Assembly (NCBI GenBank): GCA_035936835.1
Contig: DASYVT010000135.1
Span: forward strand, 1 to 64,000
Length of the DNA: 64,000 bases
Direction: 5' to 3'
Source: Candidatus Methylomirabilota bacterium
GTDB lineage: Bacteria > Methylomirabilota > Methylomirabilia > Rokubacteriales > CSP1-6
Under the pieces are notes generated by a model, which saw nothing but the letters and a program-made list of their open reading frames with translations, ran no database searches and was not told the origin of the DNA. Position numbers and translations under genes: made by a program. Below are positions 1 through 64,000 of this stretch, in pieces (the first letter of the stretch is position 1; each line of letters opens with the position of its first letter).

Positions 1-684
1 CAGGGCGGAGAGATCGTGCTGCTGAATCTTCAGGCGGAGAAACGGTTCGGATATCACCGTGATGAACTCGTAGGGCAGCCGGTAGAGAACATCATTCCGG
101 AAGGCTTCGCCGAACGGCTGATCGCTGACGGTCTTCGATCCCCGGCCGACGCGCTGGCGCAGCAGATCGGCACGGGGATTGAGCTCACCGGACGGCGCAA
201 GGATGGAAGCGAGTTTCCAATCGAGATCATGCTGAGCCCGTTGGAAAGCGCCGAAGGAATCCTGGTGACGGCGGCGATCCGCGACATCAGCGTGCGCAAG
301 GATGCGGAAAAGCATTTGGCGCAGATGGAAGGCAGATACCGCGGGCTGCTGGAGGCGGCTCCGGATGCGATGGTGGTGGTGAACCAGGGCGGAGAGATCG
401 TGCTGCTGAATCTTCAGGCGGAGAAGCAGTTCGGATACCGCCGCGATGAGCTCGTAGGGCAGCCGGTGAAGAACATCATTCCGGAAGGCTTCGCGGAACG
501 GCTGATCGCGGACGGTACCCGAACCGCGGCCGACGCGCTGGCGCAGCAGATCGGTACGGGGATCGAGCTCACCGGACGGCGGAAGGATGGAAGCGAGTTT
601 CCAATCGAGATCATGCTGAGCCCGTTGGAAAGCGCCGAAGGAATCCTGGTGACGGCGGCGATCCGCGACATCAGCGTGCGCACA
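1..684 (+). repeat. 384-bp tandem duplication encoding two PAS domains
   Basis: Bases 1-300 recur at 385-684 with an exact offset of 384 bp (128 codons) and only scattered substitutions. The unit is one PAS domain plus linker. Because the first copy is cut by the window edge, more copies may lie upstream. The high nucleotide identity points to a recent in-frame duplication or gene conversion. Confidence 0.93.
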
Positions 685-1473
685 AAAGCCGAAGCGCATC
701 TTCTGCAGTCGGAACTGGAGGCGCAGGGACTGCGGAACGATCTCGCCCACGCCGGGCGCGTCGCGACCATCGGGGAGCTCACCACGTCGCTGGCTCATGA
801 GCTCAACCAGCCTCTGACCGCGATCCTGAGCAATGCTCAGGCCGGCCAGCGTGTCCTTGAAACCGCCCCGGTGGACCTCAAGGAGGTAGGTGAGATCCTC
901 AAGGACATCGTCGAGGACGACAAGCGAGCCGGTGAGGTGATCCGCCGGCTGCGCCGTCTCCTTACGAAGGGCGATCCGCAGATGAGGACGCTCGACCTCA
1001 ACGAAGCGCTGGGTGAGGTGGCGCGGCTCGTGAGCGGCGACGCGGTTGTCCGCGGCGTCTCGATCCGGCTCGAGCTGGCCGATGGGCTTCCTCCCGTGCT
1101 GGGCGACCGGGTGCAGCTGCAGCAGGTGGCCCTGAACCTTGTCCTCAACGGGATGGACGCCATGCGAGAGCCGGGCACTCGTGACCGGGTCCTCGACCTC
1201 CGGACGGCCAGGGCCGGCGCGAGGACTGTTCGGGTGGAGGTGCGGGACTCAGGGACGGGAATCAGCGAGGGCGACATGGGCAAGATCTTCCAGACGTTCT
1301 ACACGACCAAGCCCGACGGGATGGGCATGGGCCTGGCGATCACCCGATCCATTGTCGACGTCCACGGCGGCCGCCTGGAGGCCCACAATAACCCGGACGG
1401 CGGGGCGACCTTCTCCTTCACGCTGCCCATCGGCCACGACGGGGGCCACGACGGGGACCACGACGGGCCATGA
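1..1473 (+). CDS. PAS-PAS sensor histidine kinase (5' end outside window)
   Basis: The reading frame is open from base 1 and the first residues repeat the start of the second PAS domain, so the gene begins upstream; the GTG at 16 is not its start. 490 residues are visible. Two nearly identical PAS domains (about residues 1-105 and 112-230) come first. Then comes a HisKA dimerisation domain with the H-box SLAHELNQPL (His 266 of the visible part), and an HATPase_c domain with an N box (VALNLVLNGMDAM), a G1 box (DSGTGI) and a G2 box (GMGMGLAI). No membrane segment is visible, so it may be cytosolic and sense through PAS. It would autophosphorylate and pass phosphate to the regulator that overlaps its stop codon (ATGA). 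The C-terminus ends in an odd His/Asp/Gly-rich tail. Confidence 0.93.
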   Translation, partial: QGGEIVLLNLQAEKRFGYHRDELVGQPVENIIPEGFAERLIADGLRSPADALAQQIGTGIELTGRRKDGSEFPIEIMLSPLESAEGILVTAAIRDISVRKDAEKHLAQMEGRYRGLLEAAPDAMVVVNQGGEIVLLNLQAEKQFGYRRDELVGQPVKNIIPEGFAERLIADGTRTAADALAQQIGTGIELTGRRKDGSEFPIEIMLSPLESAEGILVTAAIRDISVRTKAEAHLLQSELEAQGLRNDLAHAGRVATIGELTTSLAHELNQPLTAILSNAQAGQRVLETAPVDLKEVGEILKDIVEDDKRAGEVIRRLRRLLTKGDPQMRTLDLNEALGEVARLVSGDAVVRGVSIRLELADGLPPVLGDRVQLQQVALNLVLNGMDAMREPGTRDRVLDLRTARAGARTVRVEVRDSGTGISEGDMGKIFQTFYTTKPDGMGMGLAITRSIVDVHGGRLEAHNNPDGGATFSFTLPIGHDGGHDGDHDGP

Positions 1474-2111
1474 GCGCTCCTGCGGGAACCCTGGTGGCGG
1501 GAGCCCTGGTGGGTATCGTGGACGATGACCCGTCCGTGCGGAAGAGTCTGGCGCGCCTGGTCAAGACCGCCGGGTATCGAGTCGAGGTCTTCGCGTCGGC
1601 CCGCGAGTTCCTGGCGCGTCCGCAGCAGGAGGACCCCTCCTGCCTGCTCCTGGACGTTCGGATGCCCGGCCTGACGGGGCCGGAGCTGCAGGAGGCGCTC
1701 GCGATCGCGGGGCGCCGGATGTCGATCGTCTTCGTCTCGGGCCACGGCGACGTCGTGGGCAGCGTCAAGGCCATGAAGGGCGGGGCGATCGATTTTCTCA
1801 CGAAGCCCGTCGACGCCCGGGAGCTCCTGGACGCGATCGAGCGGGCTGTGGCCAAGGCGTTCACGGCGCAGCGGGATCAGGCCGGAGCCACGGACGTGCA
1901 GGGCCGCCTCAAGACCCTGACAGCGCGGGAGGCACAGGTCTTCGCGCTGGTCGTGACCGGGATGCTCAACAAGCAGGTCGCGGCCGAACTGGGCATAGTC
2001 GAGAAGACCGTCAAAGTGCACCGCGCTCGCGTCATGGCAAAGATGCGGGCGGGCTCGCTGGCCGAGCTGGTCCGGCTGGCTGATCGGGCAGGCATCATCG
2101 CGAAGCCCTGA
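1470..2111 (+). CDS. FixJ/NarL-type response regulator (REC + LuxR HTH)
   Basis: 213 residues. The N-terminal receiver domain has the acidic cluster DDD (18-20), phospho-acceptor Asp 62 (LLLDVRMPG), a switch Ser in VSGHGD and the conserved Lys in TKPVD. The C-terminal LuxR-type helix-turn-helix (about 148-205) starts LTAREAQVFALV and contains NKQVAAELGIVEKTVKVHR. The start ATG overlaps the kinase stop as ATGA, so kinase and regulator are translationally coupled partners. LuxR-type regulators of the NarL/FixJ family commonly bind inverted heptamers separated by 2 bp. The palindrome repeated in this window has that geometry, so this protein is the best local candidate for binding it; that link is inference. 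Confidence 0.93.
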   Translation: MSAPAGTLVAGALVGIVDDDPSVRKSLARLVKTAGYRVEVFASAREFLARPQQEDPSCLLLDVRMPGLTGPELQEALAIAGRRMSIVFVSGHGDVVGSVKAMKGGAIDFLTKPVDARELLDAIERAVAKAFTAQRDQAGATDVQGRLKTLTAREAQVFALVVTGMLNKQVAAELGIVEKTVKVHRARVMAKMRAGSLAELVRLADRAGIIAKP

Positions 2112-2148
2112 TCGTCCCCCTCCCGGGTCGGTCCCCTTCGCCGATCCC

Positions 2149-2195
2149 ATTGGACCAAGGTCCAATACCGAGTCATGCCGGCCGTCCTGTAGGCT
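2149..2195 (+). promoter_or_regulatory. Palindromic operator-promoter upstream of the receiver protein
   Basis: This is the most symmetrical copy of the palindrome: ATTGGACC-AA-GGTCCAAT at 2149-2166. A TAGGCT hexamer lies at 2190-2195, 25 nt after the GGTCCA arm. The receiver gene starts 21 bp further on. The geometry (operator centred near -42 relative to a start placed about 7 nt after the hexamer) matches the other copies. Confidence 0.65.
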
Positions 2196-2216
2196 GCATT
2201 CGAGAACTATGACTCC

Positions 2217-2627
2217 ATGCCCAAGACCACACGGCTAGTTTCCATCGTTGACGATGACCACTCGGTCCGCCGAGCGCTTCGTCGGCTGGTTCAGTTTGCC
2301 GGTTTCACCGCCGAGACGTTCGCATCGGCGGAAGATTTTCTGAGCTCAGCGTCTCTGGTCGGGACTGCCTGCCTGGTGCTGGACATCCACCTGAATGGTG
2401 GAATGAGCGGTTTCGAGCTTCAGGCGCAGTTGACCGCCGACAGTATCGTCATCCCGATCATCTTCATCACCGCCCATGACGATGTCCTCACGCGCGAGCG
2501 CATCGAAAACTCCAGAGCGGCCGCGTACCTCATCAAGCCATTCAACGACGAGCTCTTGCTCGATGCGATCCGTGGAGCGGTCGGTGGGTCCGACCTGCGA
2601 CGCAACGCTGCTCCAGTCAGGATGTGA
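2217..2627 (+). CDS. Single-domain response regulator (receiver only)
   Basis: 136 residues, almost all one receiver domain: DDD at 12-14, phospho-acceptor Asp 56 (LVLDIHLNG), Thr in FITAHDD, Lys in LIKPFN. There is no output domain, so it probably acts by protein contact or as a phosphate sink. It follows the FixJ-type regulator by about 100 bp but has its own palindromic promoter, so it is likely a member of the regulon and may feed back on the kinase. An IS3 remnant lies just after it and may have removed further genes. Confidence 0.88.
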   Translation: MPKTTRLVSIVDDDHSVRRALRRLVQFAGFTAETFASAEDFLSSASLVGTACLVLDIHLNGGMSGFELQAQLTADSIVIPIIFITAHDDVLTRERIENSRAAAYLIKPFNDELLLDAIRGAVGGSDLRRNAAPVRM

Positions 2628-3151
2628 GAATCGGCCTTGCCGCTCGGTCAATCGAGGTGTCGACCTCGATCGGCAGGCAGGCCCGGGTGAAGGCGTCCAC
2701 CACCGTCAGGAGCCGCACGCGTCGGCTGTCCTCGAGGGTGTCGAACACGAAGTCGAGCGACCAGCGCTCGTTGATCCGGGTTGGCCCCGCGAGCGGCCTC
2801 CGGCGGGGGATGCGGCGCCGGCGCTCGGCCGCCAGGGCACGGAGCCGCTCGCGCAACGCCGGCCAGTCAGCGCGCCGCGCCTGATCGCGAGACGTGGATC
2901 GGCCCGGCCCCACCAGCCCGCACGCCCGCGGTGAGGGCGGCCACCAGGCGCTTCAGGCGGGTCTTCTCGTGCTCCAGCTGCCGGAGCCGGCGCGCCTCGT
3001 TGACCTCCAGGCCGTGGGACTTCGCCTACCACCGATAACACGTCTGTTCGCTGATGCCGTGCCGCAGGCAGAGGTCGCTGCTCTTCGCGCCCGCCTCGGC
3101 CTCCTTCAGAATCCCGATGATCTGCTCTTCCGTGAACCGCTTCCGACGCAT
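2628..3151 (-). pseudogene. IS3-family transposase remnant (orfA with stop, truncated orfB)
   Basis: On the minus strand an orfA-like frame starts at 3151 (MRRKRFTEEQIIGILKEAE), continues through a Cys-containing HTH typical of IS3 orfA, and is broken by an in-frame TAG at 3026-3028 where a Trp-Lys pair is expected. The frame then goes on with EARRLRQLEHEKTRLKRL. A piece of orfB follows in another frame, with the integrase-core start NERWSLDFVFDTLEDSRR and LLTVVDAFTR, then ends abruptly near 2620-2645. The DDE C-terminal half and both ends are missing, so the element is dead. Confidence 0.85.
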
Positions 3152-3238
3152 CGCGGGCCCTCACCGCGGCCATCCGAGCCAAATCCTCACCATCCCTGTG
3201 GCGCAGTTTTCAAGTAGCAGGCCGCGTCGGCACTCGAC

Positions 3239-3282
3239 TGGACCAAGGTCCAATAGGTAAGCGAGGTGTCGACGCATAGAGT
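3239..3282 (+). promoter_or_regulatory. Palindromic operator-promoter for the 3310 operon
   Basis: TGGACCAAGGTCCAATAG at 3239-3256 is followed 24 nt after the GGTCCA arm by TAGAGT at 3277-3282. The first gene starts 27 bp later, behind a GAAAGGAGA ribosome-binding site. TAGAGT is also the -10 hexamer of a clear TTGACA promoter elsewhere in this window (42288-42317). Confidence 0.7.
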
Positions 3283-3309
3283 GAGAGAGCAACCGAAAGG
3301 AGACGCTCC

Positions 3310-3534
3310 ATGAAACTTCCGCTCATCATCATCGGGATAGTGCTCATCGCGGTCGGCCTGGTGTCCCTCGTGTACCAGGGCATCACGTACACGAGCCGCG
3401 AGACGGTGGTGAACCTCGGACCCATCAAGGCCACCGCGGACACACAGAAGACGATTCCGCTGTCGCCGATTCTCGGCGGCCTCGCGCTGGCCGGCGGCGT
3501 CATCTTGCTCGCCGGCGCGTGGCGCAGTCGATGA
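3310..3534 (+). CDS. Small two-helix membrane protein (YQGITYT family)
   Basis: 74 residues with hydrophobic helices at about 3-22 and 52-70. Between them is a conserved extramembrane segment containing YQGITYTSRE and NLGPIKATAD. A paralogue with the same motifs lies at 5055-5276. Its function is unknown; proteins of this type sit among small stress-induced envelope proteins in many Proteobacteria, so an envelope role is inferred. The start is set by AAAGGAGA 8 nt upstream. It is the first gene after the palindromic promoter and its TGA overlaps the next ATG (ATGA). Confidence 0.8.
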   Translation: MKLPLIIIGIVLIAVGLVSLVYQGITYTSRETVVNLGPIKATADTQKTIPLSPILGGLALAGGVILLAGAWRSR

Positions 3535-3914
3535 CGCGGGGCCGACTGACACCCATGCTCTGCCGCTACCTCCTCGGTGCCATCGGGCTGGCCGCCGTAA
3601 CCTCGGGCGCCTTGGTCTACACGGTGGCCACCGAGACCGACGGTCTGATGAACGGCGCGCAGGTGCTGGCGAGCGTCGACCGGCGGCCCGTGGATTCCTC
3701 TGCCACGTACCTGGAGCAGATGAAGCTCACGCAGGAGACGTTGAGGAGCTTCGGCTACGCGCCGGGCGCCATCAACGGGATCATGCGCTTCGAGACCGCC
3801 TCGGCGCTGCGCGCCTTCCAGCGCGAGCAAGGGCTCAAAATCACGGGCCAGGCGAATCCCGAGACCCTGGCCGCGCTCGGGATCGAAGACAAGCTGTACA
3901 GACGACCGCGGTGA
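3531..3914 (+). CDS. Membrane-anchored peptidoglycan-binding domain protein
   Basis: 127 residues from the ATG that overlaps the previous stop; ATG 3555 is an alternative. An N-terminal hydrophobic helix (LLGAIGLAAVTSGALVYTV) would anchor it facing the periplasm. The C-terminal 65 residues form a PG_binding_1 fold: a first helix with LTQETLRSFGYAPGAINGIM, then TASALRAFQREQGLKITGQANPETL. Such domains bind peptidoglycan. A second protein of the same design is encoded at 9746-10087, which shows that the two envelope clusters share gene types. It is probably co-transcribed with 3310 and with the collagen-OmpA lipoprotein downstream. Confidence 0.85.
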   Translation: MTRGRLTPMLCRYLLGAIGLAAVTSGALVYTVATETDGLMNGAQVLASVDRRPVDSSATYLEQMKLTQETLRSFGYAPGAINGIMRFETASALRAFQREQGLKITGQANPETLAALGIEDKLYRRPR

Positions 3915-3987
3915 GTGCCGCATTGCGGATCAGACGGAAATCGCCGGCATGGGATTGCAGCTCATCATTTTGACAGGAGGACGGACG

Positions 3988-4605
3988 ATGAAACGACGAC
4001 TACTGGTTGCGCTGCTCCCGCTGTGTGCGGGGGTGTTGGTGGCGGTGGGGTGCACGGGTCCGGCGGGTCCGACGGGGATGACAGGGGCGCAAGGCGCTCC
4101 AGGGATGACGGGGGTACAGGGCTCTCCCGGGATGACGGGGGCGCAGGGCTCCGCTGGGATGACCGGCGTGCAAGGCTCGGCTGGGATGACGGGGGTACAG
4201 GGCCCGGCAGGAATTACGGGGGCCCAGGGCGCGCCGGCGTCGCCGCCGATGCCGGGCGTTCGCTGGATGTCGTTGAAGGAGTTCATGTTCGATTACGACA
4301 GGTCGGACATTCGGTATTCGGAGTCGAGGAAGCCCGCCGAGGTCGCGGCCTACATGAGCCAGAACCCGTCGGTGCGGCTCGGGATCGACGGCTACACGGA
4401 TTTGCGCGGCACCAGTCAGTACAATCTGCCGCTGAGCCAGCGGCGGGTCACGACTGTTCGTGACGCGCTGATTCAGGCGGGAGTGCCGGCGGACCGGATC
4501 GAGACGGGCACGTTCGGTTCGGATCGGGTCATGTGTAATCCGTCCACCGAGCAGTGCTCGCAGCGCGAGGGGCGAGTCGAAGTGCTGGTCCGCGCCAGCA
4601 ACTAG
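3988..4605 (+). CDS. Collagen-like/OmpA lipoprotein 1
   Basis: 205 residues. A lipoprotein signal peptide ends in the lipobox AVGC (Cys 22). Residues 24-83 are 20 uninterrupted Gly-X-Y triplets, with recurring GMTGAQ and GMTGVQ units. The rest is an OmpA C-terminal peptidoglycan-binding domain: FDYDRSDIR, the signature IDGYTDLRGTSQYN, LSQRRV, and a Cys pair near the end. The start is ATG 3988 behind AGGAGG; an earlier in-frame ATG at 3949 would spoil the signal peptide. It is predicted to be lipid-anchored in the outer membrane and to reach the cell wall through a trimeric collagen-like stalk. Paralogues lie at 7550 and 8164. The architecture is directly visible; trimerisation is inferred. 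Confidence 0.9.
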   Translation: MKRRLLVALLPLCAGVLVAVGCTGPAGPTGMTGAQGAPGMTGVQGSPGMTGAQGSAGMTGVQGSAGMTGVQGPAGITGAQGAPASPPMPGVRWMSLKEFMFDYDRSDIRYSESRKPAEVAAYMSQNPSVRLGIDGYTDLRGTSQYNLPLSQRRVTTVRDALIQAGVPADRIETGTFGSDRVMCNPSTEQCSQREGRVEVLVRASN

Positions 4606-4650
4606 CCCCCGCGGTCGGGGGATCTCCTGCGCGTCCTGTACGCGGAGGAG
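4606..4650 (+). terminator. Two consecutive hairpins after the collagen-OmpA gene
   Basis: Directly after the stop codon is a CCCCC-GCGGTC-GGGGG hairpin (4606-4621). A second hairpin of CTCC-T-GCG against CGC-G-GAG follows (4624-4650). There is no clear T tract, so this is a probable rather than certain terminator of the 3310-4605 operon. Confidence 0.45.
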
Positions 4651-4673
4651 GTTCCCCGAGGTGCTGGCCTTCA

Positions 4674-4718
4674 TGGACCAAGGTCCACCAGGCGTCATTG
4701 TTGCGGCGCTGATACGGT
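4674..4718 (+). promoter_or_regulatory. Orphan palindromic promoter, no gene downstream on its strand
   Basis: TGGACCAAGGTCCA at 4674-4687 is followed after 25 nt by TACGGT (4713-4718), the same layout as the other copies. No plus-strand gene follows. Transcription would run antisense into the convergent gene 4788-4976. It could make a small RNA, or be left over from a lost gene. Confidence 0.45.
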
Positions 4719-4787
4719 GGCCACCAAGCAGCCTCGAGGAGGACCCTCCGCCGGGGAGAACGCCCTGCAGCCTGACTCCGGCGCGCG

Positions 4788-4976
4788 CTACCGAATGCGC
4801 AGGTCGCGCAACGAGCCCAGGACACCGAACGACTGCAACAGCCAGATGACGACCACGATGACGACCACGGCGTTGATGATCGACTTAATCTTCGAATCCA
4901 TCGGCACGTAGTTGTTGAGCAGCCAGAGTAGAACCCCGACGACCGCCAGCGTCATGACGAGTCCGATCAGGCTCAT
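4788..4976 (-). CDS. Thivi_2564-like small membrane protein
   Basis: 62 residues with two predicted membrane helices (about 3-20 and 33-52) separated by NNYVPMDSKIKSIIN, a layout I recognise from the Thivi_2564 family of small membrane proteins. Function is unknown. It is the last gene of the leftward run of eight small envelope genes that starts at 7213. The gap to the gene before it is 78 bp. The start is behind a GAGAGGAGCGG ribosome-binding site. Confidence 0.82.
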   Translation of the reverse strand: MSLIGLVMTLAVVGVLLWLLNNYVPMDSKIKSIINAVVVIVVVIWLLQSFGVLGSLRDLRIR

Positions 4977-5054
4977 GTCCGCTCCTCTCTCATTCCTGCA
5001 CGACGAAGCTTGTGGTCCCGTGTGACAGTCAGTCGCTCACGGCGACGGCCACTC

Positions 5055-5276
5055 TTACGACTTTCGAGCTCCGGCGATGACCAGCACCACGCCGCCGGCA
5101 AGGGCGAGTGCGCCGAGGATCGGCGGCAGGGGAATGCTCTTCTCCTTGTCGGCCGTGATCTTGAGCGGCCCAAGGTCCACGACCTTCTCGCGCGTCGTGT
5201 ACGTGATGCCCTGGTAGGCCAGGGCGAGCACACCGAGAATGATCAGGACGACACCGACGAGAGTTACGGGTTTCAT
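5055..5276 (-). CDS. Small two-helix membrane protein (YQGITYT family), paralogue 2
   Basis: 73 residues, clearly homologous to the protein at 3310-3534: YQGITYTTREKVVDLGP, ITADKEKSIPLPPILG and a second Gly-rich hydrophobic helix. ATG 5276 is chosen over an upstream in-frame start because it has a GGAGGAGAG ribosome-binding site and gives the family's usual length. Function unknown. It lies within the leftward small-gene operon, 22 bp after the YtxH-like gene. Confidence 0.82.
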   Translation of the reverse strand: MKPVTLVGVVLIILGVLALAYQGITYTTREKVVDLGPLKITADKEKSIPLPPILGALALAGGVVLVIAGARKS

Positions 5277-5298
5277 GGCGCTCTCCTCCCTCTCCTGG

Positions 5299-5589
5299 TC
5301 ATGCTTCTCTGGCTGCTGGTACCGGGCGAATCGCTTCCTCCCCTGTCCGGAGAGCCTCGCTGACATGCGCCCTCGTGTCCTGCAAGAACTCGTCGGCACG
5401 ACGCAGGGCATGCCCGCTGCGGTCGAGCACCTTCTCAGCCTTCTCCTCTACCGCCCGAACGCCCTCGGCCGCCTTCGTGCGTACCCCGCGCGTCTTCTCC
5501 TCCACGTACTCCTCCATCTCCCGTCCCCACAGCCACACGACGGCTGCCCCCATGATCGCTCCCAGGACAAAAGCCCTACTGGTTCCCAT
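5299..5589 (-). CDS. YtxH-like membrane-anchored coiled-coil protein
   Basis: 96 residues. An N-terminal helix (AFVLGAIMGAAVVWLWG) is followed by a charged, Ala/Glu-rich helical stretch rich in heptad-like EEK and AEK segments, which is the YtxH/gas-vesicle-protein-like layout. Such proteins are small stress-associated membrane proteins; the exact role is unknown. It is preceded by GAGGAGGACC. The 93-bp gap before the next upstream gene holds one copy of a 69-bp repeat. Confidence 0.72.
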   Translation of the reverse strand: MGTSRAFVLGAIMGAAVVWLWGREMEEYVEEKTRGVRTKAAEGVRAVEEKAEKVLDRSGHALRRADEFLQDTRAHVSEALRTGEEAIRPVPAAREA

Positions 5590-5598
5590 CGCGGTCCT

Positions 5599-5667
5599 CC
5601 TCGATTGCGATTTCAGGCGATCCCGTCGCGACGCCTCGACCTGCCGTCACTTGATCCGCATGTCGTT
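5599..5667. repeat. 69-bp direct repeat, copy 1 (BON gene-end remnant)
   Basis: It matches 6235-6303 at 64 of 69 positions with no gaps (offset 636 bp). Copy 2 contains the last codons and stop of the BON gene (minus strand NDMRIK-stop). Copy 1 carries the same codons with no BON gene attached, so it is a remnant of a duplicated or lost BON gene. Confidence 0.88.
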
Positions 5668-5682
5668 ACAGCTCAAGCATCC

Positions 5683-5973
5683 CTATTGGCACTTTGGGGC
5701 TTCCCTGAGCTTGGCCTCGATGCGGTCGCCGACTTTGAGGTTCTGGAGCGTCTCCGCGGAGACCTGAAACTCATGGACCGTACCGTCAGCCTCCCGCACC
5801 GTGACCTTGCTCTGGCCCGGGTCCACTTTGACGACCTGGCCCCCGACCTTCTCAGGGGTCTTCACCGTGCCCTGGGGATCGCAGGCAGGCTTGCTCTGCC
5901 CCAGCGCCGTTCCCGTCCACAGCATCATAAGCGCAACCGCGAGTCCCGCCGCCAACCGTGGCCACATGAGCAT
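5683..5973 (-). CDS. Secreted small protein of unknown function
   Basis: 96 residues with a Sec signal peptide (cleavage probably after ALG-Q). The mature part is about 70 residues and contains VGGQVVKVDPGQSKVTVRE and SAETLQNLKVGDRIEAKL, a small beta-rich pattern like periplasmic single-domain proteins that carry a GxVxxVD...VTV...GD.I motif. A pair of Cys (in PACDPQG and at the penultimate-but-one position, PKCQ) could form a disulfide. Function is not recognised. It follows the Gly-zipper lipoprotein by 11 bp, so the two are co-transcribed. Confidence 0.78.
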   Translation of the reverse strand: MLMWPRLAAGLAVALMMLWTGTALGQSKPACDPQGTVKTPEKVGGQVVKVDPGQSKVTVREADGTVHEFQVSAETLQNLKVGDRIEAKLREAPKCQ

Positions 5974-5984
5974 TGCCAGCCCCC

Positions 5985-6203
5985 TCAGTTCTTGTTGTGG
6001 TTATAGATGTCGTAGATTGCCCCAGCCGCGGCGCCCACCCCCGTGCCGATCAATGCGCCTTTGCCGGCGCCATACCCCGTGCCGGCGCCAACCGCCGCAC
6101 CTGCCCCCGCGCCCACAGCGGCGCCGGTCACCGTCCCGCAGCCCGCGAACGTGACCGCGAGCATCCACAAGCCAATGATCCACGTGACTAGCCGCTTCGT
6201 CAT
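5985..6203 (-). CDS. Gly-zipper (YMGG-like) lipoprotein
   Basis: 72 residues from ATG 6203, which has AAGGAGG 6 nt upstream; the longer frame from 6233 has no such site. The signal peptide ends in the lipobox FAGC. The mature part is a Gly/Ala zipper with repeats such as GAAVGAGAGAAVGAGTGYG, typical of YMGG-like and glycine-zipper outer-membrane lipoproteins. These may insert in or associate with the outer membrane; the role is unknown. A longer Gly-zipper protein is encoded at 10101-10601. Confidence 0.82.
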   Translation of the reverse strand: MTKRLVTWIIGLWMLAVTFAGCGTVTGAAVGAGAGAAVGAGTGYGAGKGALIGTGVGAAAGAIYDIYNHNKN

Positions 6204-6234
6204 GACGTCCCTCCTTCGAGTTCTAACGTTCAAG

Positions 6235-6303
6235 CCTCGTTTGCGATATCAGGCGATCCCGTCGCGACCGCTCGACCTGCTGTCACTTGATCCGCATGTC
6301 GTT
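6235..6303. repeat. 69-bp direct repeat, copy 2 (contains BON gene stop)
   Basis: This copy includes the 3' end of the BON gene and the bases after its stop. See 5599-5667. Recombination between the two copies would delete the Gly-zipper and secreted-protein genes (636 bp). Confidence 0.88.
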
Positions 6304-6594
6304 CTTGACGGACGTGACGCCCGCGACCCCGCGTGCGACTTGCACCGCCCTGTCGATGTCCGCCTGAGACCTGACGAATCCGCTCAACTGGACCGACCCC
6401 TTGAACGTTTCGACGTTGATCTCGTTGACCTTCAGGCTGGAGTCGTTGAAGATCGCCGTCTTCACCTTCGCCGTGATCACGGAGTCGTCCACGTATTCTC
6501 CAGTCCCCTCCTTCGTTGCTGTCGAAGCGCACCCCACGGCCGACGCCAACAGGATGCTGAGAGCAAGGATCCCGAACCCTCTAAGTGGTCTCAT
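6283..6594 (-). CDS. BON-domain lipoprotein
   Basis: 103 residues. Two ATGs are 6 nt apart. The ribosome-binding site GGAGGT touches the first and lies 6 nt from the second, so the second (6594) is chosen. The signal peptide ends in the lipobox AVGC. A single BON domain follows: DDSVITAKVKTAIFNDSSLK, INVETFKGSVQLSGFV, AGVTSVKNDMRIK. BON domains in OsmY-type proteins bind phospholipid and are osmotic or envelope-stress proteins. A copy of its last codons lies 636 bp away. Confidence 0.88.
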   Translation of the reverse strand: MRPLRGFGILALSILLASAVGCASTATKEGTGEYVDDSVITAKVKTAIFNDSSLKVNEINVETFKGSVQLSGFVRSQADIDRAVQVARGVAGVTSVKNDMRIK

Positions 6595-6684
6595 GGCCAT
6601 ACCTCCATTCGAATGACGATCCAGGTGAGCATCAGTCAGAGGGCCGACCCGCCGCGGTCCAGCGAGCAGGTCACCGCGGCGCCG

Positions 6685-6834
6685 TCAGATGGATCGGCGG
6701 CCGCCAAGGAACTGGACCACGACGACAATGACGGCGACCACCAGTAGCAGGTGGACAAACCCGCCGGCCGAGTACGAACTGATCATGCCGAGCGCCCACA
6801 ACACCAGCAGAATCACCGCGATGGTCCAAAGCAT
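6685..6834 (-). CDS. Lmo0937-type 49-residue membrane protein
   Basis: Two hydrophobic helices (about 1-17 and 26-43) are separated by MISSYSAGGFVH, followed by GGRRSI. This is the pattern of the lmo0937 family of roughly 50-residue membrane proteins, in which WALG, SYSAGG and LGGRR are characteristic. ATG 6834 has AAGGAGG five bases upstream. It is the second gene of the leftward operon, 13 bp after the first. Confidence 0.85.
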   Translation of the reverse strand: MLWTIAVILLVLWALGMISSYSAGGFVHLLLVVAVIVVVVQFLGGRRSI

Positions 6835-6847
6835 GGCAGCCTCCTTG

Positions 6848-7213
6848 TCAGCGCTCGACCGCAGTCGGCGCGGGGCGTGTGATCGAGTCTCCGTCAATTT
6901 CGATGAACACCATCGGCGGCTCCGCCGCCCGCCGGACCGTCCAGGTGACGGAGGCCACGGATCTCGTGTGCGGGTTGACCCCATCCCACGCGCCCTCCGT
7001 CGGCCGGCGCCCGCTCGGGCTCGCGGCCCTCTCGCGGTGGCACTCGTAAAAGCCATCCGTCGCGAGCGCGCCCAGCACCTCTTCCGGCCGGCCAATCCAA
7101 CCCTTCCCCTGCTCCGTCCACGTCATCCGGCCCTGCTTGTACAGATCGTTGAGCGTGGGCATGAGGCTGTCCATCTGCCGCATTCCCGGTCCCCGGTCCT
7201 GGTGAAGGCACAT
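6848..7213 (-). CDS. Hypothetical soluble protein, first gene of the leftward envelope operon
   Basis: 121 residues with no signal peptide or membrane segment. The central part holds LYKQGRMTWTEQGKGWIG, and the C-terminal half is beta-like (SVASVTWTVRR, PPMVFIEIDGD). I do not recognise the family. ATG 7213 has GGAG at a plausible distance; later in-frame Mets are possible starts. The palindromic promoter at 7301-7344 points at it. Confidence 0.6.
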   Translation of the reverse strand: MCLHQDRGPGMRQMDSLMPTLNDLYKQGRMTWTEQGKGWIGRPEEVLGALATDGFYECHRERAASPSGRRPTEGAWDGVNPHTRSVASVTWTVRRAAEPPMVFIEIDGDSITRPAPTAVER

Positions 7214-7300
7214 GACGTCACTCTCCAGTCTTCGGGCGCTGGATTGTCCCCCGAGATGCCTCTTTACTTGGACGACGCGACCTCGACACCATGATTCCAG

Positions 7301-7344
7301 ATCTTAGGCGACGGGATTCCGTCCGACTAGTGGACCAAGGTCCA
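7301..7344 (-). promoter_or_regulatory. Palindromic operator-promoter for the leftward small-gene operon
   Basis: The palindrome TGGACCAAGGTCCA is at 7331-7344. Read leftward, TAAGAT (7306-7301) lies 24 nt after the arm, whereas nothing resembling a -10 lies at that distance to the right. It would drive the run of eight genes from 7213 down to 4788. Confidence 0.62.
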
Positions 7345-7420
7345 ATACGCAGGCTGGCCGCTTCGGAAGGTTCCTCACGACGTGCAGCGTTCCGAGGGGA
7401 GCCGCAGCGCAGTCGCGAGG

Positions 7421-7479
7421 TGGACCAAGGCCCAATGGACCAACGTCCCCTAGGCGGTCCGGATAGCGACGACTAGACT
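7421..7479 (+). promoter_or_regulatory. Double degenerate palindrome and promoter for the collagen-OmpA pair
   Basis: Two overlapping imperfect operators lie 15 bp apart: TGGACCAAGGCCCAAT at 7421 and TGGACCAACGTCCC at 7436. The second is followed after exactly 24 nt by TAGACT (7474-7479), with the preceding bases GACGAC shared with the 18901 promoter. The next gene starts at 7550 behind AGGAGGG. Confidence 0.6.
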
Positions 7480-7549
7480 CAAAACGCAATGAAGGAGTCG
7501 AGTGTGCAATCGACGCATGGCAGTTCACCAATAGCAGGAGGGAAGACAC

Positions 7550-8143
7550 GTGAAACGCGCACTGTTGTTTGGGGTTCTCGCGCTGTTCGCAGTGGGGTGT
7601 AGCGCCCGACCCATGGGCGGGGAGACGGGGTGGAAGGTATATGGGCCCGCAGGCCCTGAGGGCCCTGCCGGGCTCGTAGGTCCCGCAGGCCCCGCTGGAT
7701 CTCCCGGCCTCGCTGGGCTCTCGGGACCACAGGGACCACAGGGACCGCAAGGCCCGCAGGGGCCACAGGGAGTCGCTGCTGTCTGGCAATCGTTCAGGGA
7801 CATTCTCTTCGACTTCGACAAGTCGGATGTGCGGGCGAATGAGGTTAGCAAGATCAAGGACATCGTGGCGTTCATGAAGCAGAACCCGACGTTCGAGATC
7901 GGGATCGAGGGCTTCGCGGATCCCCGTGGTACGGACGCGTACAACCAGGCCCTGAGCGAGCGGCGGGTCAAGGCCATTCGTGACGCCCTGGTGGCTGCGG
8001 GGGCCTCGGCCGGCGCGATTCGAACCGGAGCCGAGGGAGAGAAGAACCGAAACTGCGGTGAAGACACCGAGAGCTGCTTCCAGAAGAACCGCCGGGTTGA
8101 AGTGTACGTGCGGCCCAATGCAATTCCAGCCTCGGCTCGGTAA
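7550..8143 (+). CDS. Collagen-like/OmpA lipoprotein 2
   Basis: 197 residues with a GTG start behind AGGAGGGAAGACAC. The lipobox is AVGC (Cys 17). Residues 32-76 are 15 Gly-X-Y triplets, Pro-rich at X and ending in five GPQ triplets. An OmpA C-terminal domain follows, with [38 protein letters not shown] and a terminal NRRVEVYV. Two Cys near the end (NCGED, SCFQ) match the pair in lipoprotein 1, suggesting a conserved disulfide. It is predicted to be an outer-membrane lipid anchor plus periplasmic stalk plus cell-wall grip. It is followed by lipoprotein 3 after 20 bp. Confidence 0.9.
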
Positions 8144-8163
8144 CGGAAGGCAAAGGGAGAGAC

Positions 8164-8955
8164 ATGATGCGAAACCTGATGATCAGCATCGCAACCGCCG
8201 GCCTCCTCGTCGCGGTTGCCGGCTGTAGCGCGTCCCCGCCGCGCTGGGGGTACGTCGGCCCCGACTCGACTCCCGGGTGGAAAGGCCAGAACTTCTACGC
8301 CTACCAGGACGGGTACGTCGCGTTGAACTACACGAATAACGATGACTTCAAGGTCATCACCATTTGCACGCCGCAACCGCAGCTCGTCGAGCCGGGTCGG
8401 ATGGGAGCGGCAGGCCGTCTGGGGCTCGCCGGACCTCGTGGACCTGCCGGACCCCCCGGAGCCGCCGGCGTAAGCGGCGCTCCTGGGCCTCAGGGGCCTG
8501 TCGGGCCTCCCGGTCCTCCTGGACCTGCTGGAATATCGGGCCCTCCGGGATCCCGAGGGCTGCAGGGAAGGCCGGGGGCGACGCTCGATAGCGTCCACTT
8601 CCAGTTCCAGACGGCGCAGCTCCTGTCCGAGTGCCAAGGCAAGATTGCGCAGATTGTTGCCTGGGCGCAGCGCAATCCATCGGCTCAGATCGAGCTTCAG
8701 GGTTACCTGGACCAGCGGGAGGCCCTGAACAAGTACTCATGGGACGGGTCGGGCTACAGCGCGCGTAGCGATGCGCTGAGCGATCTACGCGCTCGTCTCG
8801 TTCGGGATGCACTGATCACAGCAGGGTTGGAGAAGACCCGGGTCAGGCTGGGCAATGGGGACAGAGGTCGGCTCCTGTGCTCAGAAGGGTCCGAGGCCTG
8901 CTGGCAGCAGAATCGGCGCGTCGAGATAGTGGTCGCCGCGCGGGCGGCCCGCTGA
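8164..8955 (+). CDS. Collagen-like/OmpA lipoprotein 3 (divergent)
   Basis: 263 residues; two adjacent ATGs (8164, 8167) follow AAAGGGAGAG. The lipobox is VAGC (Cys 21). A unique 55-residue aromatic segment (22-77) precedes 21 Gly-X-Y triplets (78-140), which include GPP triplets close to animal collagen composition. The OmpA-like domain is diverged: the TDxxG signature reads [14 protein letters not shown] and has an insertion before [14 protein letters not shown], so peptidoglycan binding may be altered. The paired Cys near the C-terminus (LLCSEG, EACWQ) are kept. It is co-transcribed with lipoprotein 2. Confidence 0.88.
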
Positions 8956-8969
8956 GCTTTTGAGACGCA

Positions 8970-8995
8970 GGGGGGCGGGGTGTGTCCCGCCCCCC
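8970..8995 (+). terminator. Strong GC hairpin after the collagen-OmpA pair
   Basis: A perfect 10-bp stem GGGGGGCGGG / CCCGCCCCCC with a 6-nt loop begins 15 bp after the stop codon. There is no T run, but the position and stability fit a terminator. Confidence 0.65.
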
Positions 8996-9065
8996 TAAGG
9001 GGCAGAATAACAGCGCTGATCGCTCGTCTTCGCCTTCGCGACGCCCGCCCGGTGGTCTCCCCTCT

Positions 9066-9275
9066 CGATTCTCCTCGCAGGTTGACGTAGGCCGTGCAGA
9101 AGAGGCGATCGCAGATAGCGTCGGCATGGGTGGGCTCCCGGATCAGGTCGTGCCAGCCTTTGACCGGCACCTGGCTGGTGATGAGGGTCGAGGCCCGTTC
9201 GGCGAAGGCCTCGACGAGCCGGGACTTGCCGATGCCGGTGGGGCCGATCAGGAGCAGGTTGCGATGCTGGGCGAT
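9066..9275 (-). pseudogene. IstB (IS21 helper ATPase) remnant with internal deletion
   Basis: The minus-strand frame reads QHRNLLLIGPTGIGKSRL (Walker A) and after about ten residues jumps to STLITSQVPVKGWHDLI, PTHADAICDRLFCTAY and LRGES. These are the beginning and the end of IstB joined together, with the middle (about 80 residues including Walker B) missing. No istA or IS ends are recognisable beside it. The rest of 8996-9407 shows no gene. Confidence 0.8.
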
Positions 9276-9407
9276 CCCGGGCTTAGGTGGTGAGGGAGTG
9301 GCCGAGGGCCTAGTCGAGGTCGCGCCGTGGGCTGTCCTGTTCGTGGCGGACAACGGCCGGCTGGGCAAGGGCACGCTCTGGGGCCGAACGTAGGGCCCGA
9401 GCGCGGC

Positions 9408-9716
9408 TCAGACTTTCGGCAGCACGTGGTGAGCCGGCCCTCTCTCCACGCGTGGGGTCTGGTTCACCGGGGCGGACAGCTCGACGATCCGCTTCTCGAG
9501 CCGTCGGACCTTACGCTTCAGCTCGATCTCCCGCGCGAAGCCGCTCACCGACGCGAAGAGGACGCCCACGAAGGCCGACAGCAGGAGCAGCAGGGACAGC
9601 GGCAGGCTCACGGTTCGCAAGTTGAGGAAGCTCACCGTCACAGGGTCCGGATTCTGGACGGCGAACGCCATTGCCGCGGCGCCGAGGAGCGCGATCAGAA
9701 CGTATACGAAGACCAT
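9408..9716 (-). CDS. LapA-domain (DUF1049) membrane protein
   Basis: 102 residues: two membrane helices (2-21 and 38-62) around FAVQNPDPVTVSFLNL, which is the LapA/DUF1049 signature. A charged coiled-coil follows (EIELKRKVRRLEKRIVEL). In E. coli, LapA and LapB take part in lipopolysaccharide assembly; related short proteins are common stress-linked membrane proteins, so the precise role here is open. ATG 9716 is behind CAGGAGGCCACC. It is last in the leftward operon 10601-9408. Confidence 0.87.
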   Translation of the reverse strand: MVFVYVLIALLGAAAMAFAVQNPDPVTVSFLNLRTVSLPLSLLLLLSAFVGVLFASVSGFAREIELKRKVRRLEKRIVELSAPVNQTPRVERGPAHHVLPKV

Positions 9717-9745
9717 GGTGGCCTCCTGTGCCCGACACTCGGGGT

Positions 9746-10087
9746 CTACTGGCCCTCGCGTCGCTCATTTGCCCTGAAGGGCGCGAGGGCCCGGTCCGCG
9801 GGGCTCGGCACCTGGGGCGGGGGAACGGCGATGTACTTCCGCAGGGCGGACTTCGTGCGCGGGCCCATGATCCCGTCAATCGGACCAGGATCGTAGCCGG
9901 CGGCCACCAGAGCCTGCTGGACTTCTCGCACGTGACGGGTCCTGGCCCCGGCCCCTGACACGGCGGCCTTCGCGGCGGGCGGCGGTGACACCGGCTCGTC
10001 CGCCCACACCAGGCCCGTGAGCGCGGCCGTCATCACGATCGGGATGCCCACGAGGACTCCAAGGCGCGTCGAATGTATCCATCGCAC
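9746..10087 (-). CDS. Exported peptidoglycan-binding domain protein
   Basis: 113 residues from GTG 10087, chosen because AGGAGG lies 8 nt upstream; the longer frame from 10144 overlaps the previous gene and has no such site. The N-terminal segment (LGVLVGIPIVMTAALTGLVWA) is a signal peptide or anchor. The PG_binding_1 domain has VREVQQALVAAGYDPGPIDG and MGPRTKSALRKY, followed by a Pro-rich tail. It is a paralogue in design of the protein at 3531-3914. It sits 13 bp after the Gly-zipper gene. Confidence 0.85.
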   Translation of the reverse strand: MRWIHSTRLGVLVGIPIVMTAALTGLVWADEPVSPPPAAKAAVSGAGARTRHVREVQQALVAAGYDPGPIDGIMGPRTKSALRKYIAVPPPQVPSPADRALAPFRANERREGQ

Positions 10088-10100
10088 AGCGTGATCCTCC

Positions 10101-10601
10101 TCAGCCCGTGTAGCCGCGCGAGTGCATGCAGGCTGCGTAGGCATTGCGGTAGCGCTCGTCGTGCTTCCCGTTCTCGTTCAAGCCATAGAGCGTCCCGCCG
10201 CCGGCGCCCACGAGGCCACCGATGACCGCACCCTTGCCGGCGCCGCTCCCGCCATCAATGACGGCGCCGCCCGCCGCGCCGACTGCGGCACCCGCGACCG
10301 CGCCGATCGCGCCAGCGATCACGGTATCTTTGGTCTTCTCACGCTGGCCGGCCTGGGCCGCCGCGGACTGGTTGCACGTGTCGATCGCCGATTGCGTCGG
10401 CACGCCCGCTGCCGTCGGTGCCGCCGGTGAGGTTGCCACGCGCGGCGCCGCGCGGCCCGGGCTGACGTCGACCACCTTCTTGTCGCTCTCCCTGCCGCTC
10501 CAGTTCGCCACGACGAGGCCCGTCACGAGCGCGGTCGCGATCACGAGAGCCATCCCGATGGCTGTCAGCTTCCACGGGTTCTTCCAGCTTTCATTTGTCA
10601 T
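10101..10601 (-). CDS. Membrane-anchored Gly-zipper protein
   Basis: 166 residues from ATG 10601 (GGAGGATCGCAAAC before it). The domains in order are a short cytosolic N-terminus, one membrane helix (LTAIGMALVIATALVTGLVVA), an Ala/Pro-rich linker with a Cys (DTCNQS), a Gly-zipper (AGAIGAVAGAAVGAAGGAVI and more) and a C-terminal YRNAYAACMHSRGYTG. That last segment is the ending seen in YMGG/Gly-zipper proteins. The two Cys could form a disulfide. It is the first gene of a leftward operon behind the palindromic promoter at 10654. Confidence 0.82.
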   Translation of the reverse strand: MTNESWKNPWKLTAIGMALVIATALVTGLVVANWSGRESDKKVVDVSPGRAAPRVATSPAAPTAAGVPTQSAIDTCNQSAAAQAGQREKTKDTVIAGAIGAVAGAAVGAAGGAVIDGGSGAGKGAVIGGLVGAGGGTLYGLNENGKHDERYRNAYAACMHSRGYTG

Positions 10602-10622
10602 GTTTGCGATCCTCCGTGGTCT

Positions 10623-10698
10623 ACGGTAACTGCTCCGGATCATGAGGGGCTAGTGGACCTTGGTCCAATAGTCACTCGCCCCATGAATCGGTTAGCAT
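10623..10698. promoter_or_regulatory. Divergent palindromic operator-promoter
   Basis: The palindrome TGGACC-TT-GGTCCA is at 10654-10667. To the right, TAGCAT (10693-10698) lies 25 nt away. To the left, TACCGT (10628-10623) also lies 25 nt away. The symmetrical operator could therefore serve the leftward Gly-zipper/PG-binding/LapA operon and the rightward M48/superoxide dismutase genes. Confidence 0.6.
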
Positions 10699-10730
10699 GA
10701 TGGCAAGTCACTGAGCCAGGAGGCCCTGCA

Positions 10731-10807
10731 ATGAGCAAATCGATGGCGTGTGCGTTTTTACGATGAGTCTCGCGTTCGTGATCGCGACGTTCGTGTTCGG
10801 ACCCTAG
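10731..10807 (+). other. Two overlapping mini-ORFs, leader peptide or broken small membrane gene
   Basis: Behind a strong CAGGAGGCCCTGCA site, ATG 10731 opens an 11-residue frame (MSKSMACAFLR) ending at 10766. An ATG at 10763 overlaps that stop (ATGA) and opens a 14-residue hydrophobic frame (MSLAFVIATFVFGP) ending at 10807. Both lie just after the rightward -10 and just before the M48 gene. They may be a leader, or one roughly 25-residue hydrophobic peptide split by a frameshift. Confidence 0.35.
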
Positions 10808-10811
10808 ACAG

Positions 10812-11486
10812 ATGCTGCGCACGCACCGTAGCGCGGCCGTTCTCATCTTCCTCCTGGCTGCGGGTTGCGCCGGAGTCGGAGGCGCGCCGCCAGGCGAGCC
10901 CCAGCCGACACAGACGGGCGGGAGCCAGCCCGCGCCGCATCCGCTCGATGCGCAGCAGGCTGAGCGCATCCGCCGCATCATGGGCCCCCTCGTCGCCGCC
11001 ATGGACCATCCGCGGCCCCTGAATCAGGTCAAGGTTGGGATCATGGACGATTCTCACGTCAATGCGGCCAGCGCCGGCGGGGGAGAGTTCTACGTCACGA
11101 CTGGTCTCCTTCAGAAGGCCAGCGATGAGCATCTTCGAGGTGTGCTGGCCCATGAACTCGCCCACGACGATCTCGGACACGTGGCAAAGGCACAGGTGCT
11201 GGGCGCCGGCTTGGGCATCGGGATGATAATTCTCGACCAGATCTTCCCCGGCAGCGGTCGCATCACACCCATCGCCGGCGCCCTGGTCACAAGCAGCTAT
11301 AGCCGCACAGAAGAGTATGCGGCCGACCGCCACGGGGTGGACATCCTCACGCGCGCCGGCTACTCCAAGAACGTGATGATCAACACGCTGACCTGGCTCG
11401 TGCTAACGGAGGGCGCCAGCAGCGGAGGCATCCTCGCGAGTCATCCGGGGACGCAGGAACGGATCGACGCGTTGAAAAAGCTCTAA
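10812..11486 (+). CDS. M48-family metalloprotease lipoprotein
   Basis: 224 residues. The signal peptide ends in the lipobox AAGC (Cys 19), followed by a Gly/Pro/Gln linker. The zinc site HELAH is at 114-118 and the third ligand is in the helix SRTEEYAADRHGVDIL (EEYAAD). M48 periplasmic lipoproteins such as LoiP/YggG and BepA degrade or assist folding of outer-membrane proteins under stress. Predicted location is the periplasmic face of the outer membrane. It is followed 11 bp later by the superoxide dismutase gene, so both would be induced from the 10654 promoter. Confidence 0.9.
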   Translation: MLRTHRSAAVLIFLLAAGCAGVGGAPPGEPQPTQTGGSQPAPHPLDAQQAERIRRIMGPLVAAMDHPRPLNQVKVGIMDDSHVNAASAGGGEFYVTTGLLQKASDEHLRGVLAHELAHDDLGHVAKAQVLGAGLGIGMIILDQIFPGSGRITPIAGALVTSSYSRTEEYAADRHGVDILTRAGYSKNVMINTLTWLVLTEGASSGGILASHPGTQERIDALKKL

Positions 11487-11497
11487 GAGGAGGACCG

Positions 11498-12148
11498 ATG
11501 AACACACACAGCCCCAAGACGTTCGTCCCGAAGCCCTATGCGGAGCGCTTCTTCGACCTGCATGGTCTCGACGGGATCTCCGACGCGCAGATAGCAGAGC
11601 ACCTCGCCCTGTACGCGGGATACGTGAAGCAGGTCAACCTGCTCAATGACGACCTCGCGGCGCTGATCGGCCACGGGCAGGCGTCGGGCAAGAACCCAGA
11701 GTTCGCCGAGCTGACCCGTCGCCTGGGCTTCGAGTACAACGGAATGATTCTGCACGAGCACTACTTCTCCGGTCTCAGCCCGGCCGCCGAGCTGACACCG
11801 GCGAGCGGCTCCGGTCTGGCGGCCGCCCTCACCGAGTCCTTCGGCTCCGTCGAGCAGTGGCAGGCGGCCTTCCACGCGATTGGTGAGATGCGTGGCGTCG
11901 GCTGGGTCATCCTTTTTGAGGATCCGGCTACGCACTGGCTGACGAATCACTGGGTCACTCTCCATCACGAGGGCGTACCAGCGGGCTTCACACCTCTGCT
12001 GGTGATGGATGTGTGGGAGCACGCCTTCATGCGGGATTACAAAGCGACGGAACGAGGTAAATACATCGAGGCCTTCTTCCGGAACATTGACTGGCGGATG
12101 ATCGAACGGCGACTTCAGGGGCCGAGCGCTCGCCGCCTCGCCAGCTGA
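11498..12148 (+). CDS. Fe/Mn-family superoxide dismutase
   Basis: 216 residues with no signal peptide. The C-terminal metal-binding segment LLVMDVWEHAFMRDY carries the Asp and His ligands; candidate N-terminal ligands are the His in IAEHLALYAGYVKQVN and the one in MILHEHYF. It diverges from classical SodA/SodB (the usual HHxxHH stretch is reduced), so metal choice cannot be read. It converts superoxide to peroxide and oxygen. AGAGGAGG lies just before the ATG. It shares a transcript with the M48 gene. Confidence 0.9.
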   Translation: MNTHSPKTFVPKPYAERFFDLHGLDGISDAQIAEHLALYAGYVKQVNLLNDDLAALIGHGQASGKNPEFAELTRRLGFEYNGMILHEHYFSGLSPAAELTPASGSGLAAALTESFGSVEQWQAAFHAIGEMRGVGWVILFEDPATHWLTNHWVTLHHEGVPAGFTPLLVMDVWEHAFMRDYKATERGKYIEAFFRNIDWRMIERRLQGPSARRLAS

Positions 12149-12164
12149 GGCTGTCCGGGGTGCC

Positions 12165-12539
12165 GTGGCCGAGGTCCTTGGGCAATGCGGCGCGCATGTG
12201 ACGGCCGTCGATTCCGCCGTCGCGGGCCTGCCCATCCTCAAGCGAGAAAGGCCGGGCGCTCTGGTCAGCAGCCTTTCATTCCCCGACAAGGACGGCTATT
12301 GGCTCATTCGAGAGGTGCGAAAGCTGCCGCCGGACCAGGGAGGCGACGTCTCGGCGGCGGCGTTCACGGGACTGATCACAGCAGAGGACCGGCTGGCCAC
12401 CTTGCGAGCCGGTTTTCAATATCACGTCCCGAAGCCGGTGGCTCAGAGCCGGCTGGCCTGGGTCGTCGCGCTTCTGACTCTCATGAAGTCAGAGGCCGGT
12501 GAACATCGAGCGACGATGGCATTGTCGCCAGGACACTGA
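12165..12539 (+). pseudogene. Degenerate receiver-domain fragment
   Basis: The frame resembles the C-terminal four fifths of a receiver domain of the hybrid-kinase type: EVLGQCGAHVTAVDSA, FPDKDGYWLIREVRKLP and FQYHVPKPV (conserved Lys kept). The N-terminal acidic pair is missing, and the phospho-acceptor position reads Ser (VSSLSFPDKDG) where Asp is expected. It begins 16 bp after the superoxide dismutase stop at a GTG with no good ribosome-binding site. It is most likely the remnant of a larger hybrid kinase and cannot be phosphorylated in the normal way. Confidence 0.7.
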
Positions 12540-12846
12540 CCACTACAATCACGGAGTTGGTCACGGAGCTACGATCCTCGCGCACCGATCTGGCGCGGAT
12601 GGTCGAGGCGGCCCACCGCAACAAGTTGCCGCTTCTGGTCGTTCCGGCCCAAAGCGTGAAGGCTTGCGAGCACAGGGAGCCCGACCTGTGGGCGAGGCGT
12701 GCGACTGGGCGCGTACGTAACATAACGCCCGTTCTCGGAGCCGGCGGCCCTGGGTGCCAGTGTCAGAACGCGGCGTAGAATTCGCGGATCAGGTCGGCCT
12801 GAGATGGCATGAGCCTCCGGAGAGCCCTCTACAGTTGGCCGTATCG
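12540..12846. other. Gene-free stretch with an IS-end-like copy
   Basis: No convincing gene. Bases 12711-12770 are copy 1 of an IS-end-like sequence also found at 19421-19480 (reading ACATAACGCCCGTTCTC here). The remainder has no recognisable feature. Confidence 0.6.
12711..12770. repeat. IS-end-like repeat, copy 1
   Basis: It shares GCGTANNNAACATAACGCC and the following GTTCTC...GGCCCTGGGTG with 19421-19480. The core is also shared with 29786-29816 in the opposite orientation. At 19.4 kb it abuts a transposase tail, so it is read as the end of an IS. Confidence 0.7.
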
Positions 12847-14493
12847 CTAATCCGGCGCAAGAGCGGCGTCCACCATCGCCTGCGCTTCATCCACGATGCG
12901 GGCCAGGTGCTCTTCGCCACGAAAGCTCTCCGCATAGATCTTGTAGATCTCTTCCGTGCCCGATGGCCGGGCGACGAACCAGCCGCTCTTCGCGATCACC
13001 TTCATTCCGCCGATCAGCGCGTCGTTGCCGGGCGCACGATCGAGGATGCTCACGATCCTCTCGCCGGCCAGCTCCGTGCAGCGCAGCTCCTTCGGCGAGA
13101 GCGCGGCGAGCCTCTTCCGCTGCGCCGCGGTGGCTGTCGCCTGGACACGCGCGGCCGCCGGGGCGCCGAACTCCTGCGTGAGATCGCTGTAGGTTTCCCC
13201 CGGATCGCGCTCCGCGCGCGCGGTGATCTCGGCCGCGAGCAAACCCGCGACGATGCCATCCTTGTCCGTGGTCCACGCTGTGCCGTCGCGACGGAGAAAG
13301 GACGCGCCCGCGCTCTCTTCGCCGCAGAAGCCAAGCGAGCCGTCGAAGAGACCGTCCGCGAACCACTTGAAGCCGACGGGCACTTCGTAGAGCGCCCGAC
13401 CGAGCTTCGCGGTCACCTTGTCGACCATCCAGCTGCTGACGACGGTCTTTCCCACCCTTGCCTGCTCGCGCCACTGCGGCCGATGCTGAAAGAGGTACCG
13501 GATGGCCACCGCGAGATAGTGATCGGGAGAGAGCAGTCCCCCGGCCGGGGTGACGATCCCGAACCGGTCGTGATCGGTGTCGCAGGCGAAGGCGATGTCG
13601 AACCGCTCCTTCACGCCGATCAACCGCTGCATCGCATAGGAGGACGACGGGTCCATGCGGATACGACCATCCCAGTCGACGGGCATGAATCGAAAGGTCG
13701 GATCGACCTCCTCGCTGATGACGGTGAGATCGAGCCCGTAGCGCTCGGCGATCGCGCCCCAGTAGTGCACGCCGGCGCCGCCGAGCGGATCGACGCCGAG
13801 GTGGATGTTCGCGGCGCGGATCGTGTCCATGTCGATCACGTTGCCCAAGTCGCGTACGTAGGCGTCGCGATAATCGTGGCGGTGCGTCGTCGCGGCGCGG
13901 AGCGCCCGCTCGTACGGCACTCGCTTCACGCCCTTGAGCGCCCCACGCAGCAGATCGTTGGCCCTGGTCTGGATCCAATCGGTGACGCTGGTGTCAGCCG
14001 GTCCGCCATTGGGCGGGTTGTACTTGAACCCGCCATTGTCCGGCGGGTTGTGCGACGGGGTAATGACGATGCCGTCCGCGAGGCCCGTAGTGCGCGCGCG
14101 GTTGTACGTGAGGATCGCGTGCGACACCACGGGGGTCGGCGTGACTTCGTCGTGCGCCGCGAGCCTCACATTGACGCCGTTGGCCGCGAGCACTTCGAGC
14201 GCGGTGGCGCAGGCCGGCACGGACAGCGCGTGCGTGTCGATGCCGAGGAAAAGCGGTCCGTCAGTGCCCTGCCGCGCGCGGTACTCGCAGATGGCGTGAC
14301 TGATGGCGAGCACGTGCCATTCGTTGAACGTTCTCTCGAGCGCAGAGCCACGATGCCCCGACGTGCCGAACGCCACAAGCTGCTCGGGCACCGACGGGTC
14401 CGGCGTATCGGTATAGTAGGCCGTGACCAGTCGCGGCACGTCGACGAGCATCGCCGCGGGCGCCGGCTTCCCCGCGAGCGGGCTGATCTTCAC
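12847..14493 (-). CDS. pgm: Phosphoglucomutase (alpha-D-glucose phosphate-specific)
   Basis: 548 residues from GTG 14493, which overlaps the preceding gene's stop as GTGA; a longer open frame upstream is antisense noise inside that gene. Family landmarks are FGTSGHRG near the N-terminus, the active-site serine loop [15 protein letters not shown], the Mg-binding loop DTDHDRFG, the sugar-binding GEESAGASF and the phosphate-binding ARPSGTE near the end. It interconverts glucose 6- and glucose 1-phosphate in the cytosol, feeding UDP-glucose. Its position after a beta-1,2-glucanase-like gene, and near the UDP-glucose-using glucan synthase, fits glucan supply and recycling. Confidence 0.96.
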
Positions 14494-15803
14494 GCGCGAA
14501 CCCCCAACCATCCGCCGTTGAATCCGGCGGCTCGCAGTCCCGCGGTGATGTACTGACAGCCGCGCATCAACCGCCAGATCAACCCCGACTCGTAGTTCTC
14601 GACCATGACGACGGTGGGGCCGGAGTGGAGGCCGAAGTGCCATGGCGACACCCAGCAATTCGCCGATCCGCCCGGATCGAGGAAGGTGGGATTGAACGTC
14701 GCCTTGAAGCCGTAGGGATGGGTGCCGTAGAGCTCATGTCGCTGGAAATCCGCGACCGTCGGCAGCACGATCTCCGGCGCGAAGGGAAGCGAAGCGACCA
14801 CCGCCCACGGAGCGATCGTGCCGTCGTCGGGACCGTCGGGCACGCCGCGCGCCCGGTAGCCGAAGAACTGGCGCTCGACGCCATTGAGGACGCGGGTGAT
14901 CTCCCCCGGCCCGTCGCTCGCGGTGAGCCCCCAGCAGAGTGCACTGTACTCCGCGAAGCCGCCGGGATTCATGATGCCGTACCGCTGTTGCACCACGGTC
15001 GCGCGCCGGCTGTTCTCGAAATAGTCGATCCCATGCGCCCGCATGAAGGCGTCCTGGATGCCGCGCAGGTCGAGCCAGAGGTGCGAGAGTTGGTGCGTGA
15101 AGAGCGGCGCCGCGTGCAGGTACGGCGTGTCGTAGATGGTGCGCCATTCATAGGTCGAGGCCCAGGCCTGGTAGCTCGCCGCGGGGAGCGGATGCGTGGG
15201 CGAGCCGAGGCCGAGCACGTATAACACCAGCGCCTCGTCATACCCCTCCCAGCGGTACGGAAGGAACCCGCTCTCCGGCTTCCAGCCGTGGGTCACCGTG
15301 AGTCCGCCATCCTGCGCCCACCGCCAATCGACGCGGGCGTACAATTCGTGCGCGAGCTCGCGGATCTCGCGCTCGACCGGCGCACCGCCGCCAAAGTACT
15401 CCGCCGCCGCGAGCATACCCGCGAGCAGGAGGGCGGAATCGACGGTCGAGAGCTCGCATTGCCATGCGCGCGCGCCGGTCTGCATGTCGAGAAAGTGGTA
15501 GTAGAAGCCCTTGTATCCTGTGGCGTCGGGCTCCGTCCCCTGCCTGCTCTGCCGGAAGAATCGCAGGGTCGTGAGCGTACGCTCGGCGGCTTCGGCGCGC
15601 GTGATGAGCCCGCGCTCCACGCCCACCGGATACGCGGTAAGCCCCAGCCCCACCGCGGCGATACTCGCCGGCCAGTCCTTGCACGTCTTGTCGACGACCA
15701 ATCCGTTGGCGCGATTAGTCTCATACAGGAAGTAGCCGAAGGCATCGCGCCGGATCACATCCAGCATGCGCGATTCCGTGGCCCCGGCGTGCGCGGGGCT
15801 CAC
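14490..15803 (-). CDS. GH144-type (glycoamylase-domain) glucan hydrolase
   Basis: 437 residues, GTG start. It matches the glycoamylase-like domain family (Pfam 10091; GH144 contains endo-beta-1,2-glucanases) across most of its length: [13 protein letters not shown] near the start, [67 protein letters not shown] and a C-terminal [15 protein letters not shown]. No signal peptide is visible. The same domain occurs inside the large cyclic beta-1,2-glucan synthase nearby, so the likely substrate is beta-1,2-glucan; this is inferred from family and context. The gene is translationally coupled to pgm. Confidence 0.88.
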
Positions 15804-15859
15804 AGGTTCACGGACAGCGTCCCCGGCGGCGGATACGTGATCTTGGCCAAACGCCTTGG

Positions 15860-17398
15860 TCAGGCCCTGGCGACGGTCTTCCTCTCAAGCTCGACCTCCG
15901 CGCGCAGGCTCGCAATGTCCCGATGGATCGCGGCCACCGCCAGGATGTTGCGACCGCTTCGGTAGGTGATCGTGCAGTCGCGCGCGTCGAGCTGCCCATC
16001 GATCTCGGCGCTGTCCCACTTCTCCGCGTGGCCGACATACGAGAGGGAGAGATCGTACTGATCGGTCCAGAAGAAGGGCACGGCGTCGAAGCGCTCGCGC
16101 CTGCCCAGGATATTGCGCGCCGCGGTCTGCCCCTGACGCTCGGCCACCACCCAATGCTCCACGCGGATCCGCTCGCCGGTGCGCGCGTCCGGCCAGCGCG
16201 CGATGTCGCCGGCCGCGAAGATCCCCGGCACGCTCGTCTCGAGATACTCGTTCACCGTGACGCCGCGATCGATCGCGAGGCCGGCCTTCTCCGCGAGTGA
16301 GATGGCGGGGCGGACCCCGACGCCGACGACCACGAGATCTGCCCACAGCCGCTCCCCGCTCATCAGCGTGACCGTGCGCTCCTGGAAGGAGGCGGCCGTC
16401 GCACCGAGATGGAAGATCACGCCGTGCTTCTCGTGCAACGTGCGGAAGAACTTGCCGACCTCCGCTCCCAGGATGCTCTCCATGGGCACCTCTTCCGGTG
16501 CGACTACGTGCACCTCCACATCGTGCGCACGGAGCGCGGCCGCCACCTCGAGTCCGATGAAGCTCGCGCCGATCACGACGGCGCGCTCCGACGCCTTGGC
16601 TTTCGCGAGGAGCGCGCGGCTGTCCGCGAAGGTACGCAGATAGTGCACGTGGGGGAGATCGTGCCCCGGCACGTCGAGCCGCACCGGATCGGCGCCGGTG
16701 GCGAGCAGGAGCGTATCATAGGCAACGCGCTTGCCGCCCGAAAGCTCCACCCGGCGGGCCGCGGCGTCGATCGCGGCGGCGCGCGCGTTCAACTTGACGG
16801 TGATCTTGTGCTTCTCGTAGAACGCCCGCGACCGGAGGGGCACGGACTTCGGGAGCGCGGTGCCGGCGAGGTAGCCCTTGGACAGGCTGGGGCGGTCGCA
16901 GGGAAGAGAGGCATCGGCGCTCAGCATGGTGATGCGGCCGGTGTAGCCCTCGCGCCGGAGCATCTCCGCGGCAGCATGACCCGCGGCGCCGCCGCCCAGG
17001 ATGACCACCGATCGCGGCGCGGCCCCGTTGGCAGGCGGTGAGGGCAGTCCGGCACGCGTGACCTTCTTCCCGACATACGCCCTCCCGTTGCGCTGCTCCA
17101 CATGCCAGCACGCGACGGGCTTCAGCGCCGGCGCGCGGAGCGCTTCGCCGGTGCGCAGGCTGAAACAAGCGTGGTGCCACGGGCATCGGATCGTGCCACC
17201 CACGATGAGCCCGTCCGCGAGCGGGCCGCCGTAGTGCGTGCAGGAAGTACCGACGGCGAACAACTCGTCCCCCTGCCGCGCGAGCAGCACGGGTTCGCCC
17301 TGCGCGTGCCCGAGGAGTGAGGCGCCGTCCGCGACCGACCCGACCGCGACTCCCTTCGTGAAGTCAGGGCCGCCGAGTTTCTTCTTGGCTGCGCTCAT
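15860..17398 (-). CDS. Rieske-FAD pyridine nucleotide-disulfide oxidoreductase (AIFM3-like)
   Basis: 512 residues. The N-terminal Rieske domain (about 10-110) has the 2Fe-2S ligands in CTHYGG and CPWHHACF. The FAD-dependent reductase follows, with the FAD dinucleotide fold VVILGGGAAGHAAAE, the NAD(P)H fold AVVIGASFIGLEVAAAL, the second FAD motif GIFAAGDIARW, and a C-terminal reductase domain (FFWTDQYDLSLSYVGHA). Such enzymes pass electrons from NAD(P)H to ferredoxin-like or Rieske partners. The physiological acceptor is unknown; no oxygenase is adjacent. It precedes the glucanase gene by about 57 bp on the same strand. Confidence 0.92.
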   Translation of the reverse strand: MSAAKKKLGGPDFTKGVAVGSVADGASLLGHAQGEPVLLARQGDELFAVGTSCTHYGGPLADGLIVGGTIRCPWHHACFSLRTGEALRAPALKPVACWHVEQRNGRAYVGKKVTRAGLPSPPANGAAPRSVVILGGGAAGHAAAEMLRREGYTGRITMLSADASLPCDRPSLSKGYLAGTALPKSVPLRSRAFYEKHKITVKLNARAAAIDAAARRVELSGGKRVAYDTLLLATGADPVRLDVPGHDLPHVHYLRTFADSRALLAKAKASERAVVIGASFIGLEVAAALRAHDVEVHVVAPEEVPMESILGAEVGKFFRTLHEKHGVIFHLGATAASFQERTVTLMSGERLWADLVVVGVGVRPAISLAEKAGLAIDRGVTVNEYLETSVPGIFAAGDIARWPDARTGERIRVEHWVVAERQGQTAARNILGRRERFDAVPFFWTDQYDLSLSYVGHAEKWDSAEIDGQLDARDCTITYRSGRNILAVAAIHRDIASLRAEVELERKTVARA

Positions 17399-17425
17399 CC
17401 ATTCTCCTGTGCGCCGATGATACCT

Positions 17426-18193
17426 TCATCTGGCGGTCGTCATCTCGATTCGCCAGACGGGTCCCTTGAGGTACAGGGCGCCGTCGCAACGCACGAAGGC
17501 GGGGACGTCCTCGGTCAGGATCACGCATTCCTGATCGGCCGGCGCCTTTCCCAAGAGGGTGGCGAAGACGCGAAGGGTCGCGCCGAGCTTGGGTTTCAGC
17601 GCGTAGCGCGTTGCCTGCCAGGTGGAATCGCCAGCCACCAGTCGCTGGTTGCCCGCGGGAACCATCTCGAGCTGGATCAGCTTCGGCTTTGGCGTGAACG
17701 CCACGACGTGAACGGTCTCGCTCGCGGCCGACACGAGGTTCTTCAGGAGCATCGGCACCATGCCGTTATACACATCGGGGGGCAGCTCGATGCTCCCGTT
17801 AGACGCCTCTTCTTTGCCACCCCGCGTCGAATGCACCTTGTAGGTCCCCGTCTTCCGGTCGAGCACGGCCTCCAGCGTCTCCGGAAACGACGGCCCGCGC
17901 TGCACCAGCCGGTAGTTGAGCAGGGTGAAGACGCGCTGCTGCGAGAAGGTGATGGTCTCGTCGTGCAGCGAGCCGTCCTTGAAGCGAAGCACGAGCCGGC
18001 TCTCGACGCGGTCACTGTGAGCGGCCTGAAGGAAATCGCCATGTCCCAAGATCTCACCGCTCACAGACCGGACCAGCAGCAGGCCGTGTGCGGTTCCCTC
18101 TACCAGCCTCACCTCGATGGGCGCGGCCTCGAGAGGAGACCACGGCGCAAGAACGATGAGCATGGCGAGAACAGCGCGCCGATACGGCGTCAT
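17426..18193 (-). CDS. Exported protein of unknown function
   Basis: 255 residues from ATG 18193, which overlaps the stop of the upstream remnant (ATGA). A Sec signal peptide (AVLAMLIVLAPWSPLEA) is cleaved near AAP. The mature part is beta-rich, with segments such as GLLLVRSVSGEILGHGDF, ESRLVLRFKDGSLHDETI, VFTLLNYRLVQRGP and TWQATRYALKPKLG. This repeating-strand pattern resembles uncharacterised periplasmic proteins of the DUF3108-like kind, but I cannot assign the family. It lies between a Rieske reductase gene and a cytochrome remnant. Confidence 0.72.
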   Translation of the reverse strand: MTPYRRAVLAMLIVLAPWSPLEAAPIEVRLVEGTAHGLLLVRSVSGEILGHGDFLQAAHSDRVESRLVLRFKDGSLHDETITFSQQRVFTLLNYRLVQRGPSFPETLEAVLDRKTGTYKVHSTRGGKEEASNGSIELPPDVYNGMVPMLLKNLVSAASETVHVVAFTPKPKLIQLEMVPAGNQRLVAGDSTWQATRYALKPKLGATLRVFATLLGKAPADQECVILTEDVPAFVRCDGALYLKGPVWRIEMTTAR

Positions 18194-18706
18194 GCGTGAG
18201 ACCCCCGACGCACCGCTTCCCACGGGCCGGGACTACAGCCGAGCAGATGTTGGACCAGGTCGTTCTTCACCTGCTTCGTGAGACCGAGTCTGAAGAACCC
18301 GTCGTCGAACGACCCAGCGGGAGGTTGCGGCGCGGGGATCGCGAGCTGGTAGAAGTGCAGGGCGGCCAGCTTGGCGGTGACCTTGTCGGGCGTGCCGCGC
18401 GTGTCCCACGAACCTGACCTGGCGGCCACGGGGAACCGCGCCGGATCCTTGAGCCGCGCGGCGAAGTAGACCCCCGAGCCATTCATCTCGGTCGCCGCGA
18501 CGTACGCATTCCAGTAGGGCACCGAGCCAAACCCCGTCCACGTGTGCAGGTTGACGCCGGCCAGCTCGAATGCCGGCGGCATCAGAATCCCCGCCTGCTT
18601 GCCGTCGGGACGAAAGGCCTTGCCGTCCTTGTCGAGTTCGGCGTCGAAGCGACCCGGATCAAGACCTTGAGAATCTGCGGCATAAGAGTACCGGGAAAAC
18701 GAGCTT
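18190..18706 (-). pseudogene. MauG/RoxA-like c-type cytochrome remnant with internal deletion
   Basis: The minus-strand frame reads FDAELDKDGKAFRPDGKQ, PPAFELAGVNLHTWTGFGSV, PYWNAYVAATEM, KVTAKLAALHFYQLAIPAP and PPAGSFD, a pattern of diheme MauG/RoxA-like proteins. It then jumps to DDGFFRLGLTKQVKNDLVQH, the extreme C-terminus of such proteins. The segment in between that should carry the CxxCH heme motif is absent, as is the N-terminus (the frame closes at a TGA near 18707). No heme motif remains, so it is non-functional as a cytochrome. Confidence 0.72.
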
Positions 18707-18870
18707 CAAACATGGCCGCACTCCCTGGACGAGAGTCCTGCGCCGTAGGAACGGGCGCGTCCCCAACCCACGTGAAAGACGCTTCTTCGCTTTCTAGAGG
18801 TGACTGTAGTCCCGGCGGAGGCGGCGGCCTATTGGACCTAAGCCCCATGCCTGTCGAGCGAAACGGCCCG

Positions 18871-18944
18871 TGGACCCCCGTGGACCCCCGTGGACCCCCG
18901 TGGACCAAGGTCCAATAGGCACGCAAGATGACGACGACTAGAGT
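18871..18944 (+). promoter_or_regulatory. Half-site array plus palindromic promoter for the TraR/DksA gene
   Basis: Three exact 10-bp repeats TGGACCCCCG (18871-18900) run straight into the full palindrome TGGACCAAGGTCCAATAG (18901-18918), so four TGGACC half-sites lie exactly one helical turn apart. TAGAGT (18939-18944) lies 24 nt after the palindrome. A degenerate copy (ATTGGACCTAAGCCCCAT) is at 18831. The rest of 18707-19052 is untranslated leader. Confidence 0.68.
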
Positions 18945-19052
18945 CCGTGCGTGATGGACATGTTCCTCTATCACACGATCCCCACTCAGGCCGATTCACC
19001 TCGTGAAGTCCCGCGGGCGCGGAACCGGTCATGAGGTGTCAGGAGGCTCACC

Positions 19053-19418
19053 ATGGATGACATCAGAAAGCGGCTCGATCACAACCTGACGGCGGCTCTC
19101 TTTCGACTTTGCCAGCTCGGCGGGGCCGTAGCGGTTGAGGAGCTGCCCGGTGCGATCCGCGACAACTCCCGCCTCGCTGACGAGGTTGACGAGATCCAGG
19201 CCAGCGAGAACCGGGAGATCAGCTTCGCCACGCGCGAGAGGCTGGTGGAGCGCGTGAATCGTCTCTCGGCCGCCCTCGACCGGCTGAACGACGGTGAGTA
19301 CGGCGTGTGCGTGGAGTGTGCCGAGCGGATTTCCCCGGCGCGGCTGCACGCGGTGCCCGAGGTGCAGACATGCGTCCGCTGCCAGGACGGCATCGAGCGG
19401 TTCGCGCGGCGTATGTGA
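19053..19418 (+). CDS. TraR/DksA-family zinc-finger protein
   Basis: 121 residues. An N-terminal helical hairpin is followed by a four-Cys zinc finger: CVECAERISPARL and CVRCQD (Cys-X2-Cys...Cys-X2-Cys), the TraR/DksA C4 signature, with LNDGEYGVCVEC just before it. DksA-type proteins bind in the RNA polymerase secondary channel and redirect transcription under stress. Short relatives like this one may act without ppGpp. ATG 19053 follows CAGGAGGCTCACC. It has the most elaborate copy of the shared operator upstream, so it may carry the regulon's output to other promoters. Confidence 0.9.
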   Translation: MDDIRKRLDHNLTAALFRLCQLGGAVAVEELPGAIRDNSRLADEVDEIQASENREISFATRERLVERVNRLSAALDRLNDGEYGVCVECAERISPARLHAVPEVQTCVRCQDGIERFARRM

Positions 19419-19420
19419 GC

Positions 19421-19673
19421 GCGTAAGGAACATAACGCCTGTTCTCCGACCCGACGGCCCTGGGTGTCCGTGTCACAGCTCGGACAAACCGCGGCATCTC
19501 GCGCCGCAGCACCGGAGTACGGGGGCGACGGGCGGGCCCTCGCACCCGGGAGCCCGAGATGGGCGAGGATCCGCTGGATGACGACGGGGGCATCGATCGT
19601 GGTCATCAGCTGCATCCGCCCGGCGCAGCGCTTCGACGCCTTGCAGATCCCCTGGCCCGCGAAGCCGGCCTGA
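19421..19673 (-). mobile_element. IS91-like transposase C-terminal remnant with IS end
   Basis: On the minus strand, codons near 19660-19545 read CAGRMQLMTTIDAPVVIQRI and LAHLGLPGA, the zinc-ribbon tail typical of IS91-type transposases. About 60 bp further, at 19480-19421, is the IS-end-like sequence shared with 12711 and 29786. The rest of the transposase is gone, and the remnant abuts the stop of the glucan synthase gene. Confidence 0.65.
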
Positions 19674-22600
19674 CTAGCCGAGCACGACGCGAACGGAGTG
19701 GGTGGCGCCGTCATCGGTGAGCCGGAGCGGCCCGCCGCCGGAGGCCAGAGAGGCGCCGTCCACCTCCACGCTCGAGACGCCGCGCGAGACACCGCGCGGG
19801 TTCTCCACCGTGAGCTCGTAGCGCGCCGAGCGATACTGGAAGACGATCTCGAAGCGCGGCCAGCCACGCGGGATGCACGGGTCGAGGTGAAGGAACTCCC
19901 CCCGCACACGGAATCCGAGCAGCCATTCCAGGCCGGCCCGGTACATCCACCCCGCCGAACCCGTATACCAGGTCCAGCCGCCGCGTCCGACGTGGGCACG
20001 CTCGGCGTACACATCGGCGGCCACGACATACGGCTCGACCCTGTAGCGATCGGCCTTCGCGCGGGTGTTCGCATGGTTGATCGGGTTCAAGAGCGAGAAA
20101 AGCCCGTACGCCTTGTCTCCCTCGCCCAGCGTGGCGAAGGCGATCACGGACCAGAGAGCGGCATGGGTGTACTGGCCGCCGTTCTCGCGAATGCCCGGAG
20201 GATAGCTCTTGATGTAGCCGGGGTCGACGGCCGTGCGGTCGAATGGCGGAGCGAGGAGGACCATGAGTCCCTCGTCCCGCCGAATCAGATGCTCGTCGAC
20301 CGCGGCCATTGCCCGCGCCGCGCGGGCAGGCTCCGCGGCGCCCGAGATCACTCCCCAGGACTGCGCGATCGAATCGATCCGGCATTCCTCGCTCTTCGTG
20401 GATCCGAGCGGGGTGCCGTCGTCGAAGTAGGCGCGGCGATACCAGTCGCCGTCCCACGCCTGCGCTTCCAGGGAGACCTTGAGCGCGCCCGCATGCTCTC
20501 GCCACGCGGCGGCACGCGCCTGGTCGCCACGGCCCTCGGCCACAGGCGCGAATTCGCGGAGCGTCGCATGGAGAAACCACCCGAGCCAGACGCTTTCCCC
20601 GCGCCCCTCCCGGCCGACTCGGTTCATACCGTCATTCCAGTCGCCCGTGCCGATCAAGGGAAGGCCGTGCGCGCCGACGGCGAGAGCCCGGTCGAGAGCG
20701 CGGGCGCAGTGCTCGAAGAGTGTCCCCTGCTCCGATGACACGCCGGGCTGAAAATACGACTCGTCCTGTCCCGTCGCGAGTGTCGGTCCCTCGAGGAAGG
20801 ACACGACCTCGTCCAGCACCGCCGCGTCGCCCGTGGTGTCCAGATAGTGGAGGACGGCGTACGGCAGCCAGACCGCATCGTCGGAAATTCGCGTGCGGAC
20901 GCCGCGACCGGAGGGAGGGTGCCACCAGTGCTGCACGTCGCCCTCCACGAACTGGCGGGCCGCCGCTCGAAGGAAGTGCTCGCGCGCGATTCCCGGCGTC
21001 GCCACCGACAGCGCCATCACGTCCTGGAGCTGGTCGCGGAATCCATAGGCTCCACCCGCCTGATAGAAGGCCGAGCGCGACCAGACCCGGCACGCGAGCG
21101 TCTGGTAGAGCAACCAGCGGTTGAGCAGCAGGTCCATGGACCGGTCCGGAGTCCTCACTTGGACCGCGCCAAGCACCTCGTCCCAGCGGGCCTCGACGGC
21201 CCGCAGGACCCTGTCGAGGTCGGCCGTCCGATAGCGCGCGATCAAGGCGCCCGCTTCCTCGCGAGTCGCGGCCTGGCCGAGGAAGAACACGACGTCGGCG
21301 TGCTCCCCCGCGCGAAGCTCGAGGATGGTCTGGAGCGCGCCGCACGGGTCGAGGCCGGGGCCGACCCGCCCGGAGAGGCGGCCCTCGCGGATGAGGGCCG
21401 CGGGCCGCTCGAGAACACCGTTCCGCCCCAGGAACTCCGTCCGGTCACCCGTCCACGCCGTCTGCGCCCCGCCGAGATCGGCAAACGCCACGCGGCCGGC
21501 AAAGTCACTGGCCCAGGTATTGCGCGCGATCATCGCCTTCGTATCCGGGTCGATCTCGGTCACCATGAACGGCGCGGAGGCGCTGCGAGACACGCCGAGA
21601 ACCCACTCGACATAGGCGGTCACCGACAGCCGCCGCGTCCGGCCCGACGCGTTCCTCACCGTCAGGCGGGACACCTTGATCGGGTCCTCGAGCGGCACGA
21701 ACTGCAGCAGCTCGAGCGAGATGCCGTGCGAGACGTAGTCGAAGCGGCTATAGCCCTGGCCGTGTCTCGCCGTGTAGGGCTGGCCGGCCTCGCGGATCGG
21801 CAGCGCCGTCGGACTCCACAATTCGCCGCTCTCCTCGTCCCGGACGTAGATTGCCTCACCCGGCGCGTCGTTGACCGGATCATTCGACCACGGTGTGAGC
21901 TGGTTTTCGCGGCTATTGGCCGACCACGTGTACCCGGAGCCCGACTCGGAGACCTGAAAGCCGAAGACCGGATTCGAGATCACATTGATCCAGGGCGCCG
22001 GCGTCGCCTGCTCGCCCTCCAAGATCGTCACGTACTCCCGGCCGTCCGCCGCAAAGCCTCCCAGGCCGTTGAAGAGCTCGAGCTCCGGCCGTGGCAACGG
22101 GAGGTCCGGCAGCGGCTTGGTCACGGGCGGCCGCCGCAGGGGAGCGATCGGCGGAGCGTCGGGTCGCTGCTCGCGCGTGATTTGCTCGGCCAATGTCCCA
22201 CGCCGATTCGACAGCACCGCGCGGGCCACGGTGAGCAGGGCATCGTGCTGTGAAGGGGTGATGCGGTCCGATCGGAGGATATACACGCTGCCGTGCGGCG
22301 CGTGTCCGTCATGGGCAGCTGCCGATTGGCTCGTGCGGACCAGCGTCTCCAGCAAGGATTGCAAATCCTGCACGTACGACGGGGCCCGCTCGTTCAGGAT
22401 CACCAGGTCGACCGCGAGCTGCTTCATCCGCCAGTACTCGTGGGCGCGGAGCAGCTGCCGCACGATGCCCACATCGTCGGGGTCGTCGATCTGCACCAGG
22501 ACGATCGGGATATCCCCCGAGATCCCGTGCGGCCACAGCGCCGCGGGACCGCCCGTGTCACGCGTGAGCACGTCGGCGGAGGGCCGGAGCGTCCGGTCCA

Positions 22601-25600
22601 GGAAGAGCACGCGGCGGGCGAGGCTCTGGAAGAGGTGGGCCTCGTCGGGCCCGATGCTGAGATGGTGCAGCTGCACCTGGGCCTGGGTCCACGCCAGGGT
22701 GGCGGCACGGTCGAACGTGACCGCGTCGCGGTACTTCTCGGCGAGGCCAAGGGCCTCCACGCGCGACGGCGCGACCATGGTCGAGAACGACACCCGAACG
22801 GTGACGCCCGGGGGGATACGCACCCGCCGTCGCAGACTCACGATCGGATCCAGCACGGAGCCTACGGTGTTGGAGAGGGCCCGGCCCTCGATCAGCGAGA
22901 GGGGTATCCGGACCCCGCGGCCACGGCCGAGAAACCGGGCGCGGTCGGTTTCCCACTGGAGGTCGCCGACTGTCTCGCCCTCGACGGCCACCACGTGCGC
23001 CAGCCAGAGCCGCGGCTCGTCAGGCGATCTCGGCCGGCGCGTCGCGAGCACCACGTCCAGCTCGGGGAGGCACTCGGTCTGGACGAAGAGGTTCGAGAAC
23101 GCCGGGTGGGCCGCATCGGCTGCCGGCGGCACCAGCACGACCTCGGCATACGATGTCAGCTCGATCTCCCGGGTTCGTGTGCCCAGGTTCATGACCGAAA
23201 CGCGGCGCACCTCAGCGTCGTCTTCCGGAGAGACGAGCACGTCGAGCGTGGTGGTGATCGAGCCATCCTGCCTGGCGATCCTGGCCCGGTCCTCGGAGAA
23301 CACCACCTCGTACCTGTCCGGCTCCCGTCCGGCGGGCTGGTAGCCGGCCGACCAGACCTGCCCACTGTGCGCATCGCGGAGGTAAACGTACGTGCCCCCC
23401 ACGTCCCGCGTGACGTCCTCTCTCCAGCGGGTCACGGCGATGCCGCGCCAGCGACTGTAGCCTCCGCCCGCGGCCGTGACCATCACCGCGTAGCGCCCAT
23501 TCGACAGGAGATGCGTGCGCGGGAGCGCTCCGTGGGGCGTGGTGAAGCGCCGAACGACCGGAGGGACGAACTCTCGCGCGTCGCCAACCGTCATCACGTC
23601 TTCCGCAGGCGGTCGGGCGACCGCGACGTCTCGCGGTGTCCGCTCCTGCAGCAAGAGGTCGGTCGCCTGGACGAGGGGCTCGGAGTGAAAGCGCGCGCGC
23701 ATGATCCCGCCGTGAAGCACATTGTCGAGGGCGACGAGCGACATGCCTTGGTGGTGCGCCATGTACGCGCGGACAACGGCCACCTCGGCGTTCTCCGGAA
23801 GCCTAGACGGCGTGTAGTCGAGGGCTTCGTAGAAACCGTATATGCCGCTGCCGCCGGCTTCCGCGAGACGCTGGAAGTTTCGGACCGCGGCCCCTGGATC
23901 GATCATGGCCGCCAGCGCGGTCGCGTACGGGGCGACGACGACATCGTCGCTCAGCCCCCGCCGGAGCCCGAGGCCGGGCACGCCGAAGTTCGAGTACTGA
24001 TAGGTCATCTCGAGGTCGCGCGCGTTATAGCCAGACTCCGAGACTCCCCACGGCACGCCGCGCTCCGCACCATACGAGATCTGGCGGCGGACCACAAGCT
24101 GGCACGTCTGATCAAGCAGGCTTCCCGCCGGCGCGCGCATGACGAGGGCGGGCATCAGGTACTCGAACATCGAGCCCGACCAGGACACGAGCACGGAATC
24201 CTGTTCCACCGGCGTCAAGGCGCGGCCCAGCCGGAACCAGTGCGAGACGGGGACATCGCCTTTCGCGATCACGACGAAGCTCGTGAGGCGGGCCTCCGAG
24301 GCGAGAAGGTCGTAGTAGCCAGAGTCCAGGCTGCCGTCAGGGACGCGGTAGCCGATCGAGAAGAGCTTGCGCACCGGATCGAAAAGGAAGCCGAACTCCA
24401 TACCCCTGGCCACCGCTTCTACGCTCTGAGCAAGGTTCGTCAGACGCTGGATCAGAAGCTCGGACATCGGGCTCGTCCCATCGAGATCACGGGTATGGCT
24501 TTCGACGGTGGCGTGCAAGGCGAGAGCCCAGACGATCACCTCTTCCGAAGGCTCCTCCGATGGCGAGCTCCTGCGATCGTCCTCGACCAGGCCCCGCGCG
24601 AGGTCCGTCACGGCGCGGGCATGAGCCTTGAGCCCGGCGAGTCGCGCCGACCACTCGGCCGCCTCGGGCACCTCTTTGACGGCCGCCAAGACGGCATCCA
24701 GGGCTTCGTCCAGCCGGTGCCGGGTGACCGAACCCGTACGCCGGCCAGCGGCCAGGGCGCGCGCCGACTCACGGACGAGAAGCGCGACGTCCTCGATCCC
24801 GGCGAGAGCCGTCTGAGGCAGGAGCGGCCGCTCGATGATCTCCCGACAGGCCTGGCCGAGCGCGATGAGGTGGCCCGCGAGATTGCCGCTGTCGACCGAC
24901 GACACGTACCGCGGATCGAGCGGACGGAGGTCCGTCGTGTCGTACCAGTTGAAGAAGTGACCGCGGAAACGCTCGAGGCGCTGCATCGTCTGGAGCGTGG
25001 CCTCCAGCCGATCGACGGCGTCGAGCGTGCCGATCCATCCGAAATCTCGAGCGGCCACGGTTGACAGGAGATAGAGGCCCAGGTTCGTGGACGAGGTCCG
25101 ATGAGCCACGACCGGCTTTGGGTCTTCCTGGAAGTTATCGGGGGGCAACGAGTGATCTTCAGGCCCCACGAACGTGGTGAAGAACCGCCACGTCCGGCGC
25201 GCGATCAACCGGAGGGCGCGCGCGTCGGCCGCGGACAGGGGCGAGGTCCGGGCGGCGAGCCTAGGCGAGCTGACCCATCGCGCCACCGCAGGGGAGGCTA
25301 TCCACAGCAGCAGGAAGGGCACGACAGCGGCCAGGACCTCGGGCCGCCGCCAGCCGACGATGGCCGCCGCGCACAGGGTGAGAGCAAGCCCCCCGCCCAT
25401 GCGGCGATAGAAGCCCCAGAGATCGAGCCCGAGTCCGGACCTTGCCTGTGCCGCCGTGACCCACTCCAATAGATGGCGGTGCGTCACATACACGCGAACG
25501 AGCGTCCGCACGATCGCGTCGCTCATCAGCCAGGCCTGATGCGCCAGCATGGTGATCACGAACGCGGTCTGCGAGACGGCATGGAGGAGGTCTCGACCGA

Positions 25601-28187
25601 CCGCGCGCAGGTGGCTGCGCTTGGAGATGCCGCGCCCCCGGGGAATCAGCCCGTTGAGGACCGGCAGGAGCGCCGGGACCGCGATGGTGGCGAGGACGAA
25701 CAGAGTCCACATCGCGGGTGACGTGCCCCGCATGGCCCACGCGGCGACCAATGTGAGAAAAGCGGTCGGGGCCGACAAGGTGCGGCGCAGATTGTCCGCC
25801 ATCTTCCAGCGCCCGATCAGCGGAATCCGCGCCCGGAGAATCCATGGCAGCAGCTGCCAGTCGCCACGCGCCCATCGATGCTGGCGGGCCGCGGCGACGC
25901 CGTAGTGCGAGGGCGCGCTCTCGAACAGCTCGACGTCGGTGACCAGTCCCGCGCGCGCGAACAGCCCCTCGAAGAGATCGTGGCTCAGCAGCGCGTTCTC
26001 CGGCACCCGTCCCGCCAGGGCCGACTCGAACGCGTCCACGTCGTAGATCCCCTTGCCCGTGTAGGAGCCCTCTCCGAAAAGGTCCTGGTAGACGTCGGAC
26101 ACGGTCGCCGCGTACGGGTCGATGCCGGACTGACCTGACGAGAGCTGCTGGAAGATGGAACCCTGGCGCCCCGGCAGGGGCGGCGTGACCCGGGGCTGCA
26201 GCACGCCGTACCCTTCGACGACGCGACCCGTCTTTGAATAAAGCCTCGGCCGATTGAGCGGATGCGCCATCGTACCGACCAGCCGGTTGACGGCGCCTCG
26301 CGGCAGACGTGTGTCCGCGTCGAGGGTGATGACGTAGCGGATGTCCCGCGGCGCCGCGGCGCCGGGGCTCGGAGCCGGCAGAAAGGAGGTATCGGTGGCC
26401 CCTCGAAGCAAGCGGTTCAGCTCGTGGAGCTTGCCCCGCTTGCGTTCCCACCCCATCCAGAGCCCCTCTCGCTCGTTCCAGAGCCGGCGGCGATGGAAGA
26501 GGAGGAATCGGTCGCCGCCATCCGCGGCCGTTCCATGGCGCTGGTTCAACCCCGCGATGCTCTCGCGCGCCGCCGCCAGAAGATCCTCGTCGCCCGACAT
26601 GGTTTCCGTGGGCGCGTCCGTCCAATCGGAGAGGATGGCGAAGCGAAGGTCACCGTCCGAGTTCGCCAGGTAGTGCACTTCCAGCCGCTCCATTTGCTCG
26701 TCGATCTCGGGGCGGGAAGCCAGCAGTGTCGGAACGACGACCATGGTGCGCAGGGTCGGCCCGACGCCATCGCGAAGCTCGAACCGGGGCAGCGAGCCCG
26801 GCTTGACCACCGCTGCGACGAAGCGATTCACCAACGCGATCGCCAGATCCGAGGCCGGGACGGCGGCCAGCAGCCCGAGCACGACGAGAGCCGCCGGTCC
26901 CACCCCGGATGCCCAGGCGGCCATGAGGGGCAGCGCGAGAAGGCCCAGGGTGAGGAGGGCATTCGTACCGACGTACCCGAAGGTTGCCGCCGCGATATAT
27001 GCGCGAAGCAGCCGTCGCGGCATGGAGGTCCGGAAGCCGAGGGTCGCTTCCAGTGCCAGGCGCCCGGCCCCGACGAGATAGAACCCGGGATCATTCCGGC
27101 GGCCGTCGCGCACCTCGCTTCGCGCCGCCTGAACGATCGCCTCACGGGCGACGTCGAACTCGGCGCGGCTCGAGCCTCTTGCGAGCTCCTCGATCGCGTG
27201 CCGGTAGCTGTCGCGCGTCGCGAAGTCCATCGCGGCATAGTTGACGTCCGCCTGGAGCACGCGGTCGACCATGCTGACGCTCTCGAAGAACTCCGTCCAG
27301 TCGAGCGCGGACATCAGGCCCATGCTCATGATCACGTTCCGGACGGTGACGTTCATCGCGGCCTGCCGCTGGTGCTCGACGCGGACGATCTCGTCGGATG
27401 TCGTCCCCTGGGCCGCCAGGCGCCGATCCAGCCATACGAGGGCGGGTGTCACCGCCGGATCCTGGTCGCGGAGTCGCTGGACGAGCTGCACGGCGAAGGC
27501 GGTCTTCAGCGGCGCCTCCTCGAGCTTCCGGAGCGTCCGTGTCGCCGGCCCCGTCTCGTCGCCGCGGAGGCCAAGGAGATCGTCCGCCAGGGCGTCGGCG
27601 TCCTCGCGTGCCGCGCGCCCGCGCAGGATACTCTCCGCGAGGCGCCGGAGATTTTCCACCAGCACGACCCGCAGGGTGATCGCGACCGCCCAGAGCTCGC
27701 CGATGGTCAGCGGCTGGACGCGCTGGTAGGCGAGCACGAATCGGCGGAGAAGGTCCGGATCGAAGCGGCTATCCGTGTGCGCGACGAAGGCCCAGGCGAT
27801 GCCGTAGACGCGCGGATAGCCGGCGAAAGGCCCGCCGGCCAGCTTGGGCAGCTCGCGATAGAAGCCCGCCGGCAGGTCGTCGCGGATCTCGCGCAGCTGC
27901 TCGTCCACGATATGAAAGTTGTCGACGAGCCATTCCGCCGCCGGCACGATCGAGCGTTCTTCGCGGATCGCCTTGGCGACCGCGCGATACGTCTCGCGCA
28001 ACACGCGCCCGTTGTCCTGGACGCGCGGGAGCAGTGGACGTCCCCTGACGAATCCGCTGAGGACGGGCTGGGCGGCCGCCAGGCTCTCGGCGTGCTGCTC
28101 GAAGCGCTCGACACCGAAGAGCTCCGCCCGGATCGGCTCTTCGAGCGTCTCGGGGGTCAGCTCCATCGACCGATGAGCGGCTGCCAT
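19674..28187 (-). CDS. ndvB: Cyclic beta-1,2-glucan synthase (GT84/GH94)
   Basis: 2837 residues, the length expected for NdvB/ChvB/Cgs. In order: an N-terminal soluble region (1-400); two membrane helices (about 405-445); the GT84 glycosyltransferase with the TLDADTRLP motif (about 620) and QHRWARGDWQLLPW (about 775); a membrane bundle (about 800-965); a glycoamylase-like domain (about 1230-1530); and a C-terminal GH94 phosphorylase region with GTGDWNDGMNRVG (about 2510). The enzyme initiates, elongates, trims by phosphorolysis and cyclises beta-1,2-glucan from UDP-glucose at the inner membrane. Periplasmic cyclic glucans act in osmotic adaptation and host interaction. ATG 28187 has CAGGGAGATCC upstream. 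No export ABC transporter (NdvA) is visible in this window. Confidence 0.96.
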   Translation of the reverse strand: MAAAHRSMELTPETLEEPIRAELFGVERFEQHAESLAAAQPVLSGFVRGRPLLPRVQDNGRVLRETYRAVAKAIREERSIVPAAEWLVDNFHIVDEQLREIRDDLPAGFYRELPKLAGGPFAGYPRVYGIAWAFVAHTDSRFDPDLLRRFVLAYQRVQPLTIGELWAVAITLRVVLVENLRRLAESILRGRAAREDADALADDLLGLRGDETGPATRTLRKLEEAPLKTAFAVQLVQRLRDQDPAVTPALVWLDRRLAAQGTTSDEIVRVEHQRQAAMNVTVRNVIMSMGLMSALDWTEFFESVSMVDRVLQADVNYAAMDFATRDSYRHAIEELARGSSRAEFDVAREAIVQAARSEVRDGRRNDPGFYLVGAGRLALEATLGFRTSMPRRLLRAYIAAATFGYVGTNALLTLGLLALPLMAAWASGVGPAALVVLGLLAAVPASDLAIALVNRFVAAVVKPGSLPRFELRDGVGPTLRTMVVVPTLLASRPEIDEQMERLEVHYLANSDGDLRFAILSDWTDAPTETMSGDEDLLAAARESIAGLNQRHGTAADGGDRFLLFHRRRLWNEREGLWMGWERKRGKLHELNRLLRGATDTSFLPAPSPGAAAPRDIRYVITLDADTRLPRGAVNRLVGTMAHPLNRPRLYSKTGRVVEGYGVLQPRVTPPLPGRQGSIFQQLSSGQSGIDPYAATVSDVYQDLFGEGSYTGKGIYDVDAFESALAGRVPENALLSHDLFEGLFARAGLVTDVELFESAPSHYGVAAARQHRWARGDWQLLPWILRARIPLIGRWKMADNLRRTLSAPTAFLTLVAAWAMRGTSPAMWTLFVLATIAVPALLPVLNGLIPRGRGISKRSHLRAVGRDLLHAVSQTAFVITMLAHQAWLMSDAIVRTLVRVYVTHRHLLEWVTAAQARSGLGLDLWGFYRRMGGGLALTLCAAAIVGWRRPEVLAAVVPFLLLWIASPAVARWVSSPRLAARTSPLSAADARALRLIARRTWRFFTTFVGPEDHSLPPDNFQEDPKPVVAHRTSSTNLGLYLLSTVAARDFGWIGTLDAVDRLEATLQTMQRLERFRGHFFNWYDTTDLRPLDPRYVSSVDSGNLAGHLIALGQACREIIERPLLPQTALAGIEDVALLVRESARALAAGRRTGSVTRHRLDEALDAVLAAVKEVPEAAEWSARLAGLKAHARAVTDLARGLVEDDRRSSPSEEPSEEVIVWALALHATVESHTRDLDGTSPMSELLIQRLTNLAQSVEAVARGMEFGFLFDPVRKLFSIGYRVPDGSLDSGYYDLLASEARLTSFVVIAKGDVPVSHWFRLGRALTPVEQDSVLVSWSGSMFEYLMPALVMRAPAGSLLDQTCQLVVRRQISYGAERGVPWGVSESGYNARDLEMTYQYSNFGVPGLGLRRGLSDDVVVAPYATALAAMIDPGAAVRNFQRLAEAGGSGIYGFYEALDYTPSRLPENAEVAVVRAYMAHHQGMSLVALDNVLHGGIMRARFHSEPLVQATDLLLQERTPRDVAVARPPAEDVMTVGDAREFVPPVVRRFTTPHGALPRTHLLSNGRYAVMVTAAGGGYSRWRGIAVTRWREDVTRDVGGTYVYLRDAHSGQVWSAGYQPAGREPDRYEVVFSEDRARIARQDGSITTTLDVLVSPEDDAEVRRVSVMNLGTRTREIELTSYAEVVLVPPAADAAHPAFSNLFVQTECLPELDVVLATRRPRSPDEPRLWLAHVVAVEGETVGDLQWETDRARFLGRGRGVRIPLSLIEGRALSNTVGSVLDPIVSLRRRVRIPPGVTVRVSFSTMVAPSRVEALGLAEKYRDAVTFDRAATLAWTQAQVQLHHLSIGPDEAHLFQSLARRVLFLDRTLRPSADVLTRDTGGPAALWPHGISGDIPIVLVQIDDPDDVGIVRQLLRAHEYWRMKQLAVDLVILNERAPSYVQDLQSLLETLVRTSQSAAAHDGHAPHGSVYILRSDRITPSQHDALLTVARAVLSNRRGTLAEQITREQRPDAPPIAPLRRPPVTKPLPDLPLPRPELELFNGLGGFAADGREYVTILEGEQATPAPWINVISNPVFGFQVSESGSGYTWSANSRENQLTPWSNDPVNDAPGEAIYVRDEESGELWSPTALPIREAGQPYTARHGQGYSRFDYVSHGISLELLQFVPLEDPIKVSRLTVRNASGRTRRLSVTAYVEWVLGVSRSASAPFMVTEIDPDTKAMIARNTWASDFAGRVAFADLGGAQTAWTGDRTEFLGRNGVLERPAALIREGRLSGRVGPGLDPCGALQTILELRAGEHADVVFFLGQAATREEAGALIARYRTADLDRVLRAVEARWDEVLGAVQVRTPDRSMDLLLNRWLLYQTLACRVWSRSAFYQAGGAYGFRDQLQDVMALSVATPGIAREHFLRAAARQFVEGDVQHWWHPPSGRGVRTRISDDAVWLPYAVLHYLDTTGDAAVLDEVVSFLEGPTLATGQDESYFQPGVSSEQGTLFEHCARALDRALAVGAHGLPLIGTGDWNDGMNRVGREGRGESVWLGWFLHATLREFAPVAEGRGDQARAAAWREHAGALKVSLEAQAWDGDWYRRAYFDDGTPLGSTKSEECRIDSIAQSWGVISGAAEPARAARAMAAVDEHLIRRDEGLMVLLAPPFDRTAVDPGYIKSYPPGIRENGGQYTHAALWSVIAFATLGEGDKAYGLFSLLNPINHANTRAKADRYRVEPYVVAADVYAERAHVGRGGWTWYTGSAGWMYRAGLEWLLGFRVRGEFLHLDPCIPRGWPRFEIVFQYRSARYELTVENPRGVSRGVSSVEVDGASLASGGGPLRLTDDGATHSVRVVLG

Positions 28188-28518
28188 GGATCTCCCTGTC
28201 GTGCCCTGAGCGTGAGCCGCGAGAAACGGTGGCGGCGCCGAAGGAAGACCGTGAACTGCCCGAGAATTCGAGAGGGTGGCGGGGGCGCCCGGCCCCGCAC
28301 AGCGCGTCTTCGAGAGGGCAACAGTGTACAGGAAGCCTCTGCCCCGCGCGGCTCGAAACTAAGAGCACCGCCGGGATGCAGATGTGTCCTGATCCTTGTG
28401 TCTGGCCCGGCCGTCGGTTCGTCGCGGGCCTCCCTCCTCACCAGACCTCAACTCTGCTTCACTCGTCCGCGATCCAGAAACTGCCATTCCCTGCGGGAGT
28501 CTTGTCTGGAGGCTCACC
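28188..28518. other. Gene-free stretch upstream of the glucan synthase
   Basis: Nothing recognisable as a gene on either strand. It must hold the leftward promoter of the glucan synthase and the rightward promoter of the RRM remnant. No copy of the shared palindrome is present. Confidence 0.5.
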
Positions 28519-28692
28519 ATGGCGCACACACTCTTCATCGGAGGCTTGGCCAATTCCACGTCGAACGAACGCCTGCGCGAGCTGTTCGCGGCGGCCGGGG
28601 GCGTCGAATCGGCCGCAGTCGTGATGGATCGTGACACCAGGCGCGTAGCCCGTTCTGCTGCATGGCAGCGAGATGCGCGCCGCGGACCATGA
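28519..28692 (+). pseudogene. RRM RNA-binding protein, truncated
   Basis: The frame opens with MAHTLFIGGLANSTSNERLR (RNP2 is LFIGGLA) and ELFAAAGGVESAAVVMDRDT, the first half of a bacterial single-RRM protein. Where RNP1 (RGFGFVE) should follow, the sequence changes to unrelated residues and stops at 57 residues, so RNA binding is lost. A second short frame (28673-28783, ending FDMGDDDPL) follows in another phase and is not recognised. The ribosome-binding site GGAGGCTCACC-ATGG is identical to that of the TraR/DksA gene. Confidence 0.72.
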
Positions 28693-28961
28693 GCTCGATG
28701 ACTGGCGCACCAGCGCCTGGGACGACAGCACCGAGGGCACAGGCCGGCCGCGCTTTGACATGGGCGACGACGACCCCCTCTAGCTTCGCCTTTCCGGCTC
28801 CGCGCTGATCGGCCGTTCTTGGAGGCTTCCGGTCTCAACGACGTCAGAATTTAGAATAAATTTATGAGACCTTCTTGATTGTCCGAAAGACATTTGTGGG
28901 AAGATGAGTTGGTTCGCCGCGGCGCGCACAGGTATCGCGGCTGGAAAGGAAGGAGCCAAGG

Positions 28962-29564
28962 ATGGAAAGCTCGATACCGCAGGTGTTCTTGACCCAACAC
29001 GCTCACGTCCACGCCGCCACGACGCCGGGGGCGCCGAGCAGACAGGATTCCATCCTGGCGGGACTTACTGACGCCCAGTTGCGCCAGTGTCTCGAGCACC
29101 ACAATTCCATTGTGTGGCTACTGTGGCACATCGCCCGGGTTGAGGACTTGACGATCAACACCGGCGTGCGCGGTGTACCGGAGGTGATCGACCGTGGGAA
29201 CTGGCAGGCACGGCTCGGGGTGACACGGCGGGATATAGGTACCGGCATGAGCGCCGAAGAGGTTGCCCAATTCAGCGCCCAAGTCGACGTGGCGGCCGTG
29301 CGTGCGTATCGGGCCGCCGTGGCGCAAGAAACACGGTCTGGCTTAACCGCGAGCGACTTTGACGACCTTGACAAACCGGTGGCTGGAGCGGGTCAGCGGG
29401 CTCTCGCCTCCGGCCACCTGGGCCCGGGAGCCGAATACGTCGCCGAACTTATGACGACACGACCGCGGTGGTTCCTGCTCTGCGTTGAGGCGATTGGCCA
29501 CAGCTATGAACACTTGGGTGAAGCGGATCACGTGGCTCGGCTACTCGGTCGCCCCGGGAATTGA
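28962..29564 (+). CDS. DinB-fold protein
   Basis: 200 residues. The four-helix DinB/YfiT-type metal site is suggested by HNSIVWLLWHIARVED near residue 50 and by IGHSYEHLGEADHV near the C-terminus (first His in the N-terminal helix, paired His at the end). DinB-superfamily proteins include thiol-dependent S-transferases and stress-induced proteins; the substrate cannot be read. ATG 28962 follows AAGGAAGGAGCC. An AT-rich stretch at 28850-28900, unusual for this DNA, probably holds its promoter. A perfect hairpin follows the stop. Confidence 0.82.
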   Translation: MESSIPQVFLTQHAHVHAATTPGAPSRQDSILAGLTDAQLRQCLEHHNSIVWLLWHIARVEDLTINTGVRGVPEVIDRGNWQARLGVTRRDIGTGMSAEEVAQFSAQVDVAAVRAYRAAVAQETRSGLTASDFDDLDKPVAGAGQRALASGHLGPGAEYVAELMTTRPRWFLLCVEAIGHSYEHLGEADHVARLLGRPGN

Positions 29565-29571
29565 CGGTGTT

Positions 29572-29594
29572 GCCCAGCACCCATGGTGCTGGGC
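29572..29594 (+). terminator. Hairpin after the DinB-fold gene
   Basis: A perfect 10-bp stem GCCCAGCACC / GGTGCTGGGC with a 3-nt loop begins 7 bp after the stop codon. There is no T run. Confidence 0.6.
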
Positions 29595-29785
29595 GTAAGC
29601 TGGCGGAGGGCCGGAAATCTCGAGCACCCGCACCCTCGAGTCTGGCCAAGGCCAGTGTTCTCAGTCCACGCCCAGCGCCCGCACGAATGACCCTCGTTAC
29701 ACGACGTTGCTTGATGGTGTACGTAATGTTCGAGAACTGTGAGAAGGCAGGTCCCGACGGAAGACCCTCGGGCGCGGCGGGCCAT

Positions 29786-29849
29786 GACTGAGAACGGGCA
29801 TTATGTTATCTACGCCCTCTGTCCCCCTGCGGTATTGGACCAGGGTCCA
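29786..29849 (-). promoter_or_regulatory. Palindrome copy fused to an IS-end-like sequence
   Basis: TGGACC-AG-GGTCCA lies at 29836-29849. Read leftward, TAGATA (29812-29807) is 23 nt away, but these bases also belong to copy 3 of the IS-end-like sequence (29786-29816). No gene follows on the left. The copy is probably an operator separated from its gene by an insertion. The rest of 29595-29862 shows no gene. Confidence 0.45.
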
Positions 29850-29862
29850 ATGACGCGCGGCG

Positions 29863-30345
29863 CTACTTCGCTTTCGTGGTCGCCTTGATGCTCTCCAGGT
29901 GCTCGTAGACGTGGTCGATCAGGATCTCCTGGATCGCCTGCGCGGCCGTCACAGGCGGCGTCCCGACCAGGAGTGTTCCGCTCCGGTCGAGCTCGGCATC
30001 GCTGAGCCCGCGCACCATGGCGACCGCCTGTGCGCCGTTTGTCTGCAGGAGTGCGAGCGTCGCGGCCTTCGTGACGTTGGCGTGCTCCCTGGCGTGCCTC
30101 GCATTGCCCTCGTCGATCATTTCCATCGTGAGAGGCGGCACGGGCTGGCCCTTGGCGATCATCTGGACGAACCCGGCCTCCTCCGCATGCGACTCGGCGA
30201 CGTGATGGGCGACCACGCCGACAGACCACTGCTCGGCTGACGCCACCGTCTTCCACTCGGCATCGCTCAGCCGCTCGACTGCCGCGTTGATCTCGCGACA
30301 GGACTGATCGAGCTTGCTGGCCAGCTGTTCGGCTCGTGCTCCCAT
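29863..30345 (-). CDS. DinB/maleylpyruvate isomerase-like protein
   Basis: 160 residues of helical composition. Metal-ligand candidates are the His in WSVGVVAHHVAESHAEEAGF and in LIDHVYEHLESIKATTKAK at the C-terminus, the two-end His pattern of the DinB_2/mycothiol-dependent isomerase superfamily. Thiol cofactor and substrate are unknown. It is the second DinB-fold protein within 1.5 kb but is not closely similar to the first. ATG 30345 follows CAGGAGGCAGCC. Confidence 0.82.
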   Translation of the reverse strand: MGARAEQLASKLDQSCREINAAVERLSDAEWKTVASAEQWSVGVVAHHVAESHAEEAGFVQMIAKGQPVPPLTMEMIDEGNARHAREHANVTKAATLALLQTNGAQAVAMVRGLSDAELDRSGTLLVGTPPVTAAQAIQEILIDHVYEHLESIKATTKAK

Positions 30346-30381
30346 GGCTGCCTCCTGTGTCTGGTGAACGCCAACGCCCGG

Positions 30382-33300
30382 TTAATTTCCGACGCGACCG
30401 GCCCAGAACGCCATCCCGAGCTCCTCGAAGATCCGCTGCGCCGCCGCGAGCTGCTGCGCGGCCGTCGCCTTCTCACCGAGACGCGCCGCGATCCTTCCGA
30501 GAGCGGCGTGGCAGTGGCCGATCTCGGGGGGCACTCCGATCTCGACCGCCACCGCGAGGGCCTCCTCGGCGCGCTGCCGGGCCACGGCCTCCTCGCCCTC
30601 ACCGACCAGAACCTCTGCCTCCAGCCGCAGGAGCGGGGCGCGATAGCCGCGCGCGTCGCGCGCGGCGACCTCCGCCAGGCCCCGCACGATATGCTGCCGC
30701 GCCTCGGCGGGCCGACCGGCGGCGAGATACGCGGCCGCCGTCACCGTCCCGTAGCGCGTCCACTGCAGCAGTGCGCCCGCCGGCCGTTCGAGTCCTCGCG
30801 CGAGGCATTCGAGGCCGCGGGCGTGATTGCCGGTGAGGAGTGCGGCCCAGGCGAGATAAACCGCGTTGGCGCAGATGCCATGGACGAGGTCGTGCTCCTG
30901 GGCGATCGCGAGGCCGCGCTCGAGGACCGGGATCGCGTTCTCCACGTCGCCCCGCATGATGTGCACGTAACCCAGGAAGGCATTCGCGATCGAGAGACTG
31001 GAGACGTGATGGATTTCCATGGCCATCCGGAGGGCCTCGGTGGCTGACGCGAGCGCGGTGTCGAAGCGTCCGAGCGCGGCGTGCGCCTCCGACCGCCACC
31101 CGCAAAGGCTCACGTAGATCGGGTAGACGAGACCCGGCTCCCTGGCGCCCTCCACGGCGGTCGCGAAGAGCGCGATGCCGACATCGAACTCCTCGACCGC
31201 CTCCTCGACGCGCCCGAGGTCCCGACAGGCCACCGCCTCGATGAACCGCGCGTAGCTCCGGGTCCTGAGATCCGACGCGTCGGCACAGGTGGCCGCCTCC
31301 CGGGCGCGATCGATGGCCGACTGCAGCGTGCCGGGAATGTTCCCCGTGAAGGCGATCGCTTGCGCCTGGCGGACCTGCACGCGGGCGAGCCGTGGACCGT
31401 CCCCCAAGGCGCGCGCGAGGGCTTCCACCTTGGTGCCGAGCTCGCCGAGCCCGTCAAGTCGGCTCGCCGAGATCCGGGTGGACCACAGATCGAGATAGGC
31501 GTCGAGCTCGAGGCCACGGTCCGCCGCCTCGCCCAGATGATGGAGCGCGTCGAGACTCGCCTCGTAGAACGTCATCGCCGTCACGTACCGCGCTTCCGCC
31601 TGCGCCGTGGCCCCTGCCCGGTAGAGATAGGACGCCGCGGGCGCCCACATCTCGCCCCGCACCGCGTGATGGGCCAGCACCTCGACCTTCTCCGGGGCGT
31701 GGTCCGCGACGCGCTGCTCGAGGACGCCGAGGACGCTCGCGTGGAGCCGGCGCCGGCGCTCGCGCAGGACGCCCTGGTACCCCACCTCCAGGGTGAGGGC
31801 ATGCGCGAACGTGTACTCGAGCTCCGGGAAGAGGTTCGTCTCGAAGAGGAACTCGGCGGCCTGGAGCTGGGCCAGCCCGCGCCGGAGCTCGAGAGCGGGC
31901 GTCTCCGCGATGGCCTCGAGAAGGGCGACCGGCACGGTCTTGCCGATGACGGCTGCTGACTGGAGCAGGTGCTTGACCGCGGGCGGAAGCCGGTCGATGC
32001 GGGCCGCGAGCACCGCCTGGACGGTGGCGGGGACCTGGATCGTCTCGACCGGCCTGGCGAGTGTGAAGGCGCCCCGGTCCCCGACGATCACGTGCGTCTC
32101 GACGAGCGTACGCACGCTCTCCTCGAGGAAGAAGGGATTGCCCTCCGTGCGGTCGATGAGCAAGCGCTTCAGCGCATCGAGCGGGCGAGCCGCGCCGATG
32201 AGGGCGTCGAGCAGCGCCGCCGCGCCTTCACCCGTGAGGGGGTCGATCCGGAGCTGCGTGTAATAGCTCTTGCCGCCCCAGCCGTGCTGGTACTCGGGCC
32301 GGTAGTTGACGAGCAGGAGGACACGGGCGGTGGGCAGGCTCTCCACCAGACTCTCGAGCAGCGCCTGCGTCTCGTCGTCGATCCAGTGCAGATCCTCGAA
32401 GAGGAGCAGGACGGGCTGGACCTGGCTCTCGCGAAGGATGAGGTGCTTGCCGGCGTCGAGGGTCCGCTGCCGGCGCTCGGCGGCCCCGAGCGACTCCCAC
32501 TGACCGTCGGCGACGGGCACACCGAACAGCGACAGGAACGCGGGCAGCGCGCCACGGAGCTGCTCGTCGAGGGTGAACAGCTTGCCTGTGATCTTTTCCC
32601 GGATGGCGCGGGGCTCGTCGCGGTCCTCGACCTTGAAGTACGCGCGGAGCAGATCGATGACCGGAAGATAGGCGGTCGCCTTGCCGTAGGAGACGGAGGC
32701 GGATTCCAGGATGAGCCACCCCTCCGTGCGATGCGAGCGGGTGAACTCCCAGTACAGACGCGACTTCCCCACGCCGGGCTCCCCCACCACGGCCACGACC
32801 TGCCCGTGCCCGGATCTGGCGCGCCCGAGCGCCCGGTCGAGCTGCTCGAGCTCCGGGTCGCGCCCGACGAAGCGCGTAAGGCCGCGCGCCGCCGCCGCGT
32901 GCAGACGAGACCGGATCGGCGAGGCGCCCGTCACCTCGTACACCTCGAGGGGCACCTCCAGGCCCTTGACCGACCGCGGCCCGAGTGACCGGGTGAGGAC
33001 GTAGCCCTCGACCAGCCTCAGCGTCTCCGACGGCACGAGGATCGATCCCGGCATGGCCATCTGCTCCATGCGGGCGGCGAGGTGGGTGGTCTGCCCGACA
33101 GCCGTGTAGTCCATGTGGAGGTCGTTCCCGATGGAGCGCACCACCACCTCGCCCGAGTTGAGGCCGACACGGATGTGGATCGGGAGCCCGCGGTCGCGGT
33201 GCAGCTCCTCGGCGTACGCCTTCACCGTTTCCTGCATCCGGAGCGCCGCGTAACACGCGCGCACGGCATGGTCCTCGTGAGCGAGAGGCGCGCCGAAGAG

Positions 33301-33720
33301 CGCCATGATGCCATCACCCATCACCTGGTTCACCGTGCCCTCGTAGCGGTGCACCGCTTCCATCATCCGCTCGAGCACCGGGTCCAGGAGCTTGCGGGCG
33401 TCCTCGGGATCGCCGTCGGCCAGGAGCTCCATTGAGCCCTTGAGGTCGGCGAACAAGACGGTGACCTGCTTCCGCTCACCCTCGAGGGCGGCCTTCGAGC
33501 TGATGATCTTCTCGGCGAGGTGTTTCGGGGTGTACGCGGTTGGCGAGGTGAACCGAGGCTGACCGGCCGCGGCGACCGGCCGGCCACACTCGGCGCAGAA
33601 CTTGGCGGCCGGCGAGATCTCGGTGCCGCAGCCGGCGCACCGGGTGGCGAGCGCGCTCCCGCATTCCTCGCAGAACTTCGCGTTGGGCGGGCTGTCGTGC
33701 TGACATCGGGAGCACTTCAT
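30382..33720 (-). CDS. Zinc-ribbon adenylate/guanylate cyclase-AAA ATPase-TPR protein
   Basis: 1112 residues from ATG 33720 (GGGAGGCGCAGCGG before it). Two zinc ribbons open it: CSRCQHDSPPNAKFCEECG and CAGCGTEISPAAKFCAECG. A class III cyclase domain follows (about 90-255) with the first metal Asp in VLFADLKGSME, the second in VMGDGIMALFGAP, and VGLNSGEVVVRSIG. Next is an AAA/STAND ATPase with Walker A VGEPGVGKSRL and LLLFEDLHWIDDETQ. The C-terminal half is helical TPR-like repeats. This architecture is common in soil bacteria, where it is thought to couple nucleotide signalling to ATP-dependent assembly. Its signal is unknown. Confidence 0.92.
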   Translation of the reverse strand: MKCSRCQHDSPPNAKFCEECGSALATRCAGCGTEISPAAKFCAECGRPVAAAGQPRFTSPTAYTPKHLAEKIISSKAALEGERKQVTVLFADLKGSMELLADGDPEDARKLLDPVLERMMEAVHRYEGTVNQVMGDGIMALFGAPLAHEDHAVRACYAALRMQETVKAYAEELHRDRGLPIHIRVGLNSGEVVVRSIGNDLHMDYTAVGQTTHLAARMEQMAMPGSILVPSETLRLVEGYVLTRSLGPRSVKGLEVPLEVYEVTGASPIRSRLHAAAARGLTRFVGRDPELEQLDRALGRARSGHGQVVAVVGEPGVGKSRLYWEFTRSHRTEGWLILESASVSYGKATAYLPVIDLLRAYFKVEDRDEPRAIREKITGKLFTLDEQLRGALPAFLSLFGVPVADGQWESLGAAERRQRTLDAGKHLILRESQVQPVLLLFEDLHWIDDETQALLESLVESLPTARVLLLVNYRPEYQHGWGGKSYYTQLRIDPLTGEGAAALLDALIGAARPLDALKRLLIDRTEGNPFFLEESVRTLVETHVIVGDRGAFTLARPVETIQVPATVQAVLAARIDRLPPAVKHLLQSAAVIGKTVPVALLEAIAETPALELRRGLAQLQAAEFLFETNLFPELEYTFAHALTLEVGYQGVLRERRRRLHASVLGVLEQRVADHAPEKVEVLAHHAVRGEMWAPAASYLYRAGATAQAEARYVTAMTFYEASLDALHHLGEAADRGLELDAYLDLWSTRISASRLDGLGELGTKVEALARALGDGPRLARVQVRQAQAIAFTGNIPGTLQSAIDRAREAATCADASDLRTRSYARFIEAVACRDLGRVEEAVEEFDVGIALFATAVEGAREPGLVYPIYVSLCGWRSEAHAALGRFDTALASATEALRMAMEIHHVSSLSIANAFLGYVHIMRGDVENAIPVLERGLAIAQEHDLVHGICANAVYLAWAALLTGNHARGLECLARGLERPAGALLQWTRYGTVTAAAYLAAGRPAEARQHIVRGLAEVAARDARGYRAPLLRLEAEVLVGEGEEAVARQRAEEALAVAVEIGVPPEIGHCHAALGRIAARLGEKATAAQQLAAAQRIFEELGMAFWAGRVGN

Positions 33721-33858
33721 CCGCGCTGCGCCTCCCTCAGGCTGACCGGACACCCGAAACGTGCCTTAGGCTAGCATCGCGGTGAAGCCCTTGACAAGCT
33801 GGCACGACGAGCAGAAAGTCATGCAACCCAGACCGATTCAGATAAGGGAGGTATCCCC

Positions 33859-34269
33859 ATGGCCGATCCCATTGCAACGCAGGGTGTCCACCACCTCCGG
33901 CTCACGGTCAGCAACGTCGACCGGACCGTCACGTTTTTCACCGAGGTCCTGGGCTTCAAGAAGCTCATGGATCTTACTCCGGGAGCCTACCTGAGCAACG
34001 GCCGGATGGGGCTGGGCATCGGTCCTCACCCCGAACCCGCCCGCGCCATCAAGGGCGACCGCTTCGACGAAAACCGGATCGGCCTCGATCACCTGAGCTT
34101 CGGGGTGGCGAGCCGGGCCGACCTCGAGCACGCCGTGCGCGTGCTCGATCAGCGGGGCGTGGCCCACTCAGAGATCCGGGATCTCGGGCCGGCCTTCGGG
34201 ATCTACGTCCTCATCTTCCGCGACCCTGACAATATCCAGCTCGAGCTCAGCGCTCCGCACGCCGCCTGA
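33859..34269 (+). CDS. VOC (glyoxalase/dioxygenase-fold) protein
   Basis: 136 residues. It has paired beta-alpha-beta-beta-beta modules with VHHLRLTVSNVDRTVTFF (first metal His), LGFKKLMD, IGLDHLSFGVASRADLE (second metal His) and IFRDPDNIQLEL (terminal Glu), the full VOC metal triad. VOC proteins include glyoxalases, extradiol dioxygenases and resistance proteins, so the substrate is open. ATG 33859 has GGGAGGTATCCCC upstream. A TTGACA at 33789 or so is the only promoter hint. Confidence 0.88.
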   Translation: MADPIATQGVHHLRLTVSNVDRTVTFFTEVLGFKKLMDLTPGAYLSNGRMGLGIGPHPEPARAIKGDRFDENRIGLDHLSFGVASRADLEHAVRVLDQRGVAHSEIRDLGPAFGIYVLIFRDPDNIQLELSAPHAA

Positions 34270-34572
34270 GCTTCGCCCAGCGCGCCAAGGCCGCTGCAAT
34301 TGCGTCCAGCTGCCAGCGCAGGGAGTCCTCTCGCCTAGGCGGCACTGCTCTCCAAGACAGAGGCCGATGCCCTTGAGATCCCGCCCGTGCAGCGCGTTGA
34401 GGGCGGCGTCGCAGGACATCGTCAGGCTGTCCTCGCGTAGTTGGCGACGGCGCGCTCGCCGGCCCCGTCGCCACCCCAGACCGCGCCCAGCGCCTTGCCC
34501 GAGAGCCGCTACGGCGGCACGTGCCCGCCGACCGACAAAATGCCGATCATGGGGACAAGATCAAGATGCCGA
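34270..34572. other. Gene-free stretch
   Basis: No convincing gene. Short minus-strand frames here lack ribosome-binding sites and any recognisable motif. A short direct repeat (ATGCCGATCATG, twice, near 34540-34577) sits at the right edge. Confidence 0.5.
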
Positions 34573-36360
34573 TCATGTGAACTCGCCCAGGAAGTACCGG
34601 CGCGGATCGAATAGACGGATCAGCCCCAGCTCGTCCGACGTCGGCGGCTCGAAGCGCCTGAGCCCGGGCGCCACGGCGAGATCCCAGCCACAGGCCGCGC
34701 GCGCCGCCTCGACCGCCTGCGCCTCGGGGCGGTTGCCGAAGACGCCGGTGAGCCTGAGCGCGCCGTCCTCGTGCACTTTCTCGTAGACGCCGAGATCGGA
34801 GACGACCGTGCGCACCGTGCGGCCGGGCGCCGTGATGTACGGCACCTTGTCCACGAAGCGCTGCGACGACTGCGGCAGGGACACGACCACCTCCCTCGCC
34901 GAGGAAGTGATGTCGTTGGCGCCGCCCGAGCCGGTGACGTACGTCTTCCCAGGGATGATGGTCGAGTTGATGTTGCCGTACTTGTCGATCTGGCCGGCGG
35001 CGAGCGAGCCGAGACACGCGTTGTGGCGCCCGCCCATGAAGATGCCCATGACGTGGAGGATGTCCGTCAGCATCTTGCACGTGGGAAAATTGCGGAAGGA
35101 GAAGACGAAGGGTTCGGCGGGGCGCGGCAGGTAGCCAACCATGCCCGTCTCGGCCATGATCTCGACGTCCACGCCCGACTGCTTGAGCTCATAGGCGGCG
35201 AGCCACGCGGCAAGGTTGGAGTTGCCGACACCGGCGAGGAAGCTCTTGTAGCCGTGCGCGCGCACCTTTTCGCCGAGCAGCCGGGCCGCCGTCACCACCA
35301 TCCACTCGGCCGGCGAGGCCGGCGCGCCCGGCGCCGGCAGCGTCGAGGACAGCGACTCGAGCTCGGAGACCCACGCGTCGGCATGCGCCCGCCCCTTGGT
35401 CCCCATGATCCGGGCATAGCCGAGCTTGGCGAGATAGGCCTGCTGGTCCGGCACCTCGAGGATCCACTCCTTGATCCACGCGTCCGCGGTCTCGGGCTTC
35501 CGGAAGGCGCGGCGGCACTCGAGGATCCACTCGAGGTCCTCGGCATAGCCCTCGAGCTCGGGCACGCCCATAGCATACATGCCGCCCGGATGGCAGCCCT
35601 GCGGCGCCTCGACCACGGCCCGAACGTACTGAGCCGGCAGCTTGACCAGATTCGAATGGCGCCGGATGAAATCCGTCGAGACGATGCGCTCGACCGTGAC
35701 GATGGCACCGCGTCCGGCGGCCATGGCGCCGTAGAGGTTCTCGTTGAGCGGCGCCGCCGTGAGCACATTGCCCGCGCGATCAGCCACCCATCCATGAACG
35801 AGCGCCACGTCGGGCACCAGCGCCCGGACATAGCCCACGCGCCCTTCGCCGCCGAACGGGTCGGCGGCGGCGATGAAGTCGCCGGCGCGCGCGTTGTCCT
35901 CCTCCATGGAGGAGCCGAGCAGCGACTTCGTCGTGAGGAATGGCACACCCATGGCGCCGGCAAGAAGCCGGAGCGGCAGGGTCAGCATGGACCAGTTCTG
36001 GACCTCGAGCCGCCCCTCGAGCACCGCCCGCGAGATCAGGGCCTGCGGTGTCGGGAAGGGATAGCCCTCGCCCATGAACGTCGTGATGACGCGGCGGACG
36101 AGGCCGCCGTGGATGAGAGCGGTCCATGGAGACCCGATGCCGATGGCCGCCAGCGTGAAGTCCGGGCGCTTGCCCCACCACTGGCGCGTGATCTCTCTGA
36201 CCAGGACATTGGCGCGGCCGTGGGCGGCGCCGAAATAGAGCGTGTCGCCGGCCTTGACGTGGCGACGCACGGCTTCTTCGAGGGTCGCGGTCTTGTCCGG
36301 TCCCTCGTGAAGCGGCAGCTCGAGGCGCCGCCTGATCACGTCGTGGTAGGCGGCGTCCAT
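34573..36360 (-). CDS. Fused two-domain CoA-transferase (family I, GctAB-like)
   Basis: 595 residues carrying both halves of a family I CoA-transferase. The N-terminal alpha-like half has GDTLYFGAAHGRANVLVREI and later PDVALVHGWVADRAGNV. The C-terminal beta-like half has GVGNSNLAAWLAAYELKQSG, IMAETGMVGYLP and DKYGNINSTIIPG. The fusion resembles glutaconate CoA-transferase alpha plus beta; the acyl substrate is not readable. It starts 4 bp after the stop of the Fe-S oxidoreductase gene, so the two are one operon. This suggests degradation of an acyl-CoA or organic acid whose electrons leave through ETF and the membrane oxidoreductase. Confidence 0.88.
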   Translation of the reverse strand: MDAAYHDVIRRRLELPLHEGPDKTATLEEAVRRHVKAGDTLYFGAAHGRANVLVREITRQWWGKRPDFTLAAIGIGSPWTALIHGGLVRRVITTFMGEGYPFPTPQALISRAVLEGRLEVQNWSMLTLPLRLLAGAMGVPFLTTKSLLGSSMEEDNARAGDFIAAADPFGGEGRVGYVRALVPDVALVHGWVADRAGNVLTAAPLNENLYGAMAAGRGAIVTVERIVSTDFIRRHSNLVKLPAQYVRAVVEAPQGCHPGGMYAMGVPELEGYAEDLEWILECRRAFRKPETADAWIKEWILEVPDQQAYLAKLGYARIMGTKGRAHADAWVSELESLSSTLPAPGAPASPAEWMVVTAARLLGEKVRAHGYKSFLAGVGNSNLAAWLAAYELKQSGVDVEIMAETGMVGYLPRPAEPFVFSFRNFPTCKMLTDILHVMGIFMGGRHNACLGSLAAGQIDKYGNINSTIIPGKTYVTGSGGANDITSSAREVVVSLPQSSQRFVDKVPYITAPGRTVRTVVSDLGVYEKVHEDGALRLTGVFGNRPEAQAVEAARAACGWDLAVAPGLRRFEPPTSDELGLIRLFDPRRYFLGEFT

Positions 36361-36364
36361 CGTG

Positions 36365-38383
36365 CTACTCGAGGCTCTCGGCGAGGATCTCGGCGATGTC
36401 CCGGGTCTTGATCTTGTCGGCAACCTCCTTGCCCTTCACCCCGTCCTCGAACATGGTCAGGCAGAAGGGGCATGCCGACGCCAGGATGTCGGGATTCACC
36501 TCCATGGCCTGCTCCACGCGCACCTGGCTCACGCGGCGGCCCTCGTTCTCCTCGAGCCAGACGCGGCCGCCCCCGCCGCCGCAGCAGAACCCCTTTTCCC
36601 GGTGGAGGTGCATCTCGATCAGCTCGCTCCTGCAGATGGAGCGGAGCACGCGCCGTGGCTCGTCGTACACGTCGTTGTAGCGGCCCAGGTAGCACGGGTC
36701 GTGATAGCTGATCCGTTCATCCCGCTCGCGCGAGACGCGGAGCCGGCCCGATTGAATCAGCTCGTCCAGCAGCTGGCTGTGGTGGATGACCTTGAAGTGG
36801 CCATCGAAGTTCGGGTACTCGCTCCGGATGGTGTTGAAGCAGTGGGGGCACGCGGTGATGATCTTCTGGAACCGGTAGCGCTTCAGGGTCTCGATGTTCC
36901 CTTGGGCCAGGGTCTGGAACAGGTACTCGTGCCCCAGGCGACGGGCCGGCTCGCCCGTGCACTTCTCCTCGTTGCCCAGGATGGCGAAATCCACTCCGGC
37001 GGATTGCAGGAGCTTCACGAACGCCCGCGCGACCTTCTTGTTGCGCTCGTCGAAAGACCCGTAGCAGCCGACCCAGTAGAGGTACTCGGCTTGGCTCACG
37101 TCGCTCATGACCTTGACGCCCAGGTCCTTCGCCCAGTCGGCCCGCGTCTGCCACGACATCTGCCACGGGTTCCCGTTGGTCTCGAGGTTGCGGAACGTGG
37201 GCTGCAGCTCCGCCGGAAACCTCGACTCGGTCAGCACAAGCCACCGGCGCATGTCCACGATCTTCGGCACGTGCTCGATGAACACGGGGCACGCGTCCAC
37301 GCACCAGCGGCAGGTCGTGCAGGCCCAGAGGACGTTGTCCTTGATGACTCCGCCCACCATGGGCACCTCATGGGCCGTCTCGTGCCCGCCGTTTTCGGCC
37401 TTGGCGAGCAGCCCTGGGGCGAGCAGCCTCTGGCCGCCTTCCAGGAGGTGTTCCCGGAGGTTGAGGATGAGCCACTTCGGGTCCAGCTCCTTGCCGCTGA
37501 CGTTGGCAGGACAGCCGGACGTGCACCGCCCGCACTCCGTGCAGTTGTAGAGGTCGAAGAGATCCTTCCAGGTGAACTCCGTCACTGCGCCGACTCCGAA
37601 GCTCTCGGCGTTTTCCAGGTCCGCGGTCGGGAACTGGCCCTTCGGGGTCTGCGGCCCGAAGAACACGTTGAGCGGGGCGGCCATGATGTGCAGGTGCTTC
37701 GAGTACGGCAGGTACACCAGGAAGCCCAGGAGGAGCACGGCATGGAGCCACCAAGACATGTGGAAGAGCGCCTGCACCGCCCCGTGGGGGAGCCCTGCCG
37801 AGACGAGCGCCAACGCCCGGCCGGCGAACTGCCAGCGATCGCTCGGGGCCGGGGCCAGGAGGATCCGGCCGGCATCGGCAGCCAGGTCCGTCACCATGAG
37901 ACCGAAGATGAGGAGCAGGATCAACAGCGCCTCGGTGGACATCGTCAGGCGGCGCGGCTTGGTCACGAGCCGGCGGAACATCGCATACGCGATGGCCGCG
38001 ATGACCCCCAGGCTGAAGGCGTCTTGAAGGATCAGGTAGGCCGGGGTGTTCGAAAGGAGCGGGAGGTAGAACGCCTCTGTCACGCCCTTGCCGAAGAACT
38101 CGAGCGTGCCGAGGGTCAGGATGCAGAAGCCCCAGAAGATCGTGGCATGCATGAGCCCGGGCCAGAAGTCCCCCCGCAGGAGCCTCGCCTGGCCCAGGAC
38201 GTTCACGATGACGGAGCCGAGGCGCGCGGGCACGTGGTCGCACCGGGCGGCCGGCTTCCCGGTCAGCATGAGGCGGGTGAGGAAGGTCGCCCGGCGCGCG
38301 AAGAGGGCGACGGCAACCACGATCAGCGCGTAGAAAAACACCGCGCCGGGGATGACCCCATACCACTGGTGAGAGGGCGACAT
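36365..38383 (-). CDS. Membrane-bound Fe-S oxidoreductase (EtfD-like)
   Basis: 672 residues. The N-terminal half is a NarI-like membrane domain (about 10-245, five or six helices with His residues suited to heme b). Two 4Fe-4S motifs follow (CTECGRCTSGCP and CTTCRWCVDACP). Then come two CCG domains typical of heterodisulfide reductase-like proteins (VGCYGS...CPHCFNTI and YHDPCYLGRYN...FCCGGGGG...CPFC). This is the layout of EtfD-type enzymes, which carry electrons from electron-transfer flavoprotein into the quinone pool during acyl-CoA oxidation. No etfAB genes are in the window. Three tandem 20-bp repeats lie directly upstream, each with a ribosome-binding site. Confidence 0.9.
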   Translation of the reverse strand: MSPSHQWYGVIPGAVFFYALIVVAVALFARRATFLTRLMLTGKPAARCDHVPARLGSVIVNVLGQARLLRGDFWPGLMHATIFWGFCILTLGTLEFFGKGVTEAFYLPLLSNTPAYLILQDAFSLGVIAAIAYAMFRRLVTKPRRLTMSTEALLILLLIFGLMVTDLAADAGRILLAPAPSDRWQFAGRALALVSAGLPHGAVQALFHMSWWLHAVLLLGFLVYLPYSKHLHIMAAPLNVFFGPQTPKGQFPTADLENAESFGVGAVTEFTWKDLFDLYNCTECGRCTSGCPANVSGKELDPKWLILNLREHLLEGGQRLLAPGLLAKAENGGHETAHEVPMVGGVIKDNVLWACTTCRWCVDACPVFIEHVPKIVDMRRWLVLTESRFPAELQPTFRNLETNGNPWQMSWQTRADWAKDLGVKVMSDVSQAEYLYWVGCYGSFDERNKKVARAFVKLLQSAGVDFAILGNEEKCTGEPARRLGHEYLFQTLAQGNIETLKRYRFQKIITACPHCFNTIRSEYPNFDGHFKVIHHSQLLDELIQSGRLRVSRERDERISYHDPCYLGRYNDVYDEPRRVLRSICRSELIEMHLHREKGFCCGGGGGRVWLEENEGRRVSQVRVEQAMEVNPDILASACPFCLTMFEDGVKGKEVADKIKTRDIAEILAESLE

Positions 38384-38384
38384 C

Positions 38385-38444
38385 TAGCGAAACCTCCGTT
38401 CGGGTAGCAAAACCTCCGCTCGGGTAGCGAAACCTCCGTTCGAG
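38385..38444 (-). repeat. Three tandem 20-bp repeats carrying the ribosome-binding site
   Basis: 38385-38404, 38405-38424 and 38425-38444 are the same 20-bp unit with 1-3 differences. On the minus strand each reads CGGAGGTTT(C/T)GCTA. The copy next to the gene places GGAGGT 10 nt before ATG 38383. The other two are extra copies of the same Shine-Dalgarno sequence. Confidence 0.92.
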
Positions 38445-38485
38445 GCGACGGTTGGGCATCATAGTGCGTTGGGGCCCAGGATGTG

Positions 38486-39475
38486 TCAAGGCTGGTGCAG
38501 CAGCCGCGCCAGGATGCGCTCCACGCCGGAGTAGGCGTCCAGCGTACCGCCCGCAACGGCGTCGACGACCGCGATCAGCTCCGGGTCCCGCTCGACCTGA
38601 GCCATCACGCGCCCCGCGAATTCCTCGACCAGGAGCGTGCGAAGCTCCGCCCTCCGCCGCGCCTGGCGCCGCTTCTCGAGCGCGCCCGCCTCCTCGAGGA
38701 CCCGGCGGTGGCGCTTCACCTCCGCCAGCAGCTCGGCGACGCCCACGTCGTTGGTCGCCTGGGCGGCCAGCACGGGGATCTCCCAGTCGATGTCCTTGGC
38801 GGCCACGCTGCTCGAGTAGTGGAGGTGGACCGAGAAGCGCAGCTCGCCCATGAGCGCATGCGCTCCGTCGCGATCGGCCTTGTTCACCACGAAGATATCC
38901 GCGACCTCCATGAGCCCGGCCTTCATCGCCTGGATGGAGTCGCCGGATTCGGGCACGAGCGTCACAACCGTGGTGTCCGCCTGCCTGATGATGTCGAGCT
39001 CCGTCTGCCCGACGCCGACCGTCTCGATGAGGATCCACGGAAAGCCGAAGGCGTCCATGAGCTTGATGACGTCTCCCGTCGCGGCGGCGAGGCCTCCGAG
39101 ACTGCCGCGGGTGGCCATGCTGCGGATGAAGACGTCGGGATCGAGGGTGTGCGCCTGCATGCGGATGCGGTCGCCGAGGACGGCGCCGCCCGTGAAGGGG
39201 CTCGACGGGTCGACGGCAATGACGCCGATGCTGGCGCCTTCCGCGCGGAGCCTGGCCGTGAGCCGGTCAACGAGCGTGGACTTGCCCGCGCCCGGAGGCC
39301 CGGTGACACCCAGCAGGTGCGCGCGGCCCAGGCGCGGCTGGACGGAGCGCATGATCTCGGCCACGCCGGGCATGCGGTTCTCGACGCGGGTGATGAGGCG
39401 GGCCAGCGCGAGACGGTCGCCCGCCAACATACGCTCGACGAGCTTCTGCTGAGGAGCGGGCTCGGGGGGAAGCAC
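38486..39475 (-). CDS. meaB: MeaB/ArgK-family GTPase chaperone
   Basis: 329 residues. The P-loop is GVTGPPGAGKSTLVD. Family signatures include VIAVDPSSPFTGGAVLGDRIRM, RSMATRGSLGG, ETVGVGQTE (switch) and VVNKADRDGA (guanine base). MeaB loads and protects adenosylcobalamin-dependent methylmalonyl-CoA mutase or related acyl-CoA mutases. No mutase gene is in the window, though the acyl-CoA genes downstream fit. Its stop lies about 40 bp before the triple repeat. Confidence 0.95.
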   Translation of the reverse strand: MLPPEPAPQQKLVERMLAGDRLALARLITRVENRMPGVAEIMRSVQPRLGRAHLLGVTGPPGAGKSTLVDRLTARLRAEGASIGVIAVDPSSPFTGGAVLGDRIRMQAHTLDPDVFIRSMATRGSLGGLAAATGDVIKLMDAFGFPWILIETVGVGQTELDIIRQADTTVVTLVPESGDSIQAMKAGLMEVADIFVVNKADRDGAHALMGELRFSVHLHYSSSVAAKDIDWEIPVLAAQATNDVGVAELLAEVKRHRRVLEEAGALEKRRQARRRAELRTLLVEEFAGRVMAQVERDPELIAVVDAVAGGTLDAYSGVERILARLLHQP

Positions 39476-39544
39476 CCGGCGATTCTAGCAGATTTGGGGC
39501 GGCGCCCCAGAGACGCGGCAAGCCTCTCCGGGGCGCCGCTACGG

Positions 39545-40186
39545 CTACTGCTTGACGAAGGTCAGGTCGGTCTCGAGCTGGATCTCGTTCGACAGCTTGA
39601 GGAACATCAACTGCGGGATGGTGATGCCGTGGTTGCTGAAGGTCGTGCCGAATCGGACGCGCGCCTTGACATTGTCGCTGGTGAAGCCGAACCGCTTCTG
39701 AGCCTCGACCTGCGCGGGCGTGAGCCTGATATAGGTCACGCGGGCATCGGCCACGGTCTCGAAGGGCTTCTGCTTGATCGTGAGAATGCCCCGGACCTTG
39801 GCCAGAATCTCCTTGCCCGGCTCGAGCGGCCCCTCGATGTCGATGCTCTTGATCTCGAAGACGGCGAACCTGTTCGCCTCATTGGCCGTGTCGAGGTACT
39901 GCGGCTGCTGCATGTCCGCATCACGCTTGGCCAGACCGCTGGTGAGCGTGGTCAGGTCCACCTTGATCACGCCCGTGCCGCCTGCGGGCTTGAGCGGATC
40001 CACGGTGAGGGTGCCCGTCACCGCGGGCCCCGCCGTAGTACCCACGATCGTCTCGAGCGGCGCGTCCGTCTTGAACGTGGCGCGCGAATAGTTCGACAGC
40101 ATCTTGAGATTGATCGGCTCCGCCGATGCCCAGGCCGGCAGGGCCACGGCCAGGGCAAGCACAGCCACGATGAGTCGTCGGATCAT
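39545..40186 (-). CDS. YceI-like periplasmic protein
   Basis: 213 residues from ATG 40186 (GGAGGAAAAGACCG upstream). A Sec signal peptide ends at ASA-E. The mature part is a YceI lipocalin-like barrel, with YSRATFKTDAPLETIVG, GVIKVDLTTLTSG, RDADMQQPQYLDTANEANRF and VRGILTIKQKPFE. YceI proteins bind isoprenoid-type or amphiphilic ligands in the periplasm. The long upstream open frame to 40579 belongs to another frame of rimI. A small GGGGC-GGC-GCCCC hairpin at 39496-39508 follows. Confidence 0.88.
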   Translation of the reverse strand: MIRRLIVAVLALAVALPAWASAEPINLKMLSNYSRATFKTDAPLETIVGTTAGPAVTGTLTVDPLKPAGGTGVIKVDLTTLTSGLAKRDADMQQPQYLDTANEANRFAVFEIKSIDIEGPLEPGKEILAKVRGILTIKQKPFETVADARVTYIRLTPAQVEAQKRFGFTSDNVKARVRFGTTFSNHGITIPQLMFLKLSNEIQLETDLTFVKQ

Positions 40187-40247
40187 CGGTCTTTTCCTCC
40201 AGGGGGTTACGTAGCCCCGCGCGGAAGTCGCGCGTCGCGGGAATAAC

Positions 40248-40745
40248 TCAGGAGCCCGTGCTCTGGTTCCCAGCCACGGCCTGGGCGGCATCGCCGCCCA
40301 GCCGCGCCTCCATGACGAGGGCATCCTCGCCTGTGTCGAAATAATAACCCATGCGTCTACCGATGACCTGGAACCCCAGGCTCTCGTAGAGCGCCAGCGC
40401 CCGCGTGTTGCTCGGACGCACCTCGAGGAACGCCAGGGCCACGCCGCGCGCGATCCCCTCAGCCAGCGCGCCGGCGAGCAGCCGACGACCGACCGCGCGC
40501 CGCCGCCACTCGGGCTGCACGGCCAGGTTGGTGATGTGGATCTCGTGGCCGATTTCCCACAGGCACAGGTAGCCGACAATCCCGCGCCGGCCGCGCAGCA
40601 CCGTGCAGCGGGCGACCTTGTTCTGCTCGATCTCGTAGCAGAAGGCCGCGCGGGTCCATGGAGTCGGGAAGGACGCGCGCTCGATGTCGAGCACCTGGTC
40701 GAGATCGCTCACGGCCATCGGGGCCGCAGTCAGCTCCTGGTCCAC
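40248..40745 (-). CDS. rimI: Ribosomal protein S18 alanine N-acetyltransferase
   Basis: 165 residues from GTG 40745, 5 bp after the tsaB stop; ATG in TAAPMAVSDL is a possible alternative. The GNAT fold shows HITNLAVQPEWRRRAVGRRL (acetyl-CoA binding RxxxGxG/A) and FLEVRPSNTRALALYESLGF, both RimI hallmarks. It acetylates the N-terminus of ribosomal protein S18; relatives have wider targets. Adjacency to tsaB is the usual rimI context. Confidence 0.92.
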   Translation of the reverse strand: MDQELTAAPMAVSDLDQVLDIERASFPTPWTRAAFCYEIEQNKVARCTVLRGRRGIVGYLCLWEIGHEIHITNLAVQPEWRRRAVGRRLLAGALAEGIARGVALAFLEVRPSNTRALALYESLGFQVIGRRMGYYFDTGEDALVMEARLGGDAAQAVAGNQSTGS

Positions 40746-40750
40746 GCCGC

Positions 40751-41434
40751 TCAGCCCCGCCGCGCCTTGAGCTCGGCCTCCGACGGGCGGAGATAGAGCG
40801 GCGCCAGCGCCTCGGCGCTCACGCCGCCGCCCGCGACGAGCGCAGCGCGCCCGAGTACGGCCACGGCGGCCGCCGAGGGCAATCGCTGGGCGGCCGGAGT
40901 GACCCGAGCGCCCTCGCCCAGCCGATGGAGCCAGGGGCGGCAGGCCTCGATCCCGTCGCCCAGCAGGATAATCGGCGCCTCGAGCCGCGCCGCCGCCGAC
41001 TCCGGCGGCAGCGCCAGGTAGTCCCACTGCCGCTCCATCCCGCTCCCGCTCCACCGGTAGAGCGAGAGATAGACCTCTCCCTTGCGCGCATCGAGGATGG
41101 GGCAGACGGGAGCATCCGCGAAGGGTAGACGGGCGGCGAGCGCGTCGAGCGTCGGCACGGGGGCCACCGGCAGGTCGAGCGCCATGGCAAGCGCCTTGAC
41201 GGTCGCCAAGCCCACGCGGAGCCCCGTGAAGGAGCCCGGCCCCACGGAGACGGCGAGACCGTCCAGATCCGCCGGAGCGAGGCCGCAGTCGGTGAGCAGG
41301 CGGTCCACCGCGGACATGAGGCGCTCCGAGTGCGTGATGGCGATGTTCAGCGTGATCTCGCCGAGCAGGCGGTCGTCGTCCAGCAGCGCGACTCCGCCCG
41401 ACAGCGTGGCGCTCTCGACGGCGAGCAGCTTCAT
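40751..41434 (-). CDS. tsaB: tRNA t6A biosynthesis protein TsaB
   Basis: 227 residues from ATG 41434 (MKLLAVESATLSGGVAL). The ASKHA-fold signature is present: THSERLMSAVDRLL, VSVGPGSFTGLRVGLATVKALA and LDARKGEVYLSLY. TsaB scaffolds TsaD and TsaE in making N6-threonylcarbamoyladenosine at tRNA position 37. It is one operon with rimI. Confidence 0.95.
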   Translation of the reverse strand: MKLLAVESATLSGGVALLDDDRLLGEITLNIAITHSERLMSAVDRLLTDCGLAPADLDGLAVSVGPGSFTGLRVGLATVKALAMALDLPVAPVPTLDALAARLPFADAPVCPILDARKGEVYLSLYRWSGSGMERQWDYLALPPESAAARLEAPIILLGDGIEACRPWLHRLGEGARVTPAAQRLPSAAAVAVLGRAALVAGGGVSAEALAPLYLRPSEAELKARRG

Positions 41435-41478
41435 AATCCGCAAAGTTTACCACGCGCCTCTCCGGGGCATCTTTGGCA

Positions 41479-41508
41479 TTGACAAGGCCGCGCCCCGGCC
41501 GTCATCCT
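41479..41508 (+). promoter_or_regulatory. Possible sigma70-type promoter for pyrE
   Basis: TTGACA at 41479-41484 is followed after 18 bp by the weak hexamer CATCCT. The implied start near 41515 leaves a leader of about 35 nt before the ATG at 41550. The -35 is perfect; the -10 is poor. Confidence 0.35.
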
Positions 41509-41549
41509 AAGCCTCCATGACCCCGCCGACCCCGAAGGAAAACGCCCGC

Positions 41550-42197
41550 ATGGACGCCGAAGTACGCGAGAAGATCCACCTGGAAATCCTCAAGCGCACC
41601 GGCGCCTACCACGCCAACGACCACATCCTCCTGCCGTCGGGGCAGCACACGAGCGAGTACATCGAAAAGACTCTGGTCACCACGGAGGCCTCCTTCACCG
41701 AAGGGCTGGGCGCCGTCATCGCCAAGCATTTCGCCCCGTGGCCTATCGACGTGGTGCTCTCGACCGGCCCCGGCGCGCTCATCCTCTCCCACTGCGTGGC
41801 GCGCGCCCACCCGTCGCGCCCCACCCTCATGTACGGCACCAAGGGCGTGAGCGCGGGGAAGCGCAAGGTGACGCTGCCTGCGGAGTTCCACCGGCTGATC
41901 CGCCCCGCCACCAAGGTGCTGATCGTGGAAGACCTCGTCAGCTCCGGCACCACGGTCAAGCTCTTGAGCGATCTCGTCGAGGAGCTGGGAGGGCAGGTCA
42001 TCGGCATCGGCGCCCTCTGGCGCCGCACGAAGAAGGCCGAGGTCGCGGGCAAGGAGATCTTCAGCCTCGTGAGCCGCGACTTCCCGACGTATCCGCCCGA
42101 GCAGTGCCCGATGTGCAAGAAGGGGATGGCGCTCAACCAGGAATTCGTCCGCCGTCGCGAGCACCGCAAGCCCTCCTCGGTGCGCGAGCCGAGCTAG
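41550..42197 (+). CDS. pyrE: Orotate phosphoribosyltransferase-like protein
   Basis: 215 residues from ATG 41550, chosen because a GAAGGAAAA site precedes it; ATG 41517 is the alternative. The type I PRTase fold has the PRPP loop VLIVEDLVSSGTTVKLL and an N-terminal LEILKRTGAYHANDH / LLPSGQHTSEYIEK typical of PyrE. The C-terminal extension PPEQCPMCKKGMALNQE has a CxxC pair not found in classical PyrE, so a related PRTase function is possible. The expected reaction joins orotate and PRPP to give OMP. It stands alone, divergent from tsaB. Confidence 0.82.
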   Translation: MDAEVREKIHLEILKRTGAYHANDHILLPSGQHTSEYIEKTLVTTEASFTEGLGAVIAKHFAPWPIDVVLSTGPGALILSHCVARAHPSRPTLMYGTKGVSAGKRKVTLPAEFHRLIRPATKVLIVEDLVSSGTTVKLLSDLVEELGGQVIGIGALWRRTKKAEVAGKEIFSLVSRDFPTYPPEQCPMCKKGMALNQEFVRRREHRKPSSVREPS

Positions 42198-42287
42198 GGC
42201 TCCGTCGGTGGCGCCGCGGCCCTCCAACCCCGCCCCCAAGATATGGGGTCCGATCGCCTTCTCGACACCGTATCGTGTATTTTCCCC

Positions 42288-42317
42288 TTGACACTCCTTG
42301 GGGCCTGCCCGTAGAGT
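42288..42317 (+). promoter_or_regulatory. Strong sigma70-type promoter for a 13-residue peptide gene
   Basis: A perfect TTGACA (42288-42293) and TAGAGT (42312-42317) are separated by 18 bp. This is the clearest standard promoter in the window, and it stands in front of a very short ORF. Confidence 0.75.
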
Positions 42318-42371
42318 CACGACAAGACCGACCTAACCGCGGGACGCGCGGGTGCGGGAGGGGGTGACACG

Positions 42372-42413
42372 ATGGCGAAAAAGAAGAAGGCAGCCAAGAA
42401 GAAGAAGAGGTAA
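42372..42413 (+). CDS. 13-residue lysine-rich peptide
   Basis: ATG 42372 opens MAKKKKAAKKKKR then TAA: 9 of 13 residues are basic. It lies 55 bp after the -10 of a strong promoter, has GGGAGGGGGTGACAC upstream (SD-like GGGAGG), and is followed by a terminator-like hairpin, so it forms a complete tiny transcription unit. Composition resembles the basic tails of histone-like or ribosomal proteins, so nucleic-acid binding is a reasonable guess. No family is claimed. Short length means chance cannot be excluded without expression data. Confidence 0.6.
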   Translation: MAKKKKAAKKKKR

Positions 42414-42431
42414 GGCGCCCGTTCTGGCGCT

Positions 42432-42462
42432 CGGCCCTGTCGGCCCCATCCCGGCAGGGCCG
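42432..42462 (+). terminator. Hairpin after the lysine-rich peptide gene
   Basis: An 8-bp stem CGGCCCTG / CAGGGCCG with a 15-nt loop starts 18 bp after the peptide's stop codon and ends 35 bp before the next gene. There is no T tract. Confidence 0.5.
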
Positions 42463-42497
42463 AACCATCTCCGGCGCCTCACGCGCACGACACTCCG

Positions 42498-43373
42498 ATG
42501 AGCCACCGAGACGCGTACATCCTGCTCTCACTGGTCGCCCTCCTTTGGGCCGGCAACTACCCCGTGAGCAAGATCGGTCTCGCCGAGCTGGGCCCGATCA
42601 CGCTGACGACCGCGCGCGCCGTGCTCGTGACACCCGTGCTCCTCCTCTTAGCAAGGCTTCTGCAGGGCCCCCTGCCGACCTTGAGGCGCAGCGACTACAC
42701 GACCTTCATCGTCCTCTCCCTGACCGGGCTCGTGGGCAACACGACGATCTGGTTCTGGGGGATGAAGTACACGAGCCCGATCAACGCGGGCATCCTGGGG
42801 GCGGCGGCTCCCGCCGTCGTCGCCGTGATCGGCGCGCTCTGGCTCGGCGATCGGATGTCGCGGGCGGGCATGGCGGGCATTGCGCTGACCGTGGCTGCCG
42901 TGGTCCTGACCATCTCTCACGGCTCGATCCAGACGCTGCAAACCCTTTCCTTCAACCACGGCGACCTGCTGATCCTGACCTCCGAGATCGGCTGGGTCAC
43001 CTACGCGCTCTACAGCCGGGCGACGACGACTCAGCTGGCGCCCGTGACCATCATGGCCGGGGCCCACGTGGTCTCCTCCGTGCTGCTGCTGCCCCTGGCG
43101 CTGGCCGTCGAGGGATGGACTCCGCTCACGCGCGCCGGCTGGGCCGGCTGGGGCGTGGTCCTCTACGGCGCCTTCCCGGTGACGCTCGGGCACCTCTGGT
43201 TCTACCAGGGCATCCGCACGGTGGGGGCAGGGCGGGCGGCGGTCTTCACCAATCTCATCCCATTCCTGGTGATCGGACTCTCGTGGGGGATCCTCGGCGA
43301 GCCCATCCGCTGGTATCACGCCGTCGGCGCCACCGTGGTGATCGCCGGCGTCGTCCTGACGACCCGGCGCTGA
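42498..43373 (+). CDS. EamA/DMT-superfamily transporter
   Basis: 291 residues with about ten membrane helices in two EamA repeats: YILLSLVALLWAGNYPVSKI opens the first, and GDLLILTSEIGWVTYALYSR the second. RTVGAGRAAVFTNLIPF and GEPIRWYHAVGATVVIAGV are typical of repeat 2. DMT proteins export amino acids or other metabolites across the inner membrane. The substrate is unknown. Confidence 0.9.
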   Translation: MSHRDAYILLSLVALLWAGNYPVSKIGLAELGPITLTTARAVLVTPVLLLLARLLQGPLPTLRRSDYTTFIVLSLTGLVGNTTIWFWGMKYTSPINAGILGAAAPAVVAVIGALWLGDRMSRAGMAGIALTVAAVVLTISHGSIQTLQTLSFNHGDLLILTSEIGWVTYALYSRATTTQLAPVTIMAGAHVVSSVLLLPLALAVEGWTPLTRAGWAGWGVVLYGAFPVTLGHLWFYQGIRTVGAGRAAVFTNLIPFLVIGLSWGILGEPIRWYHAVGATVVIAGVVLTTRR

Positions 43374-43565
43374 TCATTGAACCCGGGAAGGACGCGCCTT
43401 CGCCTAAGACGGCTTATACTCCAGACGACCGTTGCGCCGTGGTCATCGGGCTCCCCGGTCACGGAGCCGCTCCTTCGCCCAGTCGTGGTGGGAACCCAGG
43501 TGCGGCTCCGTGGGTTGGTTTGGCATATCCACGCAACTCCACCTTCATGGTCGAGGAGGTCCCGT

Positions 43566-44372
43566 ATGCGACGTCGCTTCGTCGTCCCCGCTGCGCTCGT
43601 GCTGGTGGCCCTGCTGTCAGCCGGGCCCGGGCAGGCCTACAACGGCGGCCCGCTGAGAAACGTGACGGACCTCACCCCGACCTGCGCCGGCTGCCATTCC
43701 TCTATGGGCAAGGAGCAGCTGCGCGTCGAGCCTGACGCCTTCGCGGCCAGCATGGTCGTCGAGAACCGCCACTACAAGGCGATCGAAGAGGGAGCCGGGC
43801 CGTACAAGGACATGAGCCCAGCCGACCGCCAGAAGCTCCTGGCGGACGTGAAGCTGATGGACCAGAACGCCTCGGCCGCGCTCTCGGCGCCACCCACCCT
43901 CAAGCCCGGCCAGGAGGCCCAGATCACCGCGACCGTGCGCGGCGGACACGGCGTGGTCGGCGTCTGGCTGATGGAGAGCGACCTCAGACTGCAGGGACGC
44001 CCGGTCAGTGCCGACGGCTGGTTCATCGTCGGCGCGCCCAAGGTGTGGGGCGGCGACGGCAAGGAGCAGGCGAAGTGGGTGGACAGCCGCGGGCCGGGGC
44101 TCAAGAAGAATCTCAATTCCGTGCTGATCTTCGACCAGCAGGCGGATCTCGCCGCCAAGAAGTTCCCCGAAGGCAAGGTCACGTGGACCGTGCAGGCGCC
44201 TCACGCGCCGGGCACCTACACCCTGGCCGTCGCGTTCCACTACGGCACGGAGAAGGCCTCGTCGGTCGGCACCGTGACAACGGTCGCGGGTGCCATTCTC
44301 CCGAGAGGCGGCCCGGGCGGCCCGTCGGGCCACATCCTCTTCTCCAAGCCCATCACCGTCACGGTCCGGTAG
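43566..44372 (+). CDS. Periplasmic monoheme c-type cytochrome with beta domain
   Basis: 268 residues from ATG 43566 (GAGGAGGTCCCGT upstream). A signal peptide (VVPAALVLVALLSAGPGQA) is followed by one heme c site (TPTCAGCHSSM). The C-terminal 150 residues are a beta-sandwich-like domain (LKPGQEAQITATVRGGHGVV, APGTYTLAVAFHYG) and lack further heme motifs. The next gene, a membrane pentaheme cytochrome, starts 19 bp later, so the two probably form an electron-transfer pair. Partner enzyme unknown. Confidence 0.82.
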   Translation: MRRRFVVPAALVLVALLSAGPGQAYNGGPLRNVTDLTPTCAGCHSSMGKEQLRVEPDAFAASMVVENRHYKAIEEGAGPYKDMSPADRQKLLADVKLMDQNASAALSAPPTLKPGQEAQITATVRGGHGVVGVWLMESDLRLQGRPVSADGWFIVGAPKVWGGDGKEQAKWVDSRGPGLKKNLNSVLIFDQQADLAAKKFPEGKVTWTVQAPHAPGTYTLAVAFHYGTEKASSVGTVTTVAGAILPRGGPGGPSGHILFSKPITVTVR

Positions 44373-44391
44373 GACAAGCCAGGCCCCGCCG

Positions 44392-44976
44392 GTGCGCCGC
44401 CGCACGTTCGGATGGTGCGCCATCGCCCTGGCGGGGCTCGCGTTGATCGCGAGCATCACATTCGCCGGCGTGATCACCAAGGAGCGCGACAACCGCTTCT
44501 GCTTTGCCTGCCACCTGCACGAGGAGAAGTTCAAGCGCTTCACCTCGGTCCCCTTCACCGACCTCACCGGCCCGCACCACGCCGAGCGCGTGCGCTGCAT
44601 CGACTGCCACGGCGGGGCCGACGTGGTGATGCGCCTGCGCGTGTGGTCCCTCGCGGCCATGGATACGGGCAAGTTCCTGGTGGGGAGCTACCGCGAGCCC
44701 GACCACATGAGGCTCGCGCTCCGCCCGAAGGAGTGCACCCAGTGCCACACCCCGATCCTCAAGCGACAGCCGGCGCTCACGGCCGAGCAGGAGGAGGCGC
44801 TGGAGGGGCGCGCGGGCAACGCGTACCACGCGATTCGGCCCCACGACAGTGTCCGGACAACCTGCGTGCAGTGTCACACCTCGCATACCACGGACGGCGA
44901 CCCCAAGGCCCAGTTCATCGCCCGAAAGCGCGTGGAGCCGATCTGCCGCGAGTGCCACAAGACCCTCGGCGAGTGA
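44392..44976 (+). CDS. NapC/NirT-like membrane-anchored pentaheme cytochrome
   Basis: 194 residues, GTG start at 44392. One N-terminal membrane helix (CAIALAGLALIASITFAGV) is followed by five heme c motifs: CFACH, CIDCH, CTQCH, CVQCH and CRECH. Extra His residues could be distal ligands. NapC/NirT-type proteins take electrons from quinol and pass them to periplasmic reductases or cytochromes. The natural partner is the monoheme cytochrome just upstream. No reductase gene is in view. Confidence 0.85.
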   Translation: MRRRTFGWCAIALAGLALIASITFAGVITKERDNRFCFACHLHEEKFKRFTSVPFTDLTGPHHAERVRCIDCHGGADVVMRLRVWSLAAMDTGKFLVGSYREPDHMRLALRPKECTQCHTPILKRQPALTAEQEEALEGRAGNAYHAIRPHDSVRTTCVQCHTSHTTDGDPKAQFIARKRVEPICRECHKTLGE

Positions 44977-45016
44977 GAGGAGGCCAGCGTGTACCGCGTG
45001 ACGGGAGCCCGCGCGG

Positions 45017-45520
45017 CTACTTCTTGGGGGCGGGCTTGGGAGCGGGCTTCGCGGCTTTCGGCTTGTCGCCTTCCTTGATGAGCCCCTTGACCTCGTCCAT
45101 GAACTGGCTGATGTCCTTGAACTGCCGGTAGACGGACGCGAAGCGGACGTAGGCGACCTGGTCGAGCTTCTGGAGGTGCTCCATGACCACCTCGCCCAGC
45201 TCGAGGCTCGTGATCTCCTTCTCGGCCCGCTCGTGGAGCTTCGCCTCGATGTCGGCGACGACGTCATCGACGGCCTGGACTCCCACGGAGCGCTTCTCGC
45301 AGGCCTTGAGAATGGAGCCGCGCAGCTTCTGGCGGTCGAAGGGCTCGCGGCGGCCGTCCCGCTTGACCACGTGGGGCAGCACGTCCTCGATGTACTCGTA
45401 CGTCGTGTAGCGGCGGTGGCACTTGAGGCACTCGCGGCGCCGGCGGATGAACTCCCCTTCCCGTCCCACCCGCGAGTCGACCACGCGGTCCTCGGGATGT
45501 CCGCAGAACGGGCACTTCAT
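45017..45520 (-). CDS. nrdR: Transcriptional repressor NrdR
   Basis: 167 residues. The zinc ribbon [15 protein letters not shown] ... [12 protein letters not shown] is followed by an ATP-cone ([20 protein letters not shown]), the NrdR layout. NrdR represses ribonucleotide reductase genes in response to dATP/ATP. A Lys/Ala/Pro-rich tail ([15 protein letters not shown]) extends beyond the usual roughly 150 residues. Its ATG overlaps the glyA stop (ATGA). Confidence 0.96.
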
Positions 45521-46764
45521 CTCAGGCGCTCAGGGTAGAGCGGGAAGCGGTTCGTCAGCTCCTGGACCTCGCTGCGCACCGCGGCCTCCACGGAGCCGTT
45601 GCCGAGGTTGGTCAGGACGCGGTCGATAAGCATGGCGATCTGCGCCATTTCGGCCTCGGCCATGCCGCGCGTGGTGACGGCGGGCGTCCCGATGCGGACG
45701 CCGCTCGTGACCATGGGGCCCTTGGTGTCGAAGGGGATGCCATTCTTGTTGACCGTGATCCAGGCGCGGTCGAGCGCCTCCTGCGCGTCCTTGCCCGTGA
45801 CACCCTTCCCCGTGAGGTCCACCAGCAGGAGGTGGGTGTCGGTGCCACCGGAGACCAGCCGGTAGCCGCGCGCGAGCATCGCGTCCGCCAGCGCGCGCGC
45901 GTTTCTGACGATCTGCCCCTGATAGGCGCGCCACTCCGGCGTCTGGGCTTCGCGGAAGGCGACGGCCTTGGCCGCGATGACGTGCATGAGCGGCCCGCCC
46001 TGTATGCCGGGCAGAACGGAGCGGTCCAGATCTTTCGCGTACCGTTCAAGGCACATGACCATGCCGCCGCGCGGGCCCCGGAGCGTCTTGTGCGTGGTCG
46101 TGGTCACGAAGTCGGCGTAGGGCACTGGCGACGGGTGCAGCCCGGCTGCGACAAGTCCCGCCGGATGAGCGATGTCGGCCATCAGCGCAGCCCCCGCCTC
46201 GTCGGCAATCTCGCGGAAGGGCTTGAAGTCGATGGCGCGAGGGAAGGCCGAGCCGCCCGCGATGATGAGCTTCGGCCTGTGCTGCTTCGCCAGGTCCCGC
46301 ACCTGGTCCATGTCGATGCGCTCGGTGTCCTTCGTGACGCCGTAGGACACGATCGTGTAGAGCCGCCCCGAGAAGTTCATCGGGCTGCCGGCCGTGAGGT
46401 GTCCGCCGTGCGCCAGGTTGGGTCCGAGCACGGTGTCACCCGGCTTGAGGAGCGTGAAGTACACGGCCATGTTCGCCTGGGAGCCCGAGTGAGGCTGGAC
46501 GTTGACGTGCTCGGCGCCGAAGAGCTCCTTGCCGCGGCTGATCGCCAGCTCCTCCGCCACGTCCACGTACTCGCAGCCGCCGTAGTAGCGCTTGCCCGGG
46601 TACCCCTCAGCGTACTTGTTGGTCATCACCGACCCGACGGCCTCGAGGACGGCCTCGGAGACGAAGTTCTCTGACGCGATCAGCTCGAGGTTGCGCGACT
46701 GGCGCACGGTCTCGTCGCGGATCACCTTGGCGATGTCGGGATCGACCTGCTCGAGCCGGTTCAC
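45517..46764 (-). CDS. glyA: Serine hydroxymethyltransferase
   Basis: 415 residues from GTG 46764 (GTGA overlap with rpiB). Landmarks are [51 protein letters not shown] and the PLP-lysine motif [15 protein letters not shown]. It interconverts serine and glycine with tetrahydrofolate and so supplies one-carbon units, including to the PurN and PurH steps encoded in the same window. Confidence 0.97.
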
Positions 46765-47228
46765 GCCGCTCCCTCCCGGCCGCCGCGGCGACCTTCCATG
46801 TCGGCGATCTTGTCGACACGCCGGGCGTGGCGGCCGCCGGCGAAGGCCGTCTCCAGCCACACCCGGAGCATCTCCTGCCCCGTGTCCGAATCGATCATGC
46901 GCCCCGCGAGGGTCAGGACGTTGGCGTCGTTGTGCTCGCGGCTCATGCGCGCCGTGTAAGCATCCCCGCAGAGGGCGGCCCGCACTCCGGCGACCTTGTT
47001 GGCGGCGATGGCCATGCCGATCCCGGTGCCGCAGACGAGCACGCCGCGATCCACCTTGCCGACGGCGACGGCCTCGGCCACCTGCGCGGCGTAGTCGGGA
47101 TAGTCGACGGAATCGGGCGAGTGGGTGCCGAAGTCGAGGACCTGGTAACCGGCCTCCATGAGCCAGCCCTTGAGCGCTTCCTTGAGCTCCCAACCGGCGT
47201 GATCGGCCCCAAGGGCGACGGACAACAT
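46761..47228 (-). CDS. rpiB: Ribose-5-phosphate isomerase B
   Basis: 155 residues. The RpiB/LacAB fold begins [20 protein letters not shown]; the catalytic region is [26 protein letters not shown] (Cys base) and [15 protein letters not shown]. It interconverts ribose 5-phosphate and ribulose 5-phosphate, thereby feeding PRPP. The rpiB-glyA-nrdR order is a common operon. Confidence 0.96.
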
Positions 47229-47297
47229 TTCGGCCTCACGTTACGCTCTGTCGGGGTCGGGTGTCAAGACGCCCCAAGATGTGGGGCTTGGGAGCGC

Positions 47298-48518
47298 TCA
47301 GCCGGCGGTGGGTCCGCCGGCCCGCACGCGGGAGAGGAGGCCGAAGCCGATCAGGAAGAAGAGCCCGATCGCGACGATACCGAGCCGCTGGTTGCCGCCG
47401 GCCGCGTGCGAGATCCCGCCGAAGACGAGCGGACCCATGACGGCGGCGCTCTTGCCGCAGAGGCTGTAGAAGCCGAAGATCTCGGCCTCCATGCCGCGCG
47501 GGATCAGCGTGCTGAGGAACGTCCGGCTCGCCGCCTGGACGGCCCCGAGTCCCGTGCCTGCCACGACGGCCAGCACCCAGAACTGCCCCGGCGTCTCAAC
47601 GAAGTAGGCCGCGATGACGATGGCGGTCCACTGGAAGAGGGTCACCATCACCACACGCTTGGGGCCGAGCCGGTCGGTCGGCCTGGCCCAGGCGAGCGCC
47701 CCTAGGAGCGCGGAGACCTGGACAACAATGTACAGCACGATGAGGCGGTCCATGGGGAAGCCCAGCGTCTGGGCGGCAAAGATGGCAGAGAAGCCCACCA
47801 CGGTGTTGACGCCGTCCTCGTACAGGAAGTAGGCGCCGAGGAAGCGGCGCAGGTCCCGGAGCCCCAGGATCTTGCGGGCCGTGGCGAGCACGTCCGCCCA
47901 ACCCTGGCGCGCCGCCGCGAGGACGGGCAGCCTGCCGCGCGGCGGCTGGGGCAGCAAGACGAAGGCGGGCAGCGAGAAGACGGCGAAGAGCGCGGCCGCG
48001 CAGAGAAACGCGCCCCCGTAGGCCTTGGCGCGCACGAAAGGCAGCGCCGCCAGGAGCGCCGCGATGGAGCCCGCGTAGCCGACGGCGAAGCCCCACGCCG
48101 ACACGCGCCCCTGGTGGCTGCGCGGCGCGAGCTCGGGCAGGTAGGCATTGTAGTAGACGAGGGCGCTCTCGTAGCCCACGTTGCCGAGCACGCCCAGGAC
48201 GAATCCCCAGACGACCATGCCGGGCTCGACCGTGGCCATGAGCGCGGTCGCTGTCACCGACAGCGCCGTGAAGCCGATGAAGAGCGGGCGCCGTATGCCC
48301 GCGCGGTCGGCGATCCCGCCGAGGAAAGGCGACGTGACGGCGACGATCGCCATGGAGACCGAGATGACGCGCCCCCACCAGAGGTCGCCCGCTCCCGCGT
48401 CGTTGCCCACGACGCCCATCGCGTAGTAAGCGGCATAGATCGTGGCAAAGATGACGGCCGCAAACGCCGAGTTGGCGAAGTCGTAGAGCGTCCAAACGAC
48501 GACGGCGCGGGTCTTCAT
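47298..48518 (-). CDS. MFS transporter (UMF1/Atg22-like)
   Basis: 406 residues with twelve predicted helices. The start VVWTLYDFANSAFAAVIFATIYAAYY is the signature of the UMF1/Atg22-like branch of the major facilitator superfamily, followed by GGIADRAGIRRP and later FEA-like QAASRTFLSTLIPRGMEAEIFGFY. The substrate is unknown; relatives are proposed to export small metabolites. The ATG overlaps the preceding gene's stop (ATGA). Confidence 0.88.
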   Translation of the reverse strand: MKTRAVVVWTLYDFANSAFAAVIFATIYAAYYAMGVVGNDAGAGDLWWGRVISVSMAIVAVTSPFLGGIADRAGIRRPLFIGFTALSVTATALMATVEPGMVVWGFVLGVLGNVGYESALVYYNAYLPELAPRSHQGRVSAWGFAVGYAGSIAALLAALPFVRAKAYGGAFLCAAALFAVFSLPAFVLLPQPPRGRLPVLAAARQGWADVLATARKILGLRDLRRFLGAYFLYEDGVNTVVGFSAIFAAQTLGFPMDRLIVLYIVVQVSALLGALAWARPTDRLGPKRVVMVTLFQWTAIVIAAYFVETPGQFWVLAVVAGTGLGAVQAASRTFLSTLIPRGMEAEIFGFYSLCGKSAAVMGPLVFGGISHAAGGNQRLGIVAIGLFFLIGFGLLSRVRAGGPTAG

Positions 48519-48898
48519 CGCGCGGTCTTCTCCAGCACGGGTTCCGGCACCAGGCGCAGGAGATCCTGAAACTCCGTCATGATCGCGCGGCGGCGCGCGA
48601 CCAGGTGCGCGCGAAGGTCGCGGTCAACCAGGACCGTCAGGAGACCGCGCGCCTCGCGCCGGACCCGGTGGAGCCGCTCCGTCCAGGACAGCGCGAAGAA
48701 GCCCGTCGGGAGCAGCGCCATGAGGATCTCGTCCATCAGACCTTGATGGTGGCTGGCCGCCACGACGCGGGGGCCGGACAGCGGCACCCGCTCGAGCCCC
48801 GCCACCTCGGCGCGCCGGTAGAAGAGGCCGGCCAGGAATCGCGCCAGCGACCGGAAGATCCGGTAGCCGGCAGGCTCAGCCCCAGGGGGCTCAGCCAA
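48515..48898 (-). CDS. Short PlsC-like acyltransferase (C-terminal part missing)
   Basis: 127 residues from TTG 48898, overlapping the beta-CASP gene's stop by 8 bp. GPRVVAASHHQGLMDEILMA holds an HX4D motif (His-QGLM-Asp) like the catalytic block of glycerol-3-phosphate and lysophosphatidate acyltransferases. The second block (FPEGTRS) is missing and the protein is about 100 residues shorter than PlsC. It may be a truncated gene or a reduced acyltransferase. Coupling to the neighbours on both sides suggests it is still translated. Confidence 0.62.
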   Translation of the reverse strand: MAEPPGAEPAGYRIFRSLARFLAGLFYRRAEVAGLERVPLSGPRVVAASHHQGLMDEILMALLPTGFFALSWTERLHRVRREARGLLTVLVDRDLRAHLVARRRAIMTEFQDLLRLVPEPVLEKTAR

Positions 48899-50273
48899 GG
48901 TCGACGCGCTGCCCGTCTTGCGCCACGACGGCGCGCCACTTGAGCTGCGAGGCGATCAGCGCCTGGAGCGCCGCGGCCGCGTCGGGCTCGCCGTGGACGA
49001 TGTAGGTCGTCTCGGGCGGACGCGTGAATCCGCCGAGCCAGCGGAGGATCTCGCCCTGGTCGGCGTGGGCCGAATAGGAATCGCTGACCATGATGGCCGC
49101 GCGCACGGGCACGCTCTGCCCGAGCATCTTCATCTCGCGCGCGCCTTCTCTCAGCAGGCGGCCGCGGGTGCCTGCGGCCTGGTACCCGACGAAGAGCACC
49201 GTGGTGCGCTCGTCCGGGAGCCGGCGGACGAAGTGGTGGAGGATGCGGCCGCCCGTCGCCATGCCGCTGCCGGCGATGATGATGCCGGGGCCGTCGGTGT
49301 CGTTCAGGCGCTTGGAGTCATCCGGCGTCTTGCAGATGCGCAGCTGCTTCGGCGCGAAGGGGCGCTCACCCGAGGCCTCGACGCGCTTGAGGTCCTGGTC
49401 GTGCTCCTCGGGATGCCGCGCGTAGATCGCGGTCGCCTCGATGGCCATCGGGCTGTCGAGGTAGACGGGCAGCGAGGGGATGCGAGCGGCGTCTTCGAGC
49501 TCGCGCAGATCGTAGAGGATCTCCTGCGAGCGCCCGACCGCGAAGGCCGGGATCAGGAGCCAGCCCTTCTTCTGGACTGTTCGCTGGACGGCGGCTGTGA
49601 GTCGGTCGCGGTGGTCGTCGGCCGGATGGAGGCGGTTGCCGTAGGTTGACTCGACCAGCAGCACGTCGGCCGCGGGCACGGGATCCGGGTCGCGCATGAT
49701 GGGCACGCCGTAGCGGCCCAGGTCGCCCGAGAACACGAGGGTCCGCCCGTCGACCGAGACCTCGACCAGCCCCGCGCCCAGGATATGCCCGGAGTTGATG
49801 AAGCGCGCGCTGACGCCCTGCGCCGGGCTGAAGCTGTCGTAGAAGCCGACGGACCTGACCTGGGTCAGGACCTGATCCGCGTCCGCGGTGGTGAAGAGCG
49901 GCAGCGCGGGCTGGTGCTTCGACGTCTGGTGGCGGTTGGCGAACTGGGCCTCTTCTTCCTGAAGACGCGCGGCGTCGGGCAGCATGATCTTGAGGAGGTC
50001 GGCGGTGCCCGGCGTGCAGTAGATCGACCCCCTGAAGCCCTCACGGCCGAGGCGCGGGAGCGCGCCCGAGTGGTCGATGTGAGCGTGGCTCAGGAGGACG
50101 CCGCCGATGGACGCCGCAGGCACGGGGCACGGCGCCCAGTTGCGCAGACGCAGCTCCTTGAGTCCCTGGAACAGGCCGCAGTCGAGGAGGAGGCGCGTCT
50201 GCCCCGATTGAAGGAAATGCTTGGAGCCCGTGACGGTCCCGGCTGCTCCCAAAAAGGTGAGCGTCGCGCTCAT
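48891..50273 (-). CDS. Beta-CASP metallo-beta-lactamase RNA nuclease
   Basis: 460 residues. The metallo-beta-lactamase core has LSHAHIDHSGALPRL (motif 2), INSGHILGAG (motif 3 His) and SGDLGRYG (motif 4 Asp). The beta-CASP insert has ESTYGNR, SPMAIEATAIYARHPE and IIIAGSGMATGGRILHH, and a final SDSYSAHADQGEI carries the C-terminal His. This matches RNA-processing endo/exonucleases of the YsiM/CPSF73-like group. It starts at the stop of thiI (4-bp overlap). Confidence 0.93.
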   Translation of the reverse strand: MSATLTFLGAAGTVTGSKHFLQSGQTRLLLDCGLFQGLKELRLRNWAPCPVPAASIGGVLLSHAHIDHSGALPRLGREGFRGSIYCTPGTADLLKIMLPDAARLQEEEAQFANRHQTSKHQPALPLFTTADADQVLTQVRSVGFYDSFSPAQGVSARFINSGHILGAGLVEVSVDGRTLVFSGDLGRYGVPIMRDPDPVPAADVLLVESTYGNRLHPADDHRDRLTAAVQRTVQKKGWLLIPAFAVGRSQEILYDLRELEDAARIPSLPVYLDSPMAIEATAIYARHPEEHDQDLKRVEASGERPFAPKQLRICKTPDDSKRLNDTDGPGIIIAGSGMATGGRILHHFVRRLPDERTTVLFVGYQAAGTRGRLLREGAREMKMLGQSVPVRAAIMVSDSYSAHADQGEILRWLGGFTRPPETTYIVHGEPDAAAALQALIASQLKWRAVVAQDGQRVDLG

Positions 50274-51517
50274 GCGACGGGCGGCGGGGCCGCGCGACGG
50301 CGCGGCGCGGGCCGGGCCGGATGGGCGCCTGCGCCGACCGGGAAGTCGAAGGTCTCCATGGTGGCGGCCTCGACGCCCGCCCTCACGAGGGCCGGGATGT
50401 CGAGCCGGGCCTCCATGTCGGCGATCTCCTCCTGGCTGAGCCGCGTGCCCGGGTGCGCCGGCACGAAGAGGGTGCAGCAGTCGGCGTCGGGCTCGTTGGA
50501 AATCTCAAGGGTGTCGAGCCGCCGGGCTTCGTCCGTGATCTCGATCTTGTCCATGCCGATCAGTGGCCGCAGCACGGGCAGCAGGGCGACCTCGTCGATG
50601 CGCGCCAGGTTGTGGAGCGTCTGCGAGGCGACCTGCCCTAGGCTCTCGCCCGTGACGAGCGCCTGCGCCCCCGACTGGCGTGCCAGCACCTCGGCGATGC
50701 GGACCATGAGGCGGCGGTAGACGACCACGCGGGCCATGGGGCTGACCGCGAGCACTACCTCCCGCTGGATCTCGCCGAAGGGCACGAGGTAGAGGCGCGA
50801 GACGTACTGCCACTGGGTCAGTCGCGAGACCAACTGCCGCACCTTCCAGATAGACGCGTCCGGCAGGTACGGCACGCTATGGAAGTGGACGAACAACACG
50901 CGGCAGCCGCGCTTGATCATGCGCCAGGACGCCACGGGCGAATCGATGCCGCCGGAGATCAGGGCCGCCACCGTGCCGCCCGAGCCCACCGGCAGCCCGC
51001 CCGGGCCCGGCCGGCGGTCGGGATAGACGAAGGCCTCGTGGGGCAGCACCTCGACATGGACGTTGAGCGCCGCGTGGTGGAGGTCCACCCGCGCCTCGGG
51101 CCGTCTCGCCAGGACGTGGGCTCCCAGCTCGCGGTTGAGATCGGTGGAGGTCAGCGGGAAGGTCTTGAAGGCGCGCCGCGCCGTGATCCGGAAGGACGCG
51201 AAGGTCTGCCCCTCGATCACGTGATCCACCGCGGCCTTGATCCTGTCCAGGGACGAGCCCGTCCGCACGGCGAGCGCCGTGTTTGCGATGCCGCAGACCC
51301 GGTCGAGCCGCCCGCGCACGCCCTCGGGATCCGGATTGCCCTCGAGGTCGAGCACGATGCGCCCCGGCAGCTGGATCACGCGAACGGGCCCCAGGTCGCT
51401 CACCGCGCGCGCAAGGTTTTCCTGGAGCCGGCGGAGGAAGAGCGGGCGGTTCCCGCGCTTGAGGCTGATCTCATGGTAGTGGACGATCACGCAGGGCGAG
51501 AGGCCTGCCCGGCTCAC
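50270..51517 (-). CDS. thiI: tRNA 4-thiouridine synthetase ThiI
   Basis: 415 residues from GTG 51517. It has an N-terminal ferredoxin-like and THUMP region (YHEISLKRGNRPLFLRRLQENL, then ITARRAFKTFPLTS), the PP-loop LISGGIDSPVASWRMIKRGC, and the conserved GESLGQVASQTLHNL and CCTLF segments. There is no C-terminal rhodanese domain, as in the short type of ThiI. The reaction puts sulfur on uridine 8 of tRNA and can also feed thiamine synthesis. The GTG overlaps the stop of a 43-residue basic protein gene. Confidence 0.94.
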   Translation of the reverse strand: MSRAGLSPCVIVHYHEISLKRGNRPLFLRRLQENLARAVSDLGPVRVIQLPGRIVLDLEGNPDPEGVRGRLDRVCGIANTALAVRTGSSLDRIKAAVDHVIEGQTFASFRITARRAFKTFPLTSTDLNRELGAHVLARRPEARVDLHHAALNVHVEVLPHEAFVYPDRRPGPGGLPVGSGGTVAALISGGIDSPVASWRMIKRGCRVLFVHFHSVPYLPDASIWKVRQLVSRLTQWQYVSRLYLVPFGEIQREVVLAVSPMARVVVYRRLMVRIAEVLARQSGAQALVTGESLGQVASQTLHNLARIDEVALLPVLRPLIGMDKIEITDEARRLDTLEISNEPDADCCTLFVPAHPGTRLSQEEIADMEARLDIPALVRAGVEAATMETFDFPVGAGAHPARPAPRRRAAPPPVA

Positions 51518-51645
51518 GGCTCGGCCTCCGGGCGGCGGGGGTGCTTGGGACGCCGCCGGTACGTGGTCTTGGGCTCCTCGACCTTCGGCGGCTTGCGCGG
51601 CATCGGCTTGCGGACGCGGGCGTGGACGGGTTTCTTTGCCTTCAC
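51514..51645 (-). CDS. 43-residue basic protein upstream of thiI
   Basis: A GTG at 51645 opens 43 codons: VKAKKPVHARVRKPMPRKPP, then KVEEPKTTYRRRPKHPRRPE, then AEP and TGA, with the TGA overlapping the thiI GTG (GTGA). About 17 residues are Lys or Arg and 10 are Pro, so it is unstructured and cationic. The 4-bp gap to the gene before it and the coupling to thiI support a real gene, though its ribosome-binding site is weak. A tRNA- or ribosome-associated role is possible. No family is recognised. Confidence 0.55.
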   Translation of the reverse strand: MKAKKPVHARVRKPMPRKPPKVEEPKTTYRRRPKHPRRPEAEP

Positions 51646-51649
51646 CCGC

Positions 51650-52459
51650 TTAGTATATCCCGCCGGGGAACGTGTTCATGCCGGCGTGGCGGCCGGGGGC
51701 GCGATACATCTTCACGCCGCCCCACGCGCCCGGCGAGAGGCCGTCGTGGAGCGCCCAGCTCCTCCCCCTGACCGTGCTGCCGGCCTCGGGCGAGCGTAGG
51801 GGAGACGAGCCGTCGAGGACAGAAGTCAGCGGGCCGCCCAAGGCGAAGCCGTCGTGGATCTTGTCCATCACCTCGCGCCCGAGGAGATAGCCGCAGCCCT
51901 GGCGCTCGTACAGGACGGCCGAGTGGTAGAAGAGCGGCTCGACGAGATAGAGCTCGGCGCCCATGAGACGGCAGAAGCCGTCCATGGCATCGAGGACGTG
52001 CGGCAGGAGCTGCAGCCCCCGCCTCACCTGCCCTGGTGCCAACCCATCCTTGAAGGCCCGCAGCTCCTCGTCGATGTTGCGCGACACCGTGCCGAAGAGC
52101 GTGTCGCGCCCTTCGAGGTCGCGGTCGATGCCGTAGCGGGCGCCTTGAGGGTTGGTGATCTGCACGAACGCCAGCTCCGGCACCGACAGCGGCGACATCT
52201 CGACGTCCACGAGGAGCGCCGGGTCACGGTCTTCCGTGGACGAGCGCACCTCGACGCGGGCCCAGGGCTTGTCGGCGGGCGCCGTGATCCTCACGAGGCG
52301 CGTGCCCTCCGGTCCCTTGAGCGTCTGCGGGTCGATGGCGAAGCGGTCGAGCATCTGCTCGGGCACGAGACGGAGGTAGAGCGCCTCGACCATCTCGCGC
52401 GGCAGGTGGTTGATCTCCTGGATCGAGGAGAGCCCGAGACCGCCCGCCCGCGCGTCCAC
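51650..52459 (-). CDS. Conserved protein of unknown function in the pur/mobA operon
   Basis: 269 residues from GTG 52459, directly after the mobA stop. No signal peptide or membrane helix. Segments that look conserved are IQEINHLPREMVEALYLRLVP (N-terminal helix), LAFVQITNPQGARYGIDRDL, GLQLLPHVLDAMDGFCRLMG, LVEPLFYHSAVLYERQGCGY and SVLDGSSPLRSPEAGSTVRG. The last parts look like a ligand or metal site (His, Tyr, Cys together). I do not know the family. It is tightly packed in an operon with mobA, a basic peptide and thiI. Confidence 0.75.
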   Translation of the reverse strand: MDARAGGLGLSSIQEINHLPREMVEALYLRLVPEQMLDRFAIDPQTLKGPEGTRLVRITAPADKPWARVEVRSSTEDRDPALLVDVEMSPLSVPELAFVQITNPQGARYGIDRDLEGRDTLFGTVSRNIDEELRAFKDGLAPGQVRRGLQLLPHVLDAMDGFCRLMGAELYLVEPLFYHSAVLYERQGCGYLLGREVMDKIHDGFALGGPLTSVLDGSSPLRSPEAGSTVRGRSWALHDGLSPGAWGGVKMYRAPGRHAGMNTFPGGIY

Positions 52460-52460
52460 G

Positions 52461-53063
52461 CTAGCGCTCTGCCGAGGCCGCCGCGATGGCCCGCGCCCGC
52501 TCGAGGTCCTCGGGGGTGTTGACGTTCATGAACACGCGCTCCGGATCGACGAGGCGGGCGACCTCGGCCTCGGGGATCTCGAGGACGCGGACGTCGGGGA
52601 AGAAGCCCGTGATCTTGAGCTGCCCTGCCGCGATGCGCCGCTCCATGGGGCCGAGGCAGGGCTTCGCGTAGCTCGCGTGGAGCGTCTCGTGAAACCCGCG
52701 GACCAGGGGGATGACGACGTCGGCAAGACCCGCCCGCGACGTCACGAGCCGCGCGACGTCTGGTACCAGGAAGGGCATGTCGCAGGCGACCACGAAGGCG
52801 GCTTCACCCGGCGCGGCCTTGAGCCCGGAGTAGATGCCGCCCAGCGAGCCGGCGTCGGGGAAGACGTCGGGGACCATCGGGTATCCCATCCACGCGTACC
52901 GCTCGGGCGTATTGGTCACGAGCAGGAGCTCGTCGGTGACCTGCCGAAGAACCTCCGCTACTCGTTCAATGATGCGCCGGCCGCCTACGTCCATGAGGGC
53001 CTTTGGCTCGCCGCTCATGCGCGCGCTCCTGCCGCCCGCCTGGATCACTCCGGTCAGCCTCAC
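52461..53063 (-). CDS. mobA: Molybdenum cofactor guanylyltransferase-like protein
   Basis: 200 residues. The nucleotidyltransferase signature is VIQAGGRSARMSGEPKALMDVGG (GGxSxRMG-type loop), with VVACDMPFL holding the metal Asp and NVNTPEDLERA near the end. MobA joins GMP to molybdopterin; the family also includes CTP-dependent MocA-type enzymes, so the nucleotide is inferred. It overlaps purD by 4 bp. Confidence 0.88.
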   Translation of the reverse strand: MRLTGVIQAGGRSARMSGEPKALMDVGGRRIIERVAEVLRQVTDELLLVTNTPERYAWMGYPMVPDVFPDAGSLGGIYSGLKAAPGEAAFVVACDMPFLVPDVARLVTSRAGLADVVIPLVRGFHETLHASYAKPCLGPMERRIAAGQLKITGFFPDVRVLEIPEAEVARLVDPERVFMNVNTPEDLERARAIAAASAER

Positions 53064-54340
53064 GGCCGGGCCAGCGCCCTTCTGCCGATGTCATGGCGAA
53101 ACTGCACGCCATCGAACCGTATGCGCCCGACGGCCTCGTAGGCGGCGCCGATGGCTTTGCTGATGTCGGGCGCCTGCGCCTGCACGCCGAGAACGCGACC
53201 GCCCGCCGTCACGAGATTACCGTCGCGGCGCGCCGTGCCGGCGTGGAAAACGTTGACGCCCGGAAGCCCGCCATCGGCATCGAGCCCCTGGATGCTGAGC
53301 CCCGTGCGCGGCGTGTCCGGATAACCGGGCGAAGCCAGGACCACGCAGACGGACGCTTCGGCCCGCCAGCGGAGGGAGAAAGGCAGATCCCCGCCCGCGG
53401 CGACGGCCTCGAAGAGAGGCAGGATGTCCTCATCGAGGCGCGGCAAAATAGCCTGACACTCCGGGTCCCCGAACCGGCAGTTGAACTCGACGACGCGCGG
53501 CCCGTCCTTCGTCAGCATGATCTGGACGAAGAGAACGCCGGAATACGGCGCGCCCTCCGTGGCCATGGCCGCCAAGACGGGCGCGACAATCTCGCGCATG
53601 ACCCGCTCAGTCATCGCCTCGCCCATGGCGGCAACGGGCGAGTACGCGCCCATCCCGCCCGTCATGGGGCCGCGGTCGTCGTCGAAGATGGTCTTGTGAT
53701 CCTGAGCAGCCACGAGAGGAAGCGCGTGGGTCCCGTCGGCCATGACGAAGAACGAAGCTTCCTCGCCCTCCATGAACTCTTCGATCACCACGACCCGGCC
53801 CGCCGGGCCGAAGACGCCGTCCTCGAGGCACAGGCGCAGGGCCTGGTCCGCCTCCTCGAGAGTGCGGCAGACCATGGCGCCCTTGCCGGCCGCCAGGCCG
53901 TCGGCCTTGACCACGAGGGGGGCGCCCAGCTCGCGACAGAAGCGGCGGGCGGTGGCGGAGTCGGTGTCCTGGAAAGTCCCGAATCGCGCCGTCGGAATAT
54001 CGTAGCGCGCCATCAGGCCCTTTGAAAAGACCTTGGAGCTCTCGAGCCGGGCGGCCGCCTGGCTGGCGCCGAAGACCGCAAGGCCCGCTGCGCTCAGGCG
54101 GTCGGCGAGACCGAGCGAGAGCGGCAGCTCGGGACCGACCACGACCAAGTCGGCCCGCTCACGCCTCGCCAGAACCACGAGGTCCTCGATCGCGTTGTCC
54201 TTGATCGGCACACACTCGGCATGGCGCGCGATGCCGGGGTTGCCGGGCGCGACGAGGAGACGGGTCAGCCGCGGGCTCTGGGCGATCTTCCACGCGAGCG
54301 CATGCTCGCGCCCGCCGCCGCCGACCAGGAGCACTCTCAC
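53060..54340 (-). CDS. purD: Phosphoribosylamine-glycine ligase
   Basis: 426 residues. It begins MRVLLVGGGGREHALAWKIA (PurD signature) and has the ATP-grasp core with APLVVKADGLAAGKGAMVC, VVIEEFMEGEEASFFVMADG, GGMGAYSP and VEFNCRFGDPECQAIL. It makes GAR from phosphoribosylamine and glycine in purine synthesis. It overlaps its neighbours by 4 bp on both sides. Confidence 0.97.
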   Translation of the reverse strand: MRVLLVGGGGREHALAWKIAQSPRLTRLLVAPGNPGIARHAECVPIKDNAIEDLVVLARRERADLVVVGPELPLSLGLADRLSAAGLAVFGASQAAARLESSKVFSKGLMARYDIPTARFGTFQDTDSATARRFCRELGAPLVVKADGLAAGKGAMVCRTLEEADQALRLCLEDGVFGPAGRVVVIEEFMEGEEASFFVMADGTHALPLVAAQDHKTIFDDDRGPMTGGMGAYSPVAAMGEAMTERVMREIVAPVLAAMATEGAPYSGVLFVQIMLTKDGPRVVEFNCRFGDPECQAILPRLDEDILPLFEAVAAGGDLPFSLRWRAEASVCVVLASPGYPDTPRTGLSIQGLDADGGLPGVNVFHAGTARRDGNLVTAGGRVLGVQAQAPDISKAIGAAYEAVGRIRFDGVQFRHDIGRRALARP

Positions 54341-55269
54341 TGGCCGGCCTCGGGGCGGTCGTCTCCCTCGTCCACACCCTCGCCCAGGCCCCCGTCACCC
54401 TCTTCGAGGTGGGAGCGCGCGATCCTGGCCCACGGGCTTCCGAGATCGAGCTCGAGGTAGCGCCGCCAGTGGAGCGCCGCCGCGTCGGGCTGCCCCGCCT
54501 TGCCGAGCACCCCGGCCAGGTTGAAGTGCGCATCCGCGTAGTCGGGCTCCATCTCGAGCGCGCGGCGGTACCACCCTATCGCCGTCGAGAGATCGCTCAG
54601 GTCCTCGTGGAGCGAGCCCAGGTTGAACGCGGCCTGGCAGCAGGAGTCGTCGGCCTCGAGCGCGGCGCGATAGCAGGCCTGGGCGCGCTCGTAGCGCCCC
54701 ATCCGGTGCTGGAGCAGGCCCAGGTTGTTCCACGCGGCGGCGTAGCCCGGGTCGATGTCCACCACACGCTCGTAGGCGTCGACGGCCGCCTCCCAGCGCT
54801 CGGGGTCACCGTCCCAGGCCGACGCGCGCGCGAACCAGATCTCGGCGGCGTCAGCTGGCGGGATGAGCGGGCGGACCATGCCCATGAGGAGCGACTCGCG
54901 GGTCTCACGCTCGAGGTCGCCGCTCTCGAAGTCCAGGAGCGCCTGGCCCGTGCGCGGGTCGAGGCGCAGGCGGTCCTGCTCGACCACGATCTGCTGGTCC
55001 TGTACGACCAGTCTCAGCTCGGCCAGCGGGGTTTCGGCGTCCGGGGCAAGTCGCCGCGCGCCGTCGAGCGCCTCGCGGACTTTGCGCACCGTGGCGCCGC
55101 CCTCGAGGAGGGCGGAGGCCGCGCGGGCCGCCACGAGCTCGCGGAAGCGGTAGCCGGCCGCATCGCTCCGCAGCAGGCCGAGGCGCTTGAGCTGTCCGGC
55201 GCGCTTCGGCGTCAGCCTCAGGAGCCGAGTCAGCTCCCGCAAGGTGAAAACCCGCTCAGGCCGAGCCAT
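54337..55269 (-). CDS. MerR-type HTH plus TPR protein inside the purine operon
   Basis: 310 residues. The N-terminal 70 residues form a MerR-like winged helix (FTLRELTRLLRLTPKRAGQLKRLGLL, YRFRELVAARAASALLEGGATVRKVREAL). Three or more TPR repeats follow (AAAWNNLGLLQHRMGRYERA, AFNLGSLHEDLSDLSTAIGW, AHFNLAGVLGKAGQPDAA). The tail is acidic. It may bind DNA and recruit a partner through the TPRs. It is coupled to purD by 4 bp, so purine control is a reasonable guess. Confidence 0.85.
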   Translation of the reverse strand: MARPERVFTLRELTRLLRLTPKRAGQLKRLGLLRSDAAGYRFRELVAARAASALLEGGATVRKVREALDGARRLAPDAETPLAELRLVVQDQQIVVEQDRLRLDPRTGQALLDFESGDLERETRESLLMGMVRPLIPPADAAEIWFARASAWDGDPERWEAAVDAYERVVDIDPGYAAAWNNLGLLQHRMGRYERAQACYRAALEADDSCCQAAFNLGSLHEDLSDLSTAIGWYRRALEMEPDYADAHFNLAGVLGKAGQPDAAALHWRRYLELDLGSPWARIARSHLEEGDGGLGEGVDEGDDRPEAGQ

Positions 55270-55281
55270 GGTCTCCCGTGA

Positions 55282-56834
<1,553 letters not shown>

Positions 56835-56838
<4 letters not shown>

Positions 56839-57455
56839 GGATTCTCCCTGATGTGGACCCTGCGTCCGTCGATCGTCAGCCGCCCTTCGGCGAAGAGACG
56901 GACGGCTTCCGGGTAGATGCGGTGCTCCTCGGCGAGTATCCGGCTCGAGAGCGTGTCTTCGGTGTCGCCGGGCATCACGGACACCGCCGCCTGGAGCACG
57001 ATGGGCCCCGTGTCCACACCTTCGTCCGCGAAGTGCACCGTGGCGCCCGCGACCTTCACGCCGTGCTCGAGGGCTTGGCGCTGGGCGTGCAGGCCCGGGA
57101 AGGCCGGCAGCAGCGAGGGGTGGATGTTGAGCGCCCGGCCTCGAAAGCGCTCGATATAGCCGGTGCCGAGAATCCGCATGTAGCCGGCCTGGCAGACGAG
57201 CCCGACACGGTGCAGGTCGAGCGCGGCGACCACGGCGTTCTCGTGGGCCTCGCGGCTCGGGAACTGCTTGTAGTCTACGCAGAGCGCCTCGATCCTGTGC
57301 GCCCGCGCGATATCGAGCGCGGGGGCATTGGGGCGATCCGACACGAGGAGCGCCATGGTGACCTTGAGCCTGCCGGCCTCGACCGCCTTCACGAGGGCCT
57401 CGAAGTTCGAGCCCCTGCCCGAGGCCAGGACGCCGACGCGGAGCGGCTCAGGCAT
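56835..57455 (-). CDS. purN: Phosphoribosylglycinamide formyltransferase
   Basis: 206 residues. [17 protein letters not shown] opens the fold. The catalytic His/Asp region is [36 protein letters not shown], followed by [15 protein letters not shown]. It transfers formyl from 10-formyl-THF to GAR. It overlaps purM by 8 bp. Confidence 0.96.
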
Positions 57456-58476
57456 AGACGACCGACCGGGCGCCGGCCCGGATCTCGCCGACCTCGAACA
57501 CGCGCTCCCCCGCCGCCGACAAGGCCTGGGCCGCGCGCGCCGCGTCGCCGGGGCGCACCACCAGGAGGTAGCCCAGGCCCATGTTGAACGTGCGCCGCAT
57601 CTCCGCGTCGTCCACCAAGCCCGCCTCCTGGATGATCCGGAATATGGGGGGCACGGGCCACGCGCGGGGGTCGATCACCGCCTGGCAGCCCTCGGGCAGG
57701 ACGCGCGGCAGGTTTAGGCTGACGCCGCCCCCCGTGACGTGGGCCATCGCGAGCACCGGCACGGTCTTCAGCAGCGCCAACACCGGCTTGACGTAGATGC
57801 GCGTGGGCTCGAGCAGCTCGTCGGCGGCGGATCGCCCAAGCCCGGGCACTCTATCCCCGGGCTGGAGACCGAGGCGCTCGAAGACCACCTTGCGCGCCAG
57901 CGTGTAGCCGTTCGAGTGGAGGCCGGACGAGGCGAGGCCCAGCACGCGGTCTCCCGGACTGACCTCTGACCCCGTGACGATCTCGCTCTTCTCCACCACG
58001 CCCACGGCGAAACCCGCCAGGTCGTACTCGCCAGGGGCATAGAACTCGTTCATCTCGGCCGTCTCGCCCCCGACCAGCGCGCAGCCCGCGCGACGGCACC
58101 CCTCGGCGACGCCCGAGACGATAGCCTCGATCCGAGCGGGATCCACCCGGTGCACCGCCAGGTAGTCGAGGAAGTAGAGCGGCTCGGCGCCGTGGACGAG
58201 AACGTCGTTGACGCCCATCGCCACGAGGTCGATCCCCACCGTGTCGTGACGATCGGCCAGGAAGGCGACCTTCAGCTTGGTGCCGACGCCGTCGGTGGAG
58301 GAGACGAGGACGGGCTCGCGATAGCCGGCCGGGAGGGAGACCAACGACGCGAAGGCGCCGATGCCGCCCAAAACCTCGGGGCGTTCCGTGGAGGCGGCGA
58401 GACGCGCGATCCGGCGCACGGCCTCGTCGCCGGCGCCGATGTCCACGCCGGCCGATCGATACGTCAGTGGGTCCAT
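57448..58476 (-). CDS. purM: Phosphoribosylformylglycinamidine cyclo-ligase
   Basis: 342 residues. [19 protein letters not shown] opens; family motifs are [38 protein letters not shown] and [14 protein letters not shown]. It closes FGAM to AIR with ATP in the cytosol. The stretch between purM and purF is only 10 bp. Confidence 0.97.
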
Positions 58477-58486
58477 GAACTCCGGT

Positions 58487-59911
58487 CTACGAGTCGAAGA
58501 GCTTCAGCTGCGCGACCTCGCCGTCATCGAAGCCGACCTTGTACTGCCCCGTGAAACAGGCGTGGCAGAAGTGGGCCGGGTCGTTGCCGGTGGCCTTGAG
58601 CATGCCGTCCAGCGAGAGGTAGCCGAGCGAGTCCGCGCCGAGATACTTCTGGATCTCCGGCACCTCGTGGCTCGACCCGATCAGCTCCTTGCGGGTCGGC
58701 GTGTCGATGCCGTAGTAGCAGGGCCACTGGATGGGCGGCGACGAGATGCGCATGTGCACCTCGCGGGCCCCGGCGGCCCGGACCATCTTGACGATCTTGC
58801 GGCTCGTGGTGCCGCGGACGATCGAATCGTCCACGACGACCACGCGCTTGCCCGCCAGCACCTCGCGGTTCGGGTTGAGCTTGACCTTGACGCCGAAGTG
58901 CCGGATGCCCTGCTTGGGCTCGATGAAGGTGCGCCCGACGTAGTGGTTGCGGACGAGCCCCGAGTCGTAGGGCAACCCCGCCTCCTCCGCGAAGCCGAGC
59001 GCCGCCCCCACGCCCGAGTCGGGCACGGGGATGACGAGGTCGGCGACGACGGGGTGCTCTCGCGCCAGCTGGTGCCCCAGCGCCTTGCGGACGACGTGCA
59101 CGTTCCGCCCCCAGAGGAGCGAATCGGGGCGCGCGAAGTAGACGTACTCGAACACGCACTGCAGCTTTTCCTGGGGCCGGAAGGGCTTGAAGCTCTGGAG
59201 CCCCGAATCGTCCACCACGACGATCTCGCCCGGCTCGATGTCGCGCACCACCTGCGCCTCCATGAGGTCAAGCGCGCAGGTCTCGGAGGCCAGCACCCAG
59301 GAGCCCTCGAGCTTGCCGAGGGTCATGGGGCGGAAGCCCGAGGGGTCGCGCACCGTGATCATCGAGGTCGGCGTCAGGAGCAGCAGCGTGTAGGCGCCCT
59401 TGACCTGGCTGAGCGCGCGCGCCAGCTGGTCCACGAGGGTCCCGCCCTCCGCGCGCGCCAGGAGGTGCAGGATCACCTCGGTGTCGGAGGAGGACTGGAA
59501 GACGGCGCCGTCGGCCTCGAGCTGGCGTCTCAACTCTTCGGCGTTGATCAGGTTGCCGTTATGCGCGATCGCGACAGGCCCGTGGGCCGTGGTCGCGGTG
59601 ATGGGCTGGGCGTTGCGCAGGTTGGAGCTGCCGGCCGTCGAGTAGCGCACGTGCCCGATCGCACGGTGGCCCGGGAGACGCCTCAGGCGGTCGCGGCTGA
59701 AGACGTCGGCGACCCACCCCATGGCCTTCTCGACGTGGAAGGCCTGCCCGTCCGTCGCCGCGATGCCTGCCGACTCCTGGCCGCGGTGCTGGAGCGCGTA
59801 GAGCCCGAGATAGGCGACGTTGGACGCTTCGGTGTGGTTCCAGATGCCGAAGAGCCCGCACTCGTCGTGGAACTTGTCGTCGAGCCGGAACTCCTCGTCC
59901 TCAGGCGACAT
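58487..59911 (-). CDS. purF: Amidophosphoribosyltransferase
   Basis: 474 residues from ATG 59911, which overlaps purL by 11 bp. The catalytic N-terminal Cys is Cys 18 ([10 protein letters not shown]), so a 17-residue propeptide must be removed, as in B. subtilis-type PurF. The glutaminase domain continues with [15 protein letters not shown] and [14 protein letters not shown]; the PRTase domain has [18 protein letters not shown]. Cys residues at CYYGIDTP and CHACFTG may bind the 4Fe-4S cluster of this type. It commits PRPP to purine synthesis. Confidence 0.97.
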
Positions 59912-62144
59912 GTCGCTCAAAGCCGGACCTCCACGCGTGAGCCATCCGATCGAGCGGCGCAGCGATCGCCACGGCACCGCCCCGGGTCACCACCAGTGCC
60001 TCGCCCCCAACCCGCCCTATCCAGCGCCACGGCAGCGCGAACTCGCCCATGAGCCGCTCGAAGTGCCGCTCGGCCTCCGGCGGCACGGACACGACGACCC
60101 GCGACGGCCCCTCACCGAAGAGTACCAAGTCCGCGCGCCGGCCGTCACCATCCAACTCGCCTCCATCCAATTCCACGGTGGCGCCGATGGGCTTGGGCCC
60201 GGACACGCAGCTCTCGCAGAGCGTCACGGCGAGTCCGCCCTCCGAGCAGTCGTGGGCCCCCCGCACGAGCCCGGCGGCGATAGCGGCGCGGCAGGCCTCG
60301 TGGACCCGGCGCTCCTGCTGCAGGTCGAGCGGCGCCAGGCGGCCGGCCATCTTGCCGTGAATCGCCCAGAGATACTCCGAGCCGCCGAGGCTCACGGCCT
60401 CCGGACCCAGGAGGGCGATCCGGTCGCCCTCGCTCTCGAACCACTGCGTGCGCCGGCTCTCGGCCTCGTCGATGAGCCCCGCCATGCCGATGACCGGGGT
60501 CGGCAGAATCGCCTGCCCCAGAGTTTCATTGTAGAAGGAGACGTTGCCGCCGACTACAGGGATATCGAGGGCGCGGCAGGCTTCCGCGATGCCGGCTACC
60601 GCCTCCTTGAACTGCCAGAGGATCTCGGGCCGCTCCGGCGAACCAAAGTTGAGGCAGTCGGTCAGCCCGAGGGGCCGGGCGCCTGTCACGGCCAGGTTTC
60701 TCGCCGCCTCAGCCACCGCCATGGCTGCGCCGAGGCGTGGATTCAGATAGACGAAACGGGCGTTGCAGTCGGTAGTTACGGCAACCGCCTTTCGAGTTCC
60801 CTTGATGCGCAGGACTCCAGCGTCCGAACCCGGCATGACGAGCGTGTTGATCCCGACCTGCTGGTCGTACTGCCGGTAGACCCACTCCTTGGACGCGATG
60901 GCGGGAGAGCCCATCAGCGCCAGGAGCGTCTCCGCGAGATCGACGGGCGCGGGCAGCGACAGGGGATCAAAGGCTTCGAGCCCGTCCTGCCACTCGGGCC
61001 TTGAAATCGGCTTCTCGTAGACCGGCGCCTCGTCGGCGAGGGCGCGCACCGGCACTTCGACGACCACGCGCCCGTCCATCTTGACCCTCAGGATCCCGTC
61101 GTCGGTGACGTGACCGATCTCGACCGCGTCGAGCTCCCACTTGGAGAAGACGCGCTTGATCTCCTCTTCCCGGCCGCGCGCGGCGACGAGGAGCATCCTC
61201 TCCTGCGACTCGGACAGCATGATCTCGTAGGGCGTCATCGCGGTCTCGCGCTGCGGCACGCGCGAGAGCTCCACCTCCATGCCCGTCCCGGCCCGCGCGG
61301 GCATCTCGGAGCAGGCGCAGGCGAGCCCGGCCGCGCCCATGTCCTGGATGCCGACGATGGCACCCGTCTCCATGGCCTCGAGACAGGCTTCGAGCAGGAG
61401 CTTCTCGGTGAACGGGTCGCCCACCTGCACCGTCGGCCTGCGCTCCTCGGCGCCCACGTCGAAGGTGGCCGATGCCATGGTCGCGCCGTGGATGCCGTCG
61501 CGCCCGGTCTTTGCGCCGACGTAGAAGACGGGATTGCCCGGCCCCTCGGCGCGGGCGCGGAAAATCCTGTCCTTCCTGACGAGCCCGACGGCCATCGCGT
61601 TGACGAGGGGGTTGCCCGCGTACTCGGGGGCGAAGCCGACCTCGCCGCCCAGGTTCGGGACACCGAAGCAGTTGCCGTACCAGCTGATGCCCGAGACCAC
61701 GCCTTCGATGAGGCGCCGGCTCTTGGGGTCCTCCGCGGGACCGAAGCGGAGCGAGTCCAGCACGGCGATGGGGCGCGCGCCCATGGTGAAGATGTCGCGC
61801 AGGATGCCGCCGACCCCGGTGGCCGCGCCCTGGAAGGGCTCGATGAACGACGGGTGGTTGTGGCTCTCGATCTTGAACGCCAGCGCCAGCTCGCCGCCGA
61901 GGTCCACGATGCCGGCGTTCTCGCCGGGCCCCTGCAGCACGGCCGGCCCCGTCGTGGGCAGGCCCCGCAGGAAGACGCGCGAGTGCTTGTAGGCGCAGTG
62001 CTCGGACCAGAGGGCTGAGAAGAGACCGAGCTCGGTGAAGGAAGGCTCCCGGCCGAGGCGCCGGATGATATGGTCGTACTCCTCGCCGGTCAGGCCTGAG
62101 GCGAGGGCGAGGTCCAGCGTGACCTTAGGCTCGGCCCCGGTCAC
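59901..62144 (-). CDS. purL: FGAM synthase large subunit
   Basis: 747 residues, the short PurL that needs PurS and PurQ. It has [65 protein letters not shown] and [13 protein letters not shown] in the first AIRS-like half and [13 protein letters not shown] in the second. With PurQ and PurS it converts FGAR to FGAM using glutamine and ATP. The gap to purQ is 27 bp. Confidence 0.97.
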
Positions 62145-62171
62145 CCCGTCTCCACCCCAGGCGCATGCCTC

Positions 62172-62885
62172 CTACCGCTTGAGAAACGAGCCATCCTCGA
62201 CCAGGCTGCCGAGGAGCGAGTGGAAGATCAGCAGGCCGTCCGTGCCGCCCATGGCGTTCTCGCCGGCGCGCTCCGGATGGGGCATGAGGCCGAGGACGGT
62301 GCCCTCCTCGTTGACGAGACCCGCGATGTTGTCCAGGGAGCCGTTGGGGTTGGCGTCCTTGACGACGCGGCCGTCCTCGCTGCAGTAGCGGAAGACGATC
62401 TGCTTCTGATCGCGGACCCGGCGAAGCGTGTCCGCGTCGGCGTAGAACTTGCCCTCGCCGTGGGAGATGGGCATCTTGAGCACCTGCCCCGGCCGCATCG
62501 CGCGCGTGAACGATGTCTCCGCGTTCTCGACGCGGAGCCATGTGGACTGGCAGCGGTACTGGAGGCACTCGTTGCGCGTGAGCGCGCCCGGCAGGAGCTT
62601 GGCCTCGCAGAGGATCTGGAAGCCGTTGCACGAGCCCAGGACGAGACCGCCCTTTGCCACGAACTCGGGCAGCGCCTCGACCACCGGGGAGCGCCCGGCG
62701 ACGGCGCCGGCCCGCAGGTAGTCGCCGTAGGAGAAACCGCCGGGGAGGATCAGGCAGTCGAAGTCGGCCAGCTGGGCGTCCCGGTGCCAGACGTAGCGCA
62801 CCGGCTGGTGGAGGACCTCGCTGACGATGTAGTGAAAATCGCAATCACTCCACGTGCCCGGGAACACCACGACGCCGAAGTTCAT
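62172..62885 (-). CDS. purQ: FGAM synthase glutaminase subunit
   Basis: 237 residues. The class I glutaminase fold has LILPGGFSYGDYLRAGA, the nucleophile Cys in GLVLGSCNGFQILCEA and the His-X-Glu pair in LMPHPERAGENAMGG. It releases ammonia for PurL. It follows purS after about 77 bp, the largest gap in this operon. Confidence 0.97.
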   Translation of the reverse strand: MNFGVVVFPGTWSDCDFHYIVSEVLHQPVRYVWHRDAQLADFDCLILPGGFSYGDYLRAGAVAGRSPVVEALPEFVAKGGLVLGSCNGFQILCEAKLLPGALTRNECLQYRCQSTWLRVENAETSFTRAMRPGQVLKMPISHGEGKFYADADTLRRVRDQKQIVFRYCSEDGRVVKDANPNGSLDNIAGLVNEEGTVLGLMPHPERAGENAMGGTDGLLIFHSLLGSLVEDGSFLKR

Positions 62886-62962
62886 GGGGCTAGGTCATCC
62901 TCCCTGTGTGGGTGCAACCCCACTCTACCCTGCCCGTCCTGATCTGACAAGAGGCAGGGAGG

Positions 62963-63205
62963 TTAGCCCACCATCTCGACCGTGAAATCCTCGATCACGG
63001 GGTTGGCGAGGAGCTTCGAGCACATCTCCTCGATCCGCCGCCGTGCCGCCTCGGCGCTCGTCCCGTTGACCTCGAGCTCGAGGAGCTTGCCCACCCGCAG
63101 GGCCTCGACCTCGGCGAAGCCCAGGCCCTGGAGCGCCCGCTGGACGGAGGCGCCCTGGACGTCCAGGATGCCGGGCTTGAGCCTTACTAAGACGCGGGCC
63201 CTCAC
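62963..63205 (-). CDS. purS: FGAM synthase PurS subunit
   Basis: 80 residues from GTG 63205, which overlaps the purC stop (GTGA). VRARVLVRLKPGILDVQGAS then VQRALQGLGFAEVEALRVGK is the PurS signature; longer open frames upstream lie inside purC. PurS bridges PurL and PurQ and lets ammonia pass. Confidence 0.95.
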   Translation of the reverse strand: MRARVLVRLKPGILDVQGASVQRALQGLGFAEVEALRVGKLLELEVNGTSAEAARRRIEEMCSKLLANPVIEDFTVEMVG

Positions 63206-63915
63206 GATCCCGACCCCACGATGCGCCGGTAGACCTCCTGGTACGCCTCTTCCACGTTGCCGAGGTCTCGGCGGAAACGGTCCTTGTCGAGCTTCTCCAG
63301 CGTATCGGCATCCCAGAGCCGGCAGGTGTCGGGGCTGATCTCGTCGCCCAGGTAGAGCTTGCCGCCGTGGCGACCGAACTCCAGCTTGAAGTCCACGAGG
63401 ATCAGGCCCTTTCGCTTGAGGAGAGGGCGGAGCACGGCGTTGACCTTGAGCGCCATGCGCCTGAGCCACACCAGCTCCTTGGGCGTGGCGAGCTTGAGCA
63501 TGCGCACGTGGTCCTCGGTGATCATTGGATCGCCGAGCGGGTCCGACTTGTAGAAGAGCTCACAGATCGGCGGCTTGATCGCCACGCCCTCCTCGAGACC
63601 CGTGCGCTTGGCGAGCGTGCCCGCCACCATGTTGCGGGGTATCACTTCGATCTTGATGATGTCCAGCTTGCGGCAGAGCATCTCGCGGTCGGACAGGGTG
63701 GCGAGATAGTGCGTCGGAATGCCCGCCTTGGCGAGCCGCTGGAAGAGCGCGGCGGACATCTTGTTGTTGATCACGCCCTTGCCGACGATGGTGCCGCGCT
63801 TCAGCGCATTGAAGGCCGTGGCGTCGTCCTTGAAGTACTGGATGACCTTGCCCGGATCGTCGGTCGCGTAGACGATCTTGGCCTTACCTTCGTAGAGCTT
63901 GTCCCGCTTCTCCAT
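63202..63915 (-). CDS. purC: SAICAR synthetase
   Basis: 237 residues. It has KLYEGKAKIVYATDDPGKVI, KGVINNKMSAALFQRLAKAG, VIPRNMVAGTLAKRTGLEEG and LVDFKLEFGRHGGKLYLGDEISPDT, followed by LDKDRFRRDLG. It joins aspartate to CAIR with ATP. It follows purB by 12 bp. Confidence 0.97.
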   Translation of the reverse strand: MEKRDKLYEGKAKIVYATDDPGKVIQYFKDDATAFNALKRGTIVGKGVINNKMSAALFQRLAKAGIPTHYLATLSDREMLCRKLDIIKIEVIPRNMVAGTLAKRTGLEEGVAIKPPICELFYKSDPLGDPMITEDHVRMLKLATPKELVWLRRMALKVNAVLRPLLKRKGLILVDFKLEFGRHGGKLYLGDEISPDTCRLWDADTLEKLDKDRFRRDLGNVEEAYQEVYRRIVGSGS

Positions 63916-63927
63916 GTCAGGGATTCC

Positions 63928-64000
63928 TCAGAGCAAACCAGCTCGGCGATAGATGGCGTCCACGTTTCTGAGATACCAGGTCGGCTCGAAGCAGGCTTTC
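63928..64000 (-). CDS. purB: Adenylosuccinate lyase, C-terminal end (cut by window edge)
   Basis: The minus strand from the window end reads KACFEPTWYLRNVDAIYRRA then GLL and TGA at 63930-63928. The CFxPxWYLRxVDxI pattern is the C-terminus of PurB, and the position directly before purC is a usual one. Only 23 residues are visible. Confidence 0.72.
   Translation of the reverse strand, partial: KACFEPTWYLRNVDAIYRRAGLL

Follow-up and report, generated by a model that had tools for sequence, protein, structure and literature searches.

Lysine-rich micropeptide genes with strong Shine-Dalgarno sequences in Methylomirabilota: candidate free counterparts of histone H1-like tails

To our knowledge, basic tails have so far been encountered only as parts of larger proteins or in the form of ribosomal peptides of greater length. 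Among the histone H1-like tails, KPAA peptides bind DNA in vitro, and the 154-aa repeat region of AlgP forms a domain within a larger protein (PMC9239181). Of the tiny ribosomal proteins, bL37 (24 aa) came to light only through cryo-EM combined with small-ORF matching (PMC5876184). A third point of comparison is provided by toxin-antitoxin systems, for which domesticated HEPN-MNT pairs have been described (PMC3710099). Here we describe a 13-residue micro-ORF in a 64,000-nucleotide stretch of a Candidatus Methylomirabilota genome (the window; contig DASYVT010000135.1, positions 1 to 64,000), together with its relatives. The ORF is too small for annotation and lies under the length threshold that gene callers usually apply. 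The data comprise genome sequence only, and many of the genomes are incomplete drafts.

All elements of the unit lie on the forward strand. The -35 hexamer TTGACA (42288..42293) is adjoined on its 5' side by an upstream element, GTATTTTCCCC (42277..42287), and is separated by an 18-bp spacer from the -10 hexamer TAGAGT (42312..42317), which places the predicted start of transcription near 42324. An extended Shine-Dalgarno (SD) sequence, GGGAGGGGGTGA (42356..42367), complementary to the 16S 3' tail, precedes the micro-ORF MAKKKKAAKKKKR (42372..42413; ATG at 42372, stop TAA), which contains eight Lys codons and is followed by 3' hairpins; the encoded peptide lacks Pro and the KPAA motif. Directly 3' of the stop lies a short G+C inverted repeat (GCGCC..GGCGC; 42414..42430) of partial conservation, followed by a terminator-like hairpin, CGGCCCTGTCGG-7 nt-CCGGCAGGGCCG (42432..42462), and a conserved CCATCT (42465-42470). 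The hairpin has no U-run, the next bases being AACCATCT. The promoter hexamers, spacer, ORF and hairpin reported in a first-pass annotation were thus found base for base in the sequence. Only two TTGACA-N16-18-TANNNT sites occur in the 64 kb (0.06 expected by chance), and the site at 42288, which that annotation called the strongest textbook promoter in the window, is the closer to consensus. The second, with an 18-nt spacer (47238-47267, reverse strand), lies just upstream of an rpiB-like ORF (46761-47228, reverse strand). A generic sigma-70 scan of 20 kb returned the promoter of the unit as its sole match; given that about one site would be expected by chance under the looser criteria of that scan, the comparative evidence for the promoter carries more weight.

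A search with 211 bases of DNA yielded matches in 48 of 60 relatives, either at the locus of the window gene (locus A) or at its paralogue. Alignments of locus A comprised 26 copies for the 3' part including the hairpin, and 21 for the 5' part including the promoter. Across the latter, CTTGACA is invariant (21/21), as is the TTTT of the upstream element, while the -10 hexamer is of the TAnnnT type in most relatives. GGnGGTGA is likewise invariant across aligned copies, and the peptides follow the pattern M(A)KKK(K)(A/T/S/G)..KKKK(K). The first-pass annotation had reasoned that loss of the ORF beneath a retained promoter would point to a non-coding RNA; in none of the 21 promoter-aligned relatives is the ORF missing. 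Flanking genes are less stable, with pyrE upstream and an EamA transporter downstream occurring together only in close relatives and different genes elsewhere. That promoter, ORF and hairpin are kept while the neighbours change argues that locus A is a gene of its own, and its layout is that of an independent, putatively monocistronic transcription unit. As the hairpin occurs once per genome and always at the locus A gene, we rejected the idea that it is a dispersed repeat or a terminator of a generic kind.

We examined coding potential across 141 distinct micro-ORFs of Methylomirabilota. These contain 1194 Lys codons (AAG 1089, AAA 105) against only two for Glu (GAA and GAG combined), such that A-to-G changes appear to be tolerated at the third codon position and hardly at the first. 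Pooled nearest-neighbour pairs gave a pN/pS of 0.16 (72 pairs, not independent), indels come in triplets, and start and stop are kept. Together, these findings support the micro-ORF as a real, selected protein-coding gene, as judged from sequence, and answer favourably the earlier question of whether Lys content is preserved through codon changes. The codon evidence led us to reject a non-coding RNA alone. A related possibility is that the ORF is incidental to a functional RNA, with the conserved purine tract and hairpin serving as an sRNA or ribosome-binding decoy. This proposal can draw on the near invariance of the locus A hairpin sequence over 26 genomes and on the perfect anti-SD complementarity of many family members, yet it does not account for selection on Lys at the codon level, triplet indels or retention of start and stop; moreover, no Rfam match at gathering score was obtained within the window, the fold z-score is just -1.4, and the 3' hairpins of Nitrospirota copies (see below) are quite different, several having U-tracts. 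We therefore regard a functional RNA as improbable. More doubtful still, to the point of being barely credible, is a lysine-sensing leader peptide (attenuator), a role brought to mind by eight Lys codons followed by hairpins. Genes after locus A vary, and those after the paralogous locus (rpmB or lpxC) are convergent; the absence of a conserved same-strand gene downstream contradicts attenuation.

Members of the family range from 10 to 30 aa, and the 141 ORFs together encode 1194 Lys, 430 Ala, 51 Arg, 2 Glu, no Asp and no Phe, Trp or Tyr. Hydrophobic residues are almost absent from this set, and on this ground we rejected a membrane toxin or amphipathic antimicrobial peptide. In genome G045, which we take to be Ca. 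Methylomirabilis oxyfera, the two members are MAAAKKPAAKKAAPKKAAPKAGKKTGRGC, which is H1/AlgP-like, and a K/A/T-rich 18-mer. The first Methylomirabilis micropeptide (L218, L223, L216) ends in Gly-(Arg/Lys)-Gly-Cys, with the terminal Cys conserved. Stop codon usage is also skewed, comprising 82 TAG, 59 TAA and no TGA, such that every micro-ORF stop is one read by release factor 1; TGA terminates 139 of the 218 flanking genes.

The initiation signals of these genes are very strong. With the 16S tail of its own genome (GGATCACCTCCTTTCT), the window SD pairs at -21.4 kcal/mol; the first-pass annotation correctly placed an SD here, but its SD-like GGGAGG understated the strength. Even when the most favourable start was taken for each of the 37 window genes, the best of these reached only -15.2 kcal/mol. 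Across the micropeptide family the median is -22.4 kcal/mol, versus -10.3 kcal/mol for the 218 flanking genes.

A strict sequence pattern matched 64 of 95 Methylomirabilota genomes, and a looser one matched 29 of 40 (all 31 strict-pattern misses plus others, from NC10 lineages); reversed controls gave no match for either. Combining both patterns with one locus A copy recovered by DNA search (genome G023, L008), at least one copy is present in about 85 of the 95 genomes. Two or three genes are often found per genome, which suggests that dose matters.

Additional copies reside at a paralogous locus (locus B), usually a tandem pair, which adjoins rpmB in Rokubacteriales. There the order is an AbiEi_2-like gene, two tandem ORFs, convergent rpmB, and recG beyond; the genome of the window itself carries such a pair on contig C123 (L031). 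On the 3' side of locus B, a hairpin (GGTGGGGGGTGGCGGCCTCCCACC, loop TGGCGG) varies hardly at all among 27 loci (L023-L065), a degree of conservation beyond the needs of a terminator. In NC10 genomes, the micropeptide ORFs of locus B lie 3' of a winged-helix/nucleotidyltransferase (NTase) gene and a HEPN gene. Winged-helix genes before locus B include AbiEi_2-like, wHTH-NTase and HARE-HTH types, and may regulate or assist the micropeptide; given that the preceding gene differs among lineages, the link could be chance, and locus A lies alone. An active toxin-antitoxin role for locus B appears unlikely, since the catalytic His of the R-X4-6-H RNase motif is absent from six of seven aligned HEPN sequences, being retained only in L026; the other six have D, S, Q, A or N there.

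Similar arrangements were identified in Nitrospirota, where about 70 of 198 genomes (by hand count) carry a Lys-rich ORF in frame and immediately 3' of GGTGA, although the control also matched in a minority of genomes. These ORFs are mostly MATKKAAAKKKKK-like with a TTG start. In nine loci, most of those sampled, the preceding gene is a homologue of the winged-helix/NTase gene found in NC10 (38-53% identity), accompanied by HEPN in five of the nine, and in another group a coiled-coil HARE-HTH gene occupies the same position; lpxC is convergent in most sampled loci. That the gene order is shared speaks for a common origin of the family in the two phyla, which it would then span by inheritance or transfer. 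Further look-alikes, in archaea, Omnitrophota, Pseudonocardia and Brocadiales, are sporadic and are treated here as leads rather than members, since low-complexity peptides defeat homology searches. In the class to which the Brocadiales genome belongs, the search matched about as often as its controls did, and only three or four genomes look genuine. Three Brocadiales-type genomes (L265, L274, L168) have a Lys-rich micro-ORF between an nrdG-like gene and smc. At a separate locus, L264, a pair of MKKKGGKKK ORFs stands in tandem, both having a perfect AAAGGAGGTGA SD, together with the beginning of a third unit of the repeat. Archaeal examples are stand-alone Lys-rich micro-ORFs 3' of SDs of the GGTGA type, located in MAGs of DPANN and other archaea (L097, L109, L111, L184, L190) and in tandem in L097; within the phylum to which L097 belongs, 3 of 57 genomes have such look-alikes.

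Judging solely by composition, length and expression signals, we infer that a nucleic-acid-binding or ribosome-associated role is the best reading, as the first-pass annotation proposed. More specifically, it seems about evenly balanced whether the window gene is a strongly translated monocistronic gene for an abundant, disordered, nucleic-acid-binding cytoplasmic polycation resembling a histone H1 tail. Its near-maximal SD would drive high synthesis of the 13-residue peptide, which would be disordered in the cytoplasm and could bind DNA or RNA by charge in the manner of a free H1 tail, and so serve as a minimal peptide that condenses the nucleoid or RNA. The same composition would, however, be predicted for a peptide directed at the ribosome, at polyphosphate or at some other anionic target. 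A broader proposal, that Methylomirabilota and Nitrospirota share unannotated, multicopy 'micro-histones', free H1-tail-like peptides of 10-30 residues with near-maximal SDs and winged-helix coupling that condense nucleoid or RNA, is offered more tentatively. The main rival, rather unlikely in our judgement, is a lineage-specific tiny ribosomal protein seated in an rRNA pocket, like actinobacterial bL37, with which the micropeptides agree in size class and charge. A very strong SD and the proximity of rpmB (L28) to locus B in Rokubacteriales would fit such a protein, but rpmB is convergent rather than co-transcribed and elsewhere gives way to lpxC or smc, and repetitive sequence, shifting length (10-30 aa) and tandem copies are unlike a shape-fitted subunit. 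Nor did the 23-29 aa members match Pfam, NCBIfam or PDB, in searches weakened by low complexity and with a minimum length above that of the 13-mer. We consider it distinctly less probable that the peptide serves polyphosphate or another polyanion, and not DNA or RNA, as a counter-ion or scaffold; H1-like AlgP associates with polyphosphate granules, where its Lys-rich tail is needed for spacing (PMC9239181), but no polyphosphate gene was noticed adjoining the micropeptide in the neighbourhoods examined.

A protein gene of 10-13 codons conserved across a phylum, under the usual gene-caller size cut, offers a signature (extended SD, Lys-rich ORF and hairpin) for finding more. It also makes testable the notion that, in NC10 methanotrophs and in Nitrospira that oxidise nitrite, free polycations form part of the nucleoid or the ribosome. 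Literature searches on the peptide strings, on the Methylomirabilis transcriptome and small RNA, and on Nitrospira micropeptides found no paper on the family.

Compared with known systems, the family resembles HEPN-MNT toxin-antitoxin loci in that wHTH-NTase and HEPN genes precede the micropeptide genes in NC10 and part of Nitrospirota, but the HEPN motif mostly lacks its His and the window gene stands alone. Like bL37, bS22 and bTHX, the micropeptides are short, basic, lineage-restricted and easily missed by gene callers; unlike these ribosomal proteins, they have no sequence-family or PDB match and are repetitive, variable in length and tandem. With the H1-like tails of AlgP, PhaF and chlamydial Hc2 they share a Lys/Ala-rich composition with hardly any acidic and no aromatic residues, and expected disorder. 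Methylomirabilis members carry KPAAKKAAPKK; the window peptide is without KPAA-type repeats. Whereas those tails are domains of larger proteins, here the entire gene encodes 10-30 aa as a stand-alone ORF with its own SD and stop, joined to no N-terminal domain, and we regard the micropeptide as a basic tail in minimal, free-standing form.
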